Below are positions 1 through 64,000 of a DNA stretch of 64,000 nucleotides, piece after piece. Both the position numbers and the translations under genes were made by a program. The DNA lies in NCBI GenBank assembly GCA_013373425.1, contig JABXHW010000048.1:1-64000 (forward strand). Direction: 5' to 3'. The first letter of the stretch is position 1. Every line of letters begins with the position of its first letter. The notes beneath the pieces are model-generated. The model saw nothing but the letters and a program-made list of their open reading frames with translations, did no database searches and was not told where the DNA came from. Source of the stretch: Flavobacteriia bacterium (GTDB lineage: Bacteria; Bacteroidota; Bacteroidia; Flavobacteriales; Schleiferiaceae).

Positions 1-29
1 CTGAGCCAGGATCAAACTCTCCATTGTAA
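1..29 (-). rRNA. rrs: 16S ribosomal RNA, 5' end only (partial)
   Basis: The first 20 bases are the exact reverse complement of the universal bacterial 27F site at the 5' end of 16S rRNA. Transcription runs leftward out of the window, so only about 29 bases of the gene are present. The mature 5' end near position 29 is estimated from typical Bacteroidota 16S starts. The leader and promoters lie to the right, up to about position 500. Confidence 0.93.
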
Positions 30-132
30 GATGTTTGAAACTGTTGTATTCATCAGGCGTCTTCTTTACCTTAAGGATCTCTCTATAAGTCCTCTCAGGG
101 TTTGGCTTTTCCTTTCTTCTTCGTACGCAATA

Positions 133-143
133 TGTTAAAGAAC
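133..143 (-). promoter_or_regulatory. boxA-like antitermination element in the rRNA leader
   Basis: Read on the minus strand the sequence is GTTCTTTAACA, one mismatch from the E. coli rrn boxA core GCTCTTTAACA. It lies about 105 bases upstream of the 16S 5' end and downstream of all three predicted promoters, the expected place for a Nus-factor antitermination site. The motif is seen directly; function is inferred from rRNA operons of other bacteria. Confidence 0.65.
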
Positions 144-206
144 TTCTTTCTGTTTTTCCACCTTTCTCGCGACAACTCGAAAGCTGTGTTGTTCCTGATG
201 GGGCGG

Positions 207-237
207 CAAAAGTAAACCAAGTTTAACTTCTGCACAA
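207..237 (-). promoter_or_regulatory. rRNA operon promoter, proximal
   Basis: On the minus strand this contains TTG (237-235), a 20-base spacer, and TACTTTTG (214-207). This matches the Bacteroidota housekeeping sigma consensus of a -33 TTG and a -7 TAnnTTTG. Transcription would start near position 200 and run into the 16S leader. It is the closest of three similar modules upstream of the rRNA. Confidence 0.7.
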
Positions 238-327
238 CATCTCTCGATGTTTTTTTGACTCTTTTTACGAGCCTCGCTTTTCAAATAACGCGCCTTTTTG
301 AGGTGACCCTCTCAGGCAAAGCGGCTG

Positions 328-359
328 CAAAGGTAAGTCAGTTTAATTTCATCTTCCAA
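328..359 (-). promoter_or_regulatory. rRNA operon promoter, middle
   Basis: On the minus strand this has TTG (359-357) within TTTG, a 21-base spacer, and TACCTTTG (335-328), a full match to the Bacteroidota -33/-7 consensus. The spacer shares an A/T-rich TTTAA-type core with the proximal promoter, which suggests the modules arose by duplication. Confidence 0.72.
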
Positions 360-464
360 ACGTTTTGAAAGAAAAAAGTTAGGCTGTTTGTAATCGGCTC
401 ATTTGCCGATTCTTACCCCGCGCCAAGCGCTATCTTCAATGAACGTCCTCGTTGTTGAGGGCTG

Positions 465-496
465 CAAATGTAAGCCGATTAATTCGTACCGAACAA
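465..496 (-). promoter_or_regulatory. rRNA operon promoter, distal
   Basis: On the minus strand this has TTG (496-494), a 21-base spacer and TACATTTG (472-465). It is the outermost of three consensus modules spaced about 121 and 137 bases apart. It sits only about 35 bases past the stop codon of the upstream SDR gene. No other gene lies in 30-531; the rest is leader and inter-promoter sequence. Confidence 0.7.
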
Positions 497-531
497 GCTT
501 TTGAAAACAAAAAAAGCAGCTCTTTGTACAC

Positions 532-1221
532 TTAAGGTGTAGTGCTACTGATAGGCAGCACTTTACCCTTCAAATATTTTTGCGCTCCCATCGCAAAGTC
601 GGCAATAAACACCGCCATCTCCTCCGGAGAAGTGGGTGCAGCAAAGCCCGGGAAGGCTTCTTCTAACATCTCAGTTTGAACCGCGCCAAGACATAAGGCA
701 TTAAATGCCCACCCCTTTTCCGCAAATTCTTCTTGTAAACATTCCGTTAAACTGGCGACCGCCGCCTTGCTTGAACTATAAGCAGACAGTCCTGGGAACT
801 TCTGGCTCCCCTGAAATCCACCCATGCTCGATATGTTCACCACATGTACGTCGGAAGTAAATAACCCCAAAGTGCGCTGAATGAATTCAAATACACTGAA
901 GACATTCACTTCGTATACCCGACGAAGCTCCTCGGCTGTAATCTCACCGAAAGGCTTATTCACCAAAGAGCCTGCATTATTTATTAGGTGTGAAATCTGA
1001 ATACCCTTTTCGCTCAACTCATTCGCCCAAGCCTCTACCGCTCCCCGATCACTCAGGTCGAGCACCCGATATTCAAGCTTTCCATCACATTCCGCTTGAA
1101 GCGCTTTCAGCTTATCTTCAGATCGAGCAGTTGCAATAACCTGCACACCACGCGAATGCAATTCTTTGGATAAGGCATAGCCAATACCACGACTGGCACC
1201 GGTAACTACTGCTACTTCCAT
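532..1221 (-). CDS. SDR family NAD(P)-dependent oxidoreductase
   Basis: A 229-residue classical short-chain dehydrogenase/reductase. The N-terminal Rossmann motif TGASRGIG is at residues 7-14, NNAG at 81-84, and the catalytic set is Ser131, Tyr148 and Lys152 (YSSSK). Length is normal for the family and there is no signal peptide, so it is cytosolic. The substrate cannot be read from sequence. It starts 6 bases after the FeoB-associated small gene and is probably the last gene of the feo transcript, although SDR enzymes have no known role in iron uptake. The rRNA promoters follow immediately downstream. Confidence 0.9.
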   Translation of the reverse strand: MEVAVVTGASRGIGYALSKELHSRGVQVIATARSEDKLKALQAECDGKLEYRVLDLSDRGAVEAWANELSEKGIQISHLINNAGSLVNKPFGEITAEELRRVYEVNVFSVFEFIQRTLGLFTSDVHVVNISSMGGFQGSQKFPGLSAYSSSKAAVASLTECLQEEFAEKGWAFNALCLGAVQTEMLEEAFPGFAAPTSPEEMAVFIADFAMGAQKYLKGKVLPISSTTP

Positions 1222-1227
1222 GCGATC

Positions 1228-1386
1228 TTATTTAAAAGTGAATGCCGACTTCTTCTTAACCTCTGGTCCGCAGGCACAATCGCCCGATGCGCAACCGACC
1301 TTTCCTTTCTTGGGAACCAAGACTCGGAAGATGGTCCAAATCGCCCAGAAGAATACAACACCTACTATGTAAGTCTGCCAATCCAT
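1228..1386 (-). CDS. FeoB-associated Cys-rich membrane protein
   Basis: A 52-residue protein with one N-terminal membrane helix (about residues 5-24), then a basic stretch and three cysteines at 32, 37 and 39 (GCASGDCACG), ending in a Lys-rich tail. This is the layout of the small FeoB-associated Cys-rich proteins (FeoC-like position) found beside feoB in many bacteria. The start was chosen at 1386 because its ATG overlaps the feoB stop as TAATG, which implies translational coupling; a longer in-frame reading would extend 126 bases into feoB. It may assist FeoB assembly or bind iron or an Fe-S cluster, but the exact role is unknown. Confidence 0.8.
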   Translation of the reverse strand: MDWQTYIVGVVFFWAIWTIFRVLVPKKGKVGCASGDCACGPEVKKKSAFTFK

Positions 1387-3494
1387 TAGATGAGGATTTG
1401 ATAAGTTAATAATGATACAGCGTAAGCAAAGGCTGTCATGAATATGGCTTGGAATATAGGCCACCTCCACGAGTTGGTCTCCTTCCTTACTATGGCAAAT
1501 GTACTCATGCACTGCATCGCGAATGCGTAGAACATCAGAAGGGACATCCCAACGGGCAACGTAAAGAACTTACCTCCTGTTCTTGGGTTCCGCTCCGCAG
1601 CCATGTGCTCCATGACTGTAAGTTCATCTTCTGAACCTACACTATATATGGTAGCCATCGTTCCAACGAACACTTCCCTAGCGGCAAACGAACTGATCAA
1701 GGCAATACCTACTTTCCAATCGTAACCCAAAGGGCGAATCGCTGGTTCAATGCTTCTGCCTAAGTATCCTATATATGAATGCTCCAATCGGTAGCTTTCA
1801 ACTTTACTTTCATAATCCTCTACAGAAATCGCGGTCGTATCCACCTCAGCGGCTACATATTTATCCGCCTCTGTGAAGTGATCATTCGGACCATTCGATG
1901 CCATCACCCATAAGACAATGGAAATAGCAATGATGATCTTACCTGCGTTTGTCACAAAAGACTTCCCCTTGTTCCAAATCGTCATAATGACATTCTTATA
2001 TAGAGGAACACGATACGCGGGCATCTCGACAATAAAGTGCGAAGACGTACGAGTCGGGATGAGCTTACTCATCACCCAGGCAGAACCCAAGGCCATACCA
2101 AATCCAAGCAGGTACATGAACATCAAGACTAATCCCTGAACATTTACCCCAAGTACTTTGTGGGCTGGAATGACAAGTCCAATAAGAACAGTATAAACAG
2201 GAAGACGTGCGGAACAAGTAGTAAACGGGGTCACAAAAATGGTGATCAACCGTTCCTTCCAGCTTTCAATATTACGCGTCGCCATGATGGCAGGGATTGC
2301 ACACGCCGTTCCACTAATCAACGGAACTACGCTCTTCCCACTCAGTCCAAAGCGCTTCATCAATTTGTCCATCAAGAAAACTACTCTGGCCATGTAGCCG
2401 GTCTCCTCCATCAAAGTGATAAAGGTGAAGAGGATGAAAATCTGGGGTAGAAAGATCACTACACCTGCAACCCCAGGAATAATACCATCTGCAATCAAAG
2501 CGGAAAGCGGACCAGGTTCCATGCTGGCTCGAATCCAAATGGAGAATTCACTGAATACGGTATCAATTAACCGCATTGGAAGTTCCGCCCATGAGAAGAT
2601 GGCTTGGAAAATGATGAAAAGTAGACCGAGAAGAATCAGCACACCATATACCTTATGGGTTATGATTCGGTCAAGTCGACCTGTCCAACTCCTATCTAAA
2701 TGTGGCGATACCGTTACCGCCTCTTTTAGTAAATCATTGACAATCTTATAGCGCTGAATCGTTTCACGGATATGCAGCTTCTTTGTATCCACGTCTGAGC
2801 GAAGTGTCAGCTGCTCGATTTCATCACGCTTAACAGAATCGATGTAGCTCAAGTCTTTAATCTGACTGGCAATCAGCCATGCGGCATAATCACCATTCAG
2901 ACTCAAAATCTTTCTTGCGCTCTCGGCATAATTCGGAGCGTCCTCGCGGATATCAAAAACTGGGGGGCGAAGATCATGTGAAAGTTCTAGGATTGATTTT
3001 TTCAGAACATCAATGCCTTCTCCTTTTCTGGCGTTGACCAATACGACCTTTACACCAAAATGCTCTTCGAGTTTGGCGACATCAATCTCAATCCCTTTAC
3101 GACGAACTTGATCGACCATGTTCAAGACCAAAATCGTCGGTAAGCCCAAGTCGAGTACCTGAGTAAAGAGGTAAAGGTTACGCTTCAGGTTTGTAGCGTC
3201 TGCAACGGCAACAATCGCATCGGGACGATCGATATTATCGGGTTCAGTAAGCGTTCTGAGAACAACCTCTTCATCCACAGATGACGGGTGAAGACTATAG
3301 GTTCCAGGTAAATCGACCATCTCAGCGATAGCTCTTCTGTCGAGTTTACTGAAACCCGACTTCTTCTCTACCGTAATCCCTGGGTAATTACTTACTTTTT
3401 GATTGAGCCCTGTAAGCGCATTGAATAAAGAGGACTTTCCGGTATTCGGATTTCCTACCAATGCAACCTTAAGGGCCTTGCGACCTCCAATCAT
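1386..3494 (-). CDS. feoB: Ferrous iron transport protein B
   Basis: A 702-residue FeoB. The N-terminal G domain begins with the P-loop GNPNTGKSS at residues 14-22, followed by the switch region with VDLPGTYSL and the NxxD-type NMVD motif. A helical GDI-like region follows, then the polytopic C-terminal permease with the paired gate-type segments containing PxxxCxxR-like elements. It moves Fe2+ across the inner membrane, powered or regulated by nucleotide hydrolysis. Its start overlaps the end of feoA by 4 bases (ATGA) and its stop overlaps the next small gene, so all three are coupled. Confidence 0.97.
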   Translation of the reverse strand: MIGGRKALKVALVGNPNTGKSSLFNALTGLNQKVSNYPGITVEKKSGFSKLDRRAIAEMVDLPGTYSLHPSSVDEEVVLRTLTEPDNIDRPDAIVAVADATNLKRNLYLFTQVLDLGLPTILVLNMVDQVRRKGIEIDVAKLEEHFGVKVVLVNARKGEGIDVLKKSILELSHDLRPPVFDIREDAPNYAESARKILSLNGDYAAWLIASQIKDLSYIDSVKRDEIEQLTLRSDVDTKKLHIRETIQRYKIVNDLLKEAVTVSPHLDRSWTGRLDRIITHKVYGVLILLGLLFIIFQAIFSWAELPMRLIDTVFSEFSIWIRASMEPGPLSALIADGIIPGVAGVVIFLPQIFILFTFITLMEETGYMARVVFLMDKLMKRFGLSGKSVVPLISGTACAIPAIMATRNIESWKERLITIFVTPFTTCSARLPVYTVLIGLVIPAHKVLGVNVQGLVLMFMYLLGFGMALGSAWVMSKLIPTRTSSHFIVEMPAYRVPLYKNVIMTIWNKGKSFVTNAGKIIIAISIVLWVMASNGPNDHFTEADKYVAAEVDTTAISVEDYESKVESYRLEHSYIGYLGRSIEPAIRPLGYDWKVGIALISSFAAREVFVGTMATIYSVGSEDELTVMEHMAAERNPRTGGKFFTLPVGMSLLMFYAFAMQCMSTFAIVRKETNSWRWPIFQAIFMTAFAYAVSLLTYQILI

Positions 3495-3736
3495 GCTACA
3501 TCCTCTACAGAGTCCTCAAGCAAAATCATCTGAGCCAAGTCTTTACGAATCGCCAAATGATAGTCTGCCATACGGAAGTAAATCGGTCCGTTAAAGGGCG
3601 CGACGTGCTTTACCTCAAGCTCAGTTCCAGGTAAACAGCCCATCTCCAACAATTTCACTGGAAGCGCATCAAGACTGACGTCTCTGATCACTCCAACTTC
3701 TCCAACACGAAGGTCTGCTGCACTCTTCAATCTCAT
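3491..3736 (-). CDS. feoA: Ferrous iron transport protein A
   Basis: An 81-residue FeoA with the usual SH3-like fold pattern: LPVKLLEMGCLPGTELEV, a central PIYFRMADYHLAIRKDLA segment and an acidic end. FeoA is a small cytosolic partner needed for FeoB activity. It is the first gene of the operon, overlapping feoB by 4 bases. A -7-like promoter element is present upstream at 3767-3774. Confidence 0.94.
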   Translation of the reverse strand: MRLKSAADLRVGEVGVIRDVSLDALPVKLLEMGCLPGTELEVKHVAPFNGPIYFRMADYHLAIRKDLAQMILLEDSVEDVA

Positions 3737-3766
3737 CCTTTTTATTTAGACTGATTATAAGTAATG

Positions 3767-3774
3767 CAAACTTA
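3767..3774 (-). promoter_or_regulatory. Probable feo operon promoter (-7 element)
   Basis: On the minus strand the sequence TAAGTTTG fits the TAnnTTTG consensus and lies about 30 bases before the feoA start. No clear TTG is found at the right spacing upstream, so the -33 part is weak. No confident Fur or DtxR operator could be assigned. The rest of the 3737-3906 gap holds the pdhC terminator and no gene. Confidence 0.45.
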
Positions 3775-3858
3775 CGGAATAAGTCGATATGAAAACCATG
3801 ACTTTTGGCAGGATTCTGAGAAAATTCCAAACGCATGTTCACAAGTACAGCAGGGCAC

Positions 3859-3883
3859 AAAAAAAGGCCGCCTAATGGCGACC
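3859..3883 (-). terminator. Intrinsic terminator of the porU-pdhC operon
   Basis: On the minus strand GGTCGCC, loop ATTA, GGCGGCC forms a 7-bp stem with one G-U pair, followed by seven T. It lies 24 bases past the pdhC stop. Confidence 0.85.
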
Positions 3884-3906
3884 TTTCAAAAGAATATATT
3901 CTCTGA

Positions 3907-5169
3907 TTAGAGCAGCATGCTTACTGGCTCCTCCATCATTTGCTTAAAGGTTTGCAAGAATTGAGCACCGGTAGCCCCGTCAACCACTCGGTGGTCACAA
4001 GACATCGTCACTTTCATCACATTGCCTACCACAACTTGTCCATCTTTAACAACAGGCACTTGGCGAATACCGCCTACCGCGAGGATACATGAATCAGGTG
4101 GATTCACAATTGCTGTGAATTCCTCAATTCCGAACATGCCCAAGTTTGAAATGGTGAATGTGTTGCCTTCCCACTCACTTGGTTGAAGCTTCTTGTCCTT
4201 TGCTTTCTGTGCCAATTCTCGAACCTCTTGAGAGATCTGAACTAGACCCTTGGCATTCGAGTGACGAATCACCGGAACGAGCAACCCGTCTTCGACAGCA
4301 ACCGCCACACCCACGTGCACGTGCTTATTCTGACGAATCTTATCTCCCATCCAAGCAGAGTTCACTCCTGGGTGGCGAGTCAAGGCTACAGAAACAGCTT
4401 TGATAACGAGGTCATTGAAAGAAACTTTAACATCACCTCTATCGTTGATGCGCTTACGTGTAGCTACTGCATTATCCATATCGATCTCAATGGTGAGATA
4501 GAAGTGTGGAGCAGTGAACTTGCTTTCCGCTAGACGGCGAGCAATCGTTTTGCGCATTTGAGTAACTGGAATATCCTCATATCCTTCTTCTGCTGAGAAA
4601 GACATGCTTGGGAAAGATGCACCCGACGACTGTGCTGCTGGAGTAGAAGCCGGACTGTATGAATCGATATCACGCTTAACGATACGCCCCCCTTCACCAG
4701 AGCCTTTCACTTCATTCAATGAAATCCCCTTTTCTTCAGCCATCTTCTTAGCCAAAGGTGAAGCTTTCACTCTTCCTTCATTGCTAGAGCTAGATTCAGT
4801 AGGCTCATGAGACGGAGCTTCTTGTTTTGAGGCAGATTCTTCTTTCTCATCAGATGAAGAAGACTCTTCTTTCTTTTCTCCTCCACCTGAACTGTGCTCA
4901 GCGAGGATAGCATCAACATCTTCACCTTCTTCACCAAGAATAGCGAGAACTTCATCAACAGGAGCAGTTGCTCCCTCTTCTACACCTATGTATAGAAGTT
5001 TCCCTTCTTGTCCAGGAAAAGCTTCGAAGTCCATAGTTGCTTTGTCGGTTTCAATTTCCGCCAATAAATCGCCTTCATTGACTTGGTCACCGACCTTCAC
5101 ATGCCATTTTGCAACAACGCCTTCTTCCATGGTGTCGCTCAAGCGAGGCATATTGATAACTACTGCCAT
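3907..5169 (-). CDS. pdhC: Pyruvate dehydrogenase complex E2, dihydrolipoamide acetyltransferase
   Basis: A 420-residue E2. One lipoyl domain (residues 1-78) carries the lipoyl lysine Lys43 in ETDKA. A Ser/Glu-rich linker (90-130) follows, then a peripheral subunit-binding domain (133-168) and the acetyltransferase core (about 190-420) with the catalytic motif DHRVVDG at 392-398. It transfers the acetyl group to CoA in the pyruvate dehydrogenase complex. It lies 24 bases after pdhA. The single lipoyl domain and low-complexity acidic linker are common in this phylum. A 2-oxo acid E2 of the branched-chain type is possible, but the pairing with a pyruvate-type E1 alpha argues for pyruvate. Confidence 0.93.
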   Translation of the reverse strand: MAVVINMPRLSDTMEEGVVAKWHVKVGDQVNEGDLLAEIETDKATMDFEAFPGQEGKLLYIGVEEGATAPVDEVLAILGEEGEDVDAILAEHSSGGGEKKEESSSSDEKEESASKQEAPSHEPTESSSSNEGRVKASPLAKKMAEEKGISLNEVKGSGEGGRIVKRDIDSYSPASTPAAQSSGASFPSMSFSAEEGYEDIPVTQMRKTIARRLAESKFTAPHFYLTIEIDMDNAVATRKRINDRGDVKVSFNDLVIKAVSVALTRHPGVNSAWMGDKIRQNKHVHVGVAVAVEDGLLVPVIRHSNAKGLVQISQEVRELAQKAKDKKLQPSEWEGNTFTISNLGMFGIEEFTAIVNPPDSCILAVGGIRQVPVVKDGQVVVGNVMKVTMSCDHRVVDGATGAQFLQTFKQMMEEPVSMLL

Positions 5170-5193
5170 AGTGTAATTCTTTTGCCGATTGGC

Positions 5194-6189
5194 TTATTCA
5201 GTAATGAATGGATAGTCTTCTTGAACATAGATACCTTCCCAAAGTTCGTGCGCTTCTGGGAAAGGTGATTCTTCTCCGAAATCAACACACTCCTGAACGA
5301 GGTCTTTCACGCGTTGATCGACTTCTGCGAGTTCATCTTCGGATGCCCACTTCTTTTTCAATATCACATCCTTCACCGTAATGATAGGATCGATCTTCTG
5401 ATACTCTGCTACCTCATCCTTAGTTCGGTATTTTTGAGCATCACTCATAGAGTGTCCCTTGTATCTATAAGTACGGATCTCGAGAAGCGTTGGACCACCG
5501 CCGCTACGAGCGCGGTCGATTGCCTCTTGCATTTCCTCATAAACCACTTTTGGATCCATCCCTTCTACCGGCTTGCAAGGCATTTCATATCCCAAGCCAA
5601 GCTTATAGATGTCGGTGTGATTTGCTGTTCTCTCCACAGAAGTACCCATAGCGTAACCGTTGTTCTCGATTACGAATACTACTGGAAGGTTCCACAACAT
5701 TGCAAGGTTCATGGTTTCGTGGAATGAACCCTGGCGAACAGCTCCGTCTCCCATATAACACATGGTAACGTTCTTGTCACCTTTGTATTTGTCAGCGAAT
5801 GCCAAACCTGCGCCCAAAGGAATTTGTCCACCAACAATGCCGTGTCCGCCATAGAAATGGTGCTCCTTGCTAAACATGTGCATGGATCCACCTTTTCCTC
5901 TAGATGTACCATCCACTTTACCCATGAGCTCGGCCATAATCTTTCGCGGATCAACACCTAAGCCAATAGGTTGAACGTGGTTACGGTATGCCGTGATCAT
6001 CTTATCCCCTTCTTCCATTGCGAGAAGTGCTCCTGCAAGAACAGCTTCTTGGCCATTGTATAGGTGAAGGAATCCACGGATCTTCTGCTGGATATAAAGA
6101 GCGGCACTCATGTCTTCGAACTTTCGCCAGAAGAGCATGTCTTCGTACCACTTCAAATAAACCTCTTTGGTCAGCTTCTTCTTTGCCAT
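5194..6189 (-). CDS. pdhA: Pyruvate dehydrogenase E1 component, alpha subunit
   Basis: A 331-residue E1 alpha subunit of the alpha2-beta2 type. The thiamine diphosphate motif runs from GDG (147-149) to NN (176-177), and a phosphorylation-loop-like segment YRYKGHSMSDAQKYR lies near residue 245. It decarboxylates pyruvate and passes the acetyl unit to the E2 lipoyl group. The E1 beta and E3 genes are not in the window. It is followed by pdhC and preceded by cdd, in the same transcript as porU and porV. A -7-like element at 6213-6220 may give it an extra promoter. Confidence 0.94.
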   Translation of the reverse strand: MAKKKLTKEVYLKWYEDMLFWRKFEDMSAALYIQQKIRGFLHLYNGQEAVLAGALLAMEEGDKMITAYRNHVQPIGLGVDPRKIMAELMGKVDGTSRGKGGSMHMFSKEHHFYGGHGIVGGQIPLGAGLAFADKYKGDKNVTMCYMGDGAVRQGSFHETMNLAMLWNLPVVFVIENNGYAMGTSVERTANHTDIYKLGLGYEMPCKPVEGMDPKVVYEEMQEAIDRARSGGGPTLLEIRTYRYKGHSMSDAQKYRTKDEVAEYQKIDPIITVKDVILKKKWASEDELAEVDQRVKDLVQECVDFGEESPFPEAHELWEGIYVQEDYPFITE

Positions 6190-6212
6190 ATCAGCTAAAT
6201 GATTTCGAATGG

Positions 6213-6220
6213 CAAATCTA
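6213..6220 (-). promoter_or_regulatory. Possible internal promoter for pdhA (-7 element)
   Basis: TAGATTTG on the minus strand matches TAnnTTTG and lies 24-31 bases before the pdhA start, in the 49-base gap after cdd. The -33 TTG is not evident, so this is a tentative call. Confidence 0.35.
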
Positions 6221-6238
6221 ATACAAATAGAGTGGAAC

Positions 6239-6712
6239 TCAGCCTAAGCGATCGGCATGAAATGCAAAAGGTATCAAGTCGGCCACTGATTTTGTGATTA
6301 GCACCTTTCCTTCTTCATCTACAAACAGCACTCGAATGGGTTGAGACTGACGATTTTCCGACTCCATCATAACCTGTCGGCATGCACCACAACTCGTTGC
6401 AGGAACGTCTCCAATACTTTGAGTTAGAATCACCAAGGTTTCTACTTTTGAAGTAGGATAATGTGCGCCGGCGGCGAACAATGCAACACGTTCGGCACAA
6501 AGTCCGGAGGGATATGCAGCGTTTTCTTGATTGAGACCAGCGACGGTTTCGCCCGACTCCATCTTCGCAACTGCCGACACCTTAAAACGAGAATAGGGAG
6601 CATATGCGTGCTCCCTATTCTGTTTTGCTATATGTATCAACTCGCGATCTGCTTCGTTCAAATCTTTAATAGAACCGATTTCAAAATCAGCCGACCAAGT
6701 CAATTTCTTCAT
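6239..6712 (-). CDS. cdd: Cytidine deaminase
   Basis: A 157-residue zinc-dependent cytidine deaminase of the homotetrameric type. Zinc ligands and catalytic residues are seen as Cys72 and Glu74 (LCAERV) and as Cys108 and Cys111 (SCGACRQ). The substrate-site pattern YAPYSRFKV is at 37-45. It converts cytidine and deoxycytidine to uridine forms for pyrimidine salvage. It sits between porV (10 bases upstream) and pdhA. The order porU-porV-cdd-pdhA-pdhC is, as far as I know, a recurrent arrangement in Flavobacteriia without an obvious functional reason. Confidence 0.94.
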   Translation of the reverse strand: MKKLTWSADFEIGSIKDLNEADRELIHIAKQNREHAYAPYSRFKVSAVAKMESGETVAGLNQENAAYPSGLCAERVALFAAGAHYPTSKVETLVILTQSIGDVPATSCGACRQVMMESENRQSQPIRVLFVDEEGKVLITKSVADLIPFAFHADRLG

Positions 6713-6722
6713 TCAATACTTT

Positions 6723-7871
6723 TTAGAAGCTCATCATAAGCGACAAGCGCAATGTGTTCTCCAATGGTGAGCGCACCGTTGTATTCGCTGGAATCAAGTA
6801 GCTAAAATCGAAACCAAATTGGCTATAGCGAATACCAACACCCATGGTGAAGTACTTTCTATTTCCCTTTGATTGAGTTTCGTGCTGATATCCACCGCGA
6901 ACCGCGAAGATGCCATCGTACCAGTACTCCGCAGCAACGTTGTACATGTTCTCTCTCCAAAACTCGTCCCATCCATCAGGCTTAGCTCCTGGATCCAATG
7001 ATTGTAGAATTCCAGGAATCACACCTACATTATCATCTTCTCCTTCGAGAATATTACCCTGATCATCTTTAACTGGAGCCGTTGGAACCAAAAGACGGTT
7101 CACGTCTGCTAGGAAGGTGATAGAGTTATACTGATCAATCTGCAGTTCGTATCCGAAGCCCAAGCGCATATTGGTCGGAAGGAAGTCTTCACGTCCACCG
7201 TCGCTGTAGCTGATCTTTGCACCTACGTTTGAAATGTTACCACCGAAGAGCAAACGACCTCTCTGACCGTCTCCAAGATTCATCTCTGGACCGCGGTAGT
7301 ACGCTGAAACGTCTGTGCTCACAGATTGGCCAGGGCGAATACCAGCGGCTTGTCCTTGAGTAAGGTCAGAGAAGATGTAGCGCAATGCGATACCTGCAGA
7401 CCAATACTCAGATAGCTTCAAAGCATATCCAACATCAGCCGACATTTCGTAAGGATTAAATGTTCCTTGGAATGCGCCTTGTTGATTCCTAAATGTGATA
7501 TCACCGAGTGAGAAGTAACGAATAGAGGCTCCGATAGATTGATTCTCGTCAATGGCAGTTACAAAACTCACATAAGACAAGTCGATATCAGGAACCAATC
7601 GGTTCAACCACGGAGTGTAGTTCAATGCTACTTCGGTTTCTCCTTCTTCTAGGAAAGCCAATTTGGCAATGTTCCAGAAAGTCGCGTTCGCATCAACCGA
7701 ACTCGCTGCTCCTGTATTTGCCATACCACCGTGTCGCGCATCTGGGCCAATAGCCAAGACAGGCACTGCGGAGGTTACAACTTCCAATCGATCGCCAAAG
7801 GCGGTTTGAGCGCTAACAAATGCAGGTGTTCCAAATAATACGATGCCTGCAACTAGGCCTTTAATTCTCAT
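6723..7871 (-). CDS. porV: Type IX secretion system outer membrane shuttle protein PorV
   Basis: A 382-residue outer-membrane beta-barrel of the PorV/LptO family. A signal peptide covers about residues 1-21 (MRIKGLVAGIVLFGTPAFVSA). The N-terminal region with ARHGGMANTGAASSVDANA and the SIGASIRYFSLGDI strand are typical. PorV carries T9SS cargo from the SprA translocon to the PorU sortase complex on the cell surface. An ATG at 7871 was chosen because it gives a clean signal peptide; a GTG 24 bases earlier would lie on a promoter-like motif. The gene follows porU by 49 bases. Confidence 0.93.
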   Translation of the reverse strand: MRIKGLVAGIVLFGTPAFVSAQTAFGDRLEVVTSAVPVLAIGPDARHGGMANTGAASSVDANATFWNIAKLAFLEEGETEVALNYTPWLNRLVPDIDLSYVSFVTAIDENQSIGASIRYFSLGDITFRNQQGAFQGTFNPYEMSADVGYALKLSEYWSAGIALRYIFSDLTQGQAAGIRPGQSVSTDVSAYYRGPEMNLGDGQRGRLLFGGNISNVGAKISYSDGGREDFLPTNMRLGFGYELQIDQYNSITFLADVNRLLVPTAPVKDDQGNILEGEDDNVGVIPGILQSLDPGAKPDGWDEFWRENMYNVAAEYWYDGIFAVRGGYQHETQSKGNRKYFTMGVGIRYSQFGFDFSYLIPANTTVRSPLENTLRLSLMMSF

Positions 7872-7894
7872 ATTTCGCGAATAGGTTGAGGACA

Positions 7895-7902
7895 CAAATA
7901 TA
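7895..7902 (-). promoter_or_regulatory. Possible internal porV promoter (-7 element)
   Basis: TATATTTG on the minus strand fits TAnnTTTG, lies in the porU-porV gap, and would place a start site about 18 bases before the porV ATG. The -33 region is inside the porU stop region and poorly matched. Confidence 0.35.
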
Positions 7903-7920
7903 GGTCTATCTTTATAAGAC

Positions 7921-10900
7921 TCACTTCAAATAAACAAGACGTTCACTTAGCTGCGCTTCGCTGCCGTCTGCCTTGGAACGAACAACAAGTCGGAAAACGT
8001 ATACACCCGAAGAAACTTTTGCTCCGTTCCCTCCGGTTCCGTCCCATGTCATGTCGAGTGTTCGTGTTCCTTCAGGCATCAATGTTTGATTCTGATGATT
8101 CACAATACGACCGTTCAAATCTATAATGAAAAGGTCAACTTCCAACTCATCTCCATCCCTATTGTGTTCAAAACTGAAATTAGTGATGTCGGAGAATGGA
8201 TTCGGATAGTTGAATAAGTCTTGAATCTGAAGATTAGCCCTGTCAGCAACAATGAAGTCCACTTCGGCCTCGCTCACATTATTCATCACATCCCATACAC
8301 GGACTTTCAAAGTGTGTGGTCCGTTAGCGAGGTTAAAGAATGGATATTCAATGCTTCCAGATTGATAGGAGTTCAAATCTCCTTCATAATAGGAGTTGAG
8401 ATTGAAAGAGTTCGCAGCGTCGCCATCAAGAATGCCCACAACATTATGCCCTAGGCCATTGCCAACCACGTTAATACCGGACTCATCAAAGAGCAATGCG
8501 AGACCATTTGGACTGTCATCCGTCAGTCCGCCACTCACGAAGTTGGTATCGTTCATGAACAAACGAATCTCTGGCCCTTGGTTATCTGTAAATGCTGGAT
8601 CTCCAAGTCCACCAACAATCAAAGACCGCTCTGCTCCTTTAGCATCCGTCTCGCCATTGTCGGCGTAGAGAGAAATCTTTCCTTCTCCAAATGTGTAATT
8701 GATATCTCTAGGGACGATAAAAGTGATATCCCAAAGTCCGTTCGTAACACTGGCCTTGCCTCTGAAGATGATATTCTCCTGTTGGATGAAATTCACCGAG
8801 GAGCCCACACCGTCGTTCTTTTTCGTTCGGCGGGAAACGGCTTTGTCGAATACAGTAACGACCACCTCTCCATTAAAATTAGAAAAGAGACCTCCCGTGT
8901 TTCTAACAATACGTCCCGATAACGTCACACTTTCTCTTGCTCTCAAAGTATCGGCTTGAGCCACTTCCACTCCATTCACACTGTCAAGTACAACATCATG
9001 CTTGGCGATATTCAATCGCAAAGCTGGATCTCCAATCAAACTAAAGCGAACTCGGTCACCATCGCTGATAGCGTTCTTTGCACGTCGTACAACCTCACCC
9101 ATAGGTAAAAACTGGCCATTCTCCAGTTCCATAAGGTTGGCGAAAACCGAATCATTCAACGCGATTGCTCCTTCCACAAAAACAACACGAGTCGTACTAA
9201 TTAAGGCTACCGCACCACCGTTTTGATTCAAGAAGAGCTGCTCTCCTGCAGATGTGCGATTCGGATCATCCAATCGTGTAAACTCACAGGTAATGGTAAC
9301 GAACAATGGCAAACGGAGGCCGTTCGACCAGCTATTGACATCCTGTAATTGAAGTAGTCGCTCTGAGGCCCATCCCACTTCACCACCGTGGCCTGTGTAA
9401 GCTGTAATCAAGTTTCCTCGTTGAACTGAACGGTACAGCGCATCCCGTGCTGCAGGATAAGCCTGACTTCCCGATGTGCTCACCTGCGTGTAGCTATCAG
9501 AATACACTTTTTCAAAATTGAGATACGGATAAACGGTGTCAATATGCTGTGCTACGTTCTCTGGATCACGAGTCAATCTCGCTTCCCAACTTTCATCAAC
9601 ATCATCCGTAACAAAGCAGATTCTATTTCTCCAATCGCCAAATGAATTGACCGCATCGGCATACTGCGTAATCTTATCAATCACTGCTGTAGCCTCACCA
9701 ATGGTCTTAACTGGAAGTCTGCCCGTGCTGATATCCACGGATTCGCGAACCACGTTCTCTCCTTCATTGTCATCCAAACACGCGAAATAGTCGTCGGTCA
9801 TGAATGAAGTATAAAGTGATACGGAGTTCACCGATTCGTAGATAGGAACGAAGTTTTGCTTATTCGGCACTCTGTCGAGATAGTCGTACGAAGCATCACC
9901 GAACAACAATAGATAGGTTAAGGGATTGCTGGGGTCGCGCTTGTAGAACATGCGGGCCGCATCTCGAATAGCTGTAACATCCTGCGCACCGCCACTAAAT
10001 TCATTGTAAACCTGTTCTGGCGTAACTACCAAAACGTTCAGGTTATCATGATTGAAATGATAATCGGCCAATCGATTGGCTTCGGGTAAAAAGTTTGGGT
10101 GCGATACAAGGAGCATATCCACGTTAGATTCTCCATGGATGTTTTGATTGCTCACACTCGACCAAGTTGTGACCGCTCTTGCATCAGCTGGTTTCGCAAC
10201 GAGATACGTTCTGAGACTGTCGGCATGCGCAAGCCAAGATCCCAACGGATTTCGCTCAGGCATAAATGGACGAGTTGGATCGGTGACATCCCAAACCCAA
10301 GCGTTTTGATCGGTAACGGTGTATTGAACGATATCACTGGAAGAGATTACATCGATATCTCGACCAATCATTCCTCCTGACACATAGTCCCATGCGCGCT
10401 TTGCGGTCACTGAAACATAATCTAAATAGCCCGTAGCAGTAGGTGCTGCTGCTCGCTGATATTCAATATTTAAATTGATATTGGTATTGGCCGAAGTAAA
10501 GCTGGCCACACCTCCATTTGTGGAGAACTTGTAATCCCCAGAACTGCCGTTATATTGAAGCTGAAGTCGGTTGGTATTTGACTCTTCTATTACGAACCTC
10601 GTGGTTGCATTAGGTGCTGAAGCGGCTCCTCTAAATCTTAGTTGAAGTGGTTCGTTCGTCAGTCTATTGGGAAAATCGAACCGTACTTGTGTGCTGAGTT
10701 GGAAGTCGAAAATCTCGCCATACCATTCACGCCCCGTACCAACAATATTGACGTTCTCTTCTTCGTGGAACTGAATGTCGTGAAATCCTGTTGATGTTAG
10801 GGTTGCGCTCCCACCGCTCCATGCCTGCTCTGCTACACGGAGTCCTAATAAGTTTGGATTGGATGTAAAGAACACGAAGCTCGAACGTGAATACACATTG

Positions 10901-11685
10901 GTGCGGTGCTCGAGTCTGTCATTCCCTTCATTGTAGATTACACGATCTGGTCCAACGGCGTAGAAATACACTTTATCCCCTGCGTCGAGCTGATCATCTC
11001 CTCCATCTTCAATCCACAACGAAATCTGACGAAGATCGTCGAAACGGTGCTCAGCGATACGTTCGGGAAGCATTCCTCCTCCGTTATGGTAGGCTTTCAA
11101 ATCACTCGAGGGGTCTCCTGCGGAAATAACCCCAGCTGATATCAGGTCATCCGCTGAAATTACATGCAGACCTGTTTCAGATATGGGTGATTTAATCCAA
11201 GTTCCAGACGCTAAAACAGATGTTTGTGCCCAAGTCGATCGTTTGTGCTGTACACTTCCTGTTATTTCCGGCAGAAGGTCGAAGCGAACCAACTTTTCAA
11301 GTTCACCAGTGGCTTCATTTTTTCGAAGTGTTGCAATCTCATATCGAACGAAATACCCGCCATTCTCTTCTGTAAACGACTGAAGAACGCTTTGATTTGT
11401 GTTCGACACATGTTCAACAAGAACACCTAACGCTTCAACTTCAGCAGAACTCAAACCTTCATATTGAGGGGCGAATAATTCGAGAGAAACCACACTCTCT
11501 CCAGGAACGCGGTACTTCCCTGCGTAAACGGGCAAACCTTCATCCGAGTAGTTTGCACCTTCAAATGTTAACCCAGATGCTGGGTTGGGACTTGCGCGTT
11601 CTTCGACTTTCCAATCAATCTGTATCGACTGACCGAATAGCCCTACGCTGAGGGAGATAGCTAAGGTAGCAAGCGTGATTTTCAT
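7921..11685 (-). CDS. porU: Type IX secretion system sortase PorU
   Basis: A 1254-residue exported protein with a short signal peptide (about 1-18). The central part is a C25 gingipain-like peptidase domain with catalytic His766 in YTGHGGEVGW and Cys800 in VTITCEF. The C-terminal 90 residues form a T9SS type A-like domain starting near FNYPNPFSD and ending in SSGVYVFRLVV. PorU removes the C-terminal sorting domain of cargo and attaches it to A-LPS. Length agrees with flavobacterial PorU. It starts the operon running through porV, cdd, pdhA and pdhC, and is divergent from porP-gldJ-murF across a 271-base gap (11686-11956) in which no clear consensus promoter was recognised. Confidence 0.95.
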   Translation of the reverse strand: MKITLATLAISLSVGLFGQSIQIDWKVEERASPNPASGLTFEGANYSDEGLPVYAGKYRVPGESVVSLELFAPQYEGLSSAEVEALGVLVEHVSNTNQSVLQSFTEENGGYFVRYEIATLRKNEATGELEKLVRFDLLPEITGSVQHKRSTWAQTSVLASGTWIKSPISETGLHVISADDLISAGVISAGDPSSDLKAYHNGGGMLPERIAEHRFDDLRQISLWIEDGGDDQLDAGDKVYFYAVGPDRVIYNEGNDRLEHRTNVYSRSSFVFFTSNPNLLGLRVAEQAWSGGSATLTSTGFHDIQFHEEENVNIVGTGREWYGEIFDFQLSTQVRFDFPNRLTNEPLQLRFRGAASAPNATTRFVIEESNTNRLQLQYNGSSGDYKFSTNGGVASFTSANTNINLNIEYQRAAAPTATGYLDYVSVTAKRAWDYVSGGMIGRDIDVISSSDIVQYTVTDQNAWVWDVTDPTRPFMPERNPLGSWLAHADSLRTYLVAKPADARAVTTWSSVSNQNIHGESNVDMLLVSHPNFLPEANRLADYHFNHDNLNVLVVTPEQVYNEFSGGAQDVTAIRDAARMFYKRDPSNPLTYLLLFGDASYDYLDRVPNKQNFVPIYESVNSVSLYTSFMTDDYFACLDDNEGENVVRESVDISTGRLPVKTIGEATAVIDKITQYADAVNSFGDWRNRICFVTDDVDESWEARLTRDPENVAQHIDTVYPYLNFEKVYSDSYTQVSTSGSQAYPAARDALYRSVQRGNLITAYTGHGGEVGWASERLLQLQDVNSWSNGLRLPLFVTITCEFTRLDDPNRTSAGEQLFLNQNGGAVALISTTRVVFVEGAIALNDSVFANLMELENGQFLPMGEVVRRAKNAISDGDRVRFSLIGDPALRLNIAKHDVVLDSVNGVEVAQADTLRARESVTLSGRIVRNTGGLFSNFNGEVVVTVFDKAVSRRTKKNDGVGSSVNFIQQENIIFRGKASVTNGLWDITFIVPRDINYTFGEGKISLYADNGETDAKGAERSLIVGGLGDPAFTDNQGPEIRLFMNDTNFVSGGLTDDSPNGLALLFDESGINVVGNGLGHNVVGILDGDAANSFNLNSYYEGDLNSYQSGSIEYPFFNLANGPHTLKVRVWDVMNNVSEAEVDFIVADRANLQIQDLFNYPNPFSDITNFSFEHNRDGDELEVDLFIIDLNGRIVNHQNQTLMPEGTRTLDMTWDGTGGNGAKVSSGVYVFRLVVRSKADGSEAQLSERLVYLK

Positions 11686-11956
11686 ATAGAAACGTCGTTA
11701 GGTGCACTCAAAACGGAAACGGAGTTTTCTTCGTATGTCAACAAAGGATTTTGTAAAAAGATTCGTGAAAGCTCTAACGAATTTTTAATTTTAGGATATT
11801 GCGGCTCAAATTAACAACATGTAAGGACGATATACGTCATTCTTCCTTTCAACGTTAAAGATATAGCTCCAAGCAGGCATCTTGTCCGAAAATCCCGACA
11901 GGCGCAGACTGCTTGCAAATTTGTTGTATAATTGTGTTTCGAAAACTCGCGGCTCA

Positions 11957-12937
11957 ATGAACCGGAAAACGGCTCGAATATTAATTCTGACAATGCTGAC
12001 AAGCGTGGTGGCCTTCGCACAGGACCCACACTTTAGTCAGTTCTATGCAAACAGTCTGTATCTCAATCCAGCGTTTGCAGGAGTAGACAAGTGTCCTAAA
12101 TTGACACTCAATTATCGTAACCAGTACCCCGCTCTCGGCGTCTATCAGACGTTTAGTGCTTCTTACGACCAATATGTTGACGCATTGCGCGGAGGCATTG
12201 GTGTTTTAGTAGTACGTGACGAAGCTGCGGATGGGGCCTTAACACTGACAGAAGCCAGTGCGATTTACTCGTACCACTTGAAAGTCAACCGAAAGTTTAG
12301 TCTTTTGGCAGGTTTCCAAGCGACTTTCCGTCAGCGTGGTTTGGACTTTTCCAGACTTACCTTCCCTGATCAAATTGATCAGTTCTATGGGTTTGTTCGT
12401 CCAACCAACGAGCTTCCACCAGATCAACCTACTAACCAACACGTTGATATCAGCGTAGGTGTACTTGGCTTTGGCGAGAATTACTATTTCGGTGTTGCCG
12501 CACACCACCTTACTCAGCCAAACGAAGCATTCTTTACAGAAAGTCGTCTCCCTTTGAAGTTTACCATCCACGGTGGTGCTTCTATTCCAATTGGTAGAAA
12601 ACGTTTGATCAGCAGCACACAGAGCTACTTGATTCCTAACATCGCCTACCAACGTCAAGGGAATATCGGTCAAATCACAGCGGGCCTCTCTTTCAACAGA
12701 GGTTACATCACTGGTGGTTTGGCGTATAGAAATAGTGAAACTAACCCTGATGCTATTGTTGCCATCGTTGGATTTACTCCACCAGATTGGCCGTTTAAAG
12801 TGGGTTACAGCTATGACTTTACTATCTCAAATTTCTCAGGGGCAGGTGCTGGTGCACACGAAATCTCACTGTCGTACCGTTTCCCTTGTGTGACTCGCAC
12901 AAGAAGAGTACAGCAGTTGAACTGTCCTAAATTCTAA
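11957..12937 (+). CDS. PorP/SprF family type IX secretion system membrane protein
   Basis: A 326-residue outer-membrane protein. A signal peptide ends near FAQ (residues 20-22), followed directly by the family hallmark QDPHFSQFYANSLYLNPAFAG. The C-terminus is a set of barrel strands ending in HEISLSYRFPC and a short Cys-containing tail. PorP-type proteins help anchor T9SS ring or adhesin components at the outer membrane. The ATG at 11957 was preferred to one 75 bases upstream because it yields the signal peptide. It is followed 24 bases later by gldJ. This position beside a GldK-like lipoprotein echoes the porP-porK gene pair of other T9SS loci. Confidence 0.93.
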   Translation: MNRKTARILILTMLTSVVAFAQDPHFSQFYANSLYLNPAFAGVDKCPKLTLNYRNQYPALGVYQTFSASYDQYVDALRGGIGVLVVRDEAADGALTLTEASAIYSYHLKVNRKFSLLAGFQATFRQRGLDFSRLTFPDQIDQFYGFVRPTNELPPDQPTNQHVDISVGVLGFGENYYFGVAAHHLTQPNEAFFTESRLPLKFTIHGGASIPIGRKRLISSTQSYLIPNIAYQRQGNIGQITAGLSFNRGYITGGLAYRNSETNPDAIVAIVGFTPPDWPFKVGYSYDFTISNFSGAGAGAHEISLSYRFPCVTRTRRVQQLNCPKF

Positions 12938-12961
12938 CACGGAGAGAAACATCACGATCAT

Positions 12962-14623
12962 ATGAAACTTGGAAAAACTCATTTCTATTTGCCGCTAGCC
13001 CTTGGAGGGTTGGTGCTTGCCTCGTGCAGCAAAGAGCAATCCAATACCACAGGTTGGTCCTACAACGATAGGGAGAACGGTGGTTTTGAGGTCAACTTAG
13101 ACTATGAGGGTCAGCAAACAGGCCCAGGTCTAGTGTTCATCGAAGGGGGTAACTTCGTGATGGGACAAGTTGAGGAAGACTTCATCAAAGACTGGAACAA
13201 TCAACCACGTCGAGTGACTGTATCTTCATTCTACTTGGATCAAAACGAGGTAACCAACGTGGATTACCGCGAATACCTCTACTGGCTAGAGCGCGTTTAC
13301 TCTACCGACCTTATGGGTCCTGAGTACACCGCTATCAAGAACTTCGCACTTCCAGATACTTTGGTATGGAGACGCGAACTTGCCTACAACGAACTATATG
13401 TAGAGAACTACCTACGTCACCCAGCATATAACTTCTACCCTGTTGTTGGTGTTAGCTGGATTCAGGCGTCTGCTTACTGTAAGTGGCGTACTGACCGTGT
13501 GAACGAATGGATTCTCATCGAAGAAGGACTTCTCGTTCCTTACAATGATGCGAACAGCATCGACCACTTCGATACAGAGGCTTACCTCTACAGCACAGAC
13601 CGCTCACCTAACACTACACAAGCGGATCGCGTGCTAGAAGATCTCAACCCACAAAGTGAAGGTCAGCGTCGCGTACGCATCCAAGATGGTATCCTTCTTC
13701 CGAAGTACCGTCTCCCGACAGAAGCAGAATGGGAATTTGCCGCTTACGGTAACATTGGTGCTCGTGTATACGATCGCAACTACGACAAAAACAAATACTC
13801 TTGGAACGGTTCATCAATGAGAAACCCAGATCCTGATGAGCGCGGCGACATGCTTGCAAACTACGCTCGTGGTCGTGGTGACATGATGGGTGGTCCAGGT
13901 TGGTTGAACGACCAAGCAGATATCACAATGCAGGTTCGTTTCTATCCACCAAATGATTACGGTCTATATGACATGGCCGGTAACGTTGCAGAATGGGTAA
14001 TGGACGTTTATCGTCCAATGACCTCTGAGGACGTTAACGAACACCGCGCGTTCCGTGGTAACGAATTCGAAACTTTCGTAGTTGAAGACCTCGGAGGTGG
14101 ATACGAAGAAATCCGTGGTTCTGACTTCATTCAGTACGAGCAAATCCAACTCGAGAACGGAAGAACTGATAGCGTTATCGCTGCACTTCCTGGAGAATTG
14201 GAAAAGCGCCCTGTTACTATCGAAGAGAACTTGGGTCGTCGTAACTACCAGCAAAGCGACTATAGAGATTACCTCGATGGTGACCTTGAGTCTTCTATCT
14301 ACTACGAAGATGCAGTTGCACAAGACGACGGATTTGGTGGTATGCCAGGTGGAGGAGTTCAGAATGAGGAAGCGACCATGTACGACTATTCTCAGTCTAC
14401 ACTCATCGGTAACATTACTCGTGTTTACAAAGGTGGTAGCTGGAGAGACCGCGCTTACTGGTTGAGCCCAGGAACACGCCGTTTCCTTGAAGAGCACCAA
14501 GCCACTGACTTCATCGGTTTCCGTTGTGCAATGGACCGTGTAGGATTCCAGACTTTGGAAGAAGATCGCGAAAAGTATCATGAGGAGCCGGATCGTCACA
14601 ACTTCCGCCGCTACCGCATGTAA
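12962..14623 (+). CDS. gldJ: Gliding motility / T9SS lipoprotein GldJ
   Basis: A 553-residue lipoprotein with lipobox LVLASC (Cys22). It contains the formylglycine-generating-enzyme-like (sulfatase-modifying factor) fold seen in GldJ and GldK: FIEGGNFVMGQ, SSFYLDQNEVTNVDYREYL, YRLPTEAEWEFAAYG, YDMAGNVAEWVMD, YKGGSWRDR and IGFRCA. Long insertions in the middle and after the AEWVMD motif match GldJ rather than GldK. In Flavobacterium GldJ is needed for gliding and stabilises GldK and the T9SS motor complex. Location next to porU and murF also supports GldJ. Codon choice is strongly biased (AAC, GGT, TCT), suggesting high expression. Confidence 0.93.
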   Translation: MKLGKTHFYLPLALGGLVLASCSKEQSNTTGWSYNDRENGGFEVNLDYEGQQTGPGLVFIEGGNFVMGQVEEDFIKDWNNQPRRVTVSSFYLDQNEVTNVDYREYLYWLERVYSTDLMGPEYTAIKNFALPDTLVWRRELAYNELYVENYLRHPAYNFYPVVGVSWIQASAYCKWRTDRVNEWILIEEGLLVPYNDANSIDHFDTEAYLYSTDRSPNTTQADRVLEDLNPQSEGQRRVRIQDGILLPKYRLPTEAEWEFAAYGNIGARVYDRNYDKNKYSWNGSSMRNPDPDERGDMLANYARGRGDMMGGPGWLNDQADITMQVRFYPPNDYGLYDMAGNVAEWVMDVYRPMTSEDVNEHRAFRGNEFETFVVEDLGGGYEEIRGSDFIQYEQIQLENGRTDSVIAALPGELEKRPVTIEENLGRRNYQQSDYRDYLDGDLESSIYYEDAVAQDDGFGGMPGGGVQNEEATMYDYSQSTLIGNITRVYKGGSWRDRAYWLSPGTRRFLEEHQATDFIGFRCAMDRVGFQTLEEDREKYHEEPDRHNFRRYRM

Positions 14624-14644
14624 TAACATACACTCGTTAAAAAA

Positions 14645-14670
14645 AGGCCGTCAATCGACGGTCTTTTTTT
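14645..14670 (+). terminator. Terminator after gldJ
   Basis: GGCCGTC, loop AATC, GACGGTC then seven T. A run of A upstream would also let it work on the opposite strand. It lies about 20 bases past the gldJ stop and 25 before murF, so murF either has its own promoter or depends on readthrough. Confidence 0.8.
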
Positions 14671-14695
14671 ATGCGCGCAAGCGTAAATTGCAGCT

Positions 14696-15967
14696 ATGAA
14701 CTACGAGCAACTCTACTCCACTTTTCTTCACGCATCCGGTGTGAGCACCGATACTCGTGCCATCGGAAAGAACAATATCTTCTTTGCATTAAAAGGCCCA
14801 TCCTTTAATGGCAACTCCTTTGCGGAACAAGCACTTAAAGAAGGTGCAATGGCTGTGGTGATTGACGAACCCGTAATGGACTCCTCGCCTTCAGTTTTTC
14901 TCGTAGAAAATGTCCTCACTACCCTGCAGGAATTGGCGCGCATTCATCGTTCTAACCTCGATGCTAAAGTGATTGGGCTGACAGGGAGCAATGGTAAGAC
15001 CACAGCAAAAGAGTTATTCAAATCCGTCTTGTCCACTTCGTACAAAACGAGTGCGACGGTGGGAAATCTAAATAACCATATCGGCGTTCCACTCACCATT
15101 CTAAACACCCCTAAGGATACTGAAATACTCATTGTTGAGATGGGAGCAAACCATCAAGGTGAGATTAGAATGTTGAGTTCCATCAGCAATCCAGACATTG
15201 GCTACATCACGAACTTTGGCAAAGCCCATCTCGAAGGCTTTGGCGGTGTTGAAGGTGTTATCAAAGGGAAGAGTGAACTCTATGAAAATCTTCAGCTCAA
15301 TGACGCTCAAGCGCTCGTAAATGGCGAAGATGCTATTCAGATGGAAAAGACTGCTGGATTGACAAGAATCGTTTTTGGTTCTGAGGATAGCGACTATCCG
15401 ATGGAATTCTCCACACAGAACTATCCCGCTACGGTGATTGCCAACGATACTCGATTTGTCTCAGAGCTCACTGGCTCGTTTCATACCGCCAATATTGGTG
15501 CAGCAATCGCCCTTGGCCGAATTTTCAAGATTCAAGATTCGATTATCCAAAAGGGCATCGCTAGCTACAAGCCGTCGAATAACCGATCTGAGTGGCGCAG
15601 GACAGAGCGAAATAAGATCATGCTGGACGCATATAATGCGAATCCGAGCAGCATGAGTGCAAGTATTCAATCGTTCATTGAAGAGGCCGGTTCTAACGCC
15701 TATCTGATTCTCGGCGACATGTTCGAATTAGGAGAGACTTCAGCGGAAGAGCATCAAGCCATAGTAGACCTCTGTGAACCTCTTGAATGCGAAGTTGTAC
15801 TCGTTGGTGAGCACTTTCACGCGACGCATTCACAACGAAGCATGCATCGCTTTAAATCAACAGAAGAAACTCTTGAATACATAAAGAGCCACCCAATTGT
15901 GGATGGCTCAATATTGTTGAAGGGATCTAGAGGAATGAAACTAGAAACCTTGCTGCCAGTAATATAA
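14696..15967 (+). CDS. murF: UDP-N-acetylmuramoyl-tripeptide--D-alanyl-D-alanine ligase
   Basis: A 423-residue Mur ligase. The N-terminal domain has the UDP-MurNAc-binding pattern VSTDTRAIGKNNIFFALKG. The ATP P-loop is GSNGKTTAKE (97-106), with VEMGANHQGEI in the central domain and LDAYNANPSSM in the C-terminal domain. These are MurF-specific rather than MurC/D/E motifs. It adds D-Ala-D-Ala to the UDP-MurNAc-tripeptide in the cytosol. It follows gldJ, a neighbour pair I know from other Flavobacteriia. Its stop is 2 bases from the stop of the convergent gene. Confidence 0.95.
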   Translation: MNYEQLYSTFLHASGVSTDTRAIGKNNIFFALKGPSFNGNSFAEQALKEGAMAVVIDEPVMDSSPSVFLVENVLTTLQELARIHRSNLDAKVIGLTGSNGKTTAKELFKSVLSTSYKTSATVGNLNNHIGVPLTILNTPKDTEILIVEMGANHQGEIRMLSSISNPDIGYITNFGKAHLEGFGGVEGVIKGKSELYENLQLNDAQALVNGEDAIQMEKTAGLTRIVFGSEDSDYPMEFSTQNYPATVIANDTRFVSELTGSFHTANIGAAIALGRIFKIQDSIIQKGIASYKPSNNRSEWRRTERNKIMLDAYNANPSSMSASIQSFIEEAGSNAYLILGDMFELGETSAEEHQAIVDLCEPLECEVVLVGEHFHATHSQRSMHRFKSTEETLEYIKSHPIVDGSILLKGSRGMKLETLLPVI

Positions 15968-15969
15968 AC

Positions 15970-16704
15970 TCAAGGGGTAAATCTCACACCGAGTGAGATA
16001 CCTGTTCCGTAAGGAGTTTCTCTTGGTCGGTTAGGCTTATCGATAATCTGAGTGGTGAAATATCTGAATTGAGCTGTTCCAGTAATCGACCATTGATCAG
16101 AGATATGGAAAGCACCTCCCACTTGGATACCGGCCGACCACATGTTAGGATTGGCGTCCTCGGTTAGGTTCTCCTTAATATCCTGGCCATTGAACACCGT
16201 TGACTCTTCGTAGCTCACGAGAGTATTGTACGCAACGGGAATCCAAATCTCTAGACTCCAGGCACTATTCATATTGGTTACGAATCCGACTCTCAAAGGG
16301 AAAGAGTTGTACAACGTTGAAGTATTCAATCCAACAAGTGCTGTATCTCCATTCAAAGCGTATTCGTAATCGTCTAAGCGGTAATTAATCGCCGTTTGTC
16401 CGACACCAATCCCCAAACGGATATTTGAGTTGATTCTGAAATCGGCAGTAGCACCATAATTATAACCGAAGCCTCCCGTTGCCGGGAAATCGTCACGTGT
16501 CACTCCAGAATTCAATCCGGAAGAATTCAGAGAGAAGATTCTTCTTTGTGTGAACATAGGATCACCATGGATACCAAAACTGACATAGTTCTTATCTACT
16601 TCACTATCGGTGAAATATACAGGGCCAGTATTTCCATTTCCAGGCTGGGCAAAAGCCGCCGTAGCTAAGAATAGCGCGAAAAGTGTAAGCTTGAAATTCT
16701 TCAT
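15970..16704 (-). CDS. Outer membrane beta-barrel protein, function unknown
   Basis: A 244-residue exported protein with a signal peptide ending near AAFAQ (about residue 20). The mature part has alternating strand patterns (NIRLGIGVGQTAINYRL, WSITGTAQFRYFTTQI) and ends in GISLGVRFTP, as in OmpA/OmpW-like or PorT-like barrels. No catalytic motif is visible. It begins 3 bases after the alaS stop and is probably cotranscribed with it. It ends 2 bases from the murF stop on the other strand. I cannot assign a substrate. Confidence 0.75.
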   Translation of the reverse strand: MKNFKLTLFALFLATAAFAQPGNGNTGPVYFTDSEVDKNYVSFGIHGDPMFTQRRIFSLNSSGLNSGVTRDDFPATGGFGYNYGATADFRINSNIRLGIGVGQTAINYRLDDYEYALNGDTALVGLNTSTLYNSFPLRVGFVTNMNSAWSLEIWIPVAYNTLVSYEESTVFNGQDIKENLTEDANPNMWSAGIQVGGAFHISDQWSITGTAQFRYFTTQIIDKPNRPRETPYGTGISLGVRFTP

Positions 16705-16707
16705 AAA

Positions 16708-19308
16708 TCAAAGATAAGCTTTAGCCGCCTCGAAAGCAGCATTAATTCCATTGACATCCTTACCCCCGGCAGTAGCGAAGAATGGTGCTCCTCCACCTCC
16801 ACCTTTTACGTGCTTGGCAAGCTCACGAATAATGTTGCCCGCGTTGAGTCCTTTGCCCTTCACAAGGTCGTCAGACACCAAAAGATGCAATTGAACTTTT
16901 CCATCACCCTCAGTAGCCAGGATCATGAACAAGTCTTTATGTTGCTGACGAAGTTGGAAGGCTAAATCCTTTACGGAACCAGCATCTAAATCCACCTTCT
17001 CGGCAATAAACTTCACTCCATTTATTTCCTCTGCTTTCTGGATAATCTCTCCTTTTAGGTTACCCGCCTTATCTCTCAATAGCTGCTCAACTTCTTTCTT
17101 AAGCTCCGCATTCTCTTTGATAAGTGCTTTTGTAGCAGTTACAGGGTCTGATGCTTTCAACTCAGACTGAATCTCATGCAGACGGTCAAGTTGACCGCGA
17201 ACCCAAGCATCAGCGGCACCAGCAGTAAGTGCCTCAACTCGTCGAACACCAGAGGCAACAGCACCTTCTGAAACAATCTTAAAAAAGCCAATCTGTCCGG
17301 TAGAAGCTACGTGTGTGCCTCCGCATAGTTCGATGCTAGATCCGAACTTGATGGCGCGAACGGTATCTCCGTACTTCTCTCCAAACAGGGCCATCGCGCC
17401 CATTTCCTTCGCATCTTCCATGGCGATATTGCGAAATTCTTCAAGCGGCAAGTTCTGGCGAACCCGCGCGTTCACGAGGTCTTCTACGTGACGAACTTCA
17501 GCCTCGCTTACCTTCTGGAAATGTGAAAAGTCGAAACGCAAGTGCTTCTCATTTACCAAGCTACCCTTTTGTTCCACGTGCTCACCCAACACTTCGCGAA
17601 GGGCTTCATGGAGTAAGTGTGTTGCAGAGTGATTGTTTGCAGTGAGTCGTCTTCTCTCCTCTTCAACTTCTGCCTTAAAAGTGGCTTCAATCTGCTCAGG
17701 CAGGTTGTCCACATAGTGGAGAATCATGCCTGTCTCTTTCTTAGTATCCCAGACACGAACGCTGTCCTCACCTGAACGGAGTATCCCCTTGTCACCAACC
17801 TGTCCACCACCTTCCGGATAGAACGGCGTGTGATCCAATACAATTTGATAGAACTTCTTTTTAGGCGTCACTACCTCTCTGTATTTGGCAATATGCACTG
17901 TCGAGTCGAGTCGATCGTACCCGATAAACTCATCGCGAGCATCTTCCTTAACAACCACCCAATCATCGGTACTCATCTTGGTTGCAGCTCTCGAACGGTC
18001 CTTTTGCTTCTTCATTTCGGCATCAAAACCGGATTGATCTATGTCCATCCCCTTTTCTCTCAAAATGAGTGAAGTGAGGTCAACTGGGAAACCGAATGTA
18101 TCGTATAGTTCAAACGCCTTCGCCCCATCTACCACTTTAGAGTCGGAGCTAGCGATGATATCATCCAATCGTTTCAACCCTTGCTCTAGCGTTCTCAAGA
18201 AAGAAGTTTCCTCCTCTTGAATTACACTTTCAACAAGGCCTTTCTGTGAATTGATTTCTGGGAAGAAAGGTCCCATTTCTCTGCTGAGCACCTCAACCAG
18301 TTCGTACATGAATGGCTCCTTCAAGTCTAACACGGAGTAAGCGTATCGCGTAGCTCGACGAAGAATTCGACGAATGACATATCCCGCGCCGTTGTTTGAA
18401 GGGAGTTGTCCATCAGCAATAGCAAATGCAATTGCTCTGATATGGTCGGCAATCACACGCATCGCAATCAGCGTGCGCTCATCTTCCGACTTACTCTTAC
18501 TAGAGAGTTGCTCAATCTTTTGGATTAGTGGAGTGAATACATCTGTGTCGTAGTTTGAGCGTACTCCTTGAATCACCATGCAAAGACGCTCAAAGCCCAT
18601 CCCTGTATCCACGTGTTTCGCTGGCAAGTTCTCCAACGAACCGTCCGCCTTGCGATTAAACTCCATGAATACGAGGTTCCAGATTTCAACCACCTCAGGA
18701 TGATCGGCATTTACTAATGACTTGCCATCCACTCTATCTCTTTCCTCCTGTGGACGTAGGTCGAAGTGGATCTCCGAAGCAGGGCCACACGGACCCTGAT
18801 CTCCCATTTCCCAGAAGTTATCTTTCTTATTACCGTAAAGGATTCTATCGTCGGAAACCCATTTCTGCCAGAACTTCTTGGCATCGGTATCCTCTTCCAA
18901 GTTCTCAGAATCATCCCCTTCAAAAACCGTGATGTAAAGACGGTCCTTATCGAGTTTGAATACTTCAGTTAAAAGTTCCCATGCCCATGCAATAGCTTCT
19001 TCTTTAAAGTAGTCTCCAAAGCTCCAGTTGCCCAGCATTTCGAACATGGTATGGTGGTAGGTATCATGTCCTACTTCCTCCAAGTCATTGTGTTTACCCG
19101 AAACACGAAGACACTTTTGCGAGTCGGCTACACGGGCCGATATTGGCTCTGCGTTTCCGAGGAATGCATCTTTAAATTGATTCATTCCCGCGTTGGTGAA
19201 AAGCAACGTTGGATCGTTCTTTACCACGATGGGTGCAGATGGTACAATCTCATGTCCTTTCGACTTAAAAAAGTCGATGTAGGTCTGTCGGATTTCTTTA
19301 GCTGTCAA
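16708..19308 (-). CDS. alaS: Alanine--tRNA ligase
   Basis: An 866-residue alanyl-tRNA synthetase with all domains: class II catalytic core from the N-terminus (IRQTYIDFFKSKGHEIVPSAP, TLLFTNAGMNQFKD), the editing domain with the HxxxH zinc motif SATHLLHEAL near residue 560 and the CGGTHV motif near 661, and a C-terminal domain ending in KGGGGGAPFFATAGGKD. It charges tRNA-Ala and clears Ser/Gly mischarging. Full length for the family. It is divergent from the M23 peptidase gene. Confidence 0.97.
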   Translation of the reverse strand: MTAKEIRQTYIDFFKSKGHEIVPSAPIVVKNDPTLLFTNAGMNQFKDAFLGNAEPISARVADSQKCLRVSGKHNDLEEVGHDTYHHTMFEMLGNWSFGDYFKEEAIAWAWELLTEVFKLDKDRLYITVFEGDDSENLEEDTDAKKFWQKWVSDDRILYGNKKDNFWEMGDQGPCGPASEIHFDLRPQEERDRVDGKSLVNADHPEVVEIWNLVFMEFNRKADGSLENLPAKHVDTGMGFERLCMVIQGVRSNYDTDVFTPLIQKIEQLSSKSKSEDERTLIAMRVIADHIRAIAFAIADGQLPSNNGAGYVIRRILRRATRYAYSVLDLKEPFMYELVEVLSREMGPFFPEINSQKGLVESVIQEEETSFLRTLEQGLKRLDDIIASSDSKVVDGAKAFELYDTFGFPVDLTSLILREKGMDIDQSGFDAEMKKQKDRSRAATKMSTDDWVVVKEDARDEFIGYDRLDSTVHIAKYREVVTPKKKFYQIVLDHTPFYPEGGGQVGDKGILRSGEDSVRVWDTKKETGMILHYVDNLPEQIEATFKAEVEEERRRLTANNHSATHLLHEALREVLGEHVEQKGSLVNEKHLRFDFSHFQKVSEAEVRHVEDLVNARVRQNLPLEEFRNIAMEDAKEMGAMALFGEKYGDTVRAIKFGSSIELCGGTHVASTGQIGFFKIVSEGAVASGVRRVEALTAGAADAWVRGQLDRLHEIQSELKASDPVTATKALIKENAELKKEVEQLLRDKAGNLKGEIIQKAEEINGVKFIAEKVDLDAGSVKDLAFQLRQQHKDLFMILATEGDGKVQLHLLVSDDLVKGKGLNAGNIIRELAKHVKGGGGGAPFFATAGGKDVNGINAAFEAAKAYL

Positions 19309-19361
19309 TGGGCCAGACTTGAAAAGTGATAATTCTCGTTTAACGCCTGCTCAGAATTGAA

Positions 19362-19369
19362 TAACTTTG
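19362..19369 (+). promoter_or_regulatory. Promoter of the M23 peptidase gene (-7 element)
   Basis: TAACTTTG matches TAnnTTTG and lies 60 bases before the ATG at 19429. The -33 site is a TTT rather than TTG. Its position argues against an in-frame start at 19357, which would be upstream of the transcription start. Confidence 0.5.
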
Positions 19370-19428
19370 TTCGAGTCACAATTCCACGCGAGGCAAATCT
19401 CGCAGCAAAAATAGGAAAAGGAAAGCCC

Positions 19429-20403
19429 ATGGCGAAGGTTAAGTATTTTTACGATCCAAGAACGCTTTCATATCGCAAAATCGAGCGTACATGGAAGGAT
19501 CGTCTGAGAAATACTGGCGCTTTTATTCTCGCAGCCATGCTCCTGGGTTTTATCTTCTTCATCGTTGCCGACAATATCATTGATTCGCCCAAAGAACGCC
19601 GGCTAAAGCGTGAATTGGCGAACATGGAACTCCAATATGAATTGATGAATAATCGCCTCAACCTGATGGCTCAGGTTCAAGACGAACTCGTGGAAAGAGA
19701 CAATCAAATCTTCAGAGTGGTCTTCGAAGCAGAGCCCATTCCCGACGAGGTGAGAAATTCAGGCTTTGGAGGCGCCAACCGATTCGATTACCTAGATGGA
19801 TTCATGTACACCGATGTCATGAAACGGACTGCGGAGCAATTGGAATCTCTTCATAAGCAGATTGTAATTCAAAGCATCTCTTATGAAGAGTTGGTAGAGC
19901 TGGCTCAGAATAAAGAAGAACTTTTGGCTTCTATTCCTGCGATTCAACCGGTATCAAACACCGACTTGAGAAGAATCGCCTCTGGTTTTGGATACCGAAT
20001 TCACCCTATCTACAAAGTGAGGAAGCTTCACGCTGGCCTCGATTTCTCAGCACCCACCGGCACTCCAATCTACGCTACTGGCGATGGAGTGGTCTCTGTC
20101 GCTCAATCTAGAAACGGACGTGGATACGGACGTTATGTCCAGATCGATCACGGCTTCGGCTATGAAACACTTTACGGTCACATGAGCCGTGTAGCAGTGC
20201 GTCGTGGACAACAAGTGAAGCGTGGGGAAATCATCGGATATGTGGGGAACTCAGGTAGTTCTACAGCTCCACACTTGCACTACGAAGTGATTCGCAATGG
20301 ATCTAAAATCAATCCGATTAACTTCTTCTACAACGACCTGACTCCAGAAGAATACGATCGTCTGATTGAAATCAGCTCGCAGAGTAATCAGTCGTTCGAC
20401 TAA
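19429..20403 (+). CDS. M23 family metallopeptidase (LytM domain), membrane-anchored
   Basis: A 324-residue protein with an N-terminal cytoplasmic tail and one transmembrane helix (about 30-48). A coiled-coil-like stretch (52-100) follows, then a C-terminal LytM/M23 domain. Zinc ligands appear as His201 and Asp205 (HAGLDFSAPTG) and His284 (PHLHYEV), with GHMS at 250-253. It would hydrolyse or regulate hydrolysis of peptidoglycan cross-links in the periplasm. The ATG at 19429 was preferred because a promoter element precedes it. Divergent from alaS, an arrangement common in Flavobacteriia, where MerR and LemA genes usually follow directly; here they are displaced by three genes. Confidence 0.9.
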   Translation: MAKVKYFYDPRTLSYRKIERTWKDRLRNTGAFILAAMLLGFIFFIVADNIIDSPKERRLKRELANMELQYELMNNRLNLMAQVQDELVERDNQIFRVVFEAEPIPDEVRNSGFGGANRFDYLDGFMYTDVMKRTAEQLESLHKQIVIQSISYEELVELAQNKEELLASIPAIQPVSNTDLRRIASGFGYRIHPIYKVRKLHAGLDFSAPTGTPIYATGDGVVSVAQSRNGRGYGRYVQIDHGFGYETLYGHMSRVAVRRGQQVKRGEIIGYVGNSGSSTAPHLHYEVIRNGSKINPINFFYNDLTPEEYDRLIEISSQSNQSFD

Positions 20404-21237
20404 TCACCTCACCCTTAAATTCTGGCCAATCCGGATTACATCCGTGGAACGAATTCCATTTAATCGACAAATGGCATTCACACTGGTGTGATATCGTCTA
20501 GCCAAGGCTGAAAGCGTTTCACCTGAACGCACTCGGTGGTAACGGCGTGCTCTCATCTCCTTGAGATACTTGAAAGTGGTCTCCACCGACATATCGGTTT
20601 CAAGCGATTTCAATTCACCGGTTTCGAAGTCGATCACTTCTTCAGGATCAATAGCATTTCCTAGATAACGAACTTCAAAGTGAAGGTGTGGACCTGTTGA
20701 ACGTCCCGTCGAGCCGCCCAATCCAATCGGAGTTCCGGCGCGCACATATTCGTTGGTATCAACTAGAAAACGACTCAAGTGAGCGTAATAGGTTTCAACA
20801 CCGTTGTAGTGACGCATCACGACTAGATTGCCATACCCACCATAGTTATAGCGTGCGTAACGAATCTTGCCATCGAATGCCGCATAAACAGTATCGCCGC
20901 GGTCGAGTTTCAAATCGACACCGTAGTGATAGCGCGACCTTCTCCACCCGAAGTGACTTCTCACTTCACCATTAAATGGCATGTGGAAATGTGGGTGACG
21001 AGAATCTACCCAACGCATGTGGATAGTGTCAGTGGTTTCAGATAGATCTATAGAATCGAGGTGAACATTGTTGTTGTCCCAGCCCCATGAAAATACTTCA
21101 AGTTCGATGAAATCAGGTGCTGCAGATGGCACAGCCATCCTAGCAATCTGATTCGGGGTCAGCTCAGCGAGTTGACGATTTTGCGCCATCGTGCTGATGC
21201 CAGTGGCGAGTGTCAGGAAAAGAAAAAGGTTTTTCAA
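20404..21237 (-). CDS. M23 family metallopeptidase with C-terminal LysM domain
   Basis: About 277 residues from a TTG start, with signal peptide LKNLFLFLTLATGISTMAQ. The M23 domain has His104 and Asp108 (HYGVDLKLDR) and His186 (HLHFEV). A LysM peptidoglycan-binding module fills the C-terminus (about 233-277). Likely a secreted or outer-membrane-facing endopeptidase. TTG at 21237 was chosen because it begins a proper signal peptide and a near-consensus -7 element lies just upstream; an ATG at 21288 gives a 294-residue form with a 17-residue extension. Its stop abuts the stop of the other M23 gene with no intervening base. Confidence 0.85.
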   Translation of the reverse strand: MKNLFLFLTLATGISTMAQNRQLAELTPNQIARMAVPSAAPDFIELEVFSWGWDNNNVHLDSIDLSETTDTIHMRWVDSRHPHFHMPFNGEVRSHFGWRRSRYHYGVDLKLDRGDTVYAAFDGKIRYARYNYGGYGNLVVMRHYNGVETYYAHLSRFLVDTNEYVRAGTPIGLGGSTGRSTGPHLHFEVRYLGNAIDPEEVIDFETGELKSLETDMSVETTFKYLKEMRARRYHRVRSGETLSALARRYHTSVNAICRLNGIRSTDVIRIGQNLRVR

Positions 21238-21375
21238 GACTATGTCAGTTAAATTTGTGGGCAAATATCGCACATTCAAGTTCATCACGAACAGGGTGTG
21301 TAGCCAATGAAAAGTTAATTTCGTTTTACGGAACTTCCTGTAAGCGAGTTCTTTCGGATTAGTATTACAACAGAT

Positions 21376-23034
21376 ATGAGAAGTATAACTCGGTCGATTT
21401 GGTTTTGGTGTCTCCTAGGAGCACTTTTCTTCATTCCCTTCCTGGGTGGGCTGCACCTCTTCGACTGGGATGAGATCAACTTTGCGGAGATTGCTAGAGA
21501 GATGGTGGTTTCCGGAGATTGGCTGAAAATGCAAATCAATTATGAGGTCTTCACAGAAAAGCCACCGCTCTTCTTCTGGCTTCAAGCCGCAAGTATGTCG
21601 ATTTTTGGCGTGGGAGATTTCGCCGCACGTCTTCCGAATGCCATTCTTGGGGCGATTGTACTCCCTTATCTCTTCTGGCTAGGGAAAAAATTACTCGATG
21701 CGCGATTTGGATTCCTTTGGGCGCTGAGCTGGTTCGGGAGCATTCTTCCCTTCATCTATTTCAAGAGTGGCTTGATTGACCCGCTTTTCAACTTCTTCAT
21801 CTTCAATGGCATTTTCTTCTTGATTCTAGCGCATTGGAAGGAAGGGGGTATTCGTTCCTCATTCCGCATAAGCAAACTGAGCGCACTTCTCTTGGGTGGA
21901 GCTTTCATTGGTTTGGGAATTCTCACCAAAGGCCCTGTGGCCTATCTCTTGGTCTTCTTGACATTCGGGGTCATGACCGTCATTGGTCGCTTTTCATTCC
22001 CAGTCAAAGTGATCAACTTCATTAAGTTTTCATTGAGCGCGCTTGGTGTATTCACACTCTGGTTTGCTGTCGATTTGATCATCCGTGGACCTGAGTTCAT
22101 CATTGAGTTCACCATTCGTCAATGGGAGTTGTTGACGACAGGAGACGCTGGACATAGCGGATTCTTGGGGTATCACGTCGTCGTACTTCTCTTCGGATGC
22201 TTCCCGGCTAGTTTATTTGCGATTCCATCATTACGCCATCTCATGGGATTACAACCTCATATTGCAAGCATGAGGACATGGATGAGTGTTCTGTTCTGGG
22301 TGGTCTTAATTCTGTTTAGCCTGGTAGGCACCAAAATCATCCACTACAGCTCAATGGCATACTATCCATTGACTTTCCTGTCCGCCCTCACACTATGGCA
22401 ATGGTTGGAAAAGAAACGCACGGTAAAATTTTCTTCAAGTGCCGCTTTGATTGTAGGTGTTTTGGTGATTTTGATTTCCGCTGCTCTCCCTTACATCGGA
22501 ATGCATCCTGAGATGATAACACCTCTCCTTCAAGCTGACCCATTTGCGGCTGCCAACATGGAGGCAGAAGTGCCATGGTCGGGCTGGGACTTTATCCCAG
22601 CCATCTGGATGCTTGTTATCCTCGCGGGATTCTGGTACTTCAAGAAACGAAGCAGAGAAAAGTCACTTGGAATTCTGTTCGGCGGTACGGGAATTTGGGT
22701 GATGTTGGGATTGATTTTCTTCAGTGGTAAGATTGAAAGAATATCTCAGCGCGCTTCGGTATCCTTTTTCGAGGAACAACAAGGCCAGAAGGTTTACGTG
22801 ACCACTTTTGGTTATAAATCTTACGTACCCTGGTACTATTCGAGGATTGAACCTCATCAAAACGACTCGGCTATTTACAAATCATGGCTGCTGCACGGAC
22901 ACAACGATTTACCGGTCAAGATTGCGGTAAAAGTGACCAAGGTGGAACAGTTCGAGAAAGAGGTTCCCGACGCCGTACTTTTGTATGAAGAAAACGGTTT
23001 CTACTTCTATGAACGGCCAGCGTTCAGCAAATAA
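21376..23034 (+). CDS. Glycosyltransferase family 39-type membrane protein (ArnT/PMT-like)
   Basis: A 552-residue polytopic membrane protein. Near the N-terminus it has the GT-C acidic motif DWDEINFAEIARE (Asp/Glu at 32-33) and the EKPPLFFWLQA motif typical of ArnT-like enzymes, followed by about ten hydrophobic segments and a soluble C-terminal region. GT39/ArnT enzymes transfer a sugar from a polyprenyl-phosphate carrier to lipid A, protein or glycan on the periplasmic side; the acceptor here is unknown. The convergent GT2 gene, which resembles dolichol-phosphate-sugar synthases, could make its lipid-sugar donor. The two 3' ends overlap by 28 bases. Confidence 0.88.
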   Translation: MRSITRSIWFWCLLGALFFIPFLGGLHLFDWDEINFAEIAREMVVSGDWLKMQINYEVFTEKPPLFFWLQAASMSIFGVGDFAARLPNAILGAIVLPYLFWLGKKLLDARFGFLWALSWFGSILPFIYFKSGLIDPLFNFFIFNGIFFLILAHWKEGGIRSSFRISKLSALLLGGAFIGLGILTKGPVAYLLVFLTFGVMTVIGRFSFPVKVINFIKFSLSALGVFTLWFAVDLIIRGPEFIIEFTIRQWELLTTGDAGHSGFLGYHVVVLLFGCFPASLFAIPSLRHLMGLQPHIASMRTWMSVLFWVVLILFSLVGTKIIHYSSMAYYPLTFLSALTLWQWLEKKRTVKFSSSAALIVGVLVILISAALPYIGMHPEMITPLLQADPFAAANMEAEVPWSGWDFIPAIWMLVILAGFWYFKKRSREKSLGILFGGTGIWVMLGLIFFSGKIERISQRASVSFFEEQQGQKVYVTTFGYKSYVPWYYSRIEPHQNDSAIYKSWLLHGHNDLPVKIAVKVTKVEQFEKEVPDAVLLYEENGFYFYERPAFSK

Positions 23035-23762
23035 GCAGGCTTGATAAGGCCCCATTTCGCAAAGCGGTACTGCAGACTCACTTTGAGTACACCAAGACCA
23101 TAAATAGAGCTACGTTTTAAGTTGATGCTGCTCGCTTCGGCGAAGTACTTCGTCGGACAAGTAATCTCTGCAATTTCAAACCCTTTATAAAAGATCTGGG
23201 CAAGCATCTGATTGTCGAACACAAAGTCGTCGCTATTCACATTGTAATCAACCGCTTGCAAGACTTCTTTCGAGAAGGCACGGTAACCCGTGTGATACTC
23301 TGAGAGCTTTTGTCCCATGAGGATATTTTGGAACAAAGTGAGGATGCGGTTCGCTACATATTTGTACCAAGGCATGCCTCCGCGAAGCGCTCCTTTGCCT
23401 AGGATCCGAGATCCGAGAACGACAGGGTATACGTCATTCGCGATAAGGAAGGCCATACTTTGAATCAACTGAGGAGTGTACTGGTAGTCGGGGTGAAGCA
23501 TGACGACAATATCACCTCCAATTTCTACCGCTTTGTTGTAGCATGACTTCTGGTTGCCGCCGTATCCTTTGTTCTGCTCATGAGAGATGATATGCTGGAT
23601 GCCGAGCTTCTTCCCAACCTCAACGGTATCGTCTGAACTCTTATCATCTACAAGAACAACATCATCCACAATATCGAATGGAATTTCGTTGTACGTTCTC
23701 TCCAATGTCTTGGCAGCGTTGTACGCTGGAAGCACGATGACTACCTTCTTATCCTTAATCAT
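23007..23762 (-). CDS. Glycosyltransferase family 2 (polyprenyl-phosphate sugar transferase-like)
   Basis: A 251-residue GT-A enzyme. It has VVIVLPAYNAAKTL at the N-terminus, the nucleotide-sugar site VVLVDDKSSDDT (36-46), a metal-binding VMLHPDYQY motif, and GYRAFSKEVL near the acceptor site. No membrane helices, so it is a cytosolic peripheral enzyme of the DPM1/undecaprenyl-phosphate mannosyltransferase type. It probably makes a polyprenyl-phosphate sugar that the neighbouring GT39 could use. A TACTTTTG motif at 23774-23767 lies only 5 bases before the ATG, which, if used, would give a nearly leaderless mRNA. Confidence 0.9.
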   Translation of the reverse strand: MIKDKKVVIVLPAYNAAKTLERTYNEIPFDIVDDVVLVDDKSSDDTVEVGKKLGIQHIISHEQNKGYGGNQKSCYNKAVEIGGDIVVMLHPDYQYTPQLIQSMAFLIANDVYPVVLGSRILGKGALRGGMPWYKYVANRILTLFQNILMGQKLSEYHTGYRAFSKEVLQAVDYNVNSDDFVFDNQMLAQIFYKGFEIAEITCPTKYFAEASSINLKRSSIYGLGVLKVSLQYRFAKWGLIKPAYLLNAGRS

Positions 23763-23955
23763 GGCGCAAAAGTAGGGAATGTAGGAGAAGTGGGGAAGTA
23801 GTTAGTTACGGAAGTATGGAGGTGGGCAGGTGCGCAGGTTGATACGCTAGCACGTTGTTCTTATTTTGTTCTCATAGGGAAAGGATGATACCAATCGAAC
23901 CGCAATGGTCCAGCCCTGGTATTAAGTATTGAGAATCCCGTATCGAATAGTTCTA

Positions 23956-23985
23956 ACCCACACCTACTCCTCTACCCACACCTAC
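23956..23985. repeat. 12-bp direct repeat pair
   Basis: ACCCACACCTAC occurs at 23956-23967 and again at 23974-23985, an 18-base period with a 6-base spacer. It lies just before the GTAC heptamer array in the 340-base gap between the GT2 and MerR genes. No coding potential was seen in this gap. Confidence 0.7.
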
Positions 23986-23998
23986 CCGGTGTATCATC

Positions 23999-24054
23999 GT
24001 ACTCAGTACCCCGTACTCAGTACTAAGTACTCAGTACCCCGTACCCAGTACCTA
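23999..24054. repeat. GTACNNN heptamer array, eight units
   Basis: Eight consecutive 7-base units begin with GTAC: GTACTCA, GTACCCC, GTACTCA, GTACTAA, GTACTCA, GTACCCC, GTACCCA, GTACCTA. It can equally be read as four 14-base units of GTACTCAGTACCCC type. The GTAC anchor is invariant while the last three bases vary. It is intergenic, ending 48 bases upstream of the MerR-family start. Not a CRISPR: units are too short and there are no spacers. See also the octamer array at 32541-32604. Confidence 0.85.
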
Positions 24055-24102
24055 CTACTCATTCTTTTTCCCCATCTTTGAAATACCGATAAAGGCACAA
24101 CC

Positions 24103-24438
24103 ATGCATCTGAAACTTCCCGAGCTCACAAAACGCTATTACACCATTGGTGAGGTAGCTGAAATATTCGACGTGAATACATCTCTCCTGAGATACTGGGA
24201 GAAGGAATTCCCCAATCTTCAGCCTAAGAAAAACAGCAAGGGAAATAGAGCATATACTCCAAAGGACATCGAGCGCATTCATTTGGTATTCCACCTTGTT
24301 AAGGAGCGTGGTTTTACTATCGATGGTGCCCGCAAGAAACTGCGGGAAAATCACGAAGATGTCGCTAAAGAAGCAGAGGTGGTAAGTCGCCTTATGAATG
24401 TTCGTGAAAAGATCATGAACCTGAAACGCGCTTTGTAA
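24103..24438 (+). CDS. MerR family transcriptional regulator
   Basis: A 111-residue protein with a MerR-type winged helix at residues 8-80: YYTIGEVAEIFDVNTSLLRYWEKEFPNL followed by RAYTPKDIERIHLVFHLVKERGFTIDGARKKL. There is no long effector domain and no Cys cluster, so it is not a metal or redox sensor. It belongs to the small MerR type common in Bacteroidota, usually encoded with LemA genes. Its stop overlaps the next ATG (TAATG), so the pair is coupled. Confidence 0.92.
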   Translation: MHLKLPELTKRYYTIGEVAEIFDVNTSLLRYWEKEFPNLQPKKNSKGNRAYTPKDIERIHLVFHLVKERGFTIDGARKKLRENHEDVAKEAEVVSRLMNVREKIMNLKRAL

Positions 24439-24998
24439 TGGCTAGGAAGCTCATGATGGCCACCTTAGTGATTGTCGCAGCGGTAGCCGTGATGTTCGTG
24501 TTTGCATACAATTCGATTCTCGTTGAAGAAGTGAAGCTTCACCAGGAATGGGAGAAGGGATATGAGGCTTATCTAGAAGATGGTGCTCAGTTAGAAGAAA
24601 TCCTTCTACCGCTTCAAGATTCACTTGATTATGAGACCGAAATCGTGAGTGAGGTGTTGACGAGCTGCAATGAATTGAACGACCTGAAGCCGAGCAAGCA
24701 ACAAGATGATTTTTTGGGTGCTATGAACTTTAGACACCAAGTAAAAATTGTCAATAGACATCTTGGAGTCCTTTTAAACACTTCTCCAAAACCCTCAAAT
24801 GAAATGAGCTCTCAAGAAATTGAAACGCTAGAAAGACTTTCATTGAGATTGGAGAAAATCGAATACGAAATGGATGAACACATCGAAGCACGCGACGAGG
24901 CATTAGAATCGATTTCAGGCATGTTGGTTGGAGGCTTCATGGGTAAAGTGACGTCCTCATATTACTATCAATTTATACTCAGTGAACATACAATCTGA
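24438..24998 (+). CDS. LemA-like membrane-anchored protein, divergent
   Basis: A 186-residue protein with one N-terminal membrane helix (about 5-24), then YNSILVEEVKLHQEWEKGYEAYLEDGAQLEEILLPL. This resembles the LemA pattern of a helix followed by YNxL, a Trp and a long helical bundle, but lacks the usual RxDLIPNL motif. The rest is predicted helical and acidic. Position directly after a MerR gene near an alaS-M23 locus is where LemA sits in related genomes, so the call is by context plus weak motif. The usual TPM-domain genes are absent; a GNAT gene follows, overlapping by 17 bases. Could instead be an unrelated membrane-anchored coiled-coil protein. Confidence 0.5.
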   Translation: MARKLMMATLVIVAAVAVMFVFAYNSILVEEVKLHQEWEKGYEAYLEDGAQLEEILLPLQDSLDYETEIVSEVLTSCNELNDLKPSKQQDDFLGAMNFRHQVKIVNRHLGVLLNTSPKPSNEMSSQEIETLERLSLRLEKIEYEMDEHIEARDEALESISGMLVGGFMGKVTSSYYYQFILSEHTI

Positions 24999-25263
24999 AC
25001 ACCACGAAAAAGGCGGACGTTGGTTCGTTGAAAGGGACGGCAAAACGATTGCCGAGATGACCTACCTCAACTCTGGAGAAACGCGGATAATCATCGATCA
25101 TACGGAAGTGGATGAGTCGTTGCGCGGACAAGGTGTTGGATACGATATGGTAAAACTCGCCGTTGAAATGGCACGGGAGAAAGGCATAAAAATCCTTCCT
25201 CTATGTCCATTTGCAAAGAGTGTATTTGATAAAAAGCCAGAATATGCTGACGTTCTATTTTGA
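24982..25263 (+). CDS. GNAT-like N-acetyltransferase (YjdJ/NATD1 type)
   Basis: A 93-residue single-domain acetyltransferase fold. The acetyl-CoA loop is RGQGVG at 48-53, preceded by HTEVDESL and followed by the family-specific CPFAKSVFDKKPEY (75-88). This short form matches the YjdJ/NATD1 family rather than full GNATs. The start is GTG at 24982, inside the end of the LemA-like gene, and suits the family's length. The acyl acceptor is unknown. Confidence 0.85.
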   Translation: MNIQSEHHEKGGRWFVERDGKTIAEMTYLNSGETRIIIDHTEVDESLRGQGVGYDMVKLAVEMAREKGIKILPLCPFAKSVFDKKPEYADVLF

Positions 25264-25316
25264 AGGAAGTCAGCAGGAAAAACGCATATTTGTTAACGAC
25301 AACAATTTTTGAACTG

Positions 25317-25721
25317 ATGAAAAAGCAAGCACGCCTACTTCTACTCACCTTACCACTTCTGGTATTGGCTTCGTGTACCCCTTTCAAGCACGCTCAAACC
25401 AGCGTGTCTGAAGTTTCAGGCAATCGTACGGAGTACAAAATCATGCTTGAAAAAGATGCCAAGGACTATTTGGAGATTGTGGATGTTCGTCTAATCAACA
25501 GTGAAAACATGACCGGCGAAAATGCGCAGTTCCGTGTGGTTGATTTCGATGGAAGCACAACGCTCCTCAACTTAACTGGCTACGATAAGTTCTACGTTCT
25601 AGCAACTATCGGCAATAGCGATTTGAGTCCTGATCGCGCCATCGTGACGTACAAAACAGAGCCAGAAGGCGATAATAAAACAGAAGTGGTAAAGCCGCTC
25701 ATTCCTGAAACGGAGGAGTAA
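25317..25721 (+). CDS. Small lipoprotein of unknown function
   Basis: A 134-residue lipoprotein with signal MKKQARLLLLTLPLLVLASC (lipobox Cys20). The mature part is rich in charged residues and alternates strands (EYKIMLEKDAKDYLEIVDVRLI, DKFYVLATIGN) with an acidic C-terminal tail. No known domain is recognised. The ATG at 25317 was chosen because it gives a clean type II signal; an upstream in-frame ATG at 25260 overlaps the GNAT stop. A strong terminator follows, closing the MerR-LemA-GNAT-lipoprotein transcript. Confidence 0.75.
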   Translation: MKKQARLLLLTLPLLVLASCTPFKHAQTSVSEVSGNRTEYKIMLEKDAKDYLEIVDVRLINSENMTGENAQFRVVDFDGSTTLLNLTGYDKFYVLATIGNSDLSPDRAIVTYKTEPEGDNKTEVVKPLIPETEE

Positions 25722-25742
25722 TACCACATCCTCTTTCCTAAT

Positions 25743-25771
25743 AGCCCGATTGATTTCAGTCGGGCTTTTTT
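25743..25771 (+). terminator. Terminator after the lipoprotein gene
   Basis: AGCCCGA (25743-25749), a 10-base loop, TCGGGCT (25760-25766), then a run of T. Typical intrinsic terminator 21 bases past the stop. Confidence 0.88.
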
Positions 25772-25782
25772 GTTGCCCTTAG

Positions 25783-25807
25783 TTAGAGTTCCTCTAAGAC
25801 GTTAGAG
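25783..25807. repeat. Short inverted repeat with a third copy (TTAGAG)
   Basis: TTAGAG-TTC-CTCTAA forms a 6-bp inverted repeat at 25783-25797 and a further TTAGAG follows at 25802-25807. It lies about 40 bases upstream of the -7 element at 25845 and could be an operator, but it is short and may be chance. Confidence 0.3.
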
Positions 25808-25844
25808 TATGGTTAAGCCGTGAGGTTTCCGGCTATATTCACCG

Positions 25845-25852
25845 TATATTTG
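25845..25852 (+). promoter_or_regulatory. Promoter -7 element of the pterin synthase operon
   Basis: TATATTTG matches TAnnTTTG and lies 24-31 bases before the ATG at 25876. The -33 TTG is not clear. The short leader leaves no room for a preQ1 or pterin riboswitch. Confidence 0.5.
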
Positions 25853-25875
25853 CAGCGTCAAATAGGCGATTCGCA

Positions 25876-26289
25876 ATGATTTACATTGAAAGGCGGGAGA
25901 GATTTAGTGCAGCGCATCAACTGTACAACCCCAACTGGACAGAAGAACAAAATGAAGCTGTATTCGGCAAATGCGCGAATCAGAACTTCCATGGTCACAA
26001 TTTCGAAATGATTGTGACCGTCAAAGGTGAAGTGAATCCTGATACGGGATTCGTGATGAATCTTACCGACCTAAAAGAGATCATCCGTACGAACGTGACG
26101 GATAAGCTCGATCATAAAAATCTCAATTTGGATGTTGATTTTCTTCATGGGAAAATGACCTCAACTGAGAATATCGCCATCGAAGCTTGGAAGATTATCG
26201 CACCTAAGATTGCCGAGCACGGTGCAACCTTGCACTGTATCCGATTGGTTGAAACAGAAAACAACGCCGTAGAGTACTACGGAGAATAA
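25876..26289 (+). CDS. 6-carboxy-/6-pyruvoyl-tetrahydropterin synthase family protein
   Basis: A 137-residue T-fold enzyme. Zinc ligands are His14 (FSAAHQL) and His39/His41 (FHGHNF), with Cys33 in KCANQNFHGH as the candidate catalytic cysteine and LDHKNLN in the dimer interface. The spacing from Cys to the HGH is C-x5-HGH, as in animal 6-pyruvoyl-tetrahydropterin synthase, whereas E. coli QueD has C-x3-HGH. It may therefore make tetrahydropterin or the queuosine precursor 6-carboxy-tetrahydropterin. queG is at the far end of the window, so queuosine synthesis exists in this organism. It is 33 bases upstream of fabD and possibly cotranscribed. Confidence 0.88.
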   Translation: MIYIERRERFSAAHQLYNPNWTEEQNEAVFGKCANQNFHGHNFEMIVTVKGEVNPDTGFVMNLTDLKEIIRTNVTDKLDHKNLNLDVDFLHGKMTSTENIAIEAWKIIAPKIAEHGATLHCIRLVETENNAVEYYGE

Positions 26290-26322
26290 GTACCCAATAC
26301 ACACACGATAAACTCGATTAAC

Positions 26323-27198
26323 ATGAAAGCATACGTTTTCCCCGGACAAGGTTCACAGTTTACCGGAATGGGAAAGGACTTGTACGATGCATCCTCTGAT
26401 GCAAAGTCACTTTTTGAAGCAGCTAACCGCATTGTAGGATTCGACATCACAAAGACAATGTTCGAAGGTGATGCAGAAGCACTCAAACAAACCAACGTTA
26501 CGCAACCTGCAGTTTTCATCCACTCTACCATCGCTGCTAGAATGATGGGTAAAGATTTTCAACCCGACATGGTTGCAGGTCATTCATTGGGAGAATTCTC
26601 TGCTCTTGTAGCTGCCGAGGCACTCTCTTTTACTGATGGATTGAAGCTCGTGGCAAAGCGCGCGAATGCGATGCAACGTGCCTGTGAGGCAACTCCTTCT
26701 ACCATGGCTGCTATCTTAGCTCTAAGCGATGAAGCAGTAGAAAACATTTGTAGCGAAGTCGACGGTATCGTTGTGGCTGCAAACTACAACAGCCCAGGTC
26801 AGCTTGTGATCTCGGGTGAGATTCCGGCTGTAGAACGTGCTTGTGTGCTCGCCAAAGAAGCAGGCGCGAAACGTGCGCTCATGTTGCCAGTAGGTGGTGC
26901 ATTCCACAGTCCGCTTATGGAAATGGCCAGAGAAGAACTCGCAGCGGCTATCGAAGCAACAGACTTCAATACGCCAATCGCGCCGATCTACCAAAACGTA
27001 ACGGCTTCAGCTATTCGCAACCCAAAAGAAATCAAGGAAAACTTGATTCAACAACTAACCGCTCCTGTACGTTGGACACAATCTGTTCAACAAATGGTGA
27101 ACGATGGAGCTACTCATTTTGTTGAAGTAGGTCCAGGTAAAGTTCTCCAGGGATTGGTCAAGAAGATCGCTCCAGAAGTAGAGACAGCCGGAGTATGA
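26323..27198 (+). CDS. fabD: ACP S-malonyltransferase
   Basis: A 291-residue malonyl-CoA:ACP transacylase. It has GQGSQFTGMG at 8-17, the nucleophile Ser88 in GHSLGEF, an active-site His in GGAFHSPLM, and a C-terminal VEVGPGKVLQGL. It loads malonyl groups onto ACP for fatty acid synthesis. Length is standard. It overlaps the next gene by 4 bases (ATGA), tying fatty acid priming to the mevalonate genes. Confidence 0.95.
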   Translation: MKAYVFPGQGSQFTGMGKDLYDASSDAKSLFEAANRIVGFDITKTMFEGDAEALKQTNVTQPAVFIHSTIAARMMGKDFQPDMVAGHSLGEFSALVAAEALSFTDGLKLVAKRANAMQRACEATPSTMAAILALSDEAVENICSEVDGIVVAANYNSPGQLVISGEIPAVERACVLAKEAGAKRALMLPVGGAFHSPLMEMAREELAAAIEATDFNTPIAPIYQNVTASAIRNPKEIKENLIQQLTAPVRWTQSVQQMVNDGATHFVEVGPGKVLQGLVKKIAPEVETAGV

Positions 27199-28238
27199 GT
27201 ATGAACAAAGTTTCGTGGCAAAGCCCTTCCAATATCGCCCTGGTCAAATACTGGGGTAAAAAGTCTGGTCAGATCCCAGCCAATGCTTCTATCAGTTTCA
27301 CCTTAGACTCGTGCCATACACGCACGACTGTTGAATGGGAACAAATCGAGGCGGATGGGGCTCCTTTCCACTTTGAAATCTTTGTTGATGGCGAAGAAGC
27401 GCCAGATTTCCGACCTAAGATTGAAACGTTCTTTCAGAGAACAGCTGAGCTTCTTCCATTCCTTCCGAGTGTACGCATGCGAATCGACACGTCGAATAGC
27501 TTCCCTCATAGCAGTGGAATTGCTTCCTCTGCAAGCGGCCTTAGTGCATTGTCTCTATGCATGGGCGATATCGCACTTCAAATGGGTGCTGTTGATGAGG
27601 AAGGATTCGAGAGATTCTGTTCTATCCTCTCCCGTTTGGGCTCAGGTTCTGCAAGCCGTTCGGTTTATGGCGGACTAGTAGTCTGGGGACAGCACAAGGA
27701 CATTCCGGGTAGCAACGACAGCTTTGCAATTCCTTATCCTCATCACGTAGAGCACGTCTTCTCAACCTACAGAGACACGGTGCTTCTCGTTGAAGTCGGA
27801 CAAAAATCCGTTTCCAGCACGAAAGGACACGGATTGATGAACGGACACGCATTCGCCGAGGCCCGCTTCAAGCAGGCTGAGGAGAACATGTCCGAAATGA
27901 TTCAACACCTGCAAACCGGAGATTTACATCATTTTGGCGAATTGGTAGAAGCCGAAGCGCTCACCTTGCATGCCATGATGATGACTAGTCGTCCGGGATA
28001 TATGTTGTTCCGTCCAAATACAATTGAGATTCTTGAAAAGGTGAGAACGTTCAGAACGGAAGAAAAAGTTCCTGTTCACTTTACCCTGGATGCCGGTGCA
28101 AACGTGCATCTTCTCTATCCAGCAAGTGCTGAACAAAAAGTCCATACCTTTGTTGAGCAAGAACTAAAGCAATACTGCAAAGACGGACGATATATCCACG
28201 ACAGTGTGGGTGGTGGTCCAAAACGCCTTACAGAATGA
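27195..28238 (+). CDS. mvaD: Diphosphomevalonate decarboxylase
   Basis: A 347-residue GHMP superfamily enzyme. It has NIALVKYWGKKSGQIPANASIS near the N-terminus, the ATP-binding SSGIASSASGLSAL segment and SGSASRSVYGG, all typical of mevalonate diphosphate decarboxylase. It makes isopentenyl diphosphate from mevalonate diphosphate. The start overlaps the fabD stop by 4 bases. Its presence shows that isoprenoids are made through mevalonate, as in many Flavobacteriia. Confidence 0.95.
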   Translation: MSMNKVSWQSPSNIALVKYWGKKSGQIPANASISFTLDSCHTRTTVEWEQIEADGAPFHFEIFVDGEEAPDFRPKIETFFQRTAELLPFLPSVRMRIDTSNSFPHSSGIASSASGLSALSLCMGDIALQMGAVDEEGFERFCSILSRLGSGSASRSVYGGLVVWGQHKDIPGSNDSFAIPYPHHVEHVFSTYRDTVLLVEVGQKSVSSTKGHGLMNGHAFAEARFKQAEENMSEMIQHLQTGDLHHFGELVEAEALTLHAMMMTSRPGYMLFRPNTIEILEKVRTFRTEEKVPVHFTLDAGANVHLLYPASAEQKVHTFVEQELKQYCKDGRYIHDSVGGGPKRLTE

Positions 28239-29173
28239 GCAAGAGTCCTTTGTTCTACGCAAAAATTCTCCTCTTTGGAGAGTACGGCATCATCAAAGAT
28301 GCCATGGGACTTTCTATCCCATATAACTACTATAAGGGTGCATTCCAGCTACCCGATGTGCAGGACGAAAGAACAGAAAAGTCAAATGCTTCTCTTCGCA
28401 AGTTCTGGAACCACCTCAGTGAACTACAAAACACAGGTGAGCTCAAAGCTAAATTAGACTTAGATCGATTCAAGGCTGACCTCGACCAGGGCTGGTTCTT
28501 TGATTCAAGTATACCTCAAGGATTTGGCGTAGGCAGTTCCGGCGCACTTGTTGCCGCTATCTATGATCGTTACGCTATCAATAAGCTCGATCCACAGACC
28601 GATATCTCAAGAGAAAATCTAATTGCACTCAAGGCGCAATTCGCGCAAATGGAGAGCTTCTTCCACGGGAAAAGTTCGGGTATTGATCCAACCATTTGTT
28701 ACTTAAACCTTCCACTCCTTATTCAAGGTAAGGACGACTTGGGGACGGTAGACATTCCAGCAGAAAGAGCTGGACAAGGCGCCATCTTCCTCATCAATTC
28801 TGGTCAGCCAGGAGAAACCCAGCCCATGGTAAATATTTTCATGGATAAGCTGAAAGAGGAAGGCTTTAGAAAGTTGATGAAAGAGCAATTCAAGAAGTAC
28901 AACGATGCGTGCATTCAAGCTTTCTTGAAAGGAGACATGTCTCCACTCTTCAGCAATCTAAAACACTTGAGTCATTTGCTCCTAGAGAACTTTGCCCCGA
29001 TGATCCCTCAGCAATATCACTCTCTTTGGAAGAAAGGTATTGAATCGAACGCCTACTATCTCAAACTATGCGGTTCTGGTGGTGGTGGCTATCTTCTTGG
29101 ATTTACTAGAGATTACGAGCAGGCACGTCCGCTGCTAGAAGAGCACAACCCAGAAGTCATCTATAGATTTTGA
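28235..29173 (+). CDS. Mevalonate kinase (GHMP family)
   Basis: A 312-residue GHMP kinase. Motif 1 is YAKILLFGEYGII at 8-20, the ATP loop is IPQGFGVGSSGALVAA, a central SFFHGKSSGIDP contains the substrate or catalytic Asp, and motif 3 is LKLCGSGGGGYLLGF near the C-terminus. The order of motifs and the adjacent mvaD point to mevalonate kinase; a phosphomevalonate kinase role is not excluded. The start overlaps mvaD by 4 bases (ATGA). Confidence 0.87.
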   Translation: MSKSPLFYAKILLFGEYGIIKDAMGLSIPYNYYKGAFQLPDVQDERTEKSNASLRKFWNHLSELQNTGELKAKLDLDRFKADLDQGWFFDSSIPQGFGVGSSGALVAAIYDRYAINKLDPQTDISRENLIALKAQFAQMESFFHGKSSGIDPTICYLNLPLLIQGKDDLGTVDIPAERAGQGAIFLINSGQPGETQPMVNIFMDKLKEEGFRKLMKEQFKKYNDACIQAFLKGDMSPLFSNLKHLSHLLLENFAPMIPQQYHSLWKKGIESNAYYLKLCGSGGGGYLLGFTRDYEQARPLLEEHNPEVIYRF

Positions 29174-30081
29174 GTGCGAGCGTCGATAAGAAACGGCACT
29201 CAACGACCTTAAAAGCTGTCGCCCTACTCTCCGTAGTGCGCTGGTACAATATTATCCTGATGATGCTCGCTCAGTATTTGGCGAGCATTTTCATTATGCG
29301 TTCTGCGTCAGACTTTTGGCTGACCATCGCCGACTGGCGCTTGCATGCCATTGTACTGGCCACTGGGCTCGTCATCGCAAGCGGATTCATCATCAACAAC
29401 TTCTACGATAGAGAAAAGGATTTGGTGAATCGACCCAATCAAACTTTATTTGAGCGGATCCTGACTAAAAAGGAGACACTGAATCTCTATCTCTTTTTCA
29501 ATTTCATTGCCTCGGCCATCGGTTTAATCATTTCATTTAGAGCCTTCGCTTTTTTTGCCGTTTATGCAGCAGGATTATGGCTCTATTCACACAAGTTCAA
29601 GAAGATTACGCTATTAGGTAATGTCGCCGCCGCGATGCTGTCCATACTTCCCTTCTTTGCGGTGTTCTTCTACTACGGCTTGCACCGAGTAGATGTGGTC
29701 TTATACGTTTGTTTCTTGGTCTTTGTCGAGGTGATTCGAAATCTAACCAAAGACGTAGAAGCTCTCAAAGGCGATGTGATCTATGGCTACCCCACTCTGC
29801 CCGCGGTATGGGGTGTCGCACAAACTACACAGTTGATTTATGGGTTGATTGCCCTTTCCTTCATGCCAGCAGCCATGTTCGCACTCTCTAATGAGGGGTG
29901 GGTGCGCATCGTGCCTTTGTGCTTAGCAGGAATCATGGCACTAGTCAGCTTTATTCTACGCCCATCACGAGATGGAAGTCCAGTGGGTTTTACCCGTTTC
30001 AATTATGCCATTAAAGCGGTTATCGCGTTGAGCATTCTCGCCATACCGCTGTTTGGAGCCTCTCGGTCTTTTCTAGGCTGA
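29170..30081 (+). CDS. UbiA family prenyltransferase (geranylgeranylglycerol-phosphate GGTase-like)
   Basis: A 303-residue polytopic enzyme. The first Asp-rich motif is NNFYDREKD (76-84) and the second is NLTKDVEALKGD near residue 195, with VRWYNI near the N-terminus, typical of UbiA enzymes and of the Bacteroidota relatives of archaeal digeranylgeranylglyceryl phosphate synthase. It would attach an isoprenoid chain to an aromatic or glycerol-type acceptor in the inner membrane. The start is TTG at 29170, overlapping the kinase stop (TTGA); no ATG or GTG gives a full N-terminus. It is the fourth gene in an overlapping chain. Confidence 0.87.
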   Translation: MSASVDKKRHSTTLKAVALLSVVRWYNIILMMLAQYLASIFIMRSASDFWLTIADWRLHAIVLATGLVIASGFIINNFYDREKDLVNRPNQTLFERILTKKETLNLYLFFNFIASAIGLIISFRAFAFFAVYAAGLWLYSHKFKKITLLGNVAAAMLSILPFFAVFFYYGLHRVDVVLYVCFLVFVEVIRNLTKDVEALKGDVIYGYPTLPAVWGVAQTTQLIYGLIALSFMPAAMFALSNEGWVRIVPLCLAGIMALVSFILRPSRDGSPVGFTRFNYAIKAVIALSILAIPLFGASRSFLG

Positions 30082-30123
30082 TAAGAGGGTTGTACCTTAG
30101 TCGAATATTCGAAAACTACATGT

Positions 30124-31515
30124 ATGAGTAAATACGAATCCTATATCGAATCGAATAAAGATCAAATGCTCGAAGAGTTGATCGATCTTTTGAAAATTCC
30201 ATCCATTTCAGCAGACCCTGCCTATAAAGGGGATGTTGAAAAAACGGCCCAAGTGGTGGCTAACCACCTGATATCTGCAGGTGCAGACAATGTGACGGTT
30301 GAAGAAACTCCTGGCTACCCAGTAGTATACGGAGAGAAAATGGTCAGTCCTGATGCACCAACGGTGCTCGTTTATGGTCATTACGACGTGCAACCGCCAG
30401 ACCCGATTGAATTGTGGGATTCACCACCTTTTGAGCCTGTTATTAAGAAAACCGACCTCCACCCCGAGGGTGCAATTTTCGCTCGCGGTGCTTGCGACGA
30501 CAAAGGACAATTCTTCATGCACGTGAAGGCCTTTGAATCTATGATGCAGAACGGTGGTTCTCCAGTGAACGTGAAGTTCATGATTGAAGGTGAAGAGGAA
30601 GTAGGCTCCGCAAACTTGGGTTGGTATGTCGCTCGCAATCGCGAAAAACTCGCATGTGATGTGATCTTGATTTCCGATACGGGGATGATTGGTCCTGACA
30701 CCCCTTCTATCACAACAGGCCTCCGCGGCTTAAGCTACGTAGAAGTAAAAGTAACAGGTCCGAATCGCGACTTGCACTCTGGTCTGTACGGAGGCGCAGT
30801 AGCAAATCCAATCAACATCTTATCCAAGATGATTGGCTCCTTGCACGATGAGAACAATCACATCACTGTGGAAGGATTTTATGATAAAGTCCAAGATGTA
30901 AGCGATGAAGAAAGAGCAGGCATGGCCAAGGCACCTTTCTCTGAAGAAGCCTACAAGAAAGCTTTGGACTTGTCGGATACCTGGGGTGAAAAAGGATACT
31001 CTACAATAGAAAGAGCGAGTATTCGTCCAACGCTAGATGTGAACGGCATTTGGGGAGGCTATACAGGCGAAGGCGCGAAAACGGTCATCGCCTCATGGGC
31101 GAAAGCGAAGATTTCAATGCGCTTGGTTCCAGATCAAGATCCGAATGAGATTACTGATATCTTTTTAAAGCACTTCACGAAGATTGCACCATCAAGTGTA
31201 AAGGTTGAAGTAACACCTCATCACGGTGGAGAACCTTATGTAACGGGAATCGATCACCCAGGATACCGCGCGGCGGCTACAGCAATGAAGGCCTCTTTCG
31301 GTAAAGATGCAATCCCTATGCGTTCTGGAGGTTCTATCCCTATCCTCTCCCTTTTTGAGAGAGAGCTAGGAGCAAAATCTATCTTGATGGGCTTTGGACT
31401 AGACTCGGATGCCATCCACTCACCAAATGAGCATTACGGCGTTCGAAATTACTTCATGGGTATCAAGACTATCCCATTATGGTTCGAAGCATATGCTGAA
31501 GAGATGAAGGGCTAA
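30124..31515 (+). CDS. M20 family dipeptidase
   Basis: A 463-residue zinc di-peptidase. Metal and catalytic residues are His86 and Asp88 (VYGHYDVQPP), Asp125 (GACDDKGQ), the EGEEEVGS pair near 156-162, a further Asp in LISDTGM, and a C-terminal His in DAIHSPNEHYG. An M20 dimerisation lid domain is in the middle. No signal peptide, so it acts in the cytosol on small peptides, like carnosinase-type enzymes. A terminator follows 22 bases after the stop. Confidence 0.93.
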   Translation: MSKYESYIESNKDQMLEELIDLLKIPSISADPAYKGDVEKTAQVVANHLISAGADNVTVEETPGYPVVYGEKMVSPDAPTVLVYGHYDVQPPDPIELWDSPPFEPVIKKTDLHPEGAIFARGACDDKGQFFMHVKAFESMMQNGGSPVNVKFMIEGEEEVGSANLGWYVARNREKLACDVILISDTGMIGPDTPSITTGLRGLSYVEVKVTGPNRDLHSGLYGGAVANPINILSKMIGSLHDENNHITVEGFYDKVQDVSDEERAGMAKAPFSEEAYKKALDLSDTWGEKGYSTIERASIRPTLDVNGIWGGYTGEGAKTVIASWAKAKISMRLVPDQDPNEITDIFLKHFTKIAPSSVKVEVTPHHGGEPYVTGIDHPGYRAAATAMKASFGKDAIPMRSGGSIPILSLFERELGAKSILMGFGLDSDAIHSPNEHYGVRNYFMGIKTIPLWFEAYAEEMKG

Positions 31516-31536
31516 ACCTCTTCTCACAAACAAATG

Positions 31537-31570
31537 AAGCCGCCTTGTCACATGTCAGGGCGGCTTTTTT
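31537..31570 (+). terminator. Terminator after the M20 dipeptidase
   Basis: AAGCCGCC (31537-31544) pairs with GGCGGCTT (31559-31566) and is followed by T residues up to 31570. It lies immediately upstream of the next gene's start region. Confidence 0.85.
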
Positions 31571-31583
31571 ATACCTTACAGAT

Positions 31584-32348
31584 ATGAATTTGCGCTCCCT
31601 ATTTCTAGTCGTCTTTTCATTCGCCATCGGCTCCGTCTTCGCCCAGCCCACCAAACACGTTGAGGAATTACCAAATGAAGACCTTCAACAATGGTATCGT
31701 GAGATTATCGCGAGGGAGGCAATGGACTCGATGGAAATGCCGTTAGAGCAACTTGACATCTCCGAGGTAGACAGCATTCTTAGCGTAGATTTCAATCAGA
31801 GCGTTTATTCAGAGGAGGTCGTCTCAGCACAGAACATCCGTGCAGTAACTATATGCATCGAATCATGTGGTGCTTACTGCGCTGGATACGAAACGTTCTC
31901 CTTTTTCCTCCTTGAGGACGGAAAGGAAATTAGATCCGATACTTATGGAGTAGTAAGCAAATTGATTCCGCTCAATGAATCGCAGTATCTAGTCCTTTAC
32001 ACCTATTCATATCGTCCGGCAGGATTCTACTCCGTATACGGCGAACTAGCACGTGTACTTACCATTGAAGCAGACTCGATGTTCGTGGAAAACATAGAGT
32101 ATCCTGACCCTTTTGAATGGTGGGAAACCCTAGCCGTATTTACCCAAACTTTACTTGATGAGCAGGATGCCGTAGCCGAAGTGGAATTTGACAAAGAAAC
32201 TGGTCGGTTGAGTTTTGAGAACAGTTTTATCGAAGATGTCTACGCTGCAAAACTGAAAACCTTCCATGTCGAAGGCTACTATGAGTTCATCGATGGAGAG
32301 TTCATCCTTCAAGAACACACTGTGCAAGAAATCCCAACAATGGACTAA
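31584..32348 (+). CDS. Exported protein of unknown function
   Basis: A 254-residue protein with a signal peptide ending near SVFAQ (residue 21). I recognise no domain. The mature part has an acidic N-terminal segment, then three cysteines in C-x3-C-x3-C spacing (91, 95, 99) in TICIESCGAYCAG. Alternating strand-like segments rich in Tyr, Phe and Glu follow. The start at 31584 was chosen because it gives the signal peptide; an earlier in-frame ATG lies inside the preceding terminator. It is likely periplasmic or surface exposed. Confidence 0.7.
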   Translation: MNLRSLFLVVFSFAIGSVFAQPTKHVEELPNEDLQQWYREIIAREAMDSMEMPLEQLDISEVDSILSVDFNQSVYSEEVVSAQNIRAVTICIESCGAYCAGYETFSFFLLEDGKEIRSDTYGVVSKLIPLNESQYLVLYTYSYRPAGFYSVYGELARVLTIEADSMFVENIEYPDPFEWWETLAVFTQTLLDEQDAVAEVEFDKETGRLSFENSFIEDVYAAKLKTFHVEGYYEFIDGEFILQEHTVQEIPTMD

Positions 32349-32351
32349 AAG

Positions 32352-32510
32352 ATGTACAGCATCGGATGCTTCTTTACTATTGCCTTAATAGGAAGAAATA
32401 TTCGTCAGTGGTTGGAAGAGGCTAGTCCATACAGGGAACAGATGCGAAATTCGCTCGAAAGCTCGGAGGTAATCTTTAGCGGAACAGTACAACTTGACTT
32501 GCTCAGCTAG
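32352..32510 (+). CDS. Candidate small ORF, 52 residues
   Basis: An uninterrupted ATG-to-TAG reading frame begins 3 bases after the stop of the preceding exported-protein gene. It starts MYSIGCFFTIALIG, then turns charged (RNIRQWLEEASPYREQ). It could be a translation-coupled small protein with a short hydrophobic N-terminus, or chance. No family was recognised. The rest of the 32349-32598 gap holds only the octamer array. Confidence 0.25.
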   Translation: MYSIGCFFTIALIGRNIRQWLEEASPYREQMRNSLESSEVIFSGTVQLDLLS

Positions 32511-32540
32511 GTACTAGCCGATTATTCCGACAGTTTAAAC

Positions 32541-32604
32541 GTCAGTTAGTCTAGTCGTCTAAGGGTCTGACCGTCTGTTTATCTGTTTGTCTAAGAGTCT
32601 ATTT
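32541..32604. repeat. GTCT-type octamer array, eight units
   Basis: Eight consecutive 8-base units begin GTC or GTCT: GTCAGTTA, GTCTAGTC, GTCTAAGG, GTCTGACC, GTCTGTTT, ATCTGTTT, GTCTAAGA, GTCTATTT. Six of eight begin exactly GTCT, while the other four bases vary. The last unit covers the stop codon of the phosphate transporter gene (32599-32601). It has the same anchored-unit structure as the GTACNNN heptamers at 23999-24054. Confidence 0.8.
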
Positions 32605-34845
32605 CTCTTCCACTGGTCTATACGCATATCGCGTGTACAGCTTCAACATTCTCGCTGTGATAGCGACCATGTCCTTCATCTCTAAAAGAAGGCTGGTTTG
32701 AAGCGTGCCGAGGCGACTTGAGACTTCGTCATCTTGAATCAATTGAATTTGAGCATCCAATCGTTCGCTGATGAAATCGAGGAGATCACGCTTGTCTTCA
32801 GCAATGCGCTCTGAATTCGTGAAGTCCAACTTATCGATACTCTTGCTTACCGTGTCGAAGAAACGTGAAATGCGTTGGTCGATTTCAAGCATGTCATCCA
32901 AGAATTCACGACTAGGCGGCATGTGGTGATTGTTGACATGATCCTTACTATATCGAGCTACCGCAATGGCATTGCTTTCCAGCTCTTCCATCAAGTCGTA
33001 AACGGTTAGGTACAGTTTACCCGCTTCAGTGTGGCCACGACCCATCTTGCGAACAAACTTGACTAATTTCCCTTTTGCCTTGAAAGTTGTGCTATGCTGT
33101 TTCTCAAGGATTTTCAGATTTCGGCTTAGAACGTCGCCGTTCTGCCCCACCAACGAGCGAATACTCAAGGTCACAATGTCTTTCAACCCTTCAAGTCGCT
33201 CTACTGTTTCCTTTTTGCTTGAAGCAATGGCATCGTCGATATTGGCAAGCTGTCGACTTACCAACTCATCCACCATCTTCTTCTCGCGTTCTTTGGCGCG
33301 GAAACGACGCTGGCTCATGATTAATACCACTCCTGCAATGCCGGCAATGCCAAATGCACCCCAACTACCGGTGAAGTTCAATATCAAGGCAACGAGTGCA
33401 GCGGCAACAAAGGCAATCAAGGCTGTCATCAACCAACCGGCGATTACATTGATTACACCTGCCACACGATAAACTGCAGATTCACGTCCCCATGCGCGGT
33501 CGGCCAAGGAAGTACCCATAGCCACCATAAATGAAACGTATGTAGTCGACAATGGCTTGCCGCTATTCGAGGCGTATGCAATGATGATGGATGCACCTAC
33601 TAAGTTGATAGAAGCTCGGAGCAAGTCGAATGCTGGTCGGTCCTTCTCTGCTACTTCCTTCTTCACCTTCACAGGCTCGAATCGCATATCAATACTTTCT
33701 AAAGTGCCGTTTGGAATCGCCTTATTCGTAGCCTTCCCAATCATCATAGCTCCACCTACAATGGCGCGGGAAAACAAGTTCGGACGGAATCGCTCCTCAC
33801 CTTCACCTTGTCGGCCCAAGTTTACCTCGGTCTCTGTTACTTTTCTCGACTTACCGCTAAACCATAAAGTGAGTACCATGATGGCACCGGCTCCGACGAG
33901 AAGAATCATTGGTGTGTCTACTTCTCCACCCAAAGCACCCATGGTGTACTCCGAAGCGAGCATACCTGAATCAGCCCATGCCCAGTACGACTGGAGGCCT
34001 GCAACGGCTACTCCGATAAAGTTGACCAAGTCGTTTGATGCAAAGGCCATGGCCAATGAAAGCGTACCCGCAAGAACCACAATTCTGAGCGGATTGATGT
34101 TCTTCCACGACATGAGCAACTGGGTAACAAGACCCCAGAAGATGAATGAACCAGCCATCAACCAAACAATGTACTGCTTGATCCAAGCTACAGTATCTTC
34201 CGTCATAAAGCTCGCATGCTTCGCACCTTTAAAGAGGAGGAAATAGGTGATAATCGAAATTGAAATACCAGAGAAAATGGCTCCTCCTCGCTTCAGACTT
34301 TTATCCAAATTAAAGGTGAAAACGAGACGGGCGATGTATTGAACCAGCATACCAAAGCTGAATGCAATCAGTACGCTCAGGAATATTCCACCAATAATCT
34401 TGGTGGCTTCATTAAAGTTGATGAACTCCGAGAAAACCACATCACCTCCATCGGCGCTAGCAATCAACCATCCAATCATGAATGCCGCTCCGAGAATCTC
34501 AAATACGATGGAAACAGTGGTACTCGTAGGCAGCCCCACGGAGTTGTAGAAGTCTAGGAGCAGAATATCGGTGAGCATCACCGCGAGGAAGACGACGATT
34601 ATCTTGTCGAATGTGAAGAAGGACGGAATGAAGATGTCCTTTCTAGCCACTTCCATGACCCCATCAGAAAAAAGCGTTCCGGCCAGGATACCAATACTCG
34701 CGATAATGAGGATGGTACGAACCTTGGCCACCTTAGAACCAATGGCAGAGTTTAGGAAGTTCACAGCATCGTTACTCACCCCAACAACCAAGTCAAGGAT
34801 GGCCAATGCAAACAATAGGTAAACGAGAATTAGGTAGTCGCCCAT
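32599..34845 (-). CDS. PiT family inorganic phosphate transporter with C-terminal PhoU-like domain
   Basis: A 748-residue inner membrane protein. Both inverted PiT signature repeats are present: GVSNDAVNFLNSAIGS at 22-37 and the second half with NSGKPLSTTYVSFMVAMGTSLADRAWG. Each is surrounded by membrane helices. The last 230 residues are soluble and helical (DIVTLSIRSLVGQNGDVL onward), like a PhoU-type regulator domain fused to the carrier. It imports phosphate by cation symport. It is divergent from the thioredoxin-domain lipoprotein gene. Confidence 0.92.
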   Translation of the reverse strand: MGDYLILVYLLFALAILDLVVGVSNDAVNFLNSAIGSKVAKVRTILIIASIGILAGTLFSDGVMEVARKDIFIPSFFTFDKIIVVFLAVMLTDILLLDFYNSVGLPTSTTVSIVFEILGAAFMIGWLIASADGGDVVFSEFINFNEATKIIGGIFLSVLIAFSFGMLVQYIARLVFTFNLDKSLKRGGAIFSGISISIITYFLLFKGAKHASFMTEDTVAWIKQYIVWLMAGSFIFWGLVTQLLMSWKNINPLRIVVLAGTLSLAMAFASNDLVNFIGVAVAGLQSYWAWADSGMLASEYTMGALGGEVDTPMILLVGAGAIMVLTLWFSGKSRKVTETEVNLGRQGEGEERFRPNLFSRAIVGGAMMIGKATNKAIPNGTLESIDMRFEPVKVKKEVAEKDRPAFDLLRASINLVGASIIIAYASNSGKPLSTTYVSFMVAMGTSLADRAWGRESAVYRVAGVINVIAGWLMTALIAFVAAALVALILNFTGSWGAFGIAGIAGVVLIMSQRRFRAKEREKKMVDELVSRQLANIDDAIASSKKETVERLEGLKDIVTLSIRSLVGQNGDVLSRNLKILEKQHSTTFKAKGKLVKFVRKMGRGHTEAGKLYLTVYDLMEELESNAIAVARYSKDHVNNHHMPPSREFLDDMLEIDQRISRFFDTVSKSIDKLDFTNSERIAEDKRDLLDFISERLDAQIQLIQDDEVSSRLGTLQTSLLLEMKDMVAITARMLKLYTRYAYRPVEEK

Positions 34846-34862
34846 CTATGTGGAAATTTCGG

Positions 34863-34870
34863 CAAAAATA
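34863..34870 (-). promoter_or_regulatory. Promoter -7 element of the phosphate transporter gene
   Basis: TATTTTTG on the minus strand fits TAnnTTTG and lies about 20 bases before the start codon. No strong -33 TTG was found. Confidence 0.45.
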
Positions 34871-34904
34871 GGCTGGTTCATCCGACCCACTCTTAACTCT
34901 AGGT

Positions 34905-34912
34905 TAATTTTG
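34905..34912 (+). promoter_or_regulatory. Promoter -7 element of the thioredoxin-domain lipoprotein gene
   Basis: TAATTTTG matches TAnnTTTG, about 52 bases before the ATG at 34964. It supports that start over an earlier in-frame one at 34850, which would precede transcription. Confidence 0.5.
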
Positions 34913-34963
34913 GATTTCACTAAAACCTTTTTTGCACCTTGTTGTACTGTGAAAGTGAATCCA

Positions 34964-37021
34964 ATGCGAAATACCGTCTTTCTTTCGACTCTTGCACTAT
35001 GTGCAATACTAATTTCGTGTCAGCAAGCCCCCGAATCCATGCAAAATCATCTCGCTAAGTCAAGTAGTCCATACCTTCTCCAGCACGCCAACCAGCCAGT
35101 AGATTGGTATCCCTGGAGCGATGAAGCGCTGCAAAAGGCGAAAGAAGAAGACAAGCTACTCATCATTTCGGTGGGGTATTCAACTTGTCATTGGTGCCAC
35201 GTAATGGCGCATGAAACCTTCGACAACGACAGTGCCGCTGCATTCATGAATGAGCACTTTATCTCTATCAAAGTTGACAGAGAAGAACGTCCGGATATCG
35301 ACCAAATTTACATGCGCGCAGTGCAGATGATGACTGGTCAGGGTGGATGGCCTCTAAACGTCGTTGCCCTACCTGACGGCCGCCCAATTTGGGGAGGAAC
35401 CTATTTTGCGAAAGATAGATGGTTAGCGAGTTTAGAACGCATCCTAGAAGTTCGACGAGACGATCCTCAATCTGTTGAAGACTACGCAAAGCAGCTTCAA
35501 GAAGGAGTGCAACTTTCAAGCACTCTTGCCCAAACTGAAGAACCTACTCCTATAGATGATGAATTGTTCCATGTACTTCGTCACAATTGGTCGAGACGAT
35601 GGGATGAAACCAATGGTGGAAATGATAAGGCCCCTAAGTTCCCAATGCCCAACAACTACCTCTACTTGCTGAGATATGCGGTTCAGCATGAAGACCAGGG
35701 AGCGCTAGATCAGGTAGAGCAGACTTTAGACGCCATGGCTGCAGGAGGAATTTACGATCACGTTGGAGGCGGATTTGCGCGCTATTCCACAGATGCAGAA
35801 TGGAGAGTACCTCATTTTGAGAAGATGTTGTACGACAATGGTCAGCTGCTGGAACTCTATGCTCAAGCCTACCGTGTATGGCCAAAGAATGAATATGCGA
35901 GTATCATCCGTGAGACCGCTGAATTCATCAAAAGAGAACTCGAGCATGAATCCGGACTTTACTATAGCGCGCTGGATGCCGATACGGAAGGTGAAGAAGG
36001 GAAGTTCTACGTGTGGACCGATACGGAAATAGAAGCAGCTCTTGGCAGTGAGGCTGAAGAATTCAAAGCTGAATCACTTTGGTCCGGTAAGGCAAGATGG
36101 GAACACGGAAATCGAGTTATTCTTCGTGAAATTGGAGCTGAACGACATCCAAAATGGAACACTTGGATGCAAAAGCTTTTTGACGTTCGAGAGCAAAGAG
36201 AGAAACCCAGTATAGACACCAAAATGTTATCTGCATGGAACGCGCTTGCGCTGTCTGGGCTCTGCCACTCAGCCACTGCATTGCAAGACCCAGAGCTTAC
36301 AAACCGAGCAGTAGACCTTGCTGAAGCAATCGATACTCGGTTTGTGGAAGGCCAAGAACTCTGGCATGCCTGGAGTGAAAATGGAGGATACATTCGCGGG
36401 TTCAGCGACGACTATGCCATGACCATCAAGGCATTCATGGATGTTCATGCCTTAACGGCCGATACTAAGTGGTTTGACAAGGCAATTGCATTGACTGAGC
36501 ACGCATTGGATTTGTTTGAGGATGATGAAAGCGTTTTCCTGTGGTACAACGATCGTCAATCGGATACGCTCATTGCACGCACCCATGAAACGGAAGACAA
36601 TGTGATACCTGCTTCCAATTCTATTATGGCAACTTGCCTATTCAGATTGGGGCGCGCCATGGGAAATACCACATGGGAACAACGCGCTATTGATATGACC
36701 ACCCAAGCGCTTCAGCAAGCTGAAAGATATCCTGAAGGATACACACAATGGGCCAACGTGGCCATGGATATTCGCGGACCTTTTAGAGAGATAGTGGTGA
36801 GCGGTCCTACTGCCTCGAATCTTGCCTTTAATCTCCAAGAGAAATACTTGCCCAACGCTATTTTGATAGGATCGAATCTTGAATCTGCCCTACCTCCACT
36901 TGAGAACCGCTATCTTGAGGACATTACGCGGATCTTCGTTTGTGAAGAGCGTAGTTGTCAACTTCCGGTGGAAGGAATTCCCGAAGCAATGAACCTTCTA
37001 CCTGTACGAATCGAACCATGA
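34964..37021 (+). CDS. Thioredoxin domain-containing lipoprotein (YyaL / SSP411 family)
   Basis: A 685-residue protein. An N-terminal lipoprotein signal ends in ILISC (Cys19). The thioredoxin-like domain starts at about residue 30 with NHLAKSSSPYLLQHANQPVDWYPW and has the CxxC pair Cys75/Cys78 (STCHWCHVM). The remaining two thirds are an alpha/alpha-toroid glycosidase-like region with HFEKMLYDNGQLL and TKMLSAWNALAL. Most members of this family have no export signal, so an anchored periplasmic form is unusual. Role unknown. Its stop overlaps tag by 4 bases (ATGA). Confidence 0.9.
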   Translation: MRNTVFLSTLALCAILISCQQAPESMQNHLAKSSSPYLLQHANQPVDWYPWSDEALQKAKEEDKLLIISVGYSTCHWCHVMAHETFDNDSAAAFMNEHFISIKVDREERPDIDQIYMRAVQMMTGQGGWPLNVVALPDGRPIWGGTYFAKDRWLASLERILEVRRDDPQSVEDYAKQLQEGVQLSSTLAQTEEPTPIDDELFHVLRHNWSRRWDETNGGNDKAPKFPMPNNYLYLLRYAVQHEDQGALDQVEQTLDAMAAGGIYDHVGGGFARYSTDAEWRVPHFEKMLYDNGQLLELYAQAYRVWPKNEYASIIRETAEFIKRELEHESGLYYSALDADTEGEEGKFYVWTDTEIEAALGSEAEEFKAESLWSGKARWEHGNRVILREIGAERHPKWNTWMQKLFDVREQREKPSIDTKMLSAWNALALSGLCHSATALQDPELTNRAVDLAEAIDTRFVEGQELWHAWSENGGYIRGFSDDYAMTIKAFMDVHALTADTKWFDKAIALTEHALDLFEDDESVFLWYNDRQSDTLIARTHETEDNVIPASNSIMATCLFRLGRAMGNTTWEQRAIDMTTQALQQAERYPEGYTQWANVAMDIRGPFREIVVSGPTASNLAFNLQEKYLPNAILIGSNLESALPPLENRYLEDITRIFVCEERSCQLPVEGIPEAMNLLPVRIEP

Positions 37022-37566
37022 TACGATGCGACTGGTGTGGCGATGACCCACTTTACATGAAGTACCACGATGAAGAGTGGGGAAAGCCGTTCAACGATGA
37101 TCAACTCATGTTTGAATTTCTCCTGTTGGAGACCTTTCAAGCGGGATTGTCTTGGATTACCATCCTTAGGAAAAGAGAAAACTTCAGAGTTGCATTCGAC
37201 CATTTCAATCCCGAGCTCATTGCCAAATACGACGAGTACAAGGTGGAGAGTTTGATGCAGGATGCGGGTATCATTCGAAACAGAATGAAAATCAACGCGG
37301 CGGTGACCAATGCGCAATTGGTACAGCAGATGAAGGAAGAAGGACTGGGTTTAAGTGACTATTTCTGGAATTGGGTAGATGGAAAGCCAGTGATAAATCA
37401 CCCCAAAACCATGAAGGACATTCCAGCCACCAGCGACCTGTCCGATCGAATCTCAAAAGATTTAAAGAAGCGCGGGTTCAAGTTTGTGGGCAGTACTGTG
37501 ATTTATGCCCATCTCCAAGCTACAGGCATTGTTAACGACCATATCGTCGATTGTCACTTTCGCTAG
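37018..37566 (+). CDS. tag: DNA-3-methyladenine glycosylase I
   Basis: A 182-residue Tag enzyme. The zinc ligands of the E. coli enzyme (Cys4, His17, His175, Cys179) are all at exactly the same residue numbers: MIRCDWCG, YHDEEWG and NDHIVDCHFR. It also has FEFLLLETFQAGLSWITIL. It excises 3-methyladenine from alkylated DNA. The start at 37018 overlaps the upstream stop as ATGA and gives the family's normal N-terminus. Its stop overlaps the end of convergent tsaB by 4 bases. Confidence 0.96.
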   Translation: MIRCDWCGDDPLYMKYHDEEWGKPFNDDQLMFEFLLLETFQAGLSWITILRKRENFRVAFDHFNPELIAKYDEYKVESLMQDAGIIRNRMKINAAVTNAQLVQQMKEEGLGLSDYFWNWVDGKPVINHPKTMKDIPATSDLSDRISKDLKKRGFKFVGSTVIYAHLQATGIVNDHIVDCHFR

Positions 37567-38255
37567 AAGTCAAGAGGCGATTTCCGTGGTTTACCAGCCA
37601 CAAAATCTTTCAGATAGAATGGCTCGAAGTAAGCCACATCCTCAGCATCCCCAAGTTCCATTTTTTGAAGAATGGCTTTGCCCATAAATTGAGCCGAAGG
37701 AAACTGGATTGGAGTAGTCTTGTAGTTCGCGGGCAGAACATCCATCAATTTAGACTGTGCATCACCAATGAGATGTACGAGATTCCCTTTGTGTATGTCT
37801 GAGTACACATCCTCTTCTACCACATCGGCGGAAATATCGGTCAGCGCTCCTCTACTGGCAGAATAAAACGCACCATAAATCTCCATGCGCCGAGCGTCAA
37901 CATGAGCAAGAATCAGCTCTCCTTCGTTCACCTCGATGGGAGATTGAGCTAGTACTTCCAGGCTCGTGAGACTGTACATGGGAATTCCCAAGCTAAACGC
38001 CAATCCCTTTGCGGCGGATACGCCAATGCGCAATCCTGTGTAGGATCCTGGGCCTTTAGTTACGGCCACGGCATTTAAGTCTTTTGAACTGAGTTTGGCT
38101 TGATTGAGAGCTTCTTGAATAAAAACATGAAGTTTCTCGCCGTGAATGTAGGCATCGCTGGACCCTTCCACGCAAGAGAGAAGCTCTTCGCCTTTAAACA
38201 CCGCCACGCTGCAATTCAACGTGGATGTTTCGATACAGAGAAAGATTGGGTTCAC
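37563..38255 (-). CDS. tsaB: tRNA threonylcarbamoyladenosine biosynthesis protein TsaB
   Basis: A 230-residue ASKHA-fold protein: ILCIETSTLNCSVAVF at the N-terminus, VTKGPGSYTGLRIGVSAAKGLAFSLGIP in the centre. It has no full kinase-type zinc site, as expected for TsaB, the partner of TsaD in making t6A37 on ANN-decoding tRNAs. The start overlaps the stop of the HlyD gene by 4 bases, so it ends the TolC-HlyD-tsaB transcript. Confidence 0.93.
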   Translation of the reverse strand: MNPIFLCIETSTLNCSVAVFKGEELLSCVEGSSDAYIHGEKLHVFIQEALNQAKLSSKDLNAVAVTKGPGSYTGLRIGVSAAKGLAFSLGIPMYSLTSLEVLAQSPIEVNEGELILAHVDARRMEIYGAFYSASRGALTDISADVVEEDVYSDIHKGNLVHLIGDAQSKLMDVLPANYKTTPIQFPSAQFMGKAILQKMELGDAEDVAYFEPFYLKDFVAGKPRKSPLDF

Positions 38256-39505
38256 TCGTCGTCGTTATCCTCTGATTCAACCTCTACCTCCTCATCGGGT
38301 TCGAGATCGTTTTTCACCACGTTATAGGGACCGCGAATAATCACTTGGCCTTCGGAAAGTCCACTCAGAACTTCAATGTAGTTCTCATCCTGAATTCCGG
38401 TCTTAACCACAATGAGTTTGGCTTTACCATTCTCTTCGGCAAAGACTACTTCGTATGGATCTTTATCCTCGTCTCTTTCTTGCTCAGCACGTTCAATTCG
38501 CTCACGAGCAGAAACTTTTACGGTGTCATCTCGAACAGTAACTGCTTCGATAGGCACGGTTACTACATTTTCACGGCGGTTTGTTCGAATATCTACTGAG
38601 GCCGTCATACCCGGACGAAATGGCTGGGAGCCAACATCTTCACTGCTGCTGTTAAGGATGCGAACCTTCACTTCAAAGTTGGTCACCTGATCTGCGCTCA
38701 TGCCTTCAATCTTGGCACTGTTGGCGATTTCAGTTACGACACCTGTGAATTTCTGTCCCAGGTAAGCATCCACTTCAATCACAGCTGTATCATTCAAACC
38801 CACCTTTACGATGTCGTTCTCATTCACCTCCACCAATACTTCCATATTGTTGAGGTTTGCAATACGCATGAGCTCGGTTCCGGCCATTTGAGCCGTTCCA
38901 ACCACTCTTTCACCCAACTCGACGTTCAAAGCCGAGATAGTTCCTGAAACAGGCGCTACAATCGTTGTGCGCTTGAGGTTATCCTGAGCCTCGCGAAGAG
39001 TTGCTCTTGCACTTTCCACTTGATATTCACCAGACTCTACCGCCAACTCACTCACCCTAAAGGCACGTTGTGCGGCATCCCACTCCTGCTGTGAGATAAC
39101 ATTTTGATTGAAAAGCGTTTGGCTACGCTGATATACCTTTTGAGCTTCTACGAGTTGAGCTTCAGCTTGAGAAAGTCCAGCTCTAGCTGAATTAAGGGCG
39201 GCTTCTGAGCGTCGAACCGCTGCAGTGTAAAGATCGGGATTGATGCTGACCAGCAAGTCGCCTTCTTCCACATACTGCCCTTCCTCTACTGGCAAAGCGA
39301 TGATTTCGCCACTCACTTCCGGCGACAACTTCACTTCAACCTCAGGTTGGATTTTACCGCTTGCGCTCACCGTTTCAACGATGGTGCGCAATTCTACTTT
39401 ACCTACTTCAACCTTTAAGCTACTCGATTCGCGGTTTTTAGTAGCGAATCCAATTCCAATCAAGACCACCACTCCGATGATGATGTACCAGGTGCTCTTT
39501 TTCAT
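38252..39505 (-). CDS. Efflux RND/ABC transporter periplasmic adaptor subunit (HlyD family)
   Basis: A 417-residue adaptor with one N-terminal membrane helix (about 4-22). The split lipoyl domain flanks a long coiled-coil hairpin: VEVKLSPEVSGEIIALPVEEGQYV, then SEAALNSARAGLSQAEAQLVEAQ and later TIVAPVSGTISALNV. Beta-barrel and membrane-proximal domains follow. The C-terminus is strongly acidic. It would link an inner membrane pump (MacB-like or RND, not in the window) to the TolC partner encoded just upstream. Confidence 0.92.
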   Translation of the reverse strand: MKKSTWYIIIGVVVLIGIGFATKNRESSSLKVEVGKVELRTIVETVSASGKIQPEVEVKLSPEVSGEIIALPVEEGQYVEEGDLLVSINPDLYTAAVRRSEAALNSARAGLSQAEAQLVEAQKVYQRSQTLFNQNVISQQEWDAAQRAFRVSELAVESGEYQVESARATLREAQDNLKRTTIVAPVSGTISALNVELGERVVGTAQMAGTELMRIANLNNMEVLVEVNENDIVKVGLNDTAVIEVDAYLGQKFTGVVTEIANSAKIEGMSADQVTNFEVKVRILNSSSEDVGSQPFRPGMTASVDIRTNRRENVVTVPIEAVTVRDDTVKVSARERIERAEQERDEDKDPYEVVFAEENGKAKLIVVKTGIQDENYIEVLSGLSEGQVIIRGPYNVVKNDLEPDEEVEVESEDNDDE

Positions 39506-39508
39506 GAC

Positions 39509-40930
39509 TTAAAATTGATTGTTGAGGTAGAATTCTAAAACTCGAATTTTGAAGATATAGTCGTATTTCGACTGCAATTGCTGCGACTTGGCAGCGAGAT
39601 AGTTGTTTCTTGCATTATCGAACTCAAACTGGCTAATCGCCCCTTCATCTCTTCGAATGCGCGCGTACTCCAAGCTCAACTCAGCTGCCTGGACAGCCTT
39701 GGTGGAGGCGTCGTAAGACTTCAGCGATGCTTGCGCGTCGGCATGTGCTCGTTGAATGGTCTGAAGAAGCTGGTTCTCCACTCGTTCTTGTTCGAGCTCA
39801 GCATTCTCAAGTTGAAGTTGTTGGAAACGCACTTCATTACGAATCTGATATCGAGAATAGATCGGCCAGTTTAAGTTAAATCCGATGAATTCATTCAAGT
39901 TGTCAGTCACTTGCGAATTGAAGGCTTTTACCTCTTGTCCGGTTGGCACCGTGTAGCTCGTAAATACAGGAACTGAAGTTCCATTATCATCCCAATACCC
40001 GATTTGGTCTACGACGGTTGTCGTTCCATTGAACACAGGAATACGATCTGAATAGTTGGTTGAAATGGCTCCAGTAAGTGACAGTGTTGGATAGTATCGT
40101 CCGCGTGCCTGTGACAATTGAAGTTCTGCACTCTGAACGTTCATTTCGGATGCCTGGACCACAGGTTGAATTTCTCGCGCTGCTGTGAAGATGCTCATCG
40201 GAGAACGAGTGAGAACCGACCCAGCTGGAAGATCAAATTCCGGACGTCCAATATCAAAGCTTGAGGGATCGTCGAGCTGGAGCAATTGTGCCAACTGCAA
40301 GCGGCTAAGAGCCACATTGTTTTCAGCTACCACCATTCTCTGTTCATCTGAAGCCATCTGAGATTCAGACTGGAGTAAGTCACCCTCGGCAATCGCGCCC
40401 GCATCGTATCGGCGCTGTGCTTGCTCAAACATGCGCACACTGTTGTTGTATTGTTCAACAGCTACAACATAAATCTCTTTGTTCATCAACACCTGAAGAT
40501 AGCTAGAGGCTACATTCACGGCAACGTCGTTCTTTACAGCATCGAGGTTATATACCGAAGCCATGTAATCTACGCGCGCTTGTCTGTACTGATTGACATT
40601 GCGAAGTCCATCGAATAGAACGAGTTGTGAAGACAAGGATAGGTTTCCCGTTTGACGGTTCAAGCTAGAAGGAACGTTGGTAACCGGGTCGATAGAAAGA
40701 CCAAAGTTCCAGTTGTATCCTGCGTTGAGGTTCAAACTCGGCGTGAAGTTCAAGGTGCTCGCTTGGCGAGTGTTCTCCGCCGCTTGCACGTTCTGTTCAC
40801 GTTGGCGTATATCGATATTATGATCAAGTGCATAGGTAATGCACTCTTCGAAAGTCCACTCTCGTTTCTCCTGTGCGTTTACAGAATACGCACCGAGCAA
40901 GCCTAGCCCGATCAGCAAAAATTTCTTCAT
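39509..40930 (-). CDS. TolC family outer membrane efflux protein
   Basis: A 473-residue protein with a signal peptide ending near SVNAQ (residue 20). It has the two-fold OEP repeat: WTFEECITYALDHNIDIRQREQNVQAAE at the start and long helical segments rich in Gln/Ala (YLQVLMNKEIYVVAVEQYNNS; YLAAKSQQLQSKYDYIFKIRVLEFYL at the end). It forms the outer-membrane duct. It precedes the adaptor gene by 3 bases. A promoter -7 element is at 40963-40970. Confidence 0.93.
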   Translation of the reverse strand: MKKFLLIGLGLLGAYSVNAQEKREWTFEECITYALDHNIDIRQREQNVQAAENTRQASTLNFTPSLNLNAGYNWNFGLSIDPVTNVPSSLNRQTGNLSLSSQLVLFDGLRNVNQYRQARVDYMASVYNLDAVKNDVAVNVASSYLQVLMNKEIYVVAVEQYNNSVRMFEQAQRRYDAGAIAEGDLLQSESQMASDEQRMVVAENNVALSRLQLAQLLQLDDPSSFDIGRPEFDLPAGSVLTRSPMSIFTAAREIQPVVQASEMNVQSAELQLSQARGRYYPTLSLTGAISTNYSDRIPVFNGTTTVVDQIGYWDDNGTSVPVFTSYTVPTGQEVKAFNSQVTDNLNEFIGFNLNWPIYSRYQIRNEVRFQQLQLENAELEQERVENQLLQTIQRAHADAQASLKSYDASTKAVQAAELSLEYARIRRDEGAISQFEFDNARNNYLAAKSQQLQSKYDYIFKIRVLEFYLNNQF

Positions 40931-40962
40931 GGATTATTGGTCTATCCAGTTCAGTAGCCTAA

Positions 40963-40970
40963 CAAATATA
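40963..40970 (-). promoter_or_regulatory. Promoter -7 element of the TolC-HlyD-tsaB operon
   Basis: TATATTTG on the minus strand, about 33 bases upstream of the TolC gene start; -33 not well matched. Confidence 0.45.
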
Positions 40971-41004
40971 GAATATGCTAAGCGATATGTCTAGATAGAA
41001 GTTG

Positions 41005-41253
41005 CTATTCTGTAGCAGCTTTCGCTTTTGTGCGCTTGTTGTGGCGATACCACAGCACGCCTACGGTCACCATCATGAGGTACGGGAAGGCCATCAGCCA
41101 CATAATTCCGTAGTTCAATCCTGCTGCTTCTCCTCCGCCAGCGGCGGCATTACTTTCAGCAACAGCCTTACACATAGCGCATTGAGCATTGGCTTCGGAA
41201 GTGATGAGCATTGCGATCATCAAAAATGCAAGGGTGGAGATTCTCTTAGCCAT
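41005..41253 (-). CDS. Small exported CxxC membrane protein of the oxidase operon
   Basis: An 82-residue protein. A signal peptide ends at NAQ (residue 24), directly followed by Cys25-Ala-Met-Cys28, then an Ala/Gly-rich loop and one transmembrane helix (about 47-68) with a basic cytoplasmic tail. No family name is known to me. It is the last gene of a run containing SCO and DUF420 oxidase-assembly proteins and overlaps DUF420 by 8 bases. An exported CxxC beside copper chaperones suggests metal binding or thiol reduction during oxidase assembly; this is inference. The start at 41253 gives the signal peptide. Confidence 0.75.
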   Translation of the reverse strand: MAKRISTLAFLMIAMLITSEANAQCAMCKAVAESNAAAGGGEAAGLNYGIMWLMAFPYLMMVTVGVLWYRHNKRTKAKAATE

Positions 41254-41776
41254 AGTACGGTGACATAAATGCATAGACCATTACTCCTGTGATGGCCACA
41301 TAGAGCCAAATTGGATAGGTCCAGCGAACAATCTTCTTGTGTCTTTGAACTTCGTTGGTGATGCCGCGATAGATGGCGAACATGGCCAATGGAAGGACGG
41401 GGACAGAAAGCACGATGTGTGAAATCAATATTGGGTAATAGATGTACCCATAATCGCCTTCATACGTGCTCTGAGGCTGGCTTGAATGATAGATAACATA
41501 GCTGAGCAAGAAAACCGCTGACAGGGCAAATGCACTAATCATAGAAAAGCGGTGCCAGCGAACTTGACGCTTAGTGATGAACCAGAGACCTAGGAGAAGA
41601 AGTACCGCTGTACTGCCATTTAGCGAAGCATGAAAGAACGGCAAACTGCGCAAATCAGCACTTCCCACATTCAATTTCATATCCTCCGGAAGGAGAAAAA
41701 GTACTGCTACCGCAATTGGAACTACGATACTCAACCCGATAATGATGGGCTTCCAGATGTGGTCTTGGTTTTTCAT
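41246..41776 (-). CDS. DUF420 family membrane protein (CtaM-like)
   Basis: A 176-residue protein with four to five membrane helices. Conserved polar sites lie in ASLNGSTAVLLLLGLWFI, KRQVRWHRFSMISAF and LISHIVLSVPVLPLAMFAIYRG, matching DUF420/CtaM proteins linked to heme-copper oxidase maturation. It lies between SCO (4-base overlap) and the CxxC mini-protein. In Gram-positives CtaM is needed for cytochrome oxidase activity; here the role is by analogy. Confidence 0.88.
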   Translation of the reverse strand: MKNQDHIWKPIIIGLSIVVPIAVAVLFLLPEDMKLNVGSADLRSLPFFHASLNGSTAVLLLLGLWFITKRQVRWHRFSMISAFALSAVFLLSYVIYHSSQPQSTYEGDYGYIYYPILISHIVLSVPVLPLAMFAIYRGITNEVQRHKKIVRWTYPIWLYVAITGVMVYAFMSPYYG

Positions 41777-42501
41777 ATTCCCATAGTCACCTTAGTGTAC
41801 TCCTTCGCCAACACACGTAGGTCGTCGACAAGTACTGAGATGTCTGGAGCTTGAGAGATATCATACGCTCCAATCACATTGCCATCATCGTCTCTGCGAC
41901 AGCGAATTCTGCCTTCCCAATCGACGATAACGACTTTCTCAGTATGTGCATACCCACCGTGATCTGCACGAGCAGAATCTTCAGAGGCAGCTAAGAAGTA
42001 CGAATCAGCCATATTGAAGATTTCTTCTTGTTCTCCTGTAACAAAAATCCACTTGTTACTGTTCTGCAATTGCAAATCGAATTTCGCGTAATCCCTAAGT
42101 ACCTCAGGGGTGTCATAAGGATCAATTGAATGCGACAAGAAGTAGATGTTCTTAAAGGCAATCAGTCTATCGTGAACTTGCTTGAGGTGGAAGTTCATGT
42201 TTGGACAAACCGTAGGACAAGAAGTGAAGAAGAATGAAGCAACATAGATTTTGCCTTTCATGTCTTCTCGCGTAACCGTATCGCCGTATTGAGTGATAAA
42301 GGAGAAGTCTGGAATGTGATACGGAATGGTATCGAATGTTCCGTCTTCGTTCTCCACTATCTCAACGGGACCGATGGTTTGTAGGGAGTTAAAATTAATC
42401 TCTCCGCTATACAGAATAGCAGTTAGATAAATTGAAACGGGCAGTGCAAGTATGATAACTAGCACTGCCCTTTTTCTATACTGTTTGCCTCTTTCTGACA
42501 T
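41773..42501 (-). CDS. SCO family copper chaperone
   Basis: A 242-residue membrane-anchored thioredoxin-fold protein. It has one N-terminal helix (about 11-31), copper-binding Cys95 and Cys99 (TSCPTVCPNMNF) and the distant His186 (YAHTEKVVIVD). SCO proteins deliver copper or reduce the CuA site of cytochrome oxidase subunit II. Its start shares a base with the subunit IV stop (TAATG), and it overlaps DUF420 by 4 bases. Confidence 0.94.
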   Translation of the reverse strand: MSERGKQYRKRAVLVIILALPVSIYLTAILYSGEINFNSLQTIGPVEIVENEDGTFDTIPYHIPDFSFITQYGDTVTREDMKGKIYVASFFFTSCPTVCPNMNFHLKQVHDRLIAFKNIYFLSHSIDPYDTPEVLRDYAKFDLQLQNSNKWIFVTGEQEEIFNMADSYFLAASEDSARADHGGYAHTEKVVIVDWEGRIRCRRDDDGNVIGAYDISQAPDISVLVDDLRVLAKEYTKVTMGI

Positions 42502-42824
42502 TAAGCACCGTACAAATAGCTACCCTCGGTGAGGAGGATAAATGTTAAGTAAGGAATCAATATTAGAATGGGAAGGTAGATGGTCAATCGAAGTGATTTC
42601 TTCTCGCCTTCCAAGTGCATGAAAGCTTCAACAATGAAGTAGGCCTTGAACAAGGTTAGAACAATGAAGATGATGTTCAACCAAGAGGTGAATCCGAAAA
42701 CTTCACCCATGAGGAAAGCTGGCTTCACAATACCCAATCCAACCTCAACTGCAGTAACGACAAGCAGAATGAAGAATACGATGATCAATCTGCGAACTCC
42801 TCCGTGTGCGTGATTATCTGACAT
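42501..42824 (-). CDS. Cytochrome c oxidase subunit IV-type protein
   Basis: A 107-residue three-helix membrane protein of the prokaryotic oxidase subunit IV/CyoD-like family: RRLIIVFFILLVVTAVEVGLG, NIIFIVLTLFKAYFIVEAFMHL and LTIYLPILILIPYLTFILL, with the typical Lys/Tyr/Glu/His pattern in helix two. It supports assembly of the heme-copper oxidase. It is 18 bases downstream of the long subunit III gene. Confidence 0.9.
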   Translation of the reverse strand: MSDNHAHGGVRRLIIVFFILLVVTAVEVGLGIVKPAFLMGEVFGFTSWLNIIFIVLTLFKAYFIVEAFMHLEGEKKSLRLTIYLPILILIPYLTFILLTEGSYLYGA

Positions 42825-42842
42825 AACTGTTTCTTATCGAGA

Positions 42843-43784
42843 TTAAACGAGGTAGAAGAATGTAAAGACGAATACCCATACTAGATCGACAAAGTGCCAG
42901 TAGAGACCAACTTTCTCAACCATTTCGTAGTGTCCTCTGCGCTGGTAAGTGCCCAACATCACATTGTAGAAAATGATGAAGTTCAAAATCACACCAGAGA
43001 ATACGTGGAATCCGTGGAATCCTGTAATGAAGAAGAAGAAGTTAGCAAACTGCTGGTGGCCGTATTCGTTACGAGTCATGTTCGCACCGTGGATCACCAT
43101 TGCATTATCGCTGTTCAACATAGCTAAAGACGCCTCGTGGTCGAGTGTCATTCCGGCTTTACCCGGCTGGCGAAGTTGGTACTCACCTCCTGCGAACGCA
43201 TCGCGCACTTGCTCGATAGAGAAATGTTCGTGATGACCGTGTCCGCCGGCAGCGTCGCCATGAACGAGGTCACCTAAAGAGATAAAGTTTCCTTCAGCAT
43301 CGGCAGGGCGCATGGTTTGTCTTCCCATTTCATCAGAGAATACAACTTCAACCGCACCACTGTCACCAACGATAAAGTGATACCATTCCCAAGCCTGTGA
43401 ACCCAAGAAGATGGCACCACCAACGATGGTAGCAATCATCCAAAGTCCAACACGAGTTTTCTTATTGTGACGTCCTTCGTGGACGGCAAGCACCATCGTA
43501 ACCGAAGAGACGATCAATATAAACGTCATTAAAGCAACGTATAGGAGAGGTTGGTCTCCTTCAATACCGGGGAAGTGCGTAAACACTCGTTCCGCTACTG
43601 GCCATGACGGCTCGTACTTAAAACGCATTAAACCATATGCTGTAAGGAAGCCTGAGAATGTCAGGGCATCCGAAATCAAGAAGAACCACATCATCAGCTT
43701 GCCGTAGCTCGCTTTCATTGGTTCATTCCCACCTCCCCAAACTTTTTCTTCTTGGGGCATTTCCAGAGACGTAGTCGTCGCCAT
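42843..43784 (-). CDS. Cytochrome c oxidase subunit III, long form with extramembrane insertion
   Basis: A 313-residue heme-copper oxidase subunit III. The N-terminal helices contain KLMMWFFLISDALTFSGFLTAY and the C-terminal ones FFFITGFHGFHVFSGV and KVGLYWHFVDLVWVFVFTFFYL. Between them, about residues 139-247, is a hydrophilic insertion of roughly 110 residues containing a His cluster (His175, 182, 184, 185, 187). The start at 43784 was chosen because the longer reading runs into the upstream gene and lacks similarity. It follows the short subunit III paralogue by 28 bases. Confidence 0.92.
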   Translation of the reverse strand: MATTTSLEMPQEEKVWGGGNEPMKASYGKLMMWFFLISDALTFSGFLTAYGLMRFKYEPSWPVAERVFTHFPGIEGDQPLLYVALMTFILIVSSVTMVLAVHEGRHNKKTRVGLWMIATIVGGAIFLGSQAWEWYHFIVGDSGAVEVVFSDEMGRQTMRPADAEGNFISLGDLVHGDAAGGHGHHEHFSIEQVRDAFAGGEYQLRQPGKAGMTLDHEASLAMLNSDNAMVIHGANMTRNEYGHQQFANFFFFITGFHGFHVFSGVILNFIIFYNVMLGTYQRRGHYEMVEKVGLYWHFVDLVWVFVFTFFYLV

Positions 43785-43812
43785 GTTTACCGGATTAAAT
43801 TTCGCTGCAAGT

Positions 43813-44397
43813 TTAACGAATAATTGCCAAAAACAGGAAGAGAAGAATCCATAAGATGTCCACGAAATGCCAGAAAATGGCTGCCATTTCAATCCCTTGG
43901 TAATCTTCCTGAGTATATTTTTTCATTGCATTCTTGATGATTGTCACCAATAAAACAATGAGTCCTGCTCCAACGTGGAGCAAGTGAAATAAGGTAATCA
44001 CGTAGAACCAAGAACCCGATGGCTCCGACCCTGCACCCGTGAAAAATATCTTAGAATCAATGAGTTCCGACCAACCAGTCACTTGGAATATCGCAAATAA
44101 AGCACCCAATACCAAGGTCAGGAAAAGCATGATATTCACCCGGCTGAAGTTTCCACTTCTCGCTGCACGAACGGCCATCATCATAACCGCACTACTCACC
44201 ACCATAACAATGGTCGAATAAATAAAAATAGTTGGGATTTGGAATGAAAACCAGCTATTGCTCTCCACCAAAGTTGATCGTTGAACGATATACCCCGAGG
44301 TCAAACCGGCAAACATCATCGCCATAGAAGCGATACCAATCCACAACATGGGCTTGGCCGCTCTCTTTCTCTGTTCTCTTAGCGCTTCATCAGCCAT
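43813..44397 (-). CDS. Cytochrome c oxidase subunit III, short form
   Basis: A 194-residue five-helix heme-copper oxidase subunit III-like protein: KPMLWIGIASMAMMFAGLTSGYIV, FYVITLFHLLHVGAGLIVLL and AAIFWHFVDILWILLFLFL. Two different subunit III genes in tandem are usual in Bacteroidota oxidase operons. Its start is one base from the end of cyoE. Confidence 0.91.
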   Translation of the reverse strand: MADEALREQRKRAAKPMLWIGIASMAMMFAGLTSGYIVQRSTLVESNSWFSFQIPTIFIYSTIVMVVSSAVMMMAVRAARSGNFSRVNIMLFLTLVLGALFAIFQVTGWSELIDSKIFFTGAGSEPSGSWFYVITLFHLLHVGAGLIVLLVTIIKNAMKKYTQEDYQGIEMAAIFWHFVDILWILLFLFLAIIR

Positions 44398-45312
44398 TTA
44401 GAAGAGATATTTATCAAGTACGTAAACGATTTGAACTAAAGGTAGGTAACCCACACTGGTGAGCATAAGTTTTCTCGCGGCCTCTTTACTTGGGTTCTTT
44501 CTCAGGGCAAGAGCCGAACGCAAGAACCAAACTCCCAACAAGGCAGTCACGATTGCCATGGGCCACGACAACTGCAGCGCTCCTGTAAAATGGAATACCG
44601 GAAGCAAACTCGCTATAATGGTCCAGACCGTGTAGGTGATTATCAAGTTGATAGAAGTAGCGTCTTTCTCTCGAGTTGGAAGCAGGTAGTACCCCGCCTT
44701 TGCATAGTCATCATAAGCTACCCAGCCGATGGCCCAAAAGTGTGGGAATTGCCATAGGAACTGGATTCCAAAGAGAATCCCTGGTTCAATATCGAAGTCG
44801 TTTGCAGCAGCCACCCAGCCCAACATAAATGGAATAGCGCCTGGAAATGCTCCTACAAACACTGCCCAAGGTGTTCTTGCCTTAAGAGGTGTGTAAAAAA
44901 GCGTGTAGAGAACTACCGAAGCAAGTCCGAAATAAGCAGTGAGTGAATTGATGGAGAACAACAAGAATGCACCCGCAATTAAGGCGATGGTGCTGACAAT
45001 CAATCCTTCGGTTACAGACATTCGGCCTGCTGCCATCGGACGATTCTTCGTTCTGTTCATCAAGGCATCTCGGTTGCGTTCCCAAACCTGATTGAAGGCA
45101 TTGGAAGCGCCAACAGTGAAAAATCCACCGAAGACCAAAGCAACCATGTCAAAAGCTGAATAAGTCTCAACCGCCAAGAGGTATCCCGCCAGTGCAGAGA
45201 ACACCACACTCGTAGTGAGTCTAAACTTGAGTAGTTGGACGTAATCCGAAAGTCGTACAGCGATAGTACGCTCTTGTCGTCCAGTCATATGTGCAGTAAT
45301 TGACTCTCTCAT
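44398..45312 (-). CDS. cyoE: Protoheme IX farnesyltransferase (heme O synthase)
   Basis: A 304-residue UbiA-type enzyme. Motif NQVWERNRDALMNRTKNRP is the CyoE/CtaB signature; seven or more helices follow, with YDDYAKAGYYLLP in the second acidic loop. It farnesylates heme B to heme O for the oxidase. It leads the oxidase operon. The start is uncertain: ATG at 45312 is only a few bases from the predicted transcription start, and a second ATG at 45288 (MTGRQERT) would leave a normal leader. Confidence 0.94.
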   Translation of the reverse strand: MRESITAHMTGRQERTIAVRLSDYVQLLKFRLTTSVVFSALAGYLLAVETYSAFDMVALVFGGFFTVGASNAFNQVWERNRDALMNRTKNRPMAAGRMSVTEGLIVSTIALIAGAFLLFSINSLTAYFGLASVVLYTLFYTPLKARTPWAVFVGAFPGAIPFMLGWVAAANDFDIEPGILFGIQFLWQFPHFWAIGWVAYDDYAKAGYYLLPTREKDATSINLIITYTVWTIIASLLPVFHFTGALQLSWPMAIVTALLGVWFLRSALALRKNPSKEAARKLMLTSVGYLPLVQIVYVLDKYLF

Positions 45313-45323
45313 TTTCCGGAGTG

Positions 45324-45331
45324 CAAAGATA
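45324..45331 (-). promoter_or_regulatory. Promoter -7 element of the oxidase operon
   Basis: TATCTTTG on the minus strand fits TAnnTTTG, 12 bases before the first cyoE ATG and 36 before the second. No clear -33 TTG at normal spacing. Confidence 0.4.
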
Positions 45332-45357
45332 CATCACAAACCTTGCACTCCCTAGGC

Positions 45358-46161
45358 TTACTTCGTAGCTCTCACCAAAAAGTAAGGATTGAGGAGATCT
45401 TCTTTGTTATAAACGAGCGGCTTCTCAGTGGATGGCACAACCATTTCCTTACCTACTGCATTCACAAGTGCGTGTCCAGCAGCGGTGTCCCACTCCATAG
45501 TGGGAGCGAAACGAGGATATTCATTCGCCTCACCTTCTACCACCATACATATCTTCAAAGAGCTTCCCTTCGAGATAATATCCACTTCACCGTGCTTCTC
45601 TTTAAGCTCAGCAATGTAATTGGATGTGTCTTCATTCATGTGAGAACGACTACCTACAACGGTAAATGTTTTTGGATCCTCGCAAGGCAATTTGGTGCCG
45701 GCATTCACAAGTACGTCCAATGTATCGAATTCCGTTTCGGCATCGATGCGTTCTACCTTGAATGCACCCATTTCAGTGCCGCCGAAATACAGAGTATGTT
45801 GAACAGGAACGTAGATTACACCGAATACAGGAGTATCTTTTTTAATCAAGGCGATGTTCACCGTAAACTCTCCATTGCGCTTGATGAACTCCTTGGTTCC
45901 ATCGAGTGGATCAACAACCCAAAGCGTATCCCACTTCGATCTTTCAGAGTAAGCAATCGACTTACCTTCTTCGCTCAGAACAGGGTGCTCCGTATCCTTG
46001 AGGATCTCCATGATGGCTTTGTGAGCCGCCGTATCAGCTTCGGTCAATGGAGTTCTATCTTCCTTTTCCAAAACCTTCAAGGTCTCTTCTTTGTGGTATA
46101 CGTTGAGAATTGCTCTACCGCCTTGTAACGCGGCCTTTACAGCTGCCAGATACTTGTCCAT
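45358..46161 (-). CDS. cysQ: 3'(2'),5'-bisphosphate nucleotidase CysQ
   Basis: A 267-residue inositol-monophosphatase-fold enzyme. Metal motifs are LSEEGKSI, VVDPLDGTKEFIKRNGEFTVNIALI and the C-terminal WDTAAGHALV. The combination matches CysQ, which removes the 3'-phosphate of PAP formed in sulfate assimilation. It sits alone between the TonB genes and the oxidase operon. No clear consensus promoter was seen; the TonB terminator lies 17-44 bases upstream. Confidence 0.92.
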   Translation of the reverse strand: MDKYLAAVKAALQGGRAILNVYHKEETLKVLEKEDRTPLTEADTAAHKAIMEILKDTEHPVLSEEGKSIAYSERSKWDTLWVVDPLDGTKEFIKRNGEFTVNIALIKKDTPVFGVIYVPVQHTLYFGGTEMGAFKVERIDAETEFDTLDVLVNAGTKLPCEDPKTFTVVGSRSHMNEDTSNYIAELKEKHGEVDIISKGSSLKICMVVEGEANEYPRFAPTMEWDTAAGHALVNAVGKEMVVPSTEKPLVYNKEDLLNPYFLVRATK

Positions 46162-46177
46162 GGTGTGAAGTTAAGTC

Positions 46178-46205
46178 AAAAAAAAGCCCCGCGATTGCGG
46201 GGCTT
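46178..46205 (-). terminator. Terminator of the tonB gene at 46225
   Basis: On the minus strand AAGCCCCGC, loop AATC, GCGGGGCTT followed by T residues: a 9-bp GC-rich stem 20 bases past the tonB stop. Confidence 0.9.
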
Positions 46206-46224
46206 CAAAGGTAAAATCCTTTTA

Positions 46225-46938
46225 TCAATTTACACGAGCGTTGATCGGTACATTGTACGTCATACGAACGCTACGTCCATTTAGTTTCGCTGGAGTGAAT
46301 TCTGGAAGTGCTGCTTTCACAGTACGAACCGCTTCTTCGTCAATACTCTGGTCGCCAGAGGTACGAGCAATGGTCACGTTCTTCACCTTCCCACTTGCAT
46401 CAATTTCAAAGTTCACCCAAGCACGGCCACCGATACCCATTTCACGAGCAATCTGTGGGAAGACAAACTCTTCGCGGATGTCTTGTTGGATGTTCTGAAC
46501 CGTACATGCCCAACGTGCATCGTTAGTAGGCTCTGATTCACAACCTGGATAAACTGGGAATGCTTCTACCTGAGTAAACTCGAAAAGTTCACCTGCAGTT
46601 TCCGAAACTTCTTCGAAGAATTCGAACTCCATATCGTCATCAACCTCTTGGTTTTCGAAGGTAATTTCTGGAACCTCAAGATCATCATCCACGGCTTCGA
46701 ACACTTGAGTATTCACCGGTGGCGGTGGTGGTGGCGGTGGTGGCGGTGGAGCCACAAGCTGTACCACTGAATCTAGTTCTGCACCGTCGCCGTCAGCAAC
46801 GAGCGCCAATGGTCCTGATTCGTACGACTTATAATTCATCATCCCGAAGATGAGAAGCATAGCCAATACGAGACCAATGTCTCTGAATAGACCTCTTTTA
46901 GGTTCGAGATCTGCTTTATCGGTTTTCCTAGGTTTCAT
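46225..46938 (-). CDS. Energy transducer TonB (polyproline form)
   Basis: A 237-residue TonB. A basic N-terminus (MKPRKTDKADLEPKRGLFRD) and one membrane helix are followed by a run of 11 prolines (46749-46717). An acidic Val/Asp/Glu stretch and a C-terminal TonB domain with GIGGRAWVNFEIDASGKVKNV and SIDEEAVRTVKAALPEFTPAKLNGR follow. It transmits proton-motive energy to TonB-dependent receptors. The polyproline is coded by mixed CCA/CCG triplets. It is the third of three tandem TonB genes and has its own terminator. Confidence 0.92.
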   Translation of the reverse strand: MKPRKTDKADLEPKRGLFRDIGLVLAMLLIFGMMNYKSYESGPLALVADGDGAELDSVVQLVAPPPPPPPPPPPVNTQVFEAVDDDLEVPEITFENQEVDDDMEFEFFEEVSETAGELFEFTQVEAFPVYPGCESEPTNDARWACTVQNIQQDIREEFVFPQIAREMGIGGRAWVNFEIDASGKVKNVTIARTSGDQSIDEEAVRTVKAALPEFTPAKLNGRSVRMTYNVPINARVN

Positions 46939-47081
46939 ACAAAGAGAATTCTGTCGCTAAGATAAAATGATTCCACCTAATAATCTGAATAATTTTCAAA
47001 CTTATCCATCCTACAAGGTATTGAAAATGGCACGAGTCCATCTTCAATACTTATAACGTGATTCCAATCCTTCTGGTTTGG

Positions 47082-47789
47082 TTAGTTGATTTTAACACTG
47101 ATTGGCACGTTGTACGACATGCGCACGCTTCGACCGTTGATCTTTGCTGGGGTAAAGTTCGGTAGTGTTCTAACGGTTCTTACCGCTTCCCTATCGATGC
47201 TCTCCTCCCCAGAGGTCCGTGCGATCTCAACGTTACTCACAGTACCGTCAGCTTCGATAATGAAGCTCACCCAAGCTCGTCCATTGATTCCCAACTCGTG
47301 AACCACGCTGGGAATCACGAATTCTTCATTAATAATCTGACGAATCTGCGCTTCACTGCACAACCATCTTTCGTCATTGGTAGAGATATCTTCACAACCA
47401 TCTAAGTAAGGCAGCGCCTCTACCGCGGTGAACCCGTGTACTTCTGTGTCAAACTCATTGACCTTCTCCAGGATTTGAAAATCTGAATCAGTATCACCCA
47501 TGTCTTTGAATGTAATCTCTGGGATTTCGATATCTGGATCATCCACCGGATTTACATGAGTGGGGTCGGTAATGGGCTCTACGGGCTTAGGTGGTTCAGA
47601 AGGAGGAATAACCACCATGGAATCCAGCGTGGCGCCCTCACCTGTCGCTGTGAATTGCAACACTTTTCCTTCTGAGAATTGCCAGGTCATTAGTCCGTAG
47701 GCAAGCAATACACCTAGAACGAGACCAAGGTCTCTGAACAAACCTCTTTTGTTTTCGAGGTTCGACTTGTTTGATTTTTTGAGATTCAT
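47082..47789 (-). CDS. Energy transducer TonB, second paralogue
   Basis: A 235-residue TonB very similar in layout to its neighbour: NLENKRGLFRDLGLVLGVLLAYGLM, a PPSEPPKPVEP linker in place of polyproline, then VPEIT-type acidic segment and C-terminal GINGRAWVSFIIEADGTVSNVEIARTSGEESIDREAVRTV. Duplication of one gene is obvious. The start at 47789 matches the paralogue's N-terminus. The 143-base gap to the next copy (46939-47081) is A/T-rich and shows no gene. Confidence 0.9.
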   Translation of the reverse strand: MNLKKSNKSNLENKRGLFRDLGLVLGVLLAYGLMTWQFSEGKVLQFTATGEGATLDSMVVIPPSEPPKPVEPITDPTHVNPVDDPDIEIPEITFKDMGDTDSDFQILEKVNEFDTEVHGFTAVEALPYLDGCEDISTNDERWLCSEAQIRQIINEEFVIPSVVHELGINGRAWVSFIIEADGTVSNVEIARTSGEESIDREAVRTVRTLPNFTPAKINGRSVRMSYNVPISVKIN

Positions 47790-47829
47790 GATTTCTTGAC
47801 TTTGAGAGTAGATAAAGGTCCTGCGTATT

Positions 47830-48429
47830 CTAAACATCCTTCCCCACCTTTACGGGAATGATGAGTTTCACAGCTTGAGGCACCCCGTCCTTGCTTCCGG
47901 GTGCCAGAGTTGGAACTCGCTCGAGAATTCGAGTGACTTCCATCTCCATTTGAGCTGTGGGAGATCTGTGTACTTTAATGTTTCGAACAGCACCTGCGTT
48001 CGAAATTTCTAAGTCGATAAAAATTCTATGGGTCCTTTGCTCTAAGAGGTCTTTGCCCAATCGTGCCTGAACGAAATCACTGATGTATGCGTCAAGGTCG
48101 ATGAGAGTCGCCTCTTTTTCATCCGACCAGCCTCTAGGGGTTGGGAGTTCATCTAAAGTCCAATACTCCAGTGCACGATCTGTATCAACAGGTTGCTTGA
48201 AGCTTGCAACCTGAACAGAATCACCTCCTGAGATTTGTTCGTGAATAAGAGAGGTCTGATCAATTTTAGTCTTGGATTCAAGTGGGGTCGCTTCCTCCTC
48301 CATTACCCAATGACTTCGCTCCACCTTCAGAGAGAAAGTAGTAAGCGCTGCCGCCATGGCTATTACCAATCCCGCTAAGAAGAATATACTTCTGAATTTC
48401 TCGAGATCTTTTTTGGAGTGTTTCTGCAT
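47830..48429 (-). CDS. TonB-like protein, divergent third paralogue
   Basis: A 199-residue membrane-anchored protein: KDLEKFRSIFFLAGLVIAMAAALTTFSL, a short linker without a proline-rich spacer, and a reduced C-terminal domain IDLEISNAGAVRNIKVHRSPTAQMEMEVTRILERVPTLAPGSKDGVPQAVKLIIPVKV. The conserved GRAWVxF motif is degraded to THRIFIDLE. It may be a specialised transducer or a decaying copy. Start chosen by alignment with the other two N-termini. Confidence 0.8.
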   Translation of the reverse strand: MQKHSKKDLEKFRSIFFLAGLVIAMAAALTTFSLKVERSHWVMEEEATPLESKTKIDQTSLIHEQISGGDSVQVASFKQPVDTDRALEYWTLDELPTPRGWSDEKEATLIDLDAYISDFVQARLGKDLLEQRTHRIFIDLEISNAGAVRNIKVHRSPTAQMEMEVTRILERVPTLAPGSKDGVPQAVKLIIPVKVGKDV

Positions 48430-48478
48430 TTTCAGAGGAATGATTTCTTCTGAAACAAACACAAGAACTAGACCAAAG

Positions 48479-48865
48479 TCACTGCGTCTTTACTTTCCGT
48501 AAAGCGAATATTCTAAAAAGGAAAAAAGAGAGAACGATACCCAGCGAATTTGCGAGGACGTCCATCATGGAAAAGCTTCGGTAAGCGGTTAAGGTTACTT
48601 GCGCCACCTCAACAAAAAAGCCAAATACAAAAGGAGTGATGAGGAGAAATCCCCAGCGCATCTTTTCAAATCGATGCAGCATGTACTCGGCGAGGAAAAA
48701 GAGTGAAGTGAAGATGAAGTATACTCCACCATGAATAAGAAAATCGTCTACCTCAATTAGCGTAGAAGGCAAACTGCGCGATGGCAAAAGGCTCATCACT
48801 AAAATGAAAACACCCCAGCCAATGGCCGGGGTGTAAGCTTTGATATATCTGGAATTAACCTCCAA
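48479..48865 (-). CDS. VanZ family membrane protein
   Basis: A 128-residue protein with four membrane helices: [56 protein letters not shown] and [19 protein letters not shown]. The central EVAQ and the D-LANSLG pattern are VanZ family hallmarks. Function is unknown. It starts inside the last codons of gcvH (11-base overlap). A strong terminator hairpin lies within its first 20 codons, so expression may depend on readthrough. Confidence 0.87.
48800..48834 (-). terminator. Terminator-like hairpin after gcvH, inside vanZ
   Basis: On the minus strand ACACCCCGGCC, loop ATT, GGCTGGGGTGT forms an 11-bp stem with one G-U pair, followed by TTTCATTTTA. It begins 21 bases past the gcvH stop and overlaps vanZ codons 11-19. 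Confidence 0.7.
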
Positions 48866-49235
48866 TGTGATCTTTGTACTCGTCGGCAGACATCAATCCG
48901 TCTACTTCAGATGAATCACTAATCTTAATCTTAACCATCCAGCCTTCACCGTAAGGGTCTGAGTTTACTTTCTCAGGCTCATCAGCAAGTAGTTCATTGA
49001 CTTCAGCAACTTCACCTCCGATAGGCATGAATAGATCAGAAACTGTCTTCACAGCCTCAACAGAGCCAAATACCTCTTCAGCGTCAAGAGTCTCACCTTC
49101 TTGATCAATATCAATAAATACGATATCTCCTAATTCACCTTGTGCGAAATCGGTGATACCTACTGTGGCAACATCTCCTTCTACTTTAACCCACTCGTGG
49201 TCTTTGGAGTACTTAAGATCTGCAGGAATATTCAT
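48855..49235 (-). CDS. gcvH: Glycine cleavage system protein H
   Basis: A 126-residue H protein. Lipoyl lysine Lys63 is in [12 protein letters not shown]; the surrounding [15 protein letters not shown] and [24 protein letters not shown] are typical. It shuttles aminomethyl groups in glycine cleavage. Start at 49235 was chosen because a full promoter lies directly upstream and covers an earlier in-frame start at 49253. It is placed between sprA and vanZ, a conserved flavobacterial order. Confidence 0.96.
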
Positions 49236-49252
49236 GAGTCGTAAATTTTCCA

Positions 49253-49284
49253 CAAATGTATGCGATTCTACCCCTCCTTTGCAA
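49253..49284 (-). promoter_or_regulatory. gcvH promoter
   Basis: On the minus strand TTG (49284-49282), 21-base spacer, TACATTTG (49260-49253): a complete match to the Bacteroidota consensus, the best non-rRNA promoter in the window. The predicted start site lies about 10-12 bases before the gcvH ATG. It is entirely in the 52-base sprA-gcvH gap. Confidence 0.75.
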
Positions 49285-49287
49285 GCA

Positions 49288-52200
49288 TCAATTCGCTAAA
49301 CTCAAGGTAAGTCGGAAGCCCGCTCGCACTTGATTGGTAGGGAATGCCTGAGAGGTCTTGTACGTAGTGATATTCTGATCGTAATAAAGCATGGCGGTCA
49401 TCCTACGCGAGAGCTTGTAAGTAGCGTTGAATTCAATATTCACCAATCGCTGACCTGCTGTTACCTGAATATCGCCCTGTGCGATACGACGAAGCGTTGT
49501 TGTATTGTCGGTGATTCCCACTTTCGCCGCCAACTCCAAGTTGTTGTTTACAGCCGTTCTACCTACCCCTGTACGGATCAAGTTGAACTTCACATTTTGA
49601 ATCACATAACCGGCTCCAATTTGAATCTTATGCCCCCTTGTGTCCGTGATAATCTGGTTAGCCAAACTCAATGCAATGTTTCGATCTCGGTTGTAATCGA
49701 GTGTGAAGGTGGTATTGTTCTTCATGCGCATATTCACCCCAATAAATGGTGCGTAGCGTTCTTGCATGGTTACCTGACTCACTTGATTCTCCGGCATGAA
49801 GTCTCCTGATGGATCGAGTGGATTCACCGTAGGATCTTCCAAAATCGCCTGCTGACGAAGCAAGTTGGTTTGATAGTTTGATACGGCCAATGTCGAGTTG
49901 TACTTAGAAGACAGAGCGAAGTTGCTAAAGTTCTCTCGAACCCATTCAATTCGCATGAGTCCGGTGTAGTTGATGCTCCAGTTTGGCTTCGGAATGCTAG
50001 GTAGCTCCCCAAGCGACAAGCCCACTTGGTCTGCAGGCGCTCCGCCATATGCCGAAATGAAGGCCGGAATCATCGCTTGTTGAGAATATACCGAGTATCC
50101 AACATATCCACTGTCCGAACGATTCTCCAAGGCGTAATCCGGATCAACTCCGCTGTTCGCGTAATCTTGCGCCAAACGCTCAGAGATAGTAAATCGATTC
50201 TCAAGGAACTGGTCGTAAGCAGCAGACATGTTCTCATCCGTAGACTCGAAACTCGTGTTCAACGCCATCCAAGAAATGGTGTACGTGTTCACTCCCATCG
50301 GATTCAAGAATTGGAAGCCTGTCCCAAATGCATCGCGCAAGAGCTCATCATCTGGGTGGTCACCTACAAATCGGAAGATAGAGCTGTATTGATATCCTGT
50401 CTGACGATTAAAGTTCAAGTCAATTCTCAAATCCTTAATCGGCTCAATCGTGCCTCGGATCTGTAAGTTCGTATTGTTAGTCTCGGTATAGTTATTAGGC
50501 TGACCTCTTCGCTGAGTGAGGAACTTATCATCAGCCAATCCCGCGGCTTGTTCCAATTCCAACTGCGCTAACTGTTCTGCGATTGGAACTTGAACACCAA
50601 AGGCAAATGGAACGCCTGGCGTCCAACCATTCACATCACTCATTCCAAAGAACGAAGGACGTGGCAGGAAGCCCGGCAACAAGGTACCCTGATTCAAGGT
50701 ATAGTTACCTGATACGTTCTTCACGGAAGTTAATAGCCCCACTCCAAAGCGAGCGAGCTTCTTTCCAAAGCCTTCGGAATTCGGATCTTCTTCTTGATTC
50801 TCGTCGTCTCCGTTTTGAGGATTCTGACCTGGAAGCTGTCTTCTAACCGGACCACCTCGGCGACCACCTCTTCCTCCTGGCTCCTGACTCAAGCGAGTAA
50901 TGAACGGAAACTTGTTATAGAGCGTCGACATGCTCAAGTTCACGTTCCCTTGCCAAGCCGCTGAGTTCTGAATGGTATTACCATAATTCAGAGCGGTGTC
51001 TTGCTGCGCTCTGAGGGAAATAGCTTGCCAATCGTAATCACCTGAATAGCGAATACTCGCATTGATGAACTCCAAGTATGGAATCTTATCAATCGGAAGC
51101 TGCCAGGTTAAGTTCAGGGTTTGGTGGAACTGGGTAGGGCGACCAAAAGTTTGTAACTGATTCACCAAGTACTCTTGGGCTTCAGGGTTGTAGACACTTC
51201 CAGGAAGCTCATCAAATCTCACCCTGTGAATTGCATTGTAATCGAGTTTCAAACGCTGAGTAAGGTCCCATGCTAGGTTGTAATTCCTATCCATGGTAAA
51301 GTTCTTATTCCAGTTTTCAGGAAGAGAGAATCGAGGATCAGGATTGTCGATGTTTCGCATCTGCAGCTGCTGATAGTTACGCATCAAATCCCCTCTGAAC
51401 GAAATACGCTGTGGATAATACTGGAAGTTGAAGTCACGTATGAGCGCCAAATACTGACTACTAATTAAATTCTCAAACGGCTTTACTGGTGTAGGGTTGG
51501 TTTGATAAGAGTAGTTCAGTGTACCTCTATGGTCAATTCGTCTATCGAGTTGTGTATTAATATTTCGGCGATACACTTCGGAGAAGCTATAGCTCACTGA
51601 GAAGTTCTCGATATCGTACACCTGTGGTCGTTGTCCACTGCTGCTGTTCCTCTCCTTTCTAACGTTGGTGAAGTTTATATCCCGACGAAGTGTGTAGTCT
51701 TGAGCTGCTTGTCGAAGGCTATCGCGCTGAGAGCTATTCTCGAGATTCTCTAGAGCATTCGGGAACTCAATATCTGGATCGAGCGGGTTGAACATCGGAT
51801 TCTGCCACTCTTCAGCCAAGTTGAAGAAGGCTGGAATTCTAATGCCGTAATCTTTGTTGAAGAATTTCCCGAGTTCAACGTTCGTTTGGAAGTTGTAGCT
51901 CAAGGCTTCAAATTGATTTCTATCCTGTGGCCCCTGATCCAAGCTTCCGTAACCTACAGAACTATAGTTACCCGTCATGGATACATTCGCGAAGTCGGCC
52001 ATCTTAGCCGTCATTCTCGCGTTGGCTGCCCAACCGCCCCTATTGTCGAAGTCGGTCATGCGCAATTCGTTCACCCAAATTTCGGCACACTTCGGCAGAC
52101 CATCATCTGAGCTGTTTAGGGTGCGTTTCGGGTTCCGGATACCAATCATGAAGGTTCGGATATTTCCGAGGTTCGGACTACCGAGAACGCTTACTGTTCC

Positions 52201-55200
52201 CCCTGCTCTATCTACAGAATAGAGTGTAGAACGATTCATGTTTGGATTGCCCTGCATCGCTCTGTCGCGCTCAAGTTTTACTTCTTTAAGCAGGTCCAAA
52301 CTCAAATCAACATTGTTTGCAGTAGGCCAAATTTCAGATGGAGTGGTTGTACCCCAAGGAGTAACTTGGAGCGGCAATTCATATTCGTAGTAGTTCAGGT
52401 TGTAATCAGATCCAATTCGAATAAACATTCGAACGTCTCCATCTTTAAGGTCTTGAGCTTGAGAGCCGGCTTCTGCGTGAACGAACATTTTCAAGTTGCC
52501 GTACATACGCATATCGAGCTGCAAATTGCGGAAAACTGCTCGAGCGTCTCCATCATCAAGGTTACAGGTGTAAAGCGACAAACTTTGCTCGTTCTCCTGT
52601 ACGGTTGAAGTATTTCCGAAGAGAATCTGGCGGTCAATTCCCGGAGGAAGAGTGTACGGAATCGGGTCACGAGAACCGTTCTCTTCAAGGTTAACTGCGT
52701 TCACGTTGAATACAGTTCCGTTGTCGGTATCAACTGGAACCTGTTCGTTCAGGACATTCAGGTCGAAACGATAGCGTCTCCACTCACCGCGAACCAAATC
52801 CAAACTTGCAAAACGAAGTACGGTTGGATCTTGGAATCCGTGCATGAACATACGGATGAAGCGGATTGAACGGAAGTCGCTAATCTGACCGACGGTGCGA
52901 TCCGGTTCGAAGATTGGAATCTTAAACTGCACCCAGCGTACCGGACGAGTTCTTCCGTCTGGAGTCGGGGCCACTGTTTCAAAGATGTCCGTGATGTAGT
53001 TCTGTCCAACGGTCTGAAGATCCTGAGGCCGAACAGACACCTTGTACTGGAAGTAAGTCTCGGTCTTGCTCAGTGTCAGATCGCGGTTCACGTCCTCCTT
53101 ATCTGGGAGGTTCGTTGCGAAAGCAGGGAATCCACCAATCGTTGCAGTAGTTGAGTTTCCCTGTGTACCGTTGAAGCTGGCATAACGCTCGAGGATGTCT
53201 GCATTAGCGTTGTCTAGTCCTTCCCCTCTATAATAAACGAAGTCATCCGCCGCTGGGTCTGCATTGGCTCTAGCAAAAGCCTGTGAAGCCTGACCGAAGG
53301 CCGCCTCTACACGTTGCGGGTACGGTAGAAATCCATTCAAACCCCATGTTCTTTCGTCCTCATTGGTCAATCCATCCAATCCCAAATCCTGATTCGGGCG
53401 AGCCTGTGGATCATTGTCGAATGCATCAACAATAGGCTGATTTCGTGATGTATATCCCCAAACTGAGGAATCGAGTGCTGTTGTAGATCCATCGGGTGGC
53501 AATCCGTTCTCGAAACTTTGGCGACCGTCTTTCAGGATATCTTCTGATACGCTACCCAAGTTAAAGTAGAGATCTCCACCTGGATTCGCAGGGTCCTCCT
53601 CGAATGGAAACATCATCCAAAATTGGATAAACTCAATATTTTGTTCTTCGAAGTTGTTCACCTGAAGCGGACGCATGATACCGCCCCAACGGGTTTCAGG
53701 TGCATTCAATTCACCGTTTGAGTTGATACCTGCTGAGAAGTTGGTAGGCTCAACGTCGAAGTTATACTGACCTCGCTCTTGCGGATAGAATGCCATATCG
53801 AACATGGCGATGGTTCGCACTGTGGTTCCCTGTTGCAAACTTGTGTTAGGGAAAACCTCTTTAATCGGTACCTGACGAACTCTGTGATCTGAAATCAGCT
53901 CTTTACTTGAGGCGATGTTGCTGGGTGTCTGCGCATTGTTGGCATAGAATACCGGGTCGATGATGTACCAAGCTAGTCTTGCTCTGTTGTAGTTGTAGGC
54001 CAAGTTTTGACTCAAATCCGCTTCCGGGAAAAGGTCGGGTTGATTTGCTGGTGTACTGGCAAGCAACCAGCTGTTGGCGCCACGAATATCGATATTGGTC
54101 TGGCTGCTTTCGAAGTCATCGATGTAGGTCGTTGCTCCATCATCGCCAATCTTGATTCCATTTGGAGAACCAGGAATCATATGGGCGAATTCACCTTGGA
54201 AGGTAATACTCGAGGGCTCGCGTGTATCAATGAATGGAATCGCATCCACTGCTCTTGTGAGGAACGGCGCATCCTGACTATACTGAGTGTTCAAGCCCCA
54301 AATGGTATTCGCAATCGGCTCATCCCCCAAATTCACTTTCTGCGTAAGTGGACGTTCGCGCAAGTGGAGAATAGCGCCACCTACGTTGAAGTTATCCGAT
54401 ATGCGATGGTCGAAGGTAGCACCAGCAAAGGTCTTGGTCTGGAAGTTAAAGAGGCTGTTGTTCTCAAAGTTTACATTGATAGGCACGCCGGAATTGAGAA
54501 TCCCTTCATTGATGATGCGTACCTGTCCCAAGTTATAGTCAACCGTGTAATCTTGATTCTCTACCAACTGGGCACCTCCAGCAGAAACGGTTACAGAACC
54601 AGGTGGGATATTGAATGCATTTAGCTGGATAACAGATCCAGAAGCTGATTTATACTGACCACGAATTAAGAATTTATTCAGGGCCGTTTGATCCTGCGCT
54701 CGGAATCGCGTGGAGTCGTACAGCTCTTGGAAGACATATCGATCTCTCGCCGCCTGCGTGCTCAGGTTGTTGGCGAGGTGCTCTCCAAATGGCTCGAGAA
54801 CTGGGAAATAAATTCTACCGTTCTGAGGATTGATAGTTCTTCCATCGACGAAGTCAAATAAACCATCAGGGAAAGGATCATTGTTGTAATTCAATTGATC
54901 CAATCGCATCACATTCAGAAGTAGAGTATCCTGCAAGTTGGAATTCGGAAGGAATGGAATCGGAGTTCCAGTTTCATCGTTTCGGTAGAGAATCTGAAGT
55001 CTGAAGTCTTCCCTGCTCACCTGGAAAGCTCCCAATGAATACACGTTCTTCATCATCAAGTCCCAGATAGGCAACTTCACGTCGAGAATTGTACTCTTCA
55101 ACATTTTCAAAATGAGCGTATTCGGAGCGTTTACACCATCAGTGGAGAATTCACCTACTTGATAAGTCTGACCGAATGCCGTGTACTGGAACGAAACTGC

Positions 55201-56622
55201 AAGAACCTCATCTTGATTCAGTGCTTCGTTCAAAGAAATGTAACCGAGTTGAGGATCGAGTTTAAATTGAGAAGGCTGAAGCTTGCGCGCATTTGTGAGC
55301 TCAACATATTCCGATGACTCGATGAATCCAGCGGCATTTAATTCTGCGTTCACGCTTGAGATATCTCGAACGCCTGGATATTGACTCGCTAGCTCAGTAG
55401 GGTTCAATTGGTTCGCCGCGTTATTCGGGAAGAGCGAGGTTGATGAGCCGGGGAAGATGGCAGGACCAGGAAGGGGTCGGTTTCCATCTCGATAGGCTGC
55501 GTCTTGTTGTTCCCCCAAGTCCATGAATGCTACGATGTTTCTCACATCCTGTGTCACAGAACGGCGGTTCGTCACCCACACTTCTACTTTCGTAATCTGA
55601 ATTGGAGAATTTACGACGGGCATTGAGCTCAACCAACCTTCGTAATTATCTCTGAAGTATTGGCTCAAGAAGTAGTGACGGTTTGCTTCATAATCTATAG
55701 CCTCAATTTCGAACTCCTGTTGAGTAGCTCCACCTTGAACACTAATCGACTGGGATTGTGAGCGTTGTTCCGAGAACACCGTCGTCACCATTGTATTCCC
55801 GAATTGGAATTTCCCTTTTACCCCGAACAAGCTTTGGGCGCCTGTTATCAATGTGGAGTTTACTGGAAGCGAAACGTTACCCATTTCAAGGTTCTTGATG
55901 ATATCATCTTCCTGACCTTGAAATTCGAGTTTCATCTTATTCTCAAAGGCAAAGGTGGCCTCTGTATCGTAATTGGTGCTAAGTTGAAGTCGCTCACCAA
56001 TCTTACCCGTGATATTCATTTGAATCCGCTGATCGAAATCAAAAGCAAAAGTTCTTTGGTTTCGAACTGGGATAATTGGGTTTTCAATCTTTTGATAGCG
56101 ACCACCGAGACTAATTTCAGCCGTTCCTTGAGGACGAATCTCAATGGTGTTACCACCAAAGATGTCGGCGAAGGCTTCACTGCGAATATTGATATCGGGG
56201 ATTAACCCTTGTGACTCTCTATCTTCACCATTACCTAAGGATTGGGAGCGTGAGGTTTGTTGAACGCGAGAAGGGAAATATTGAACATCGATTTCTTCGA
56301 AGGCTCTATCCCTGTATTGTTCCATTGTGAGATACTCGGGAGATCCAAATGGAACATTTCCGATATACTTTTGAATGGTGTAAAGACCAGTTGCTGGGTC
56401 GTAGGTAATCTCTTCTCGAACATTCGACGGATCGTTCAAGTACAACCCCCCGCTGGCACCGTTGGGAATAGGGTATCTAAGAGAATCTGGGTCACCTGTA
56501 TCCAAGGCTTCCATGAAGGTCGCTGCACGGACATTGAGCATTGTTTCATCCGAGGAAAAGGCCCAGATGAACGGCAACACAAAAAGTGTAGAAATGAGGG
56601 GTTTCGCGACTGCTAGCTTCAA
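49288..56622 (-). CDS. sprA: T9SS outer membrane translocon SprA (Sov)
   Basis: A 2444-residue giant outer-membrane protein. A signal-like N-terminus (about 1-23) is followed by repeated barrel and insert segments. Typical SprA stretches include [59 protein letters not shown] and [27 protein letters not shown]. SprA forms the 36-strand channel through which T9SS cargo leaves the cell. A low-complexity RGGRRGG plus acidic segment lies near residues 1910-1940. It starts 2 bases after ruvA and is probably cotranscribed; the order ruvA-sprA-gcvH-vanZ is one I recognise from Flavobacteriia. Confidence 0.96.
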
Positions 56623-56624
56623 GC

Positions 56625-57200
56625 CTAGAGTTTCTGAAGGGCGTTCTTAATAATGTTTTCTACAGTAGCATCCGGCGTTTGAGCGAGATGAGCTGAAACC
56701 ACTTTCTCTATGGCCTTGCGATTAAACCCAAGAATTTCGAGAGCGGCTATAGCTTCTTCTCTAGACGAAGATGGAGCGGTAACAGCACCTGACTCTGAGC
56801 CCAATCCAACTTTATCTTTCAAATCAACCACAATACGTTGAGCCGTCTTGGCTCCGATGCCTTTAACGCCTTTTAACAGCGCAATATTTTCTGATCGAAT
56901 CGCATTTTCTACTTCGTCGGGCAAAAGTGAGCTCAAAATCATTCTCGCTGTGTTTGCACCAACGCCTGAAACTCCGATGAGTAGTCGGAAAATCTCACGT
57001 TCTACTGGTTGAGCAAAACCGTATAAGGTCATGGCATCTTCACGAACAGCGAGGTGAGTGTAGACCATCACATTTTCGTCATCTCCGATTTGGGAGTATG
57101 TGGTCAAGGAGATATTGACGTAGTATCCGACACCGGCGCACTCCACAACTAAGTGAGTGGGGTTTTTCTCTACGAGTTTTCCTCTGAGATGGTGGTACAT
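56625..57200 (-). CDS. ruvA: Holliday junction branch migration protein RuvA
   Basis: A 191-residue RuvA. The N-terminal OB fold is MYHHLRGKLVEKNPTHLVVECAGVGYYV, tandem HhH motifs are LIGVSGVGANTARMILS and LLKGVKGIGAKTAQRIVVDLKDK, and a C-terminal domain III EEAIAALEILGFNRKAIEKVV binds RuvB. It is immediately upstream of sprA. A -7 element is 60 bases upstream. Confidence 0.96.
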   Translation of the reverse strand: MYHHLRGKLVEKNPTHLVVECAGVGYYVNISLTTYSQIGDDENVMVYTHLAVREDAMTLYGFAQPVEREIFRLLIGVSGVGANTARMILSSLLPDEVENAIRSENIALLKGVKGIGAKTAQRIVVDLKDKVGLGSESGAVTAPSSSREEAIAALEILGFNRKAIEKVVSAHLAQTPDATVENIIKNALQKL

Positions 57201-57259
57201 GCAGGACTGAATTTAACTTTCTAAGGCTCCGAATGTTATTCGACGCGGCTGGAAAACGC

Positions 57260-57267
57260 CAAAAATA
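57260..57267 (-). promoter_or_regulatory. Promoter -7 element of ruvA-sprA
   Basis: TATTTTTG on the minus strand, about 60 bases before ruvA; the -33 site is not clear. Confidence 0.4.
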
Positions 57268-57307
57268 GAAAAATCGTACCTCCGAGTTGAAAAAGATTTC
57301 GAAACAA

Positions 57308-57336
57308 TAAAAAAGGGACCCAGAAACTGGATCCCT
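57308..57336 (-). terminator. Terminator of the sorting-domain gene at 57360
   Basis: On the minus strand AGGGATCCAG, loop TTT, CTGGGTCCCT (10-bp stem with one T-G pair), then six T. It lies 24 bases beyond the stop. Confidence 0.87.
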
Positions 57337-57359
57337 ATATAATAATGTGTGACATTGTT

Positions 57360-58064
57360 CTATCTAGCAATCACAACACGTTGTGCATCCTGCACACTTC
57401 CGTTCTGCATTGTTTGAAGCATATACACTCCAGATGGAACTTGACGAACATCGATAGCAACACGGTCGGCACCATTGATTTCTGTTCTGCTCACGGTTAC
57501 ACCTGCAAGGTTGGTAAGGCGAACGGTTCCATTTGAGAACTGCTCTGTGCTCACGTAAACCACATCACTTGCTGGATTCGGATACACTACCACCTTTCTA
57601 CCTTCGAATTCGATAGTAGATGCCGTTGGTGAAACGCTTACATAGAAAGTGATGTCCAATGAATCACTTGGATCTGCAGCGTTGTAAAATCTATAGATGA
57701 GAGAATCTTGAGCTGTAGCATTGTTGCCACGAATATAGATTCCAATGTAGAAGTCGGTATTACGCACTCCATTCTGAAGCATCACCCCACCGAAAGTAGA
57801 GCTGTCTGTACCCACACCATAGCAAAGGTCCCAGCAAAAATAGTTGCTATCTGCTACCCCATTAGAGCCATTGTAGATGCGTGCAACGTCGTAGGTTGCA
57901 TCGTTACCTGTATTCGTAATTCCGACGTGCGCCTTTACTTCGTGTAAGTATGTTGAATTGGCTTCGGTGTATGCATCGATGCTATTCAACTGCAAATTTT
58001 GCGCGACCGCAGTTCCGCTAAATGCCAGAGCCACAGTGAGAAAGCTTGCGTAAATCTTCTTCAT
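57360..58064 (-). CDS. Secreted protein with T9SS type A sorting domain
   Basis: A 234-residue protein with a signal peptide ending near GTAVAQ (residue 22). A beta-rich domain with one CWDLC pair follows, then the C-terminal T9SS sorting domain (about 158-234): VVYPNPASDVVYVSTEQF, VRLTNLAGVTV, VPSGVYMLQTMQNG, ending in KxxR-like VVIAR. It is likely exported through SprA/PorV/PorU and left on the surface or in the medium. No catalytic motif was recognised. Confidence 0.88.
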   Translation of the reverse strand: MKKIYASFLTVALAFSGTAVAQNLQLNSIDAYTEANSTYLHEVKAHVGITNTGNDATYDVARIYNGSNGVADSNYFCWDLCYGVGTDSSTFGGVMLQNGVRNTDFYIGIYIRGNNATAQDSLIYRFYNAADPSDSLDITFYVSVSPTASTIEFEGRKVVVYPNPASDVVYVSTEQFSNGTVRLTNLAGVTVSRTEINGADRVAIDVRQVPSGVYMLQTMQNGSVQDAQRVVIAR

Positions 58065-58106
58065 ATCTTTTGTGTCAAGTGTAAAAAACTGTCAAAACAG
58101 TAGCTA

Positions 58107-58114
58107 CAAATTTA
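58107..58114 (-). promoter_or_regulatory. Promoter -7 element of the sorting-domain gene
   Basis: TAAATTTG on the minus strand fits TAnnTTTG, 43-50 bases before the ATG at 58064. It lies in the divergent region between two secreted-protein genes. Confidence 0.45.
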
Positions 58115-58161
58115 AACAAATCTTAATTTGTGGCCCTTATAACCCTTAATTGTTTGTTTCC

Positions 58162-60114
58162 ATGAAGAAGCTTTACACCTTGTCATTGGCACTTTTGGCC
58201 ATGACAGCGTTTGGGCAAGCATCTCGCCTCGTTTTGTTCGAGGAGTTCACAGGAGAAAACTGTGGACCATGTGCAAGTACTAACCCAGGCCTCGATGCCT
58301 TGGTTCAAAGTAACCCAACAAAAATCTTGATGCTTAAGCACCAAGTGCCGATCCCATCAGCAGGACCAATCTACCTTGGTTGGACTACTGACGCAGACGT
58401 ACGTCGTCAATACTACGGAGTGAACAGTGCTCCTAACGGACGCGTAGACGGTGATGTAGTTGACCCTAACCAGTCAAGCCCTACTCACCCTGCATACTTG
58501 ACTCAGTCGATCATCGACAACAAGTCAGCGATCTCATCTTCGTTCAGCATGACAACTTCGCACACATTGTCATCTGACCTAGATTCAATTTTCATTACTG
58601 TTACAGTACAGAATGTGGATGGTTTTACTGTTAACTCTATGAGCGCAGGTTCACTTCGTCTACACGTAAACGTGATTGAAGAAGAAATGAACTTCGCATC
58701 GCCTCCGGGAACTAACGGTGAGACTCAGTTCTACCACGTTAGCCGTAAGATGTATCCTAGCGCTGCTGGTACTCAAATGGCGGATAGCTGGACTACCAAC
58801 CAGTCTCAGACTTTCACTTTCGCTGAGGAATTGCCAATGCACATCTACAACTACAACGAAGTAGGTGTTGTTGCATACATCCAAGAGAACGGAGACAAGA
58901 GCATCCACCAGTCGTCTTTCAGTGCAGCTGTTCCAGCTCCATCTAACATTCCTGACATGACTATCACTTCTGGCATCTCTGCTGGTAGCGATTTGTGTGC
59001 AGGTACTTTCGTTCCTGAGTTCACTATTGAGAACCTTTCTTCTGCTACTTGTACTAGCGCAGATGTTGAGTACCGCGTTAACGGTGGTGCTTGGGTTACT
59101 CAAGCATGGACTGGTAGCCTTGGTCAGAACGCAACTGCAACAGTTACTTTCTCACAAGCTACAATGAACCAAGCTTCTAACACTATCGAAGCTCGTGTTG
59201 TAAATCCAAATGGTAGCCGCGACGTGAACTCGTTGAACAACGAAATTACTCCGGTAGTATTGAACGTGATTTCACCAATCGTTGCTAGCTCACCTTTCGT
59301 AGCTAACTTCGAGAATGCTTCTTTGGGTCAGGTTCCAAACAACTTGATCTTGAACGATAACTCTGGTCGTGTATTTACAGTTGATAAGGGTATCGCGAGT
59401 GGTCTTACTTGGGAACTTGGTGCTTACGAAGAGTCTTTGAAGAGTTTCCGTTGGGACTTCTACACGATCCAAGCAGGTGAAGTATCTGAGTTGATCATGC
59501 AGAAAGTTGACATCAGCGGTGATAATAACACCAAGATTTACTTCCAGCACGCATACCAGCAGTACCAAACTTCAAACGATCAGTTGGAAGTAATGGTTTC
59601 TGATGACTGTGGTCAAACTTGGACAACTGTATGGAGCCGCTCAGGTGCCGCTTTGGTAACTACTGCTACTCCATCTAGCACAAACCGTCTATACCCACGT
59701 AGAGCTGACTGGTCTTACGACTTCGCTTACCTTCCAACTTCAATGCAAAGCTCTGACGAGTTGATCGTGAAGTTTGTTGGTACTTCTGACTACGGTAACG
59801 CAATGTACGTTGACAACATCGGCGTATCTGCAAACGCAGTAGGTCAGGAAGAAAACAGCTTGACTGATGCAGTATTGTTCCCTAACCCAGCTGACCAATC
59901 TGCTGAGCTTCGTTTCGAAGCACTTGAGTCTGGCATGGTTAACGTAACTGTACTCGACATGAATGGCCGTGCAGTGAACACTGTTTCACAAGACGTGTCT
60001 TCAGGTGTTCAGAGCATCAACTTGGATGTTGCTGAATTGCCAGCTGGTCTTTACATGGTTAAAGTTCAGCAAAACGATGCCGTATCAACTTTGCGCTTGA
60101 GTGTAACACACTAA
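58162..60114 (+). CDS. Omp28-like thioredoxin-fold secreted protein with T9SS sorting domain
   Basis: A 650-residue protein. A signal peptide ends at FGQ (residue 19). An Omp28-type domain starts at once with VLFEEFTGENCGPCAST, CxxC at Cys34/Cys37. Ig-like and jelly-roll domains follow (SLGQVPNNLILNDNSG; YDFAYLPTSMQSSDELIVKFVG), and the last 80 residues are a T9SS type A domain (LFPNPADQSAELRFEAL; LPAGLYMVKVQQN). Codon use is strongly biased toward AAC, GGT, TCT and GCT, suggesting high expression. ATG at 58162 chosen over a TTG 12 bases earlier. It leads the Omp28/TlpA/DUF6029 group. Confidence 0.9.
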   Translation: MKKLYTLSLALLAMTAFGQASRLVLFEEFTGENCGPCASTNPGLDALVQSNPTKILMLKHQVPIPSAGPIYLGWTTDADVRRQYYGVNSAPNGRVDGDVVDPNQSSPTHPAYLTQSIIDNKSAISSSFSMTTSHTLSSDLDSIFITVTVQNVDGFTVNSMSAGSLRLHVNVIEEEMNFASPPGTNGETQFYHVSRKMYPSAAGTQMADSWTTNQSQTFTFAEELPMHIYNYNEVGVVAYIQENGDKSIHQSSFSAAVPAPSNIPDMTITSGISAGSDLCAGTFVPEFTIENLSSATCTSADVEYRVNGGAWVTQAWTGSLGQNATATVTFSQATMNQASNTIEARVVNPNGSRDVNSLNNEITPVVLNVISPIVASSPFVANFENASLGQVPNNLILNDNSGRVFTVDKGIASGLTWELGAYEESLKSFRWDFYTIQAGEVSELIMQKVDISGDNNTKIYFQHAYQQYQTSNDQLEVMVSDDCGQTWTTVWSRSGAALVTTATPSSTNRLYPRRADWSYDFAYLPTSMQSSDELIVKFVGTSDYGNAMYVDNIGVSANAVGQEENSLTDAVLFPNPADQSAELRFEALESGMVNVTVLDMNGRAVNTVSQDVSSGVQSINLDVAELPAGLYMVKVQQNDAVSTLRLSVTH

Positions 60115-60148
60115 TAAGTCTGTTCGGCACGAACATTGAAATGATTCA

Positions 60149-60179
60149 GAACACCGGCAGCACCACGTTGCCGGTGTTC
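60149..60179 (+). terminator. Strong hairpin between the Omp28-like and TlpA genes
   Basis: GAACACCGGCA (60149-60159), a 9-base loop, TGCCGGTGTTC (60169-60179): a perfect 11-bp stem. There is no real T run after it, only CTCATTTAATA, so it may be a processing or mRNA 3'-protection element as much as a terminator. Confidence 0.55.
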
Positions 60180-60197
60180 CTCATTTAATACAATACC

Positions 60198-60683
60198 ATG
60201 AAACGAATCTTATTCATCCTTAGCTTCTCGCTTTTCGCAATGGCCGCTCAGGCACAAATCTTCCCAGAAGTTCAGATTAAAACTATGGGTGGTGAAGCAT
60301 TAGACGCAGCGACTATCTCACACGACGGTCCTGTAGTAGTTAGCTTTTGGGCTACATGGTGCTCGCCTTGTAAAAAGGAATTAGATGCCTTGAACGAGTA
60401 TTACTACGACTTGCAAGATGAAACTAATGTGAAGGTGATTGCCATCTCTATTGACGATCCTAGAACAGTTCAGCAAGTAGTGAATACCGTAAACTCCCAA
60501 GCTTGGGAATATGATGTTTATCTCGATACCAACAGCGACCTACGTCGTGCGATGGGGGTAAACAATGTACCACATACAATGGTGTACAACTCCGCAGGAG
60601 AATTGGTGTACACAAGCAACAAATACGCCCCAGGTGATGAATACCATCTAATGGAGGTGATTAGAGAAGCAGCAGGAGAGTGA
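60198..60683 (+). CDS. TlpA-like thiol-disulfide oxidoreductase, exported
   Basis: A 161-residue protein with a signal peptide ending near AQAQ (residue 20). The thioredoxin fold has VVVSFWATWCSPCKKELDAL with Cys55/Cys58, a central strand VKVIAISIDD and the cis-Pro loop NNVPHTMVY. It is likely a periplasmic reductant or a TlpA/ResA-type enzyme. Its stop overlaps the next GTG start, so it is translationally linked to the DUF6029-like barrel. Confidence 0.93.
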   Translation: MKRILFILSFSLFAMAAQAQIFPEVQIKTMGGEALDAATISHDGPVVVSFWATWCSPCKKELDALNEYYYDLQDETNVKVIAISIDDPRTVQQVVNTVNSQAWEYDVYLDTNSDLRRAMGVNNVPHTMVYNSAGELVYTSNKYAPGDEYHLMEVIREAAGE

Positions 60684-62368
60684 AAAAGTTAGCACTTGCA
60701 GGCTTAGTAGGATTGTCAGCAATCTCAAGCTTGCATGCACAAGAAGGTCAGGACAACTGGGGGACCTTGCATGGTAATTTCCAATTCGACGGACAGCTTT
60801 ACGTTCGTGATGAGGCGATTGACCCTGCAGGTGAGTTTTATCCTGACGAGCGATTCCTTGGTCAAGGATTCGCCAACTTTAATTATACCAAAGGTAACTT
60901 CAGAGCGGGTGTTCGCTATGAAAACTATCAGAACGTAATTCTCGGATTCCCAGAAGGTTTTAGAGGAGAAGGAATTACCTACCGTTACCTTCAATACGTC
61001 AAAGATGAAATTGACGTAACCGTTGGAAATTTTTACGAGCAATTTGGCTCGGGAATGATCTTTAGAGCTTACGAGGAGCGAGGCTTAGGTCTCGATAACG
61101 TAATGGATGGCGTGCGTATTCGATACCGTCCTACACAAGGCATCCAACTGACAGGAATTCTTGGTAAGCAGAGAGTTTACTTCCAAAAAGCACCAGGTGT
61201 AGTCAGGGGCATCAATGCTGATATCAGCTTGAACGAACTCCTACCAGCAATGGCGACAAGTTCGTGGCGCTTGAGTGTCGGAACGAGCTTTGTAAGTAAG
61301 TTCCAAGAGGCAAACGATCCAGTCTACAACCTCCCAGAAAATGTGGGTGCGGCTGCAGCTAGATTCAATCTACAAAAAGGTGGATTCCTTTGGACCACTG
61401 AATACGTTTACAAAGCGAACGACCCATCTTCTGATAACGGATTGATCTTCAGAGATGGACTTGGCTTCCTCACACAGCTCAGCTATTCACAGCGTGGATT
61501 TGCCATAAGCGCAAACTACAAGCGCTTGGATAACATGGCGTTTAGAAGCGACAGATACGGAAAAGAATTCGAGGCATTTATCAATTACTTGCCACCAACT
61601 ACCCGACTTCACACCTATGCGCTACCAGCGCTATTCCCGTATGCCACGCAAATCAATGGTGAGGTTGGACGACAGTTTCAGGTAGCGTATAAATTCGATA
61701 GAGGCACCTTCCTAGGGGGTCGCTATGGAACGCACGTTTCTGTGAACTACGCCGACGCCTATTCCATCTACAAATCGCCAATTGAAGGAAGTACTATCGG
61801 TGAATCTGGTACGGATGGCTATGAAACCGATTGGTTCCAGCAAGGTCAAGTGCACTACTACACAGATTTTGACGTGATTGTAACCAAGAAGATTTCGAGA
61901 GAATGGAAAGTGATCGCTTCTTATTACAACTTCGCTTACAACAAGTCCGTTTTAGAAGATGGTGTATCAGATCAGGTTATTATGAATGACCCAAGTGTTC
62001 AAGAAATCGCTTATGTGAATGCCGGTGTGCTCGAGTTGATTTACAACTTCAAACCGCTTCACAGTATTCGTGCTGAACTTCAAGGAGCATTTTCCGATCA
62101 GTACAGAGGTGACATGGCCATGTTGCTATTGGAATATGGCTGGAGCCCTCACTGGTTCTTCTCTGCGCAGGTTATTTCCAATTATGGACATACCGATCCC
62201 GAAATGCGGTTGACCTACCCTATCGGTTCTGTTACGTACTTCCAAGACCAGACGAGAATCCAGGTTAGCTATGGACGTCAACAAGCAGGTATCTTCTGTG
62301 TAGGTGGTATTTGTCGTGTTGTACCTCCAAGTAACGGTTTGAGTATTTCAGTAACAACCAACTTTTAA
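60680..62368 (+). CDS. DUF6029-like outer membrane protein
   Basis: A 562-residue exported protein with a signal peptide ending near SLHAQ (about residue 21). It is rich in barrel strands with aromatic ends: GNFRAGVRYENYQNVILGFPEGF, YRYLQYVKDEIDVTVGNFYEQFGSGMIFRAYEERGLGLD and a C-terminal IQVSYGRQQAGIF followed by CVGGICRVV. I associate this pattern with the uncharacterised DUF6029 family. Start is GTG overlapping the TlpA stop (GTGA). Role unknown; its cysteine pair near the C-terminus (GICRV) may be a redox target of the neighbours. Confidence 0.82.
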   Translation: MKKLALAGLVGLSAISSLHAQEGQDNWGTLHGNFQFDGQLYVRDEAIDPAGEFYPDERFLGQGFANFNYTKGNFRAGVRYENYQNVILGFPEGFRGEGITYRYLQYVKDEIDVTVGNFYEQFGSGMIFRAYEERGLGLDNVMDGVRIRYRPTQGIQLTGILGKQRVYFQKAPGVVRGINADISLNELLPAMATSSWRLSVGTSFVSKFQEANDPVYNLPENVGAAAARFNLQKGGFLWTTEYVYKANDPSSDNGLIFRDGLGFLTQLSYSQRGFAISANYKRLDNMAFRSDRYGKEFEAFINYLPPTTRLHTYALPALFPYATQINGEVGRQFQVAYKFDRGTFLGGRYGTHVSVNYADAYSIYKSPIEGSTIGESGTDGYETDWFQQGQVHYYTDFDVIVTKKISREWKVIASYYNFAYNKSVLEDGVSDQVIMNDPSVQEIAYVNAGVLELIYNFKPLHSIRAELQGAFSDQYRGDMAMLLLEYGWSPHWFFSAQVISNYGHTDPEMRLTYPIGSVTYFQDQTRIQVSYGRQQAGIFCVGGICRVVPPSNGLSISVTTNF

Positions 62369-62379
62369 AAGGACTCGCT

Positions 62380-63267
62380 ATGAAAAGAACACTTCTCTTC
62401 TTATCAATCCTTCTCGGGTTGTTCACCTTGAGCATCGTCTCATGCGATGTTATCGAGGATCCTATTAAAGACAATGGGAATAACGCGGATTGTACTAAGA
62501 CGCGAACGGATACCATCAATCCTCAAACTACATTCCCAGACACCGTGTATCGCAACGTTCTTGTAGAAGACTTCACAGGACACCGTTGCAAGAACTGTCC
62601 GAAGGCTACAAAGGCTATCAAAGACATGAAGGACGTCATGGGGGATGATCTAGTGGTTCTTGCAATCCATTCTGGTGCATCAACCTTCACCGCCCCAAAC
62701 CCACCGGACTATCCTACCGATTTCACGACTACTGAAGGGGATGAAATTGCAAGTTGGTTCGGAGGAGTGCCCGCGCAACCGATTGGAATGGTAAATCGCG
62801 ATGATTACTCACAAGGCAGTATTTCTCATTTCAAGATTTACTCGCAGTGGAATAGTATCGCAACGCCATACCTAAGTGAAGCAGCAATTGCTGAATTATG
62901 GTCGATGAGTTATGTATCAGGAACCTGCGTAATTGCACACGCACAAACTACCTTCTTAGAGGATGTAACTGGAGATTATAGTATCGCGGTTTACCTGACT
63001 GAAGATGGAATTGTTGCTCCTCAGCTTCTTCCTGATGATACGCGAGATGCCGATTATGTGCATAACAACGTGTTTAGAGATGCATTTACCTTCGCATTGG
63101 GAGAATCTCTTATAACAGGAGGTGCTACTAGAATGACGAACGTGCATCGCAGCTACCAATTGGAAATCAATCCAGATTGGAATCCAAATAACTTGAAAGT
63201 TGTAACGGTGTTGTTTGATACAGATAGCCGTGAAGTTTTACAAGTAACCGAATGTGACGTAGAGTAA
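62380..63267 (+). CDS. Omp28-related lipoprotein
   Basis: A 295-residue lipoprotein with lipobox SIVSC (Cys22). After a short linker with Cys38 comes the Omp28 domain: YRNVLVEDFTGHRCKNCPKA with CxxC at Cys70/Cys73, and later VVLAIHSGASTF and GGVPAQPIGMVNRDD. The fold is thioredoxin-like. It lacks the T9SS domain of its larger paralogue at 58162. It is 11 bases after the DUF6029-like gene and overlaps the next gene as TAATG. Confidence 0.9.
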   Translation: MKRTLLFLSILLGLFTLSIVSCDVIEDPIKDNGNNADCTKTRTDTINPQTTFPDTVYRNVLVEDFTGHRCKNCPKATKAIKDMKDVMGDDLVVLAIHSGASTFTAPNPPDYPTDFTTTEGDEIASWFGGVPAQPIGMVNRDDYSQGSISHFKIYSQWNSIATPYLSEAAIAELWSMSYVSGTCVIAHAQTTFLEDVTGDYSIAVYLTEDGIVAPQLLPDDTRDADYVHNNVFRDAFTFALGESLITGGATRMTNVHRSYQLEINPDWNPNNLKVVTVLFDTDSREVLQVTECDVE

Positions 63268-63881
63268 TGCTCAAACGCGCATCCAATATTCTTGTTTGGC
63301 TCCTCCTCACCAGCAGTGTGGGTTGGAGCCAAACTACTTTTAATGGGGGCTTCTTCATCGGGCTTACGAGTAATCAAATTGATGGAGATGGAATCGGTGG
63401 TTTTGACCACACCGGAGCTCAAGGCGGATTCTTTGCCAATAGAGATTTCAACGATACTTGGTCGGCACGCATTGAGCTACAATACATCTGGAGAGGCTCA
63501 CGTGAAAAATTGTCTGATACTTCCAGCTTCTATCGCACCGATCTCCACCAGATATCCGTACCTATAGTAGCGGAGTATCATTTCACTCCTAAAATATCAA
63601 TAGAAGCAGGTCCAAGTCTTGATATCAATGTCATCACCAGCGAAGAAGATATTTATGGTGACCTCGGGCCAGACCCTCCCTACTCTCCCTTTGTTCTCAA
63701 TTCTATTATCGGAGTGAATTACGCCATCACCGAACATACTATTGTGAACCTGCGTAGTCATTATTCCATTACTTCGATAAGAGACGTTCGAATAGTGCGA
63801 AGAGCTCCAGGACTCTTTGGGGATTGGATCAGCGGATCACATACTGCGAGTCTGACTTTGGCAGTCTACTTCTACTTCTGA
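63267..63881 (+). CDS. Outer membrane beta-barrel protein (PorT-like family)
   Basis: A 204-residue protein with a signal peptide ending near VGWSQ (residue 20). It is followed by TTFNGGFFIGLTSNQIDGDG, WSARIELQYIWRGSREK, HFTPKISIEAGPSLDINV and a final strand SLTLAVYFYF. This fits the small PorT/outer-membrane-barrel superfamily. It is the last gene of the Omp28/TlpA/DUF6029 operon and its 3' end overlaps the convergent queG by 10 bases. Specific role unknown. Confidence 0.82.
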   Translation: MLKRASNILVWLLLTSSVGWSQTTFNGGFFIGLTSNQIDGDGIGGFDHTGAQGGFFANRDFNDTWSARIELQYIWRGSREKLSDTSSFYRTDLHQISVPIVAEYHFTPKISIEAGPSLDINVITSEEDIYGDLGPDPPYSPFVLNSIIGVNYAITEHTIVNLRSHYSITSIRDVRIVRRAPGLFGDWISGSHTASLTLAVYFYF

Positions 63882-64000
63882 AGAAAGTCAAGATTTCGCT
63901 TGAGACCTTCAAGCTTCGTTCTCTTCACAGCTGAACGTCGGAATAACTCTCTGAAAACATCCTCAGTTATCTCCATCCAATCTGAACGGTTCATTTCCAA
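63872..64000 (-). CDS. queG: Epoxyqueuosine reductase QueG, C-terminal end only (partial)
   Basis: The last 42 codons of a minus-strand gene that enters from outside the window. The translated end reads MNRSDWMEITEDVFRELFRR and then SAVKRTKLEGLKRNLDFLQK before a TAG at 63874-63872. The SAVKRTKxxGLKRN pattern is the C-terminal hallmark of epoxyqueuosine reductase, which performs the final step of queuosine synthesis in tRNA. The cobalamin and Fe-S domains are outside the window. Confidence 0.85.
   Translation of the reverse strand: MEMNRSDWMEITEDVFRELFRRSAVKRTKLEGLKRNLDFLQK

Follow-up and report, generated by a model that had tools for sequence, protein, structure and literature searches.

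The window analysed here is a 64,000-nucleotide stretch of a Flavobacteriia bacterium contig (JABXHW010000048.1, positions 1 to 64,000). It carries five same-strand genes and, divergent from them, a gene for a PorA-like protein:

49288-56622, minus strand: SprA/Sov T9SS translocon, with a PF14349 match inside; a neighbour, not a member of the group
57360-58064, minus strand: PorA-like T9SS-sorted Ig-like protein, 234 aa (PF18962 tail, 2.3e-12)
about 57822-57836, minus strand: Cys pair C77/C81 (FCWDLCYG) of the PorA-like protein
58162-60114, plus strand: T9SS-sorted Omp28 protein, 650 aa, CGPC (PF11551, 2.1e-10, 41.1 bits; PF18962 tail, 3.7e-12)
60198-60683, plus strand: TlpA/ResA-like thioredoxin-fold protein, 161 aa, WCSPC (PF00578, 8.2e-19), periplasmic by a signal sequence read by eye
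60680-62368, plus strand: DUF6029 outer-membrane beta-barrel, 562 aa, C540/C545 (PF19494, 1.3e-167)
62297-62314, plus strand: CxxGxC hairpin of the DUF6029 barrel, C540-C545, between its last two strands
62380-63267, plus strand: Omp28 lipoprotein, 295 aa, CKNC (PF11551, 7.6e-26, 91.4 bits; lipobox by eye)
63267-63881, plus strand: small outer-membrane barrel, an accessory member (PF13568, 2.9e-14)

The five reading frames and their cysteine motifs are as the initial annotation described them, and the Pfam matches agree. The junctions it named are also present: the GTGA overlap of TlpA and DUF6029 and the 11-base gap between DUF6029 and Omp28 were seen directly in the sequence, and the reading-frame coordinates give a one-base overlap between the Omp28 lipoprotein and the small barrel. 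Its account of a five-gene group was right about these members, but overlooked the divergent PorA homologue. A single gene, read by eye as ruvA, separates the PorA homologue from SprA/Sov.

The gene order TlpA, DUF6029 barrel, Omp28 lipoprotein recurs across the Bacteroidota in the 160 loci examined, whose named carriers include Salibacter halophilus (L153) and Phaeocystidibacter luteus (L115). Of the 157 loci that have upstream sequence, 148 have TlpA next to DUF6029 or close by. In 140 it is on the same strand and within 600 bases upstream, 131 found as open reading frames and 9 by tblastn, which recovered TlpA genes hidden under antisense frames by the greedy ORF caller. The other eight comprise one natural fusion of TlpA to DUF6029 (L042), two genes that lie one gene away (L068, L072) and five that are divergent and adjacent. 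The median gap between TlpA and DUF6029 is 5 bases (n=131). Nine DUF6029 loci lack an adjoining TlpA, and in four of those genomes TlpA adjoins a PorA-like gene elsewhere. Omp28 follows DUF6029 immediately in 113/160 loci, as counted with a strict profile that divergent Omp28 proteins escape; it was adopted because our first profile drifted onto TlpA. Long Omp28 genes of T9SS type that do not immediately follow DUF6029 occur in just 51/160 loci by the same profile, and we rejected the T9SS-sorted Omp28 gene as the core of the system. Small-barrel relatives were found in 22/160. These last two genes, the T9SS-type Omp28 and the small barrel, are less constant than the other members. A PorA-like gene lies within 6.4 kb of DUF6029 in 79/160 loci, and SprA-like frames occur in 28/160 (29 ORFs).

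The families also occur together at the level of genomes. Among 296 genomes searched at E <= 0.001, 80 have DUF6029, 62 have Omp28 and 58 have both (Fisher 4e-38, phylogeny ignored); 78 of the 80 and 56 of the 62 are above the family cut-off. PorA-like genes were found in 55 of these genomes, 44 of them with DUF6029 (Fisher 2e-20, again ignoring phylogeny), a count favoured by the profile, A5, having been built from PorA-like proteins near DUF6029. SprA_N is present in 79/80 DUF6029 genomes versus 149/216 others. All of the 80 DUF6029 genomes except G227, whose match is below the family cut-off, contribute to a set of 80 loci, G180 contributing two. In a second sample, from what we take to be another order, PorA-like genes occur in 147/344 genomes. 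DUF6029 was found there in 38/38 PorA-like-positive genomes, hand-picked from the 147 as small, possibly Porphyromonas-like genomes plus strong matches on long contigs, versus 4/20 negatives, those listed of 197. Two of the four matching negatives (G318, G326) are <90% complete and G323 is a divergent match. A point against the module is that DUF6029 falls inside the examined stretch in just 13 of the 38 PorA-like loci; L280, a 101-base filler, was left out. A chance cluster is ruled out by this recurrence, linkage and co-occurrence across loci and genomes.

Gene order, co-occurrence across genomes and natural fusions connect TlpA, DUF6029, Omp28 and the PorA homologue, and all four have conserved a Cys pair of redox type. 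The CxxC of TlpA is present in all 131 frames found adjoining DUF6029, each time after an aromatic residue, and the profile matches of TlpA are ResA/StoA/TlpA-like and of reductase type. The DUF6029 protein of the window matches PF19494 at 559.2 bits (gathering score 27) over profile positions 1-538 of 538. Its AlphaFold model (pLDDT 94.1, pTM 0.87) has about 24 strands by manual count, with the cysteines in a modelled hairpin of residues 537-541/544-548. Residues C540, V541, G542, G543, C545 and R546 are invariant in 79/79 sequences of alignment A3, which is without L132 and L181, loci cut at an edge. The pair is kept in 78/80 of the first locus set, the two misses (L061, L062) being broken or short frames. 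By strand parity in this confident model, the CxxGxC hairpin is placed in the last outward-facing loop.

Both Omp28 proteins of the window score above the PF11551 gathering score of 34.9. The lipoprotein also narrowly misses the curated cut-off of NF033782 (148.6 bits against 150), which the Omp28 protein of L257 passes at 168.3 bits, and it matches NF045500, an Omp28-related selenoprotein family, weakly. Its genomic partners are newly given here. CxxC is present in 112/114 adjacent Omp28 proteins; of the two without it, one has a stretch of N and the other is a truncated frame. A lipobox-like pattern was found in 73/114; several of the others listed resemble lipoproteins with a different residue before the Cys or a mis-called start. 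In 18 loci of what appears to be one family, Omp28's place is taken by 31 other redoxins, all with CxxC, and 13 of these loci have two, usually one lipidated and one T9SS-tailed. Omp28, a PorA domain and a T9SS tail form a natural fusion in L068. A CAGGQC segment seen by eye had suggested a further fusion, Omp28-PorA-Omp28, in L057 (G230), which we withdrew because the PorA-like profiles give 2.5 and 1.4 bits there, the first elsewhere in the protein.

The divergent gene encodes a homologue of the PorA protein (PGN_0123/PG2172) of Porphyromonas gingivalis. The homologue shares with that protein a 6kjk-type N-terminal Ig-like domain, a T9SS C-terminal domain, size and an aligned Cys pair. Its AlphaFold model has a pLDDT of 90.4, and the best VIA match of the N-terminal domain, first of 50, is PorA-N 6kjk (Z 12.2, 119 residues aligned, rmsd 2.8, chain of 134). 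Foldseek of the model returned mostly generic Ig folds. Profile A5 found 6kjk_A alone in the PDB (E 2.9e-5), and the C-terminal domain matches PF18962 at 47.5 bits (gathering score 27). A PorA-like frame was found in 58/59 loci, with none detected in L242 in one pass. Both cysteines are kept in 58/58 of the proteins, and C77 and C81 are the sole invariant columns among 49 sequences. PorA homologues were described as confined to Porphyromonas (PMC7712824). Here the family is instead present in 55/296 and 147/344 genomes of the two samples, in a neighbourhood that recurs and with a Cys pair that does not vary. A PorA fragment query gave no match in 23 genomes from the family of G027. The initial annotation staked its reading on cysteine motifs conserved among homologues and on genes found together in other genomes, and both were observed. 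The T9SS link, which it had tentatively placed in cargo folding, instead points to a particular partner, the PorA homologue.

The earlier interpretation is supported in part: a conserved envelope thiol system, as had been proposed, is borne out by the motifs and the linkage, and it is undescribed as far as our literature searches reach. We found a single paper on DUF6029, no literature combining TlpA, T9SS and thioredoxin, none on Omp28 with selenoprotein, no function for Bacteroidota Omp28 and, by title or abstract opening, nothing about thiol relays at the surface or a disulfide in PorA. Among the nearest known systems are the DsbD/TlpA (ResA, CcmG) pathways, which share the TlpA family and the CxxC chemistry with this one. 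Those reductive pathways, as far as is known, end in the periplasm, whereas the recurrent partners of this TlpA are a barrel of the outer membrane and thioredoxin proteins of surface type. DsbD, the sole type of electron-transfer neighbour searched for and seen, is next to the group in 3/199 loci (L035, L244 and L255, the first two Pfam-checked). CcdA-type proteins could be missed, because the DsbD profile rests on one sequence. In view of the reductase-like TlpA profiles and the DsbD neighbour, we did not rank an oxidative pathway of Dsb type first. The MtrCAB porin-cytochrome conduit is a possible analogy in how such a system might work, with a periplasmic carrier, a barrel and a surface partner. 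No haem motif was seen in the proteins read, unlike in MtrCAB. An Mtr complex chain (6r2q_B) came at rank 18 in Foldseek of the barrel, with TM 0.34/0.31, and we limit the comparison to function because MtrB is absent among the best 50 VIA matches for the barrel. HBP35 is a further comparison: PMC7712824 describes it as T9SS cargo, and the title of a paper cited there names its thioredoxin activity.

The fusions, the DsbD genes of three loci and the lipidated or T9SS-sorted redoxins that replace Omp28 lead us to regard the genes as one thiol system running from periplasm to surface. The gene group suggests control of thiol chemistry at the surface of these bacteria, which possibly tunes protein secretion. 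Our favoured reading, held tentatively, is an outer-membrane thiol-disulfide module in which TlpA would pass electrons via the barrel to Omp28, setting a surface disulfide of PorA and tying T9SS to redox conditions. TlpA would be reduced by a DsbD/CcdA-type inner-membrane protein and dock on the periplasmic side of the DUF6029 barrel. Reducing equivalents might then cross either because the CxxGxC loop moves or through entry into the wide lumen. Their acceptor would be the lipoprotein Omp28 on the surface, alone or together with a T9SS-sorted Omp28, and it would decide whether PorA there carries a dithiol or a disulfide. In its complex with PorV-Sov, PorA would in this way be switched or stay usable, and T9SS expression or assembly would follow redox conditions. 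A point against this reading is that by parity the barrel pair faces outward, away from the periplasmic TlpA. The PorA-like pair need not depend on the module, because it is kept in 11 genomes with PorA-like proteins and without DUF6029. A bolder form seems unlikely: that of a porin-thioredoxin conduit, the first carrier of thiol electrons across the outer membrane, that would write or read the PorA disulfide on Sov and relay extracellular redox to T9SS via PorXY-SigP.

Maturation in the periplasm only is a serious rival, although we judge it somewhat improbable. A dedicated TlpA reductase, oxidase or isomerase would act on DUF6029, Omp28 and PorA in transit and set their Cys pairs, with no transfer across the outer membrane. 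The ResA/StoA/TlpA-like character of TlpA, its signal sequence (by eye) and the Cys pairs of its neighbours fit this, and by parity the outward-facing barrel pair would be out of reach once inserted. However, Omp28 and its replacements are CxxC proteins themselves, many with lipoprotein or T9SS signals, which exceeds what a substrate needs, and the TlpA-DUF6029 fusion would hold TlpA at the mature barrel. It is quite unlikely that DUF6029 is instead a dedicated, Sov-independent export pore for PorA, with TlpA and Omp28 managing the PorA disulfide on either side. Its closest folds among the VIA matches listed are the ushers FimD and PapC (Z 17.9 and 17.0), which carry Ig-fold subunits, but the match is of barrel architecture only (11% identity), the OprD-type porin OccK3 is nearly as high (Z 17.0) and the 11 genomes without DUF6029 have PorA-like proteins all the same. 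An export route of its own would suit the finding that PorA is still at the surface in sov, porV, porK, porM and porT mutants (PMC7712824).

It is very unlikely that DUF6029 serves as a porin for nutrients or polysaccharide export and that the redox genes do no more than form its structural disulfide. AlgE and OprD-type barrels do match at Z 14-17, passages of PMC9603273 report an HHpred likeness of DUF6029 to candidate polysaccharide-export barrels, and a neighbour in L038 resembles a glycosyltransferase by eye, locus neighbours having been annotated for labelled families only. For a structural disulfide, though, Omp28, PorA and fusions to both would be superfluous. Least probable is metal handling, with the Cys pairs binding Cu(I) or another soft metal and TlpA keeping them reduced. 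TlpA/Sco proteins assemble copper sites elsewhere, and in L285 the gene for a PorA-like domain protein adjoins a tyrosinase-like gene (by eye), an arrangement similar in three related loci; against this, the parts of the P. gingivalis PorA literature consulted mention no metal.

The outer-membrane thiol-disulfide module would, if it exists, bring thiol-disulfide control out of the periplasm and onto the cell surface; we know of no such pathway there. The linkage also gives DUF6029 and Omp28 a genomic context. P. gingivalis PorA, which controls T9SS expression, is on the surface and acts upstream of PorXY-SigP by an unknown mediator, and the route of the signal from surface PorA to the inner-membrane kinase PorY is left open (PMC7712824). 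The PorXY-SigP link of PorA, like its surface location and its binding of PorV-Sov, has been described in P. gingivalis alone. Passages of PMC8754138 describe a PorA-PorV-Sov complex and leave open how PorA reaches the surface without Sov. For both questions, PorA signalling and PorA surface arrival, the four-part module gives candidate genes and named cysteines, and it might itself supply the lacking link from PorA on the surface to PorXY-SigP. The terms 'disulfide' and 'cysteine residue' are absent from the main text of PMC7712824. Judging by L256/L257 and the locus numbers, PG2174 and PG2175 of strain W83 are predicted to be DUF6029 and TlpA respectively. P. gingivalis locus numbers near PorA are mentioned in papers on other subjects; according to a passage of one paper (PMC9722745), PG2173 of strain W83, the number after PorA's PG2172, is an Omp28 lipoprotein.

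The five genes that the initial annotation grouped at the end of the window lie where it placed them and carry the motifs it described, as judged from ORFs, profile matches and the sequence itself. In gene order, their Pfam families are Omp28 (with a T9SS tail), AhpC-TSA/TlpA, DUF6029 (PF19494, E 1.3e-167), Omp28 and OMP_b-brl_2. The window barrel is 85% identical to that of Phaeocystidibacter luteus, the nearest named genome among the matches listed, which places the window probably within Flavobacteriales, close to Schleiferiaceae/Cryomorphaceae. The T9SS translocon gene, SprA/Sov, is on the opposite strand, with the T9SS-sorted Omp28 gene three genes away. Together with a ruvA-like gene it adjoins the group (49288-57200), and SprA-like ORFs occur in 28 of 160 DUF6029 loci. 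One gene had been overlooked:

57360-58064, minus strand: PorA-like gene, of an Ig-like protein family, mostly T9SS-tailed

The N-terminal domain of its AlphaFold model is best matched, among the 50 structures listed, by that of Porphyromonas gingivalis PorA (6kjk; Z 12.2, 119 residues, rmsd 2.8). When the family profile was compared with the whole PDB, the 6kjk chain was the sole match (E 2.9e-5), with the cysteines aligned. Window gene 57360-58064 is therefore a PorA homologue. Two cysteines are the sole invariant columns among 49 PorA-like sequences (mean column identity 16%), and both are kept in 58/58 proteins of another set; a smaller alignment of the domain adds one invariant Asn.

DUF6029 is present in 80/296 genomes sampled across the phylum. 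The 160 loci comprised 80 from 79 of those genomes and 80 named loci, the latter from at least 579 confirmed matches. TlpA is beside or near DUF6029 in 148 of the 157 loci with upstream sequence. In 140 it lies on the same strand, at most 600 bases upstream (131 found as ORFs and 9 by tblastn; median gap 5 bases across the 131 ORF pairs); it is adjacent and divergent in five, one gene apart in two (L068, L072) and fused in one. Neither ORFs nor tblastn found it at those positions in 9 of the 157. Four genomes without TlpA at the DUF6029 locus have it elsewhere, facing a PorA-like gene (L293, L294, L295, L301). Omp28 is directly downstream of DUF6029 in 113/160 loci, the PorA-like family is found in 79/160, at a median distance of 1.6 kb, and the small barrel in 22/160. 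DsbD genes adjoin the group in L035, L244 and L255, the first two confirmed by Pfam and NCBIfam.

Loci L256 and L257 have the one-strand order TlpA, DUF6029, Omp28, PorA-like, the last beside the other three, and of all searched loci L257 gave the best match (phmmer 5.7e-6) to a PorA fragment. In P. gingivalis the locus number directly following PorA (PG2172) is PG2173, described as an Omp28 lipoprotein (PMC9722745). We predict that PG2174 is DUF6029 and PG2175 TlpA.

Counts at E <= 0.001 in the same 296 genomes, which ignore phylogeny, place Omp28 in 62 genomes, 58 of them among the 80 with DUF6029 against 16.8 expected, and the PorA-like family in 55, of which 44 are shared with DUF6029 (14.9 expected) and 11 lack it. 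The SprA_N domain is in 228 genomes, including 79/80 with DUF6029 as against 149/216 of the others; the one DUF6029 genome without it is G230. In a second order, PorA-like genes occur in 147/344 genomes, and DUF6029 was found in 38/38 hand-picked positives but 4 of the 20 listed negatives. Two of these four genomes (G318, G326) are <90% complete, the match in G323 is divergent, and G230 lacks any match to the PorA-like family. DUF6029 lies inside the fetched stretch in 13/38 loci with a profile-found PorA-like ORF, so in this order it is present in the genome but often does not adjoin the PorA-like gene. Other PorA-like genes there adjoin T9SS-type Omp28 genes or none of the labelled families.

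The AlphaFold model of DUF6029 (pLDDT 94.1, pTM 0.87) is a barrel with 24 strands, counted from its DSSP line. Its best structural matches are the ushers FimD (Z 17.9) and PapC (Z 17.0), themselves 24-strand barrels; OprD-type porins score as well or nearly so. The CxxGxC motif is in the hairpin joining the last two strands of the model. If both ends of the chain are periplasmic, this loop would face outward, and it may dip into the lumen.

Fusions also join these families. A single 667-residue protein combines TlpA and DUF6029 (L042), and another joins an Omp28 and a PorA-like domain to a T9SS tail (L068). In L057, from G230, one chain has two Omp28 domains with a Cys pair between them; by eye this segment resembled PorA, a reading rejected because the PorA-like profiles gave it no support. 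At 18 loci (family f24) other redoxins occupy Omp28's usual place, with CxxC in 31/31; they come as a pair, one short and one T9SS-tailed, at 13 loci and singly at the others, short at two and tailed at three.

The analysis shows the module's conservation, linkage, fusions and homology to PorA. In the mechanism that we propose, TlpA would be the source of reducing equivalents, the barrel and Omp28 would relay these to surface-exposed PorA, and such thiol transfer might feed T9SS control. PorA is described as lying on the cell surface, also in sov, porV, porK, porM and porT mutants; its deletion leaves SigP undetected and PorK, PorL, PorM and PorU nearly gone, with suppressors mapping to the kinase PorY (PMC7712824). 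The PorA-PorV-Sov complex is reported as the most abundant Sov complex (PMC8754138). The strongest rival to surface thiol transfer is that TlpA only matures its neighbours' cysteines in the periplasm. A third reading is a dedicated export pore for PorA, which would account for surface PorA in sov mutants. The one paper found to name DUF6029 in the literature searched proposes possible polysaccharide export (PMC9603273).

Searches of that literature, which leaves most subscription journals outside its scope, found no account of the gene group, and earlier work may exist. The component families are already known; within our searches, what is new is their grouping, how widely relatives of PorA occur, and the invariance of the Cys pair in those relatives. 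PMC7712824 reports PorA homologues from Porphyromonas only, and its main text contains neither 'disulfide' nor 'cysteine residue'.

Some minor observations concern other arrangements. In L068 (proteins of 478 and 495 aa) PorA-type domains are repeated in tandem, one protein holding three Cys-pair motifs, and are also fused to Omp28. In four genomes (family f3; L285, L287, L288, L289), from which DUF6029 is absent, a short PorA-like protein (142-188 aa) is flanked by genes of roughly 488-507 aa and 313-320 aa, the former tyrosinase-like by eye in L285. Family f9 (L282-L284, L286, L290, L291), also from genomes lacking DUF6029, has the PorA-like gene between an apparent BamD-type lipoprotein and an OstA-type gene, flanks read by eye in L282 and L290. 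Redoxins, most of them with CPHC and comprising lipidated as well as T9SS-tailed forms, take Omp28's place in a divergent DUF6029 branch (L095, L097-L113). Two Omp28 domain matches, G031 C41:85208-85687 and G041 C6:3173-3682, contain one in-frame stop each (TGA and TAA); an Omp28-related selenoprotein is a known NCBIfam family.
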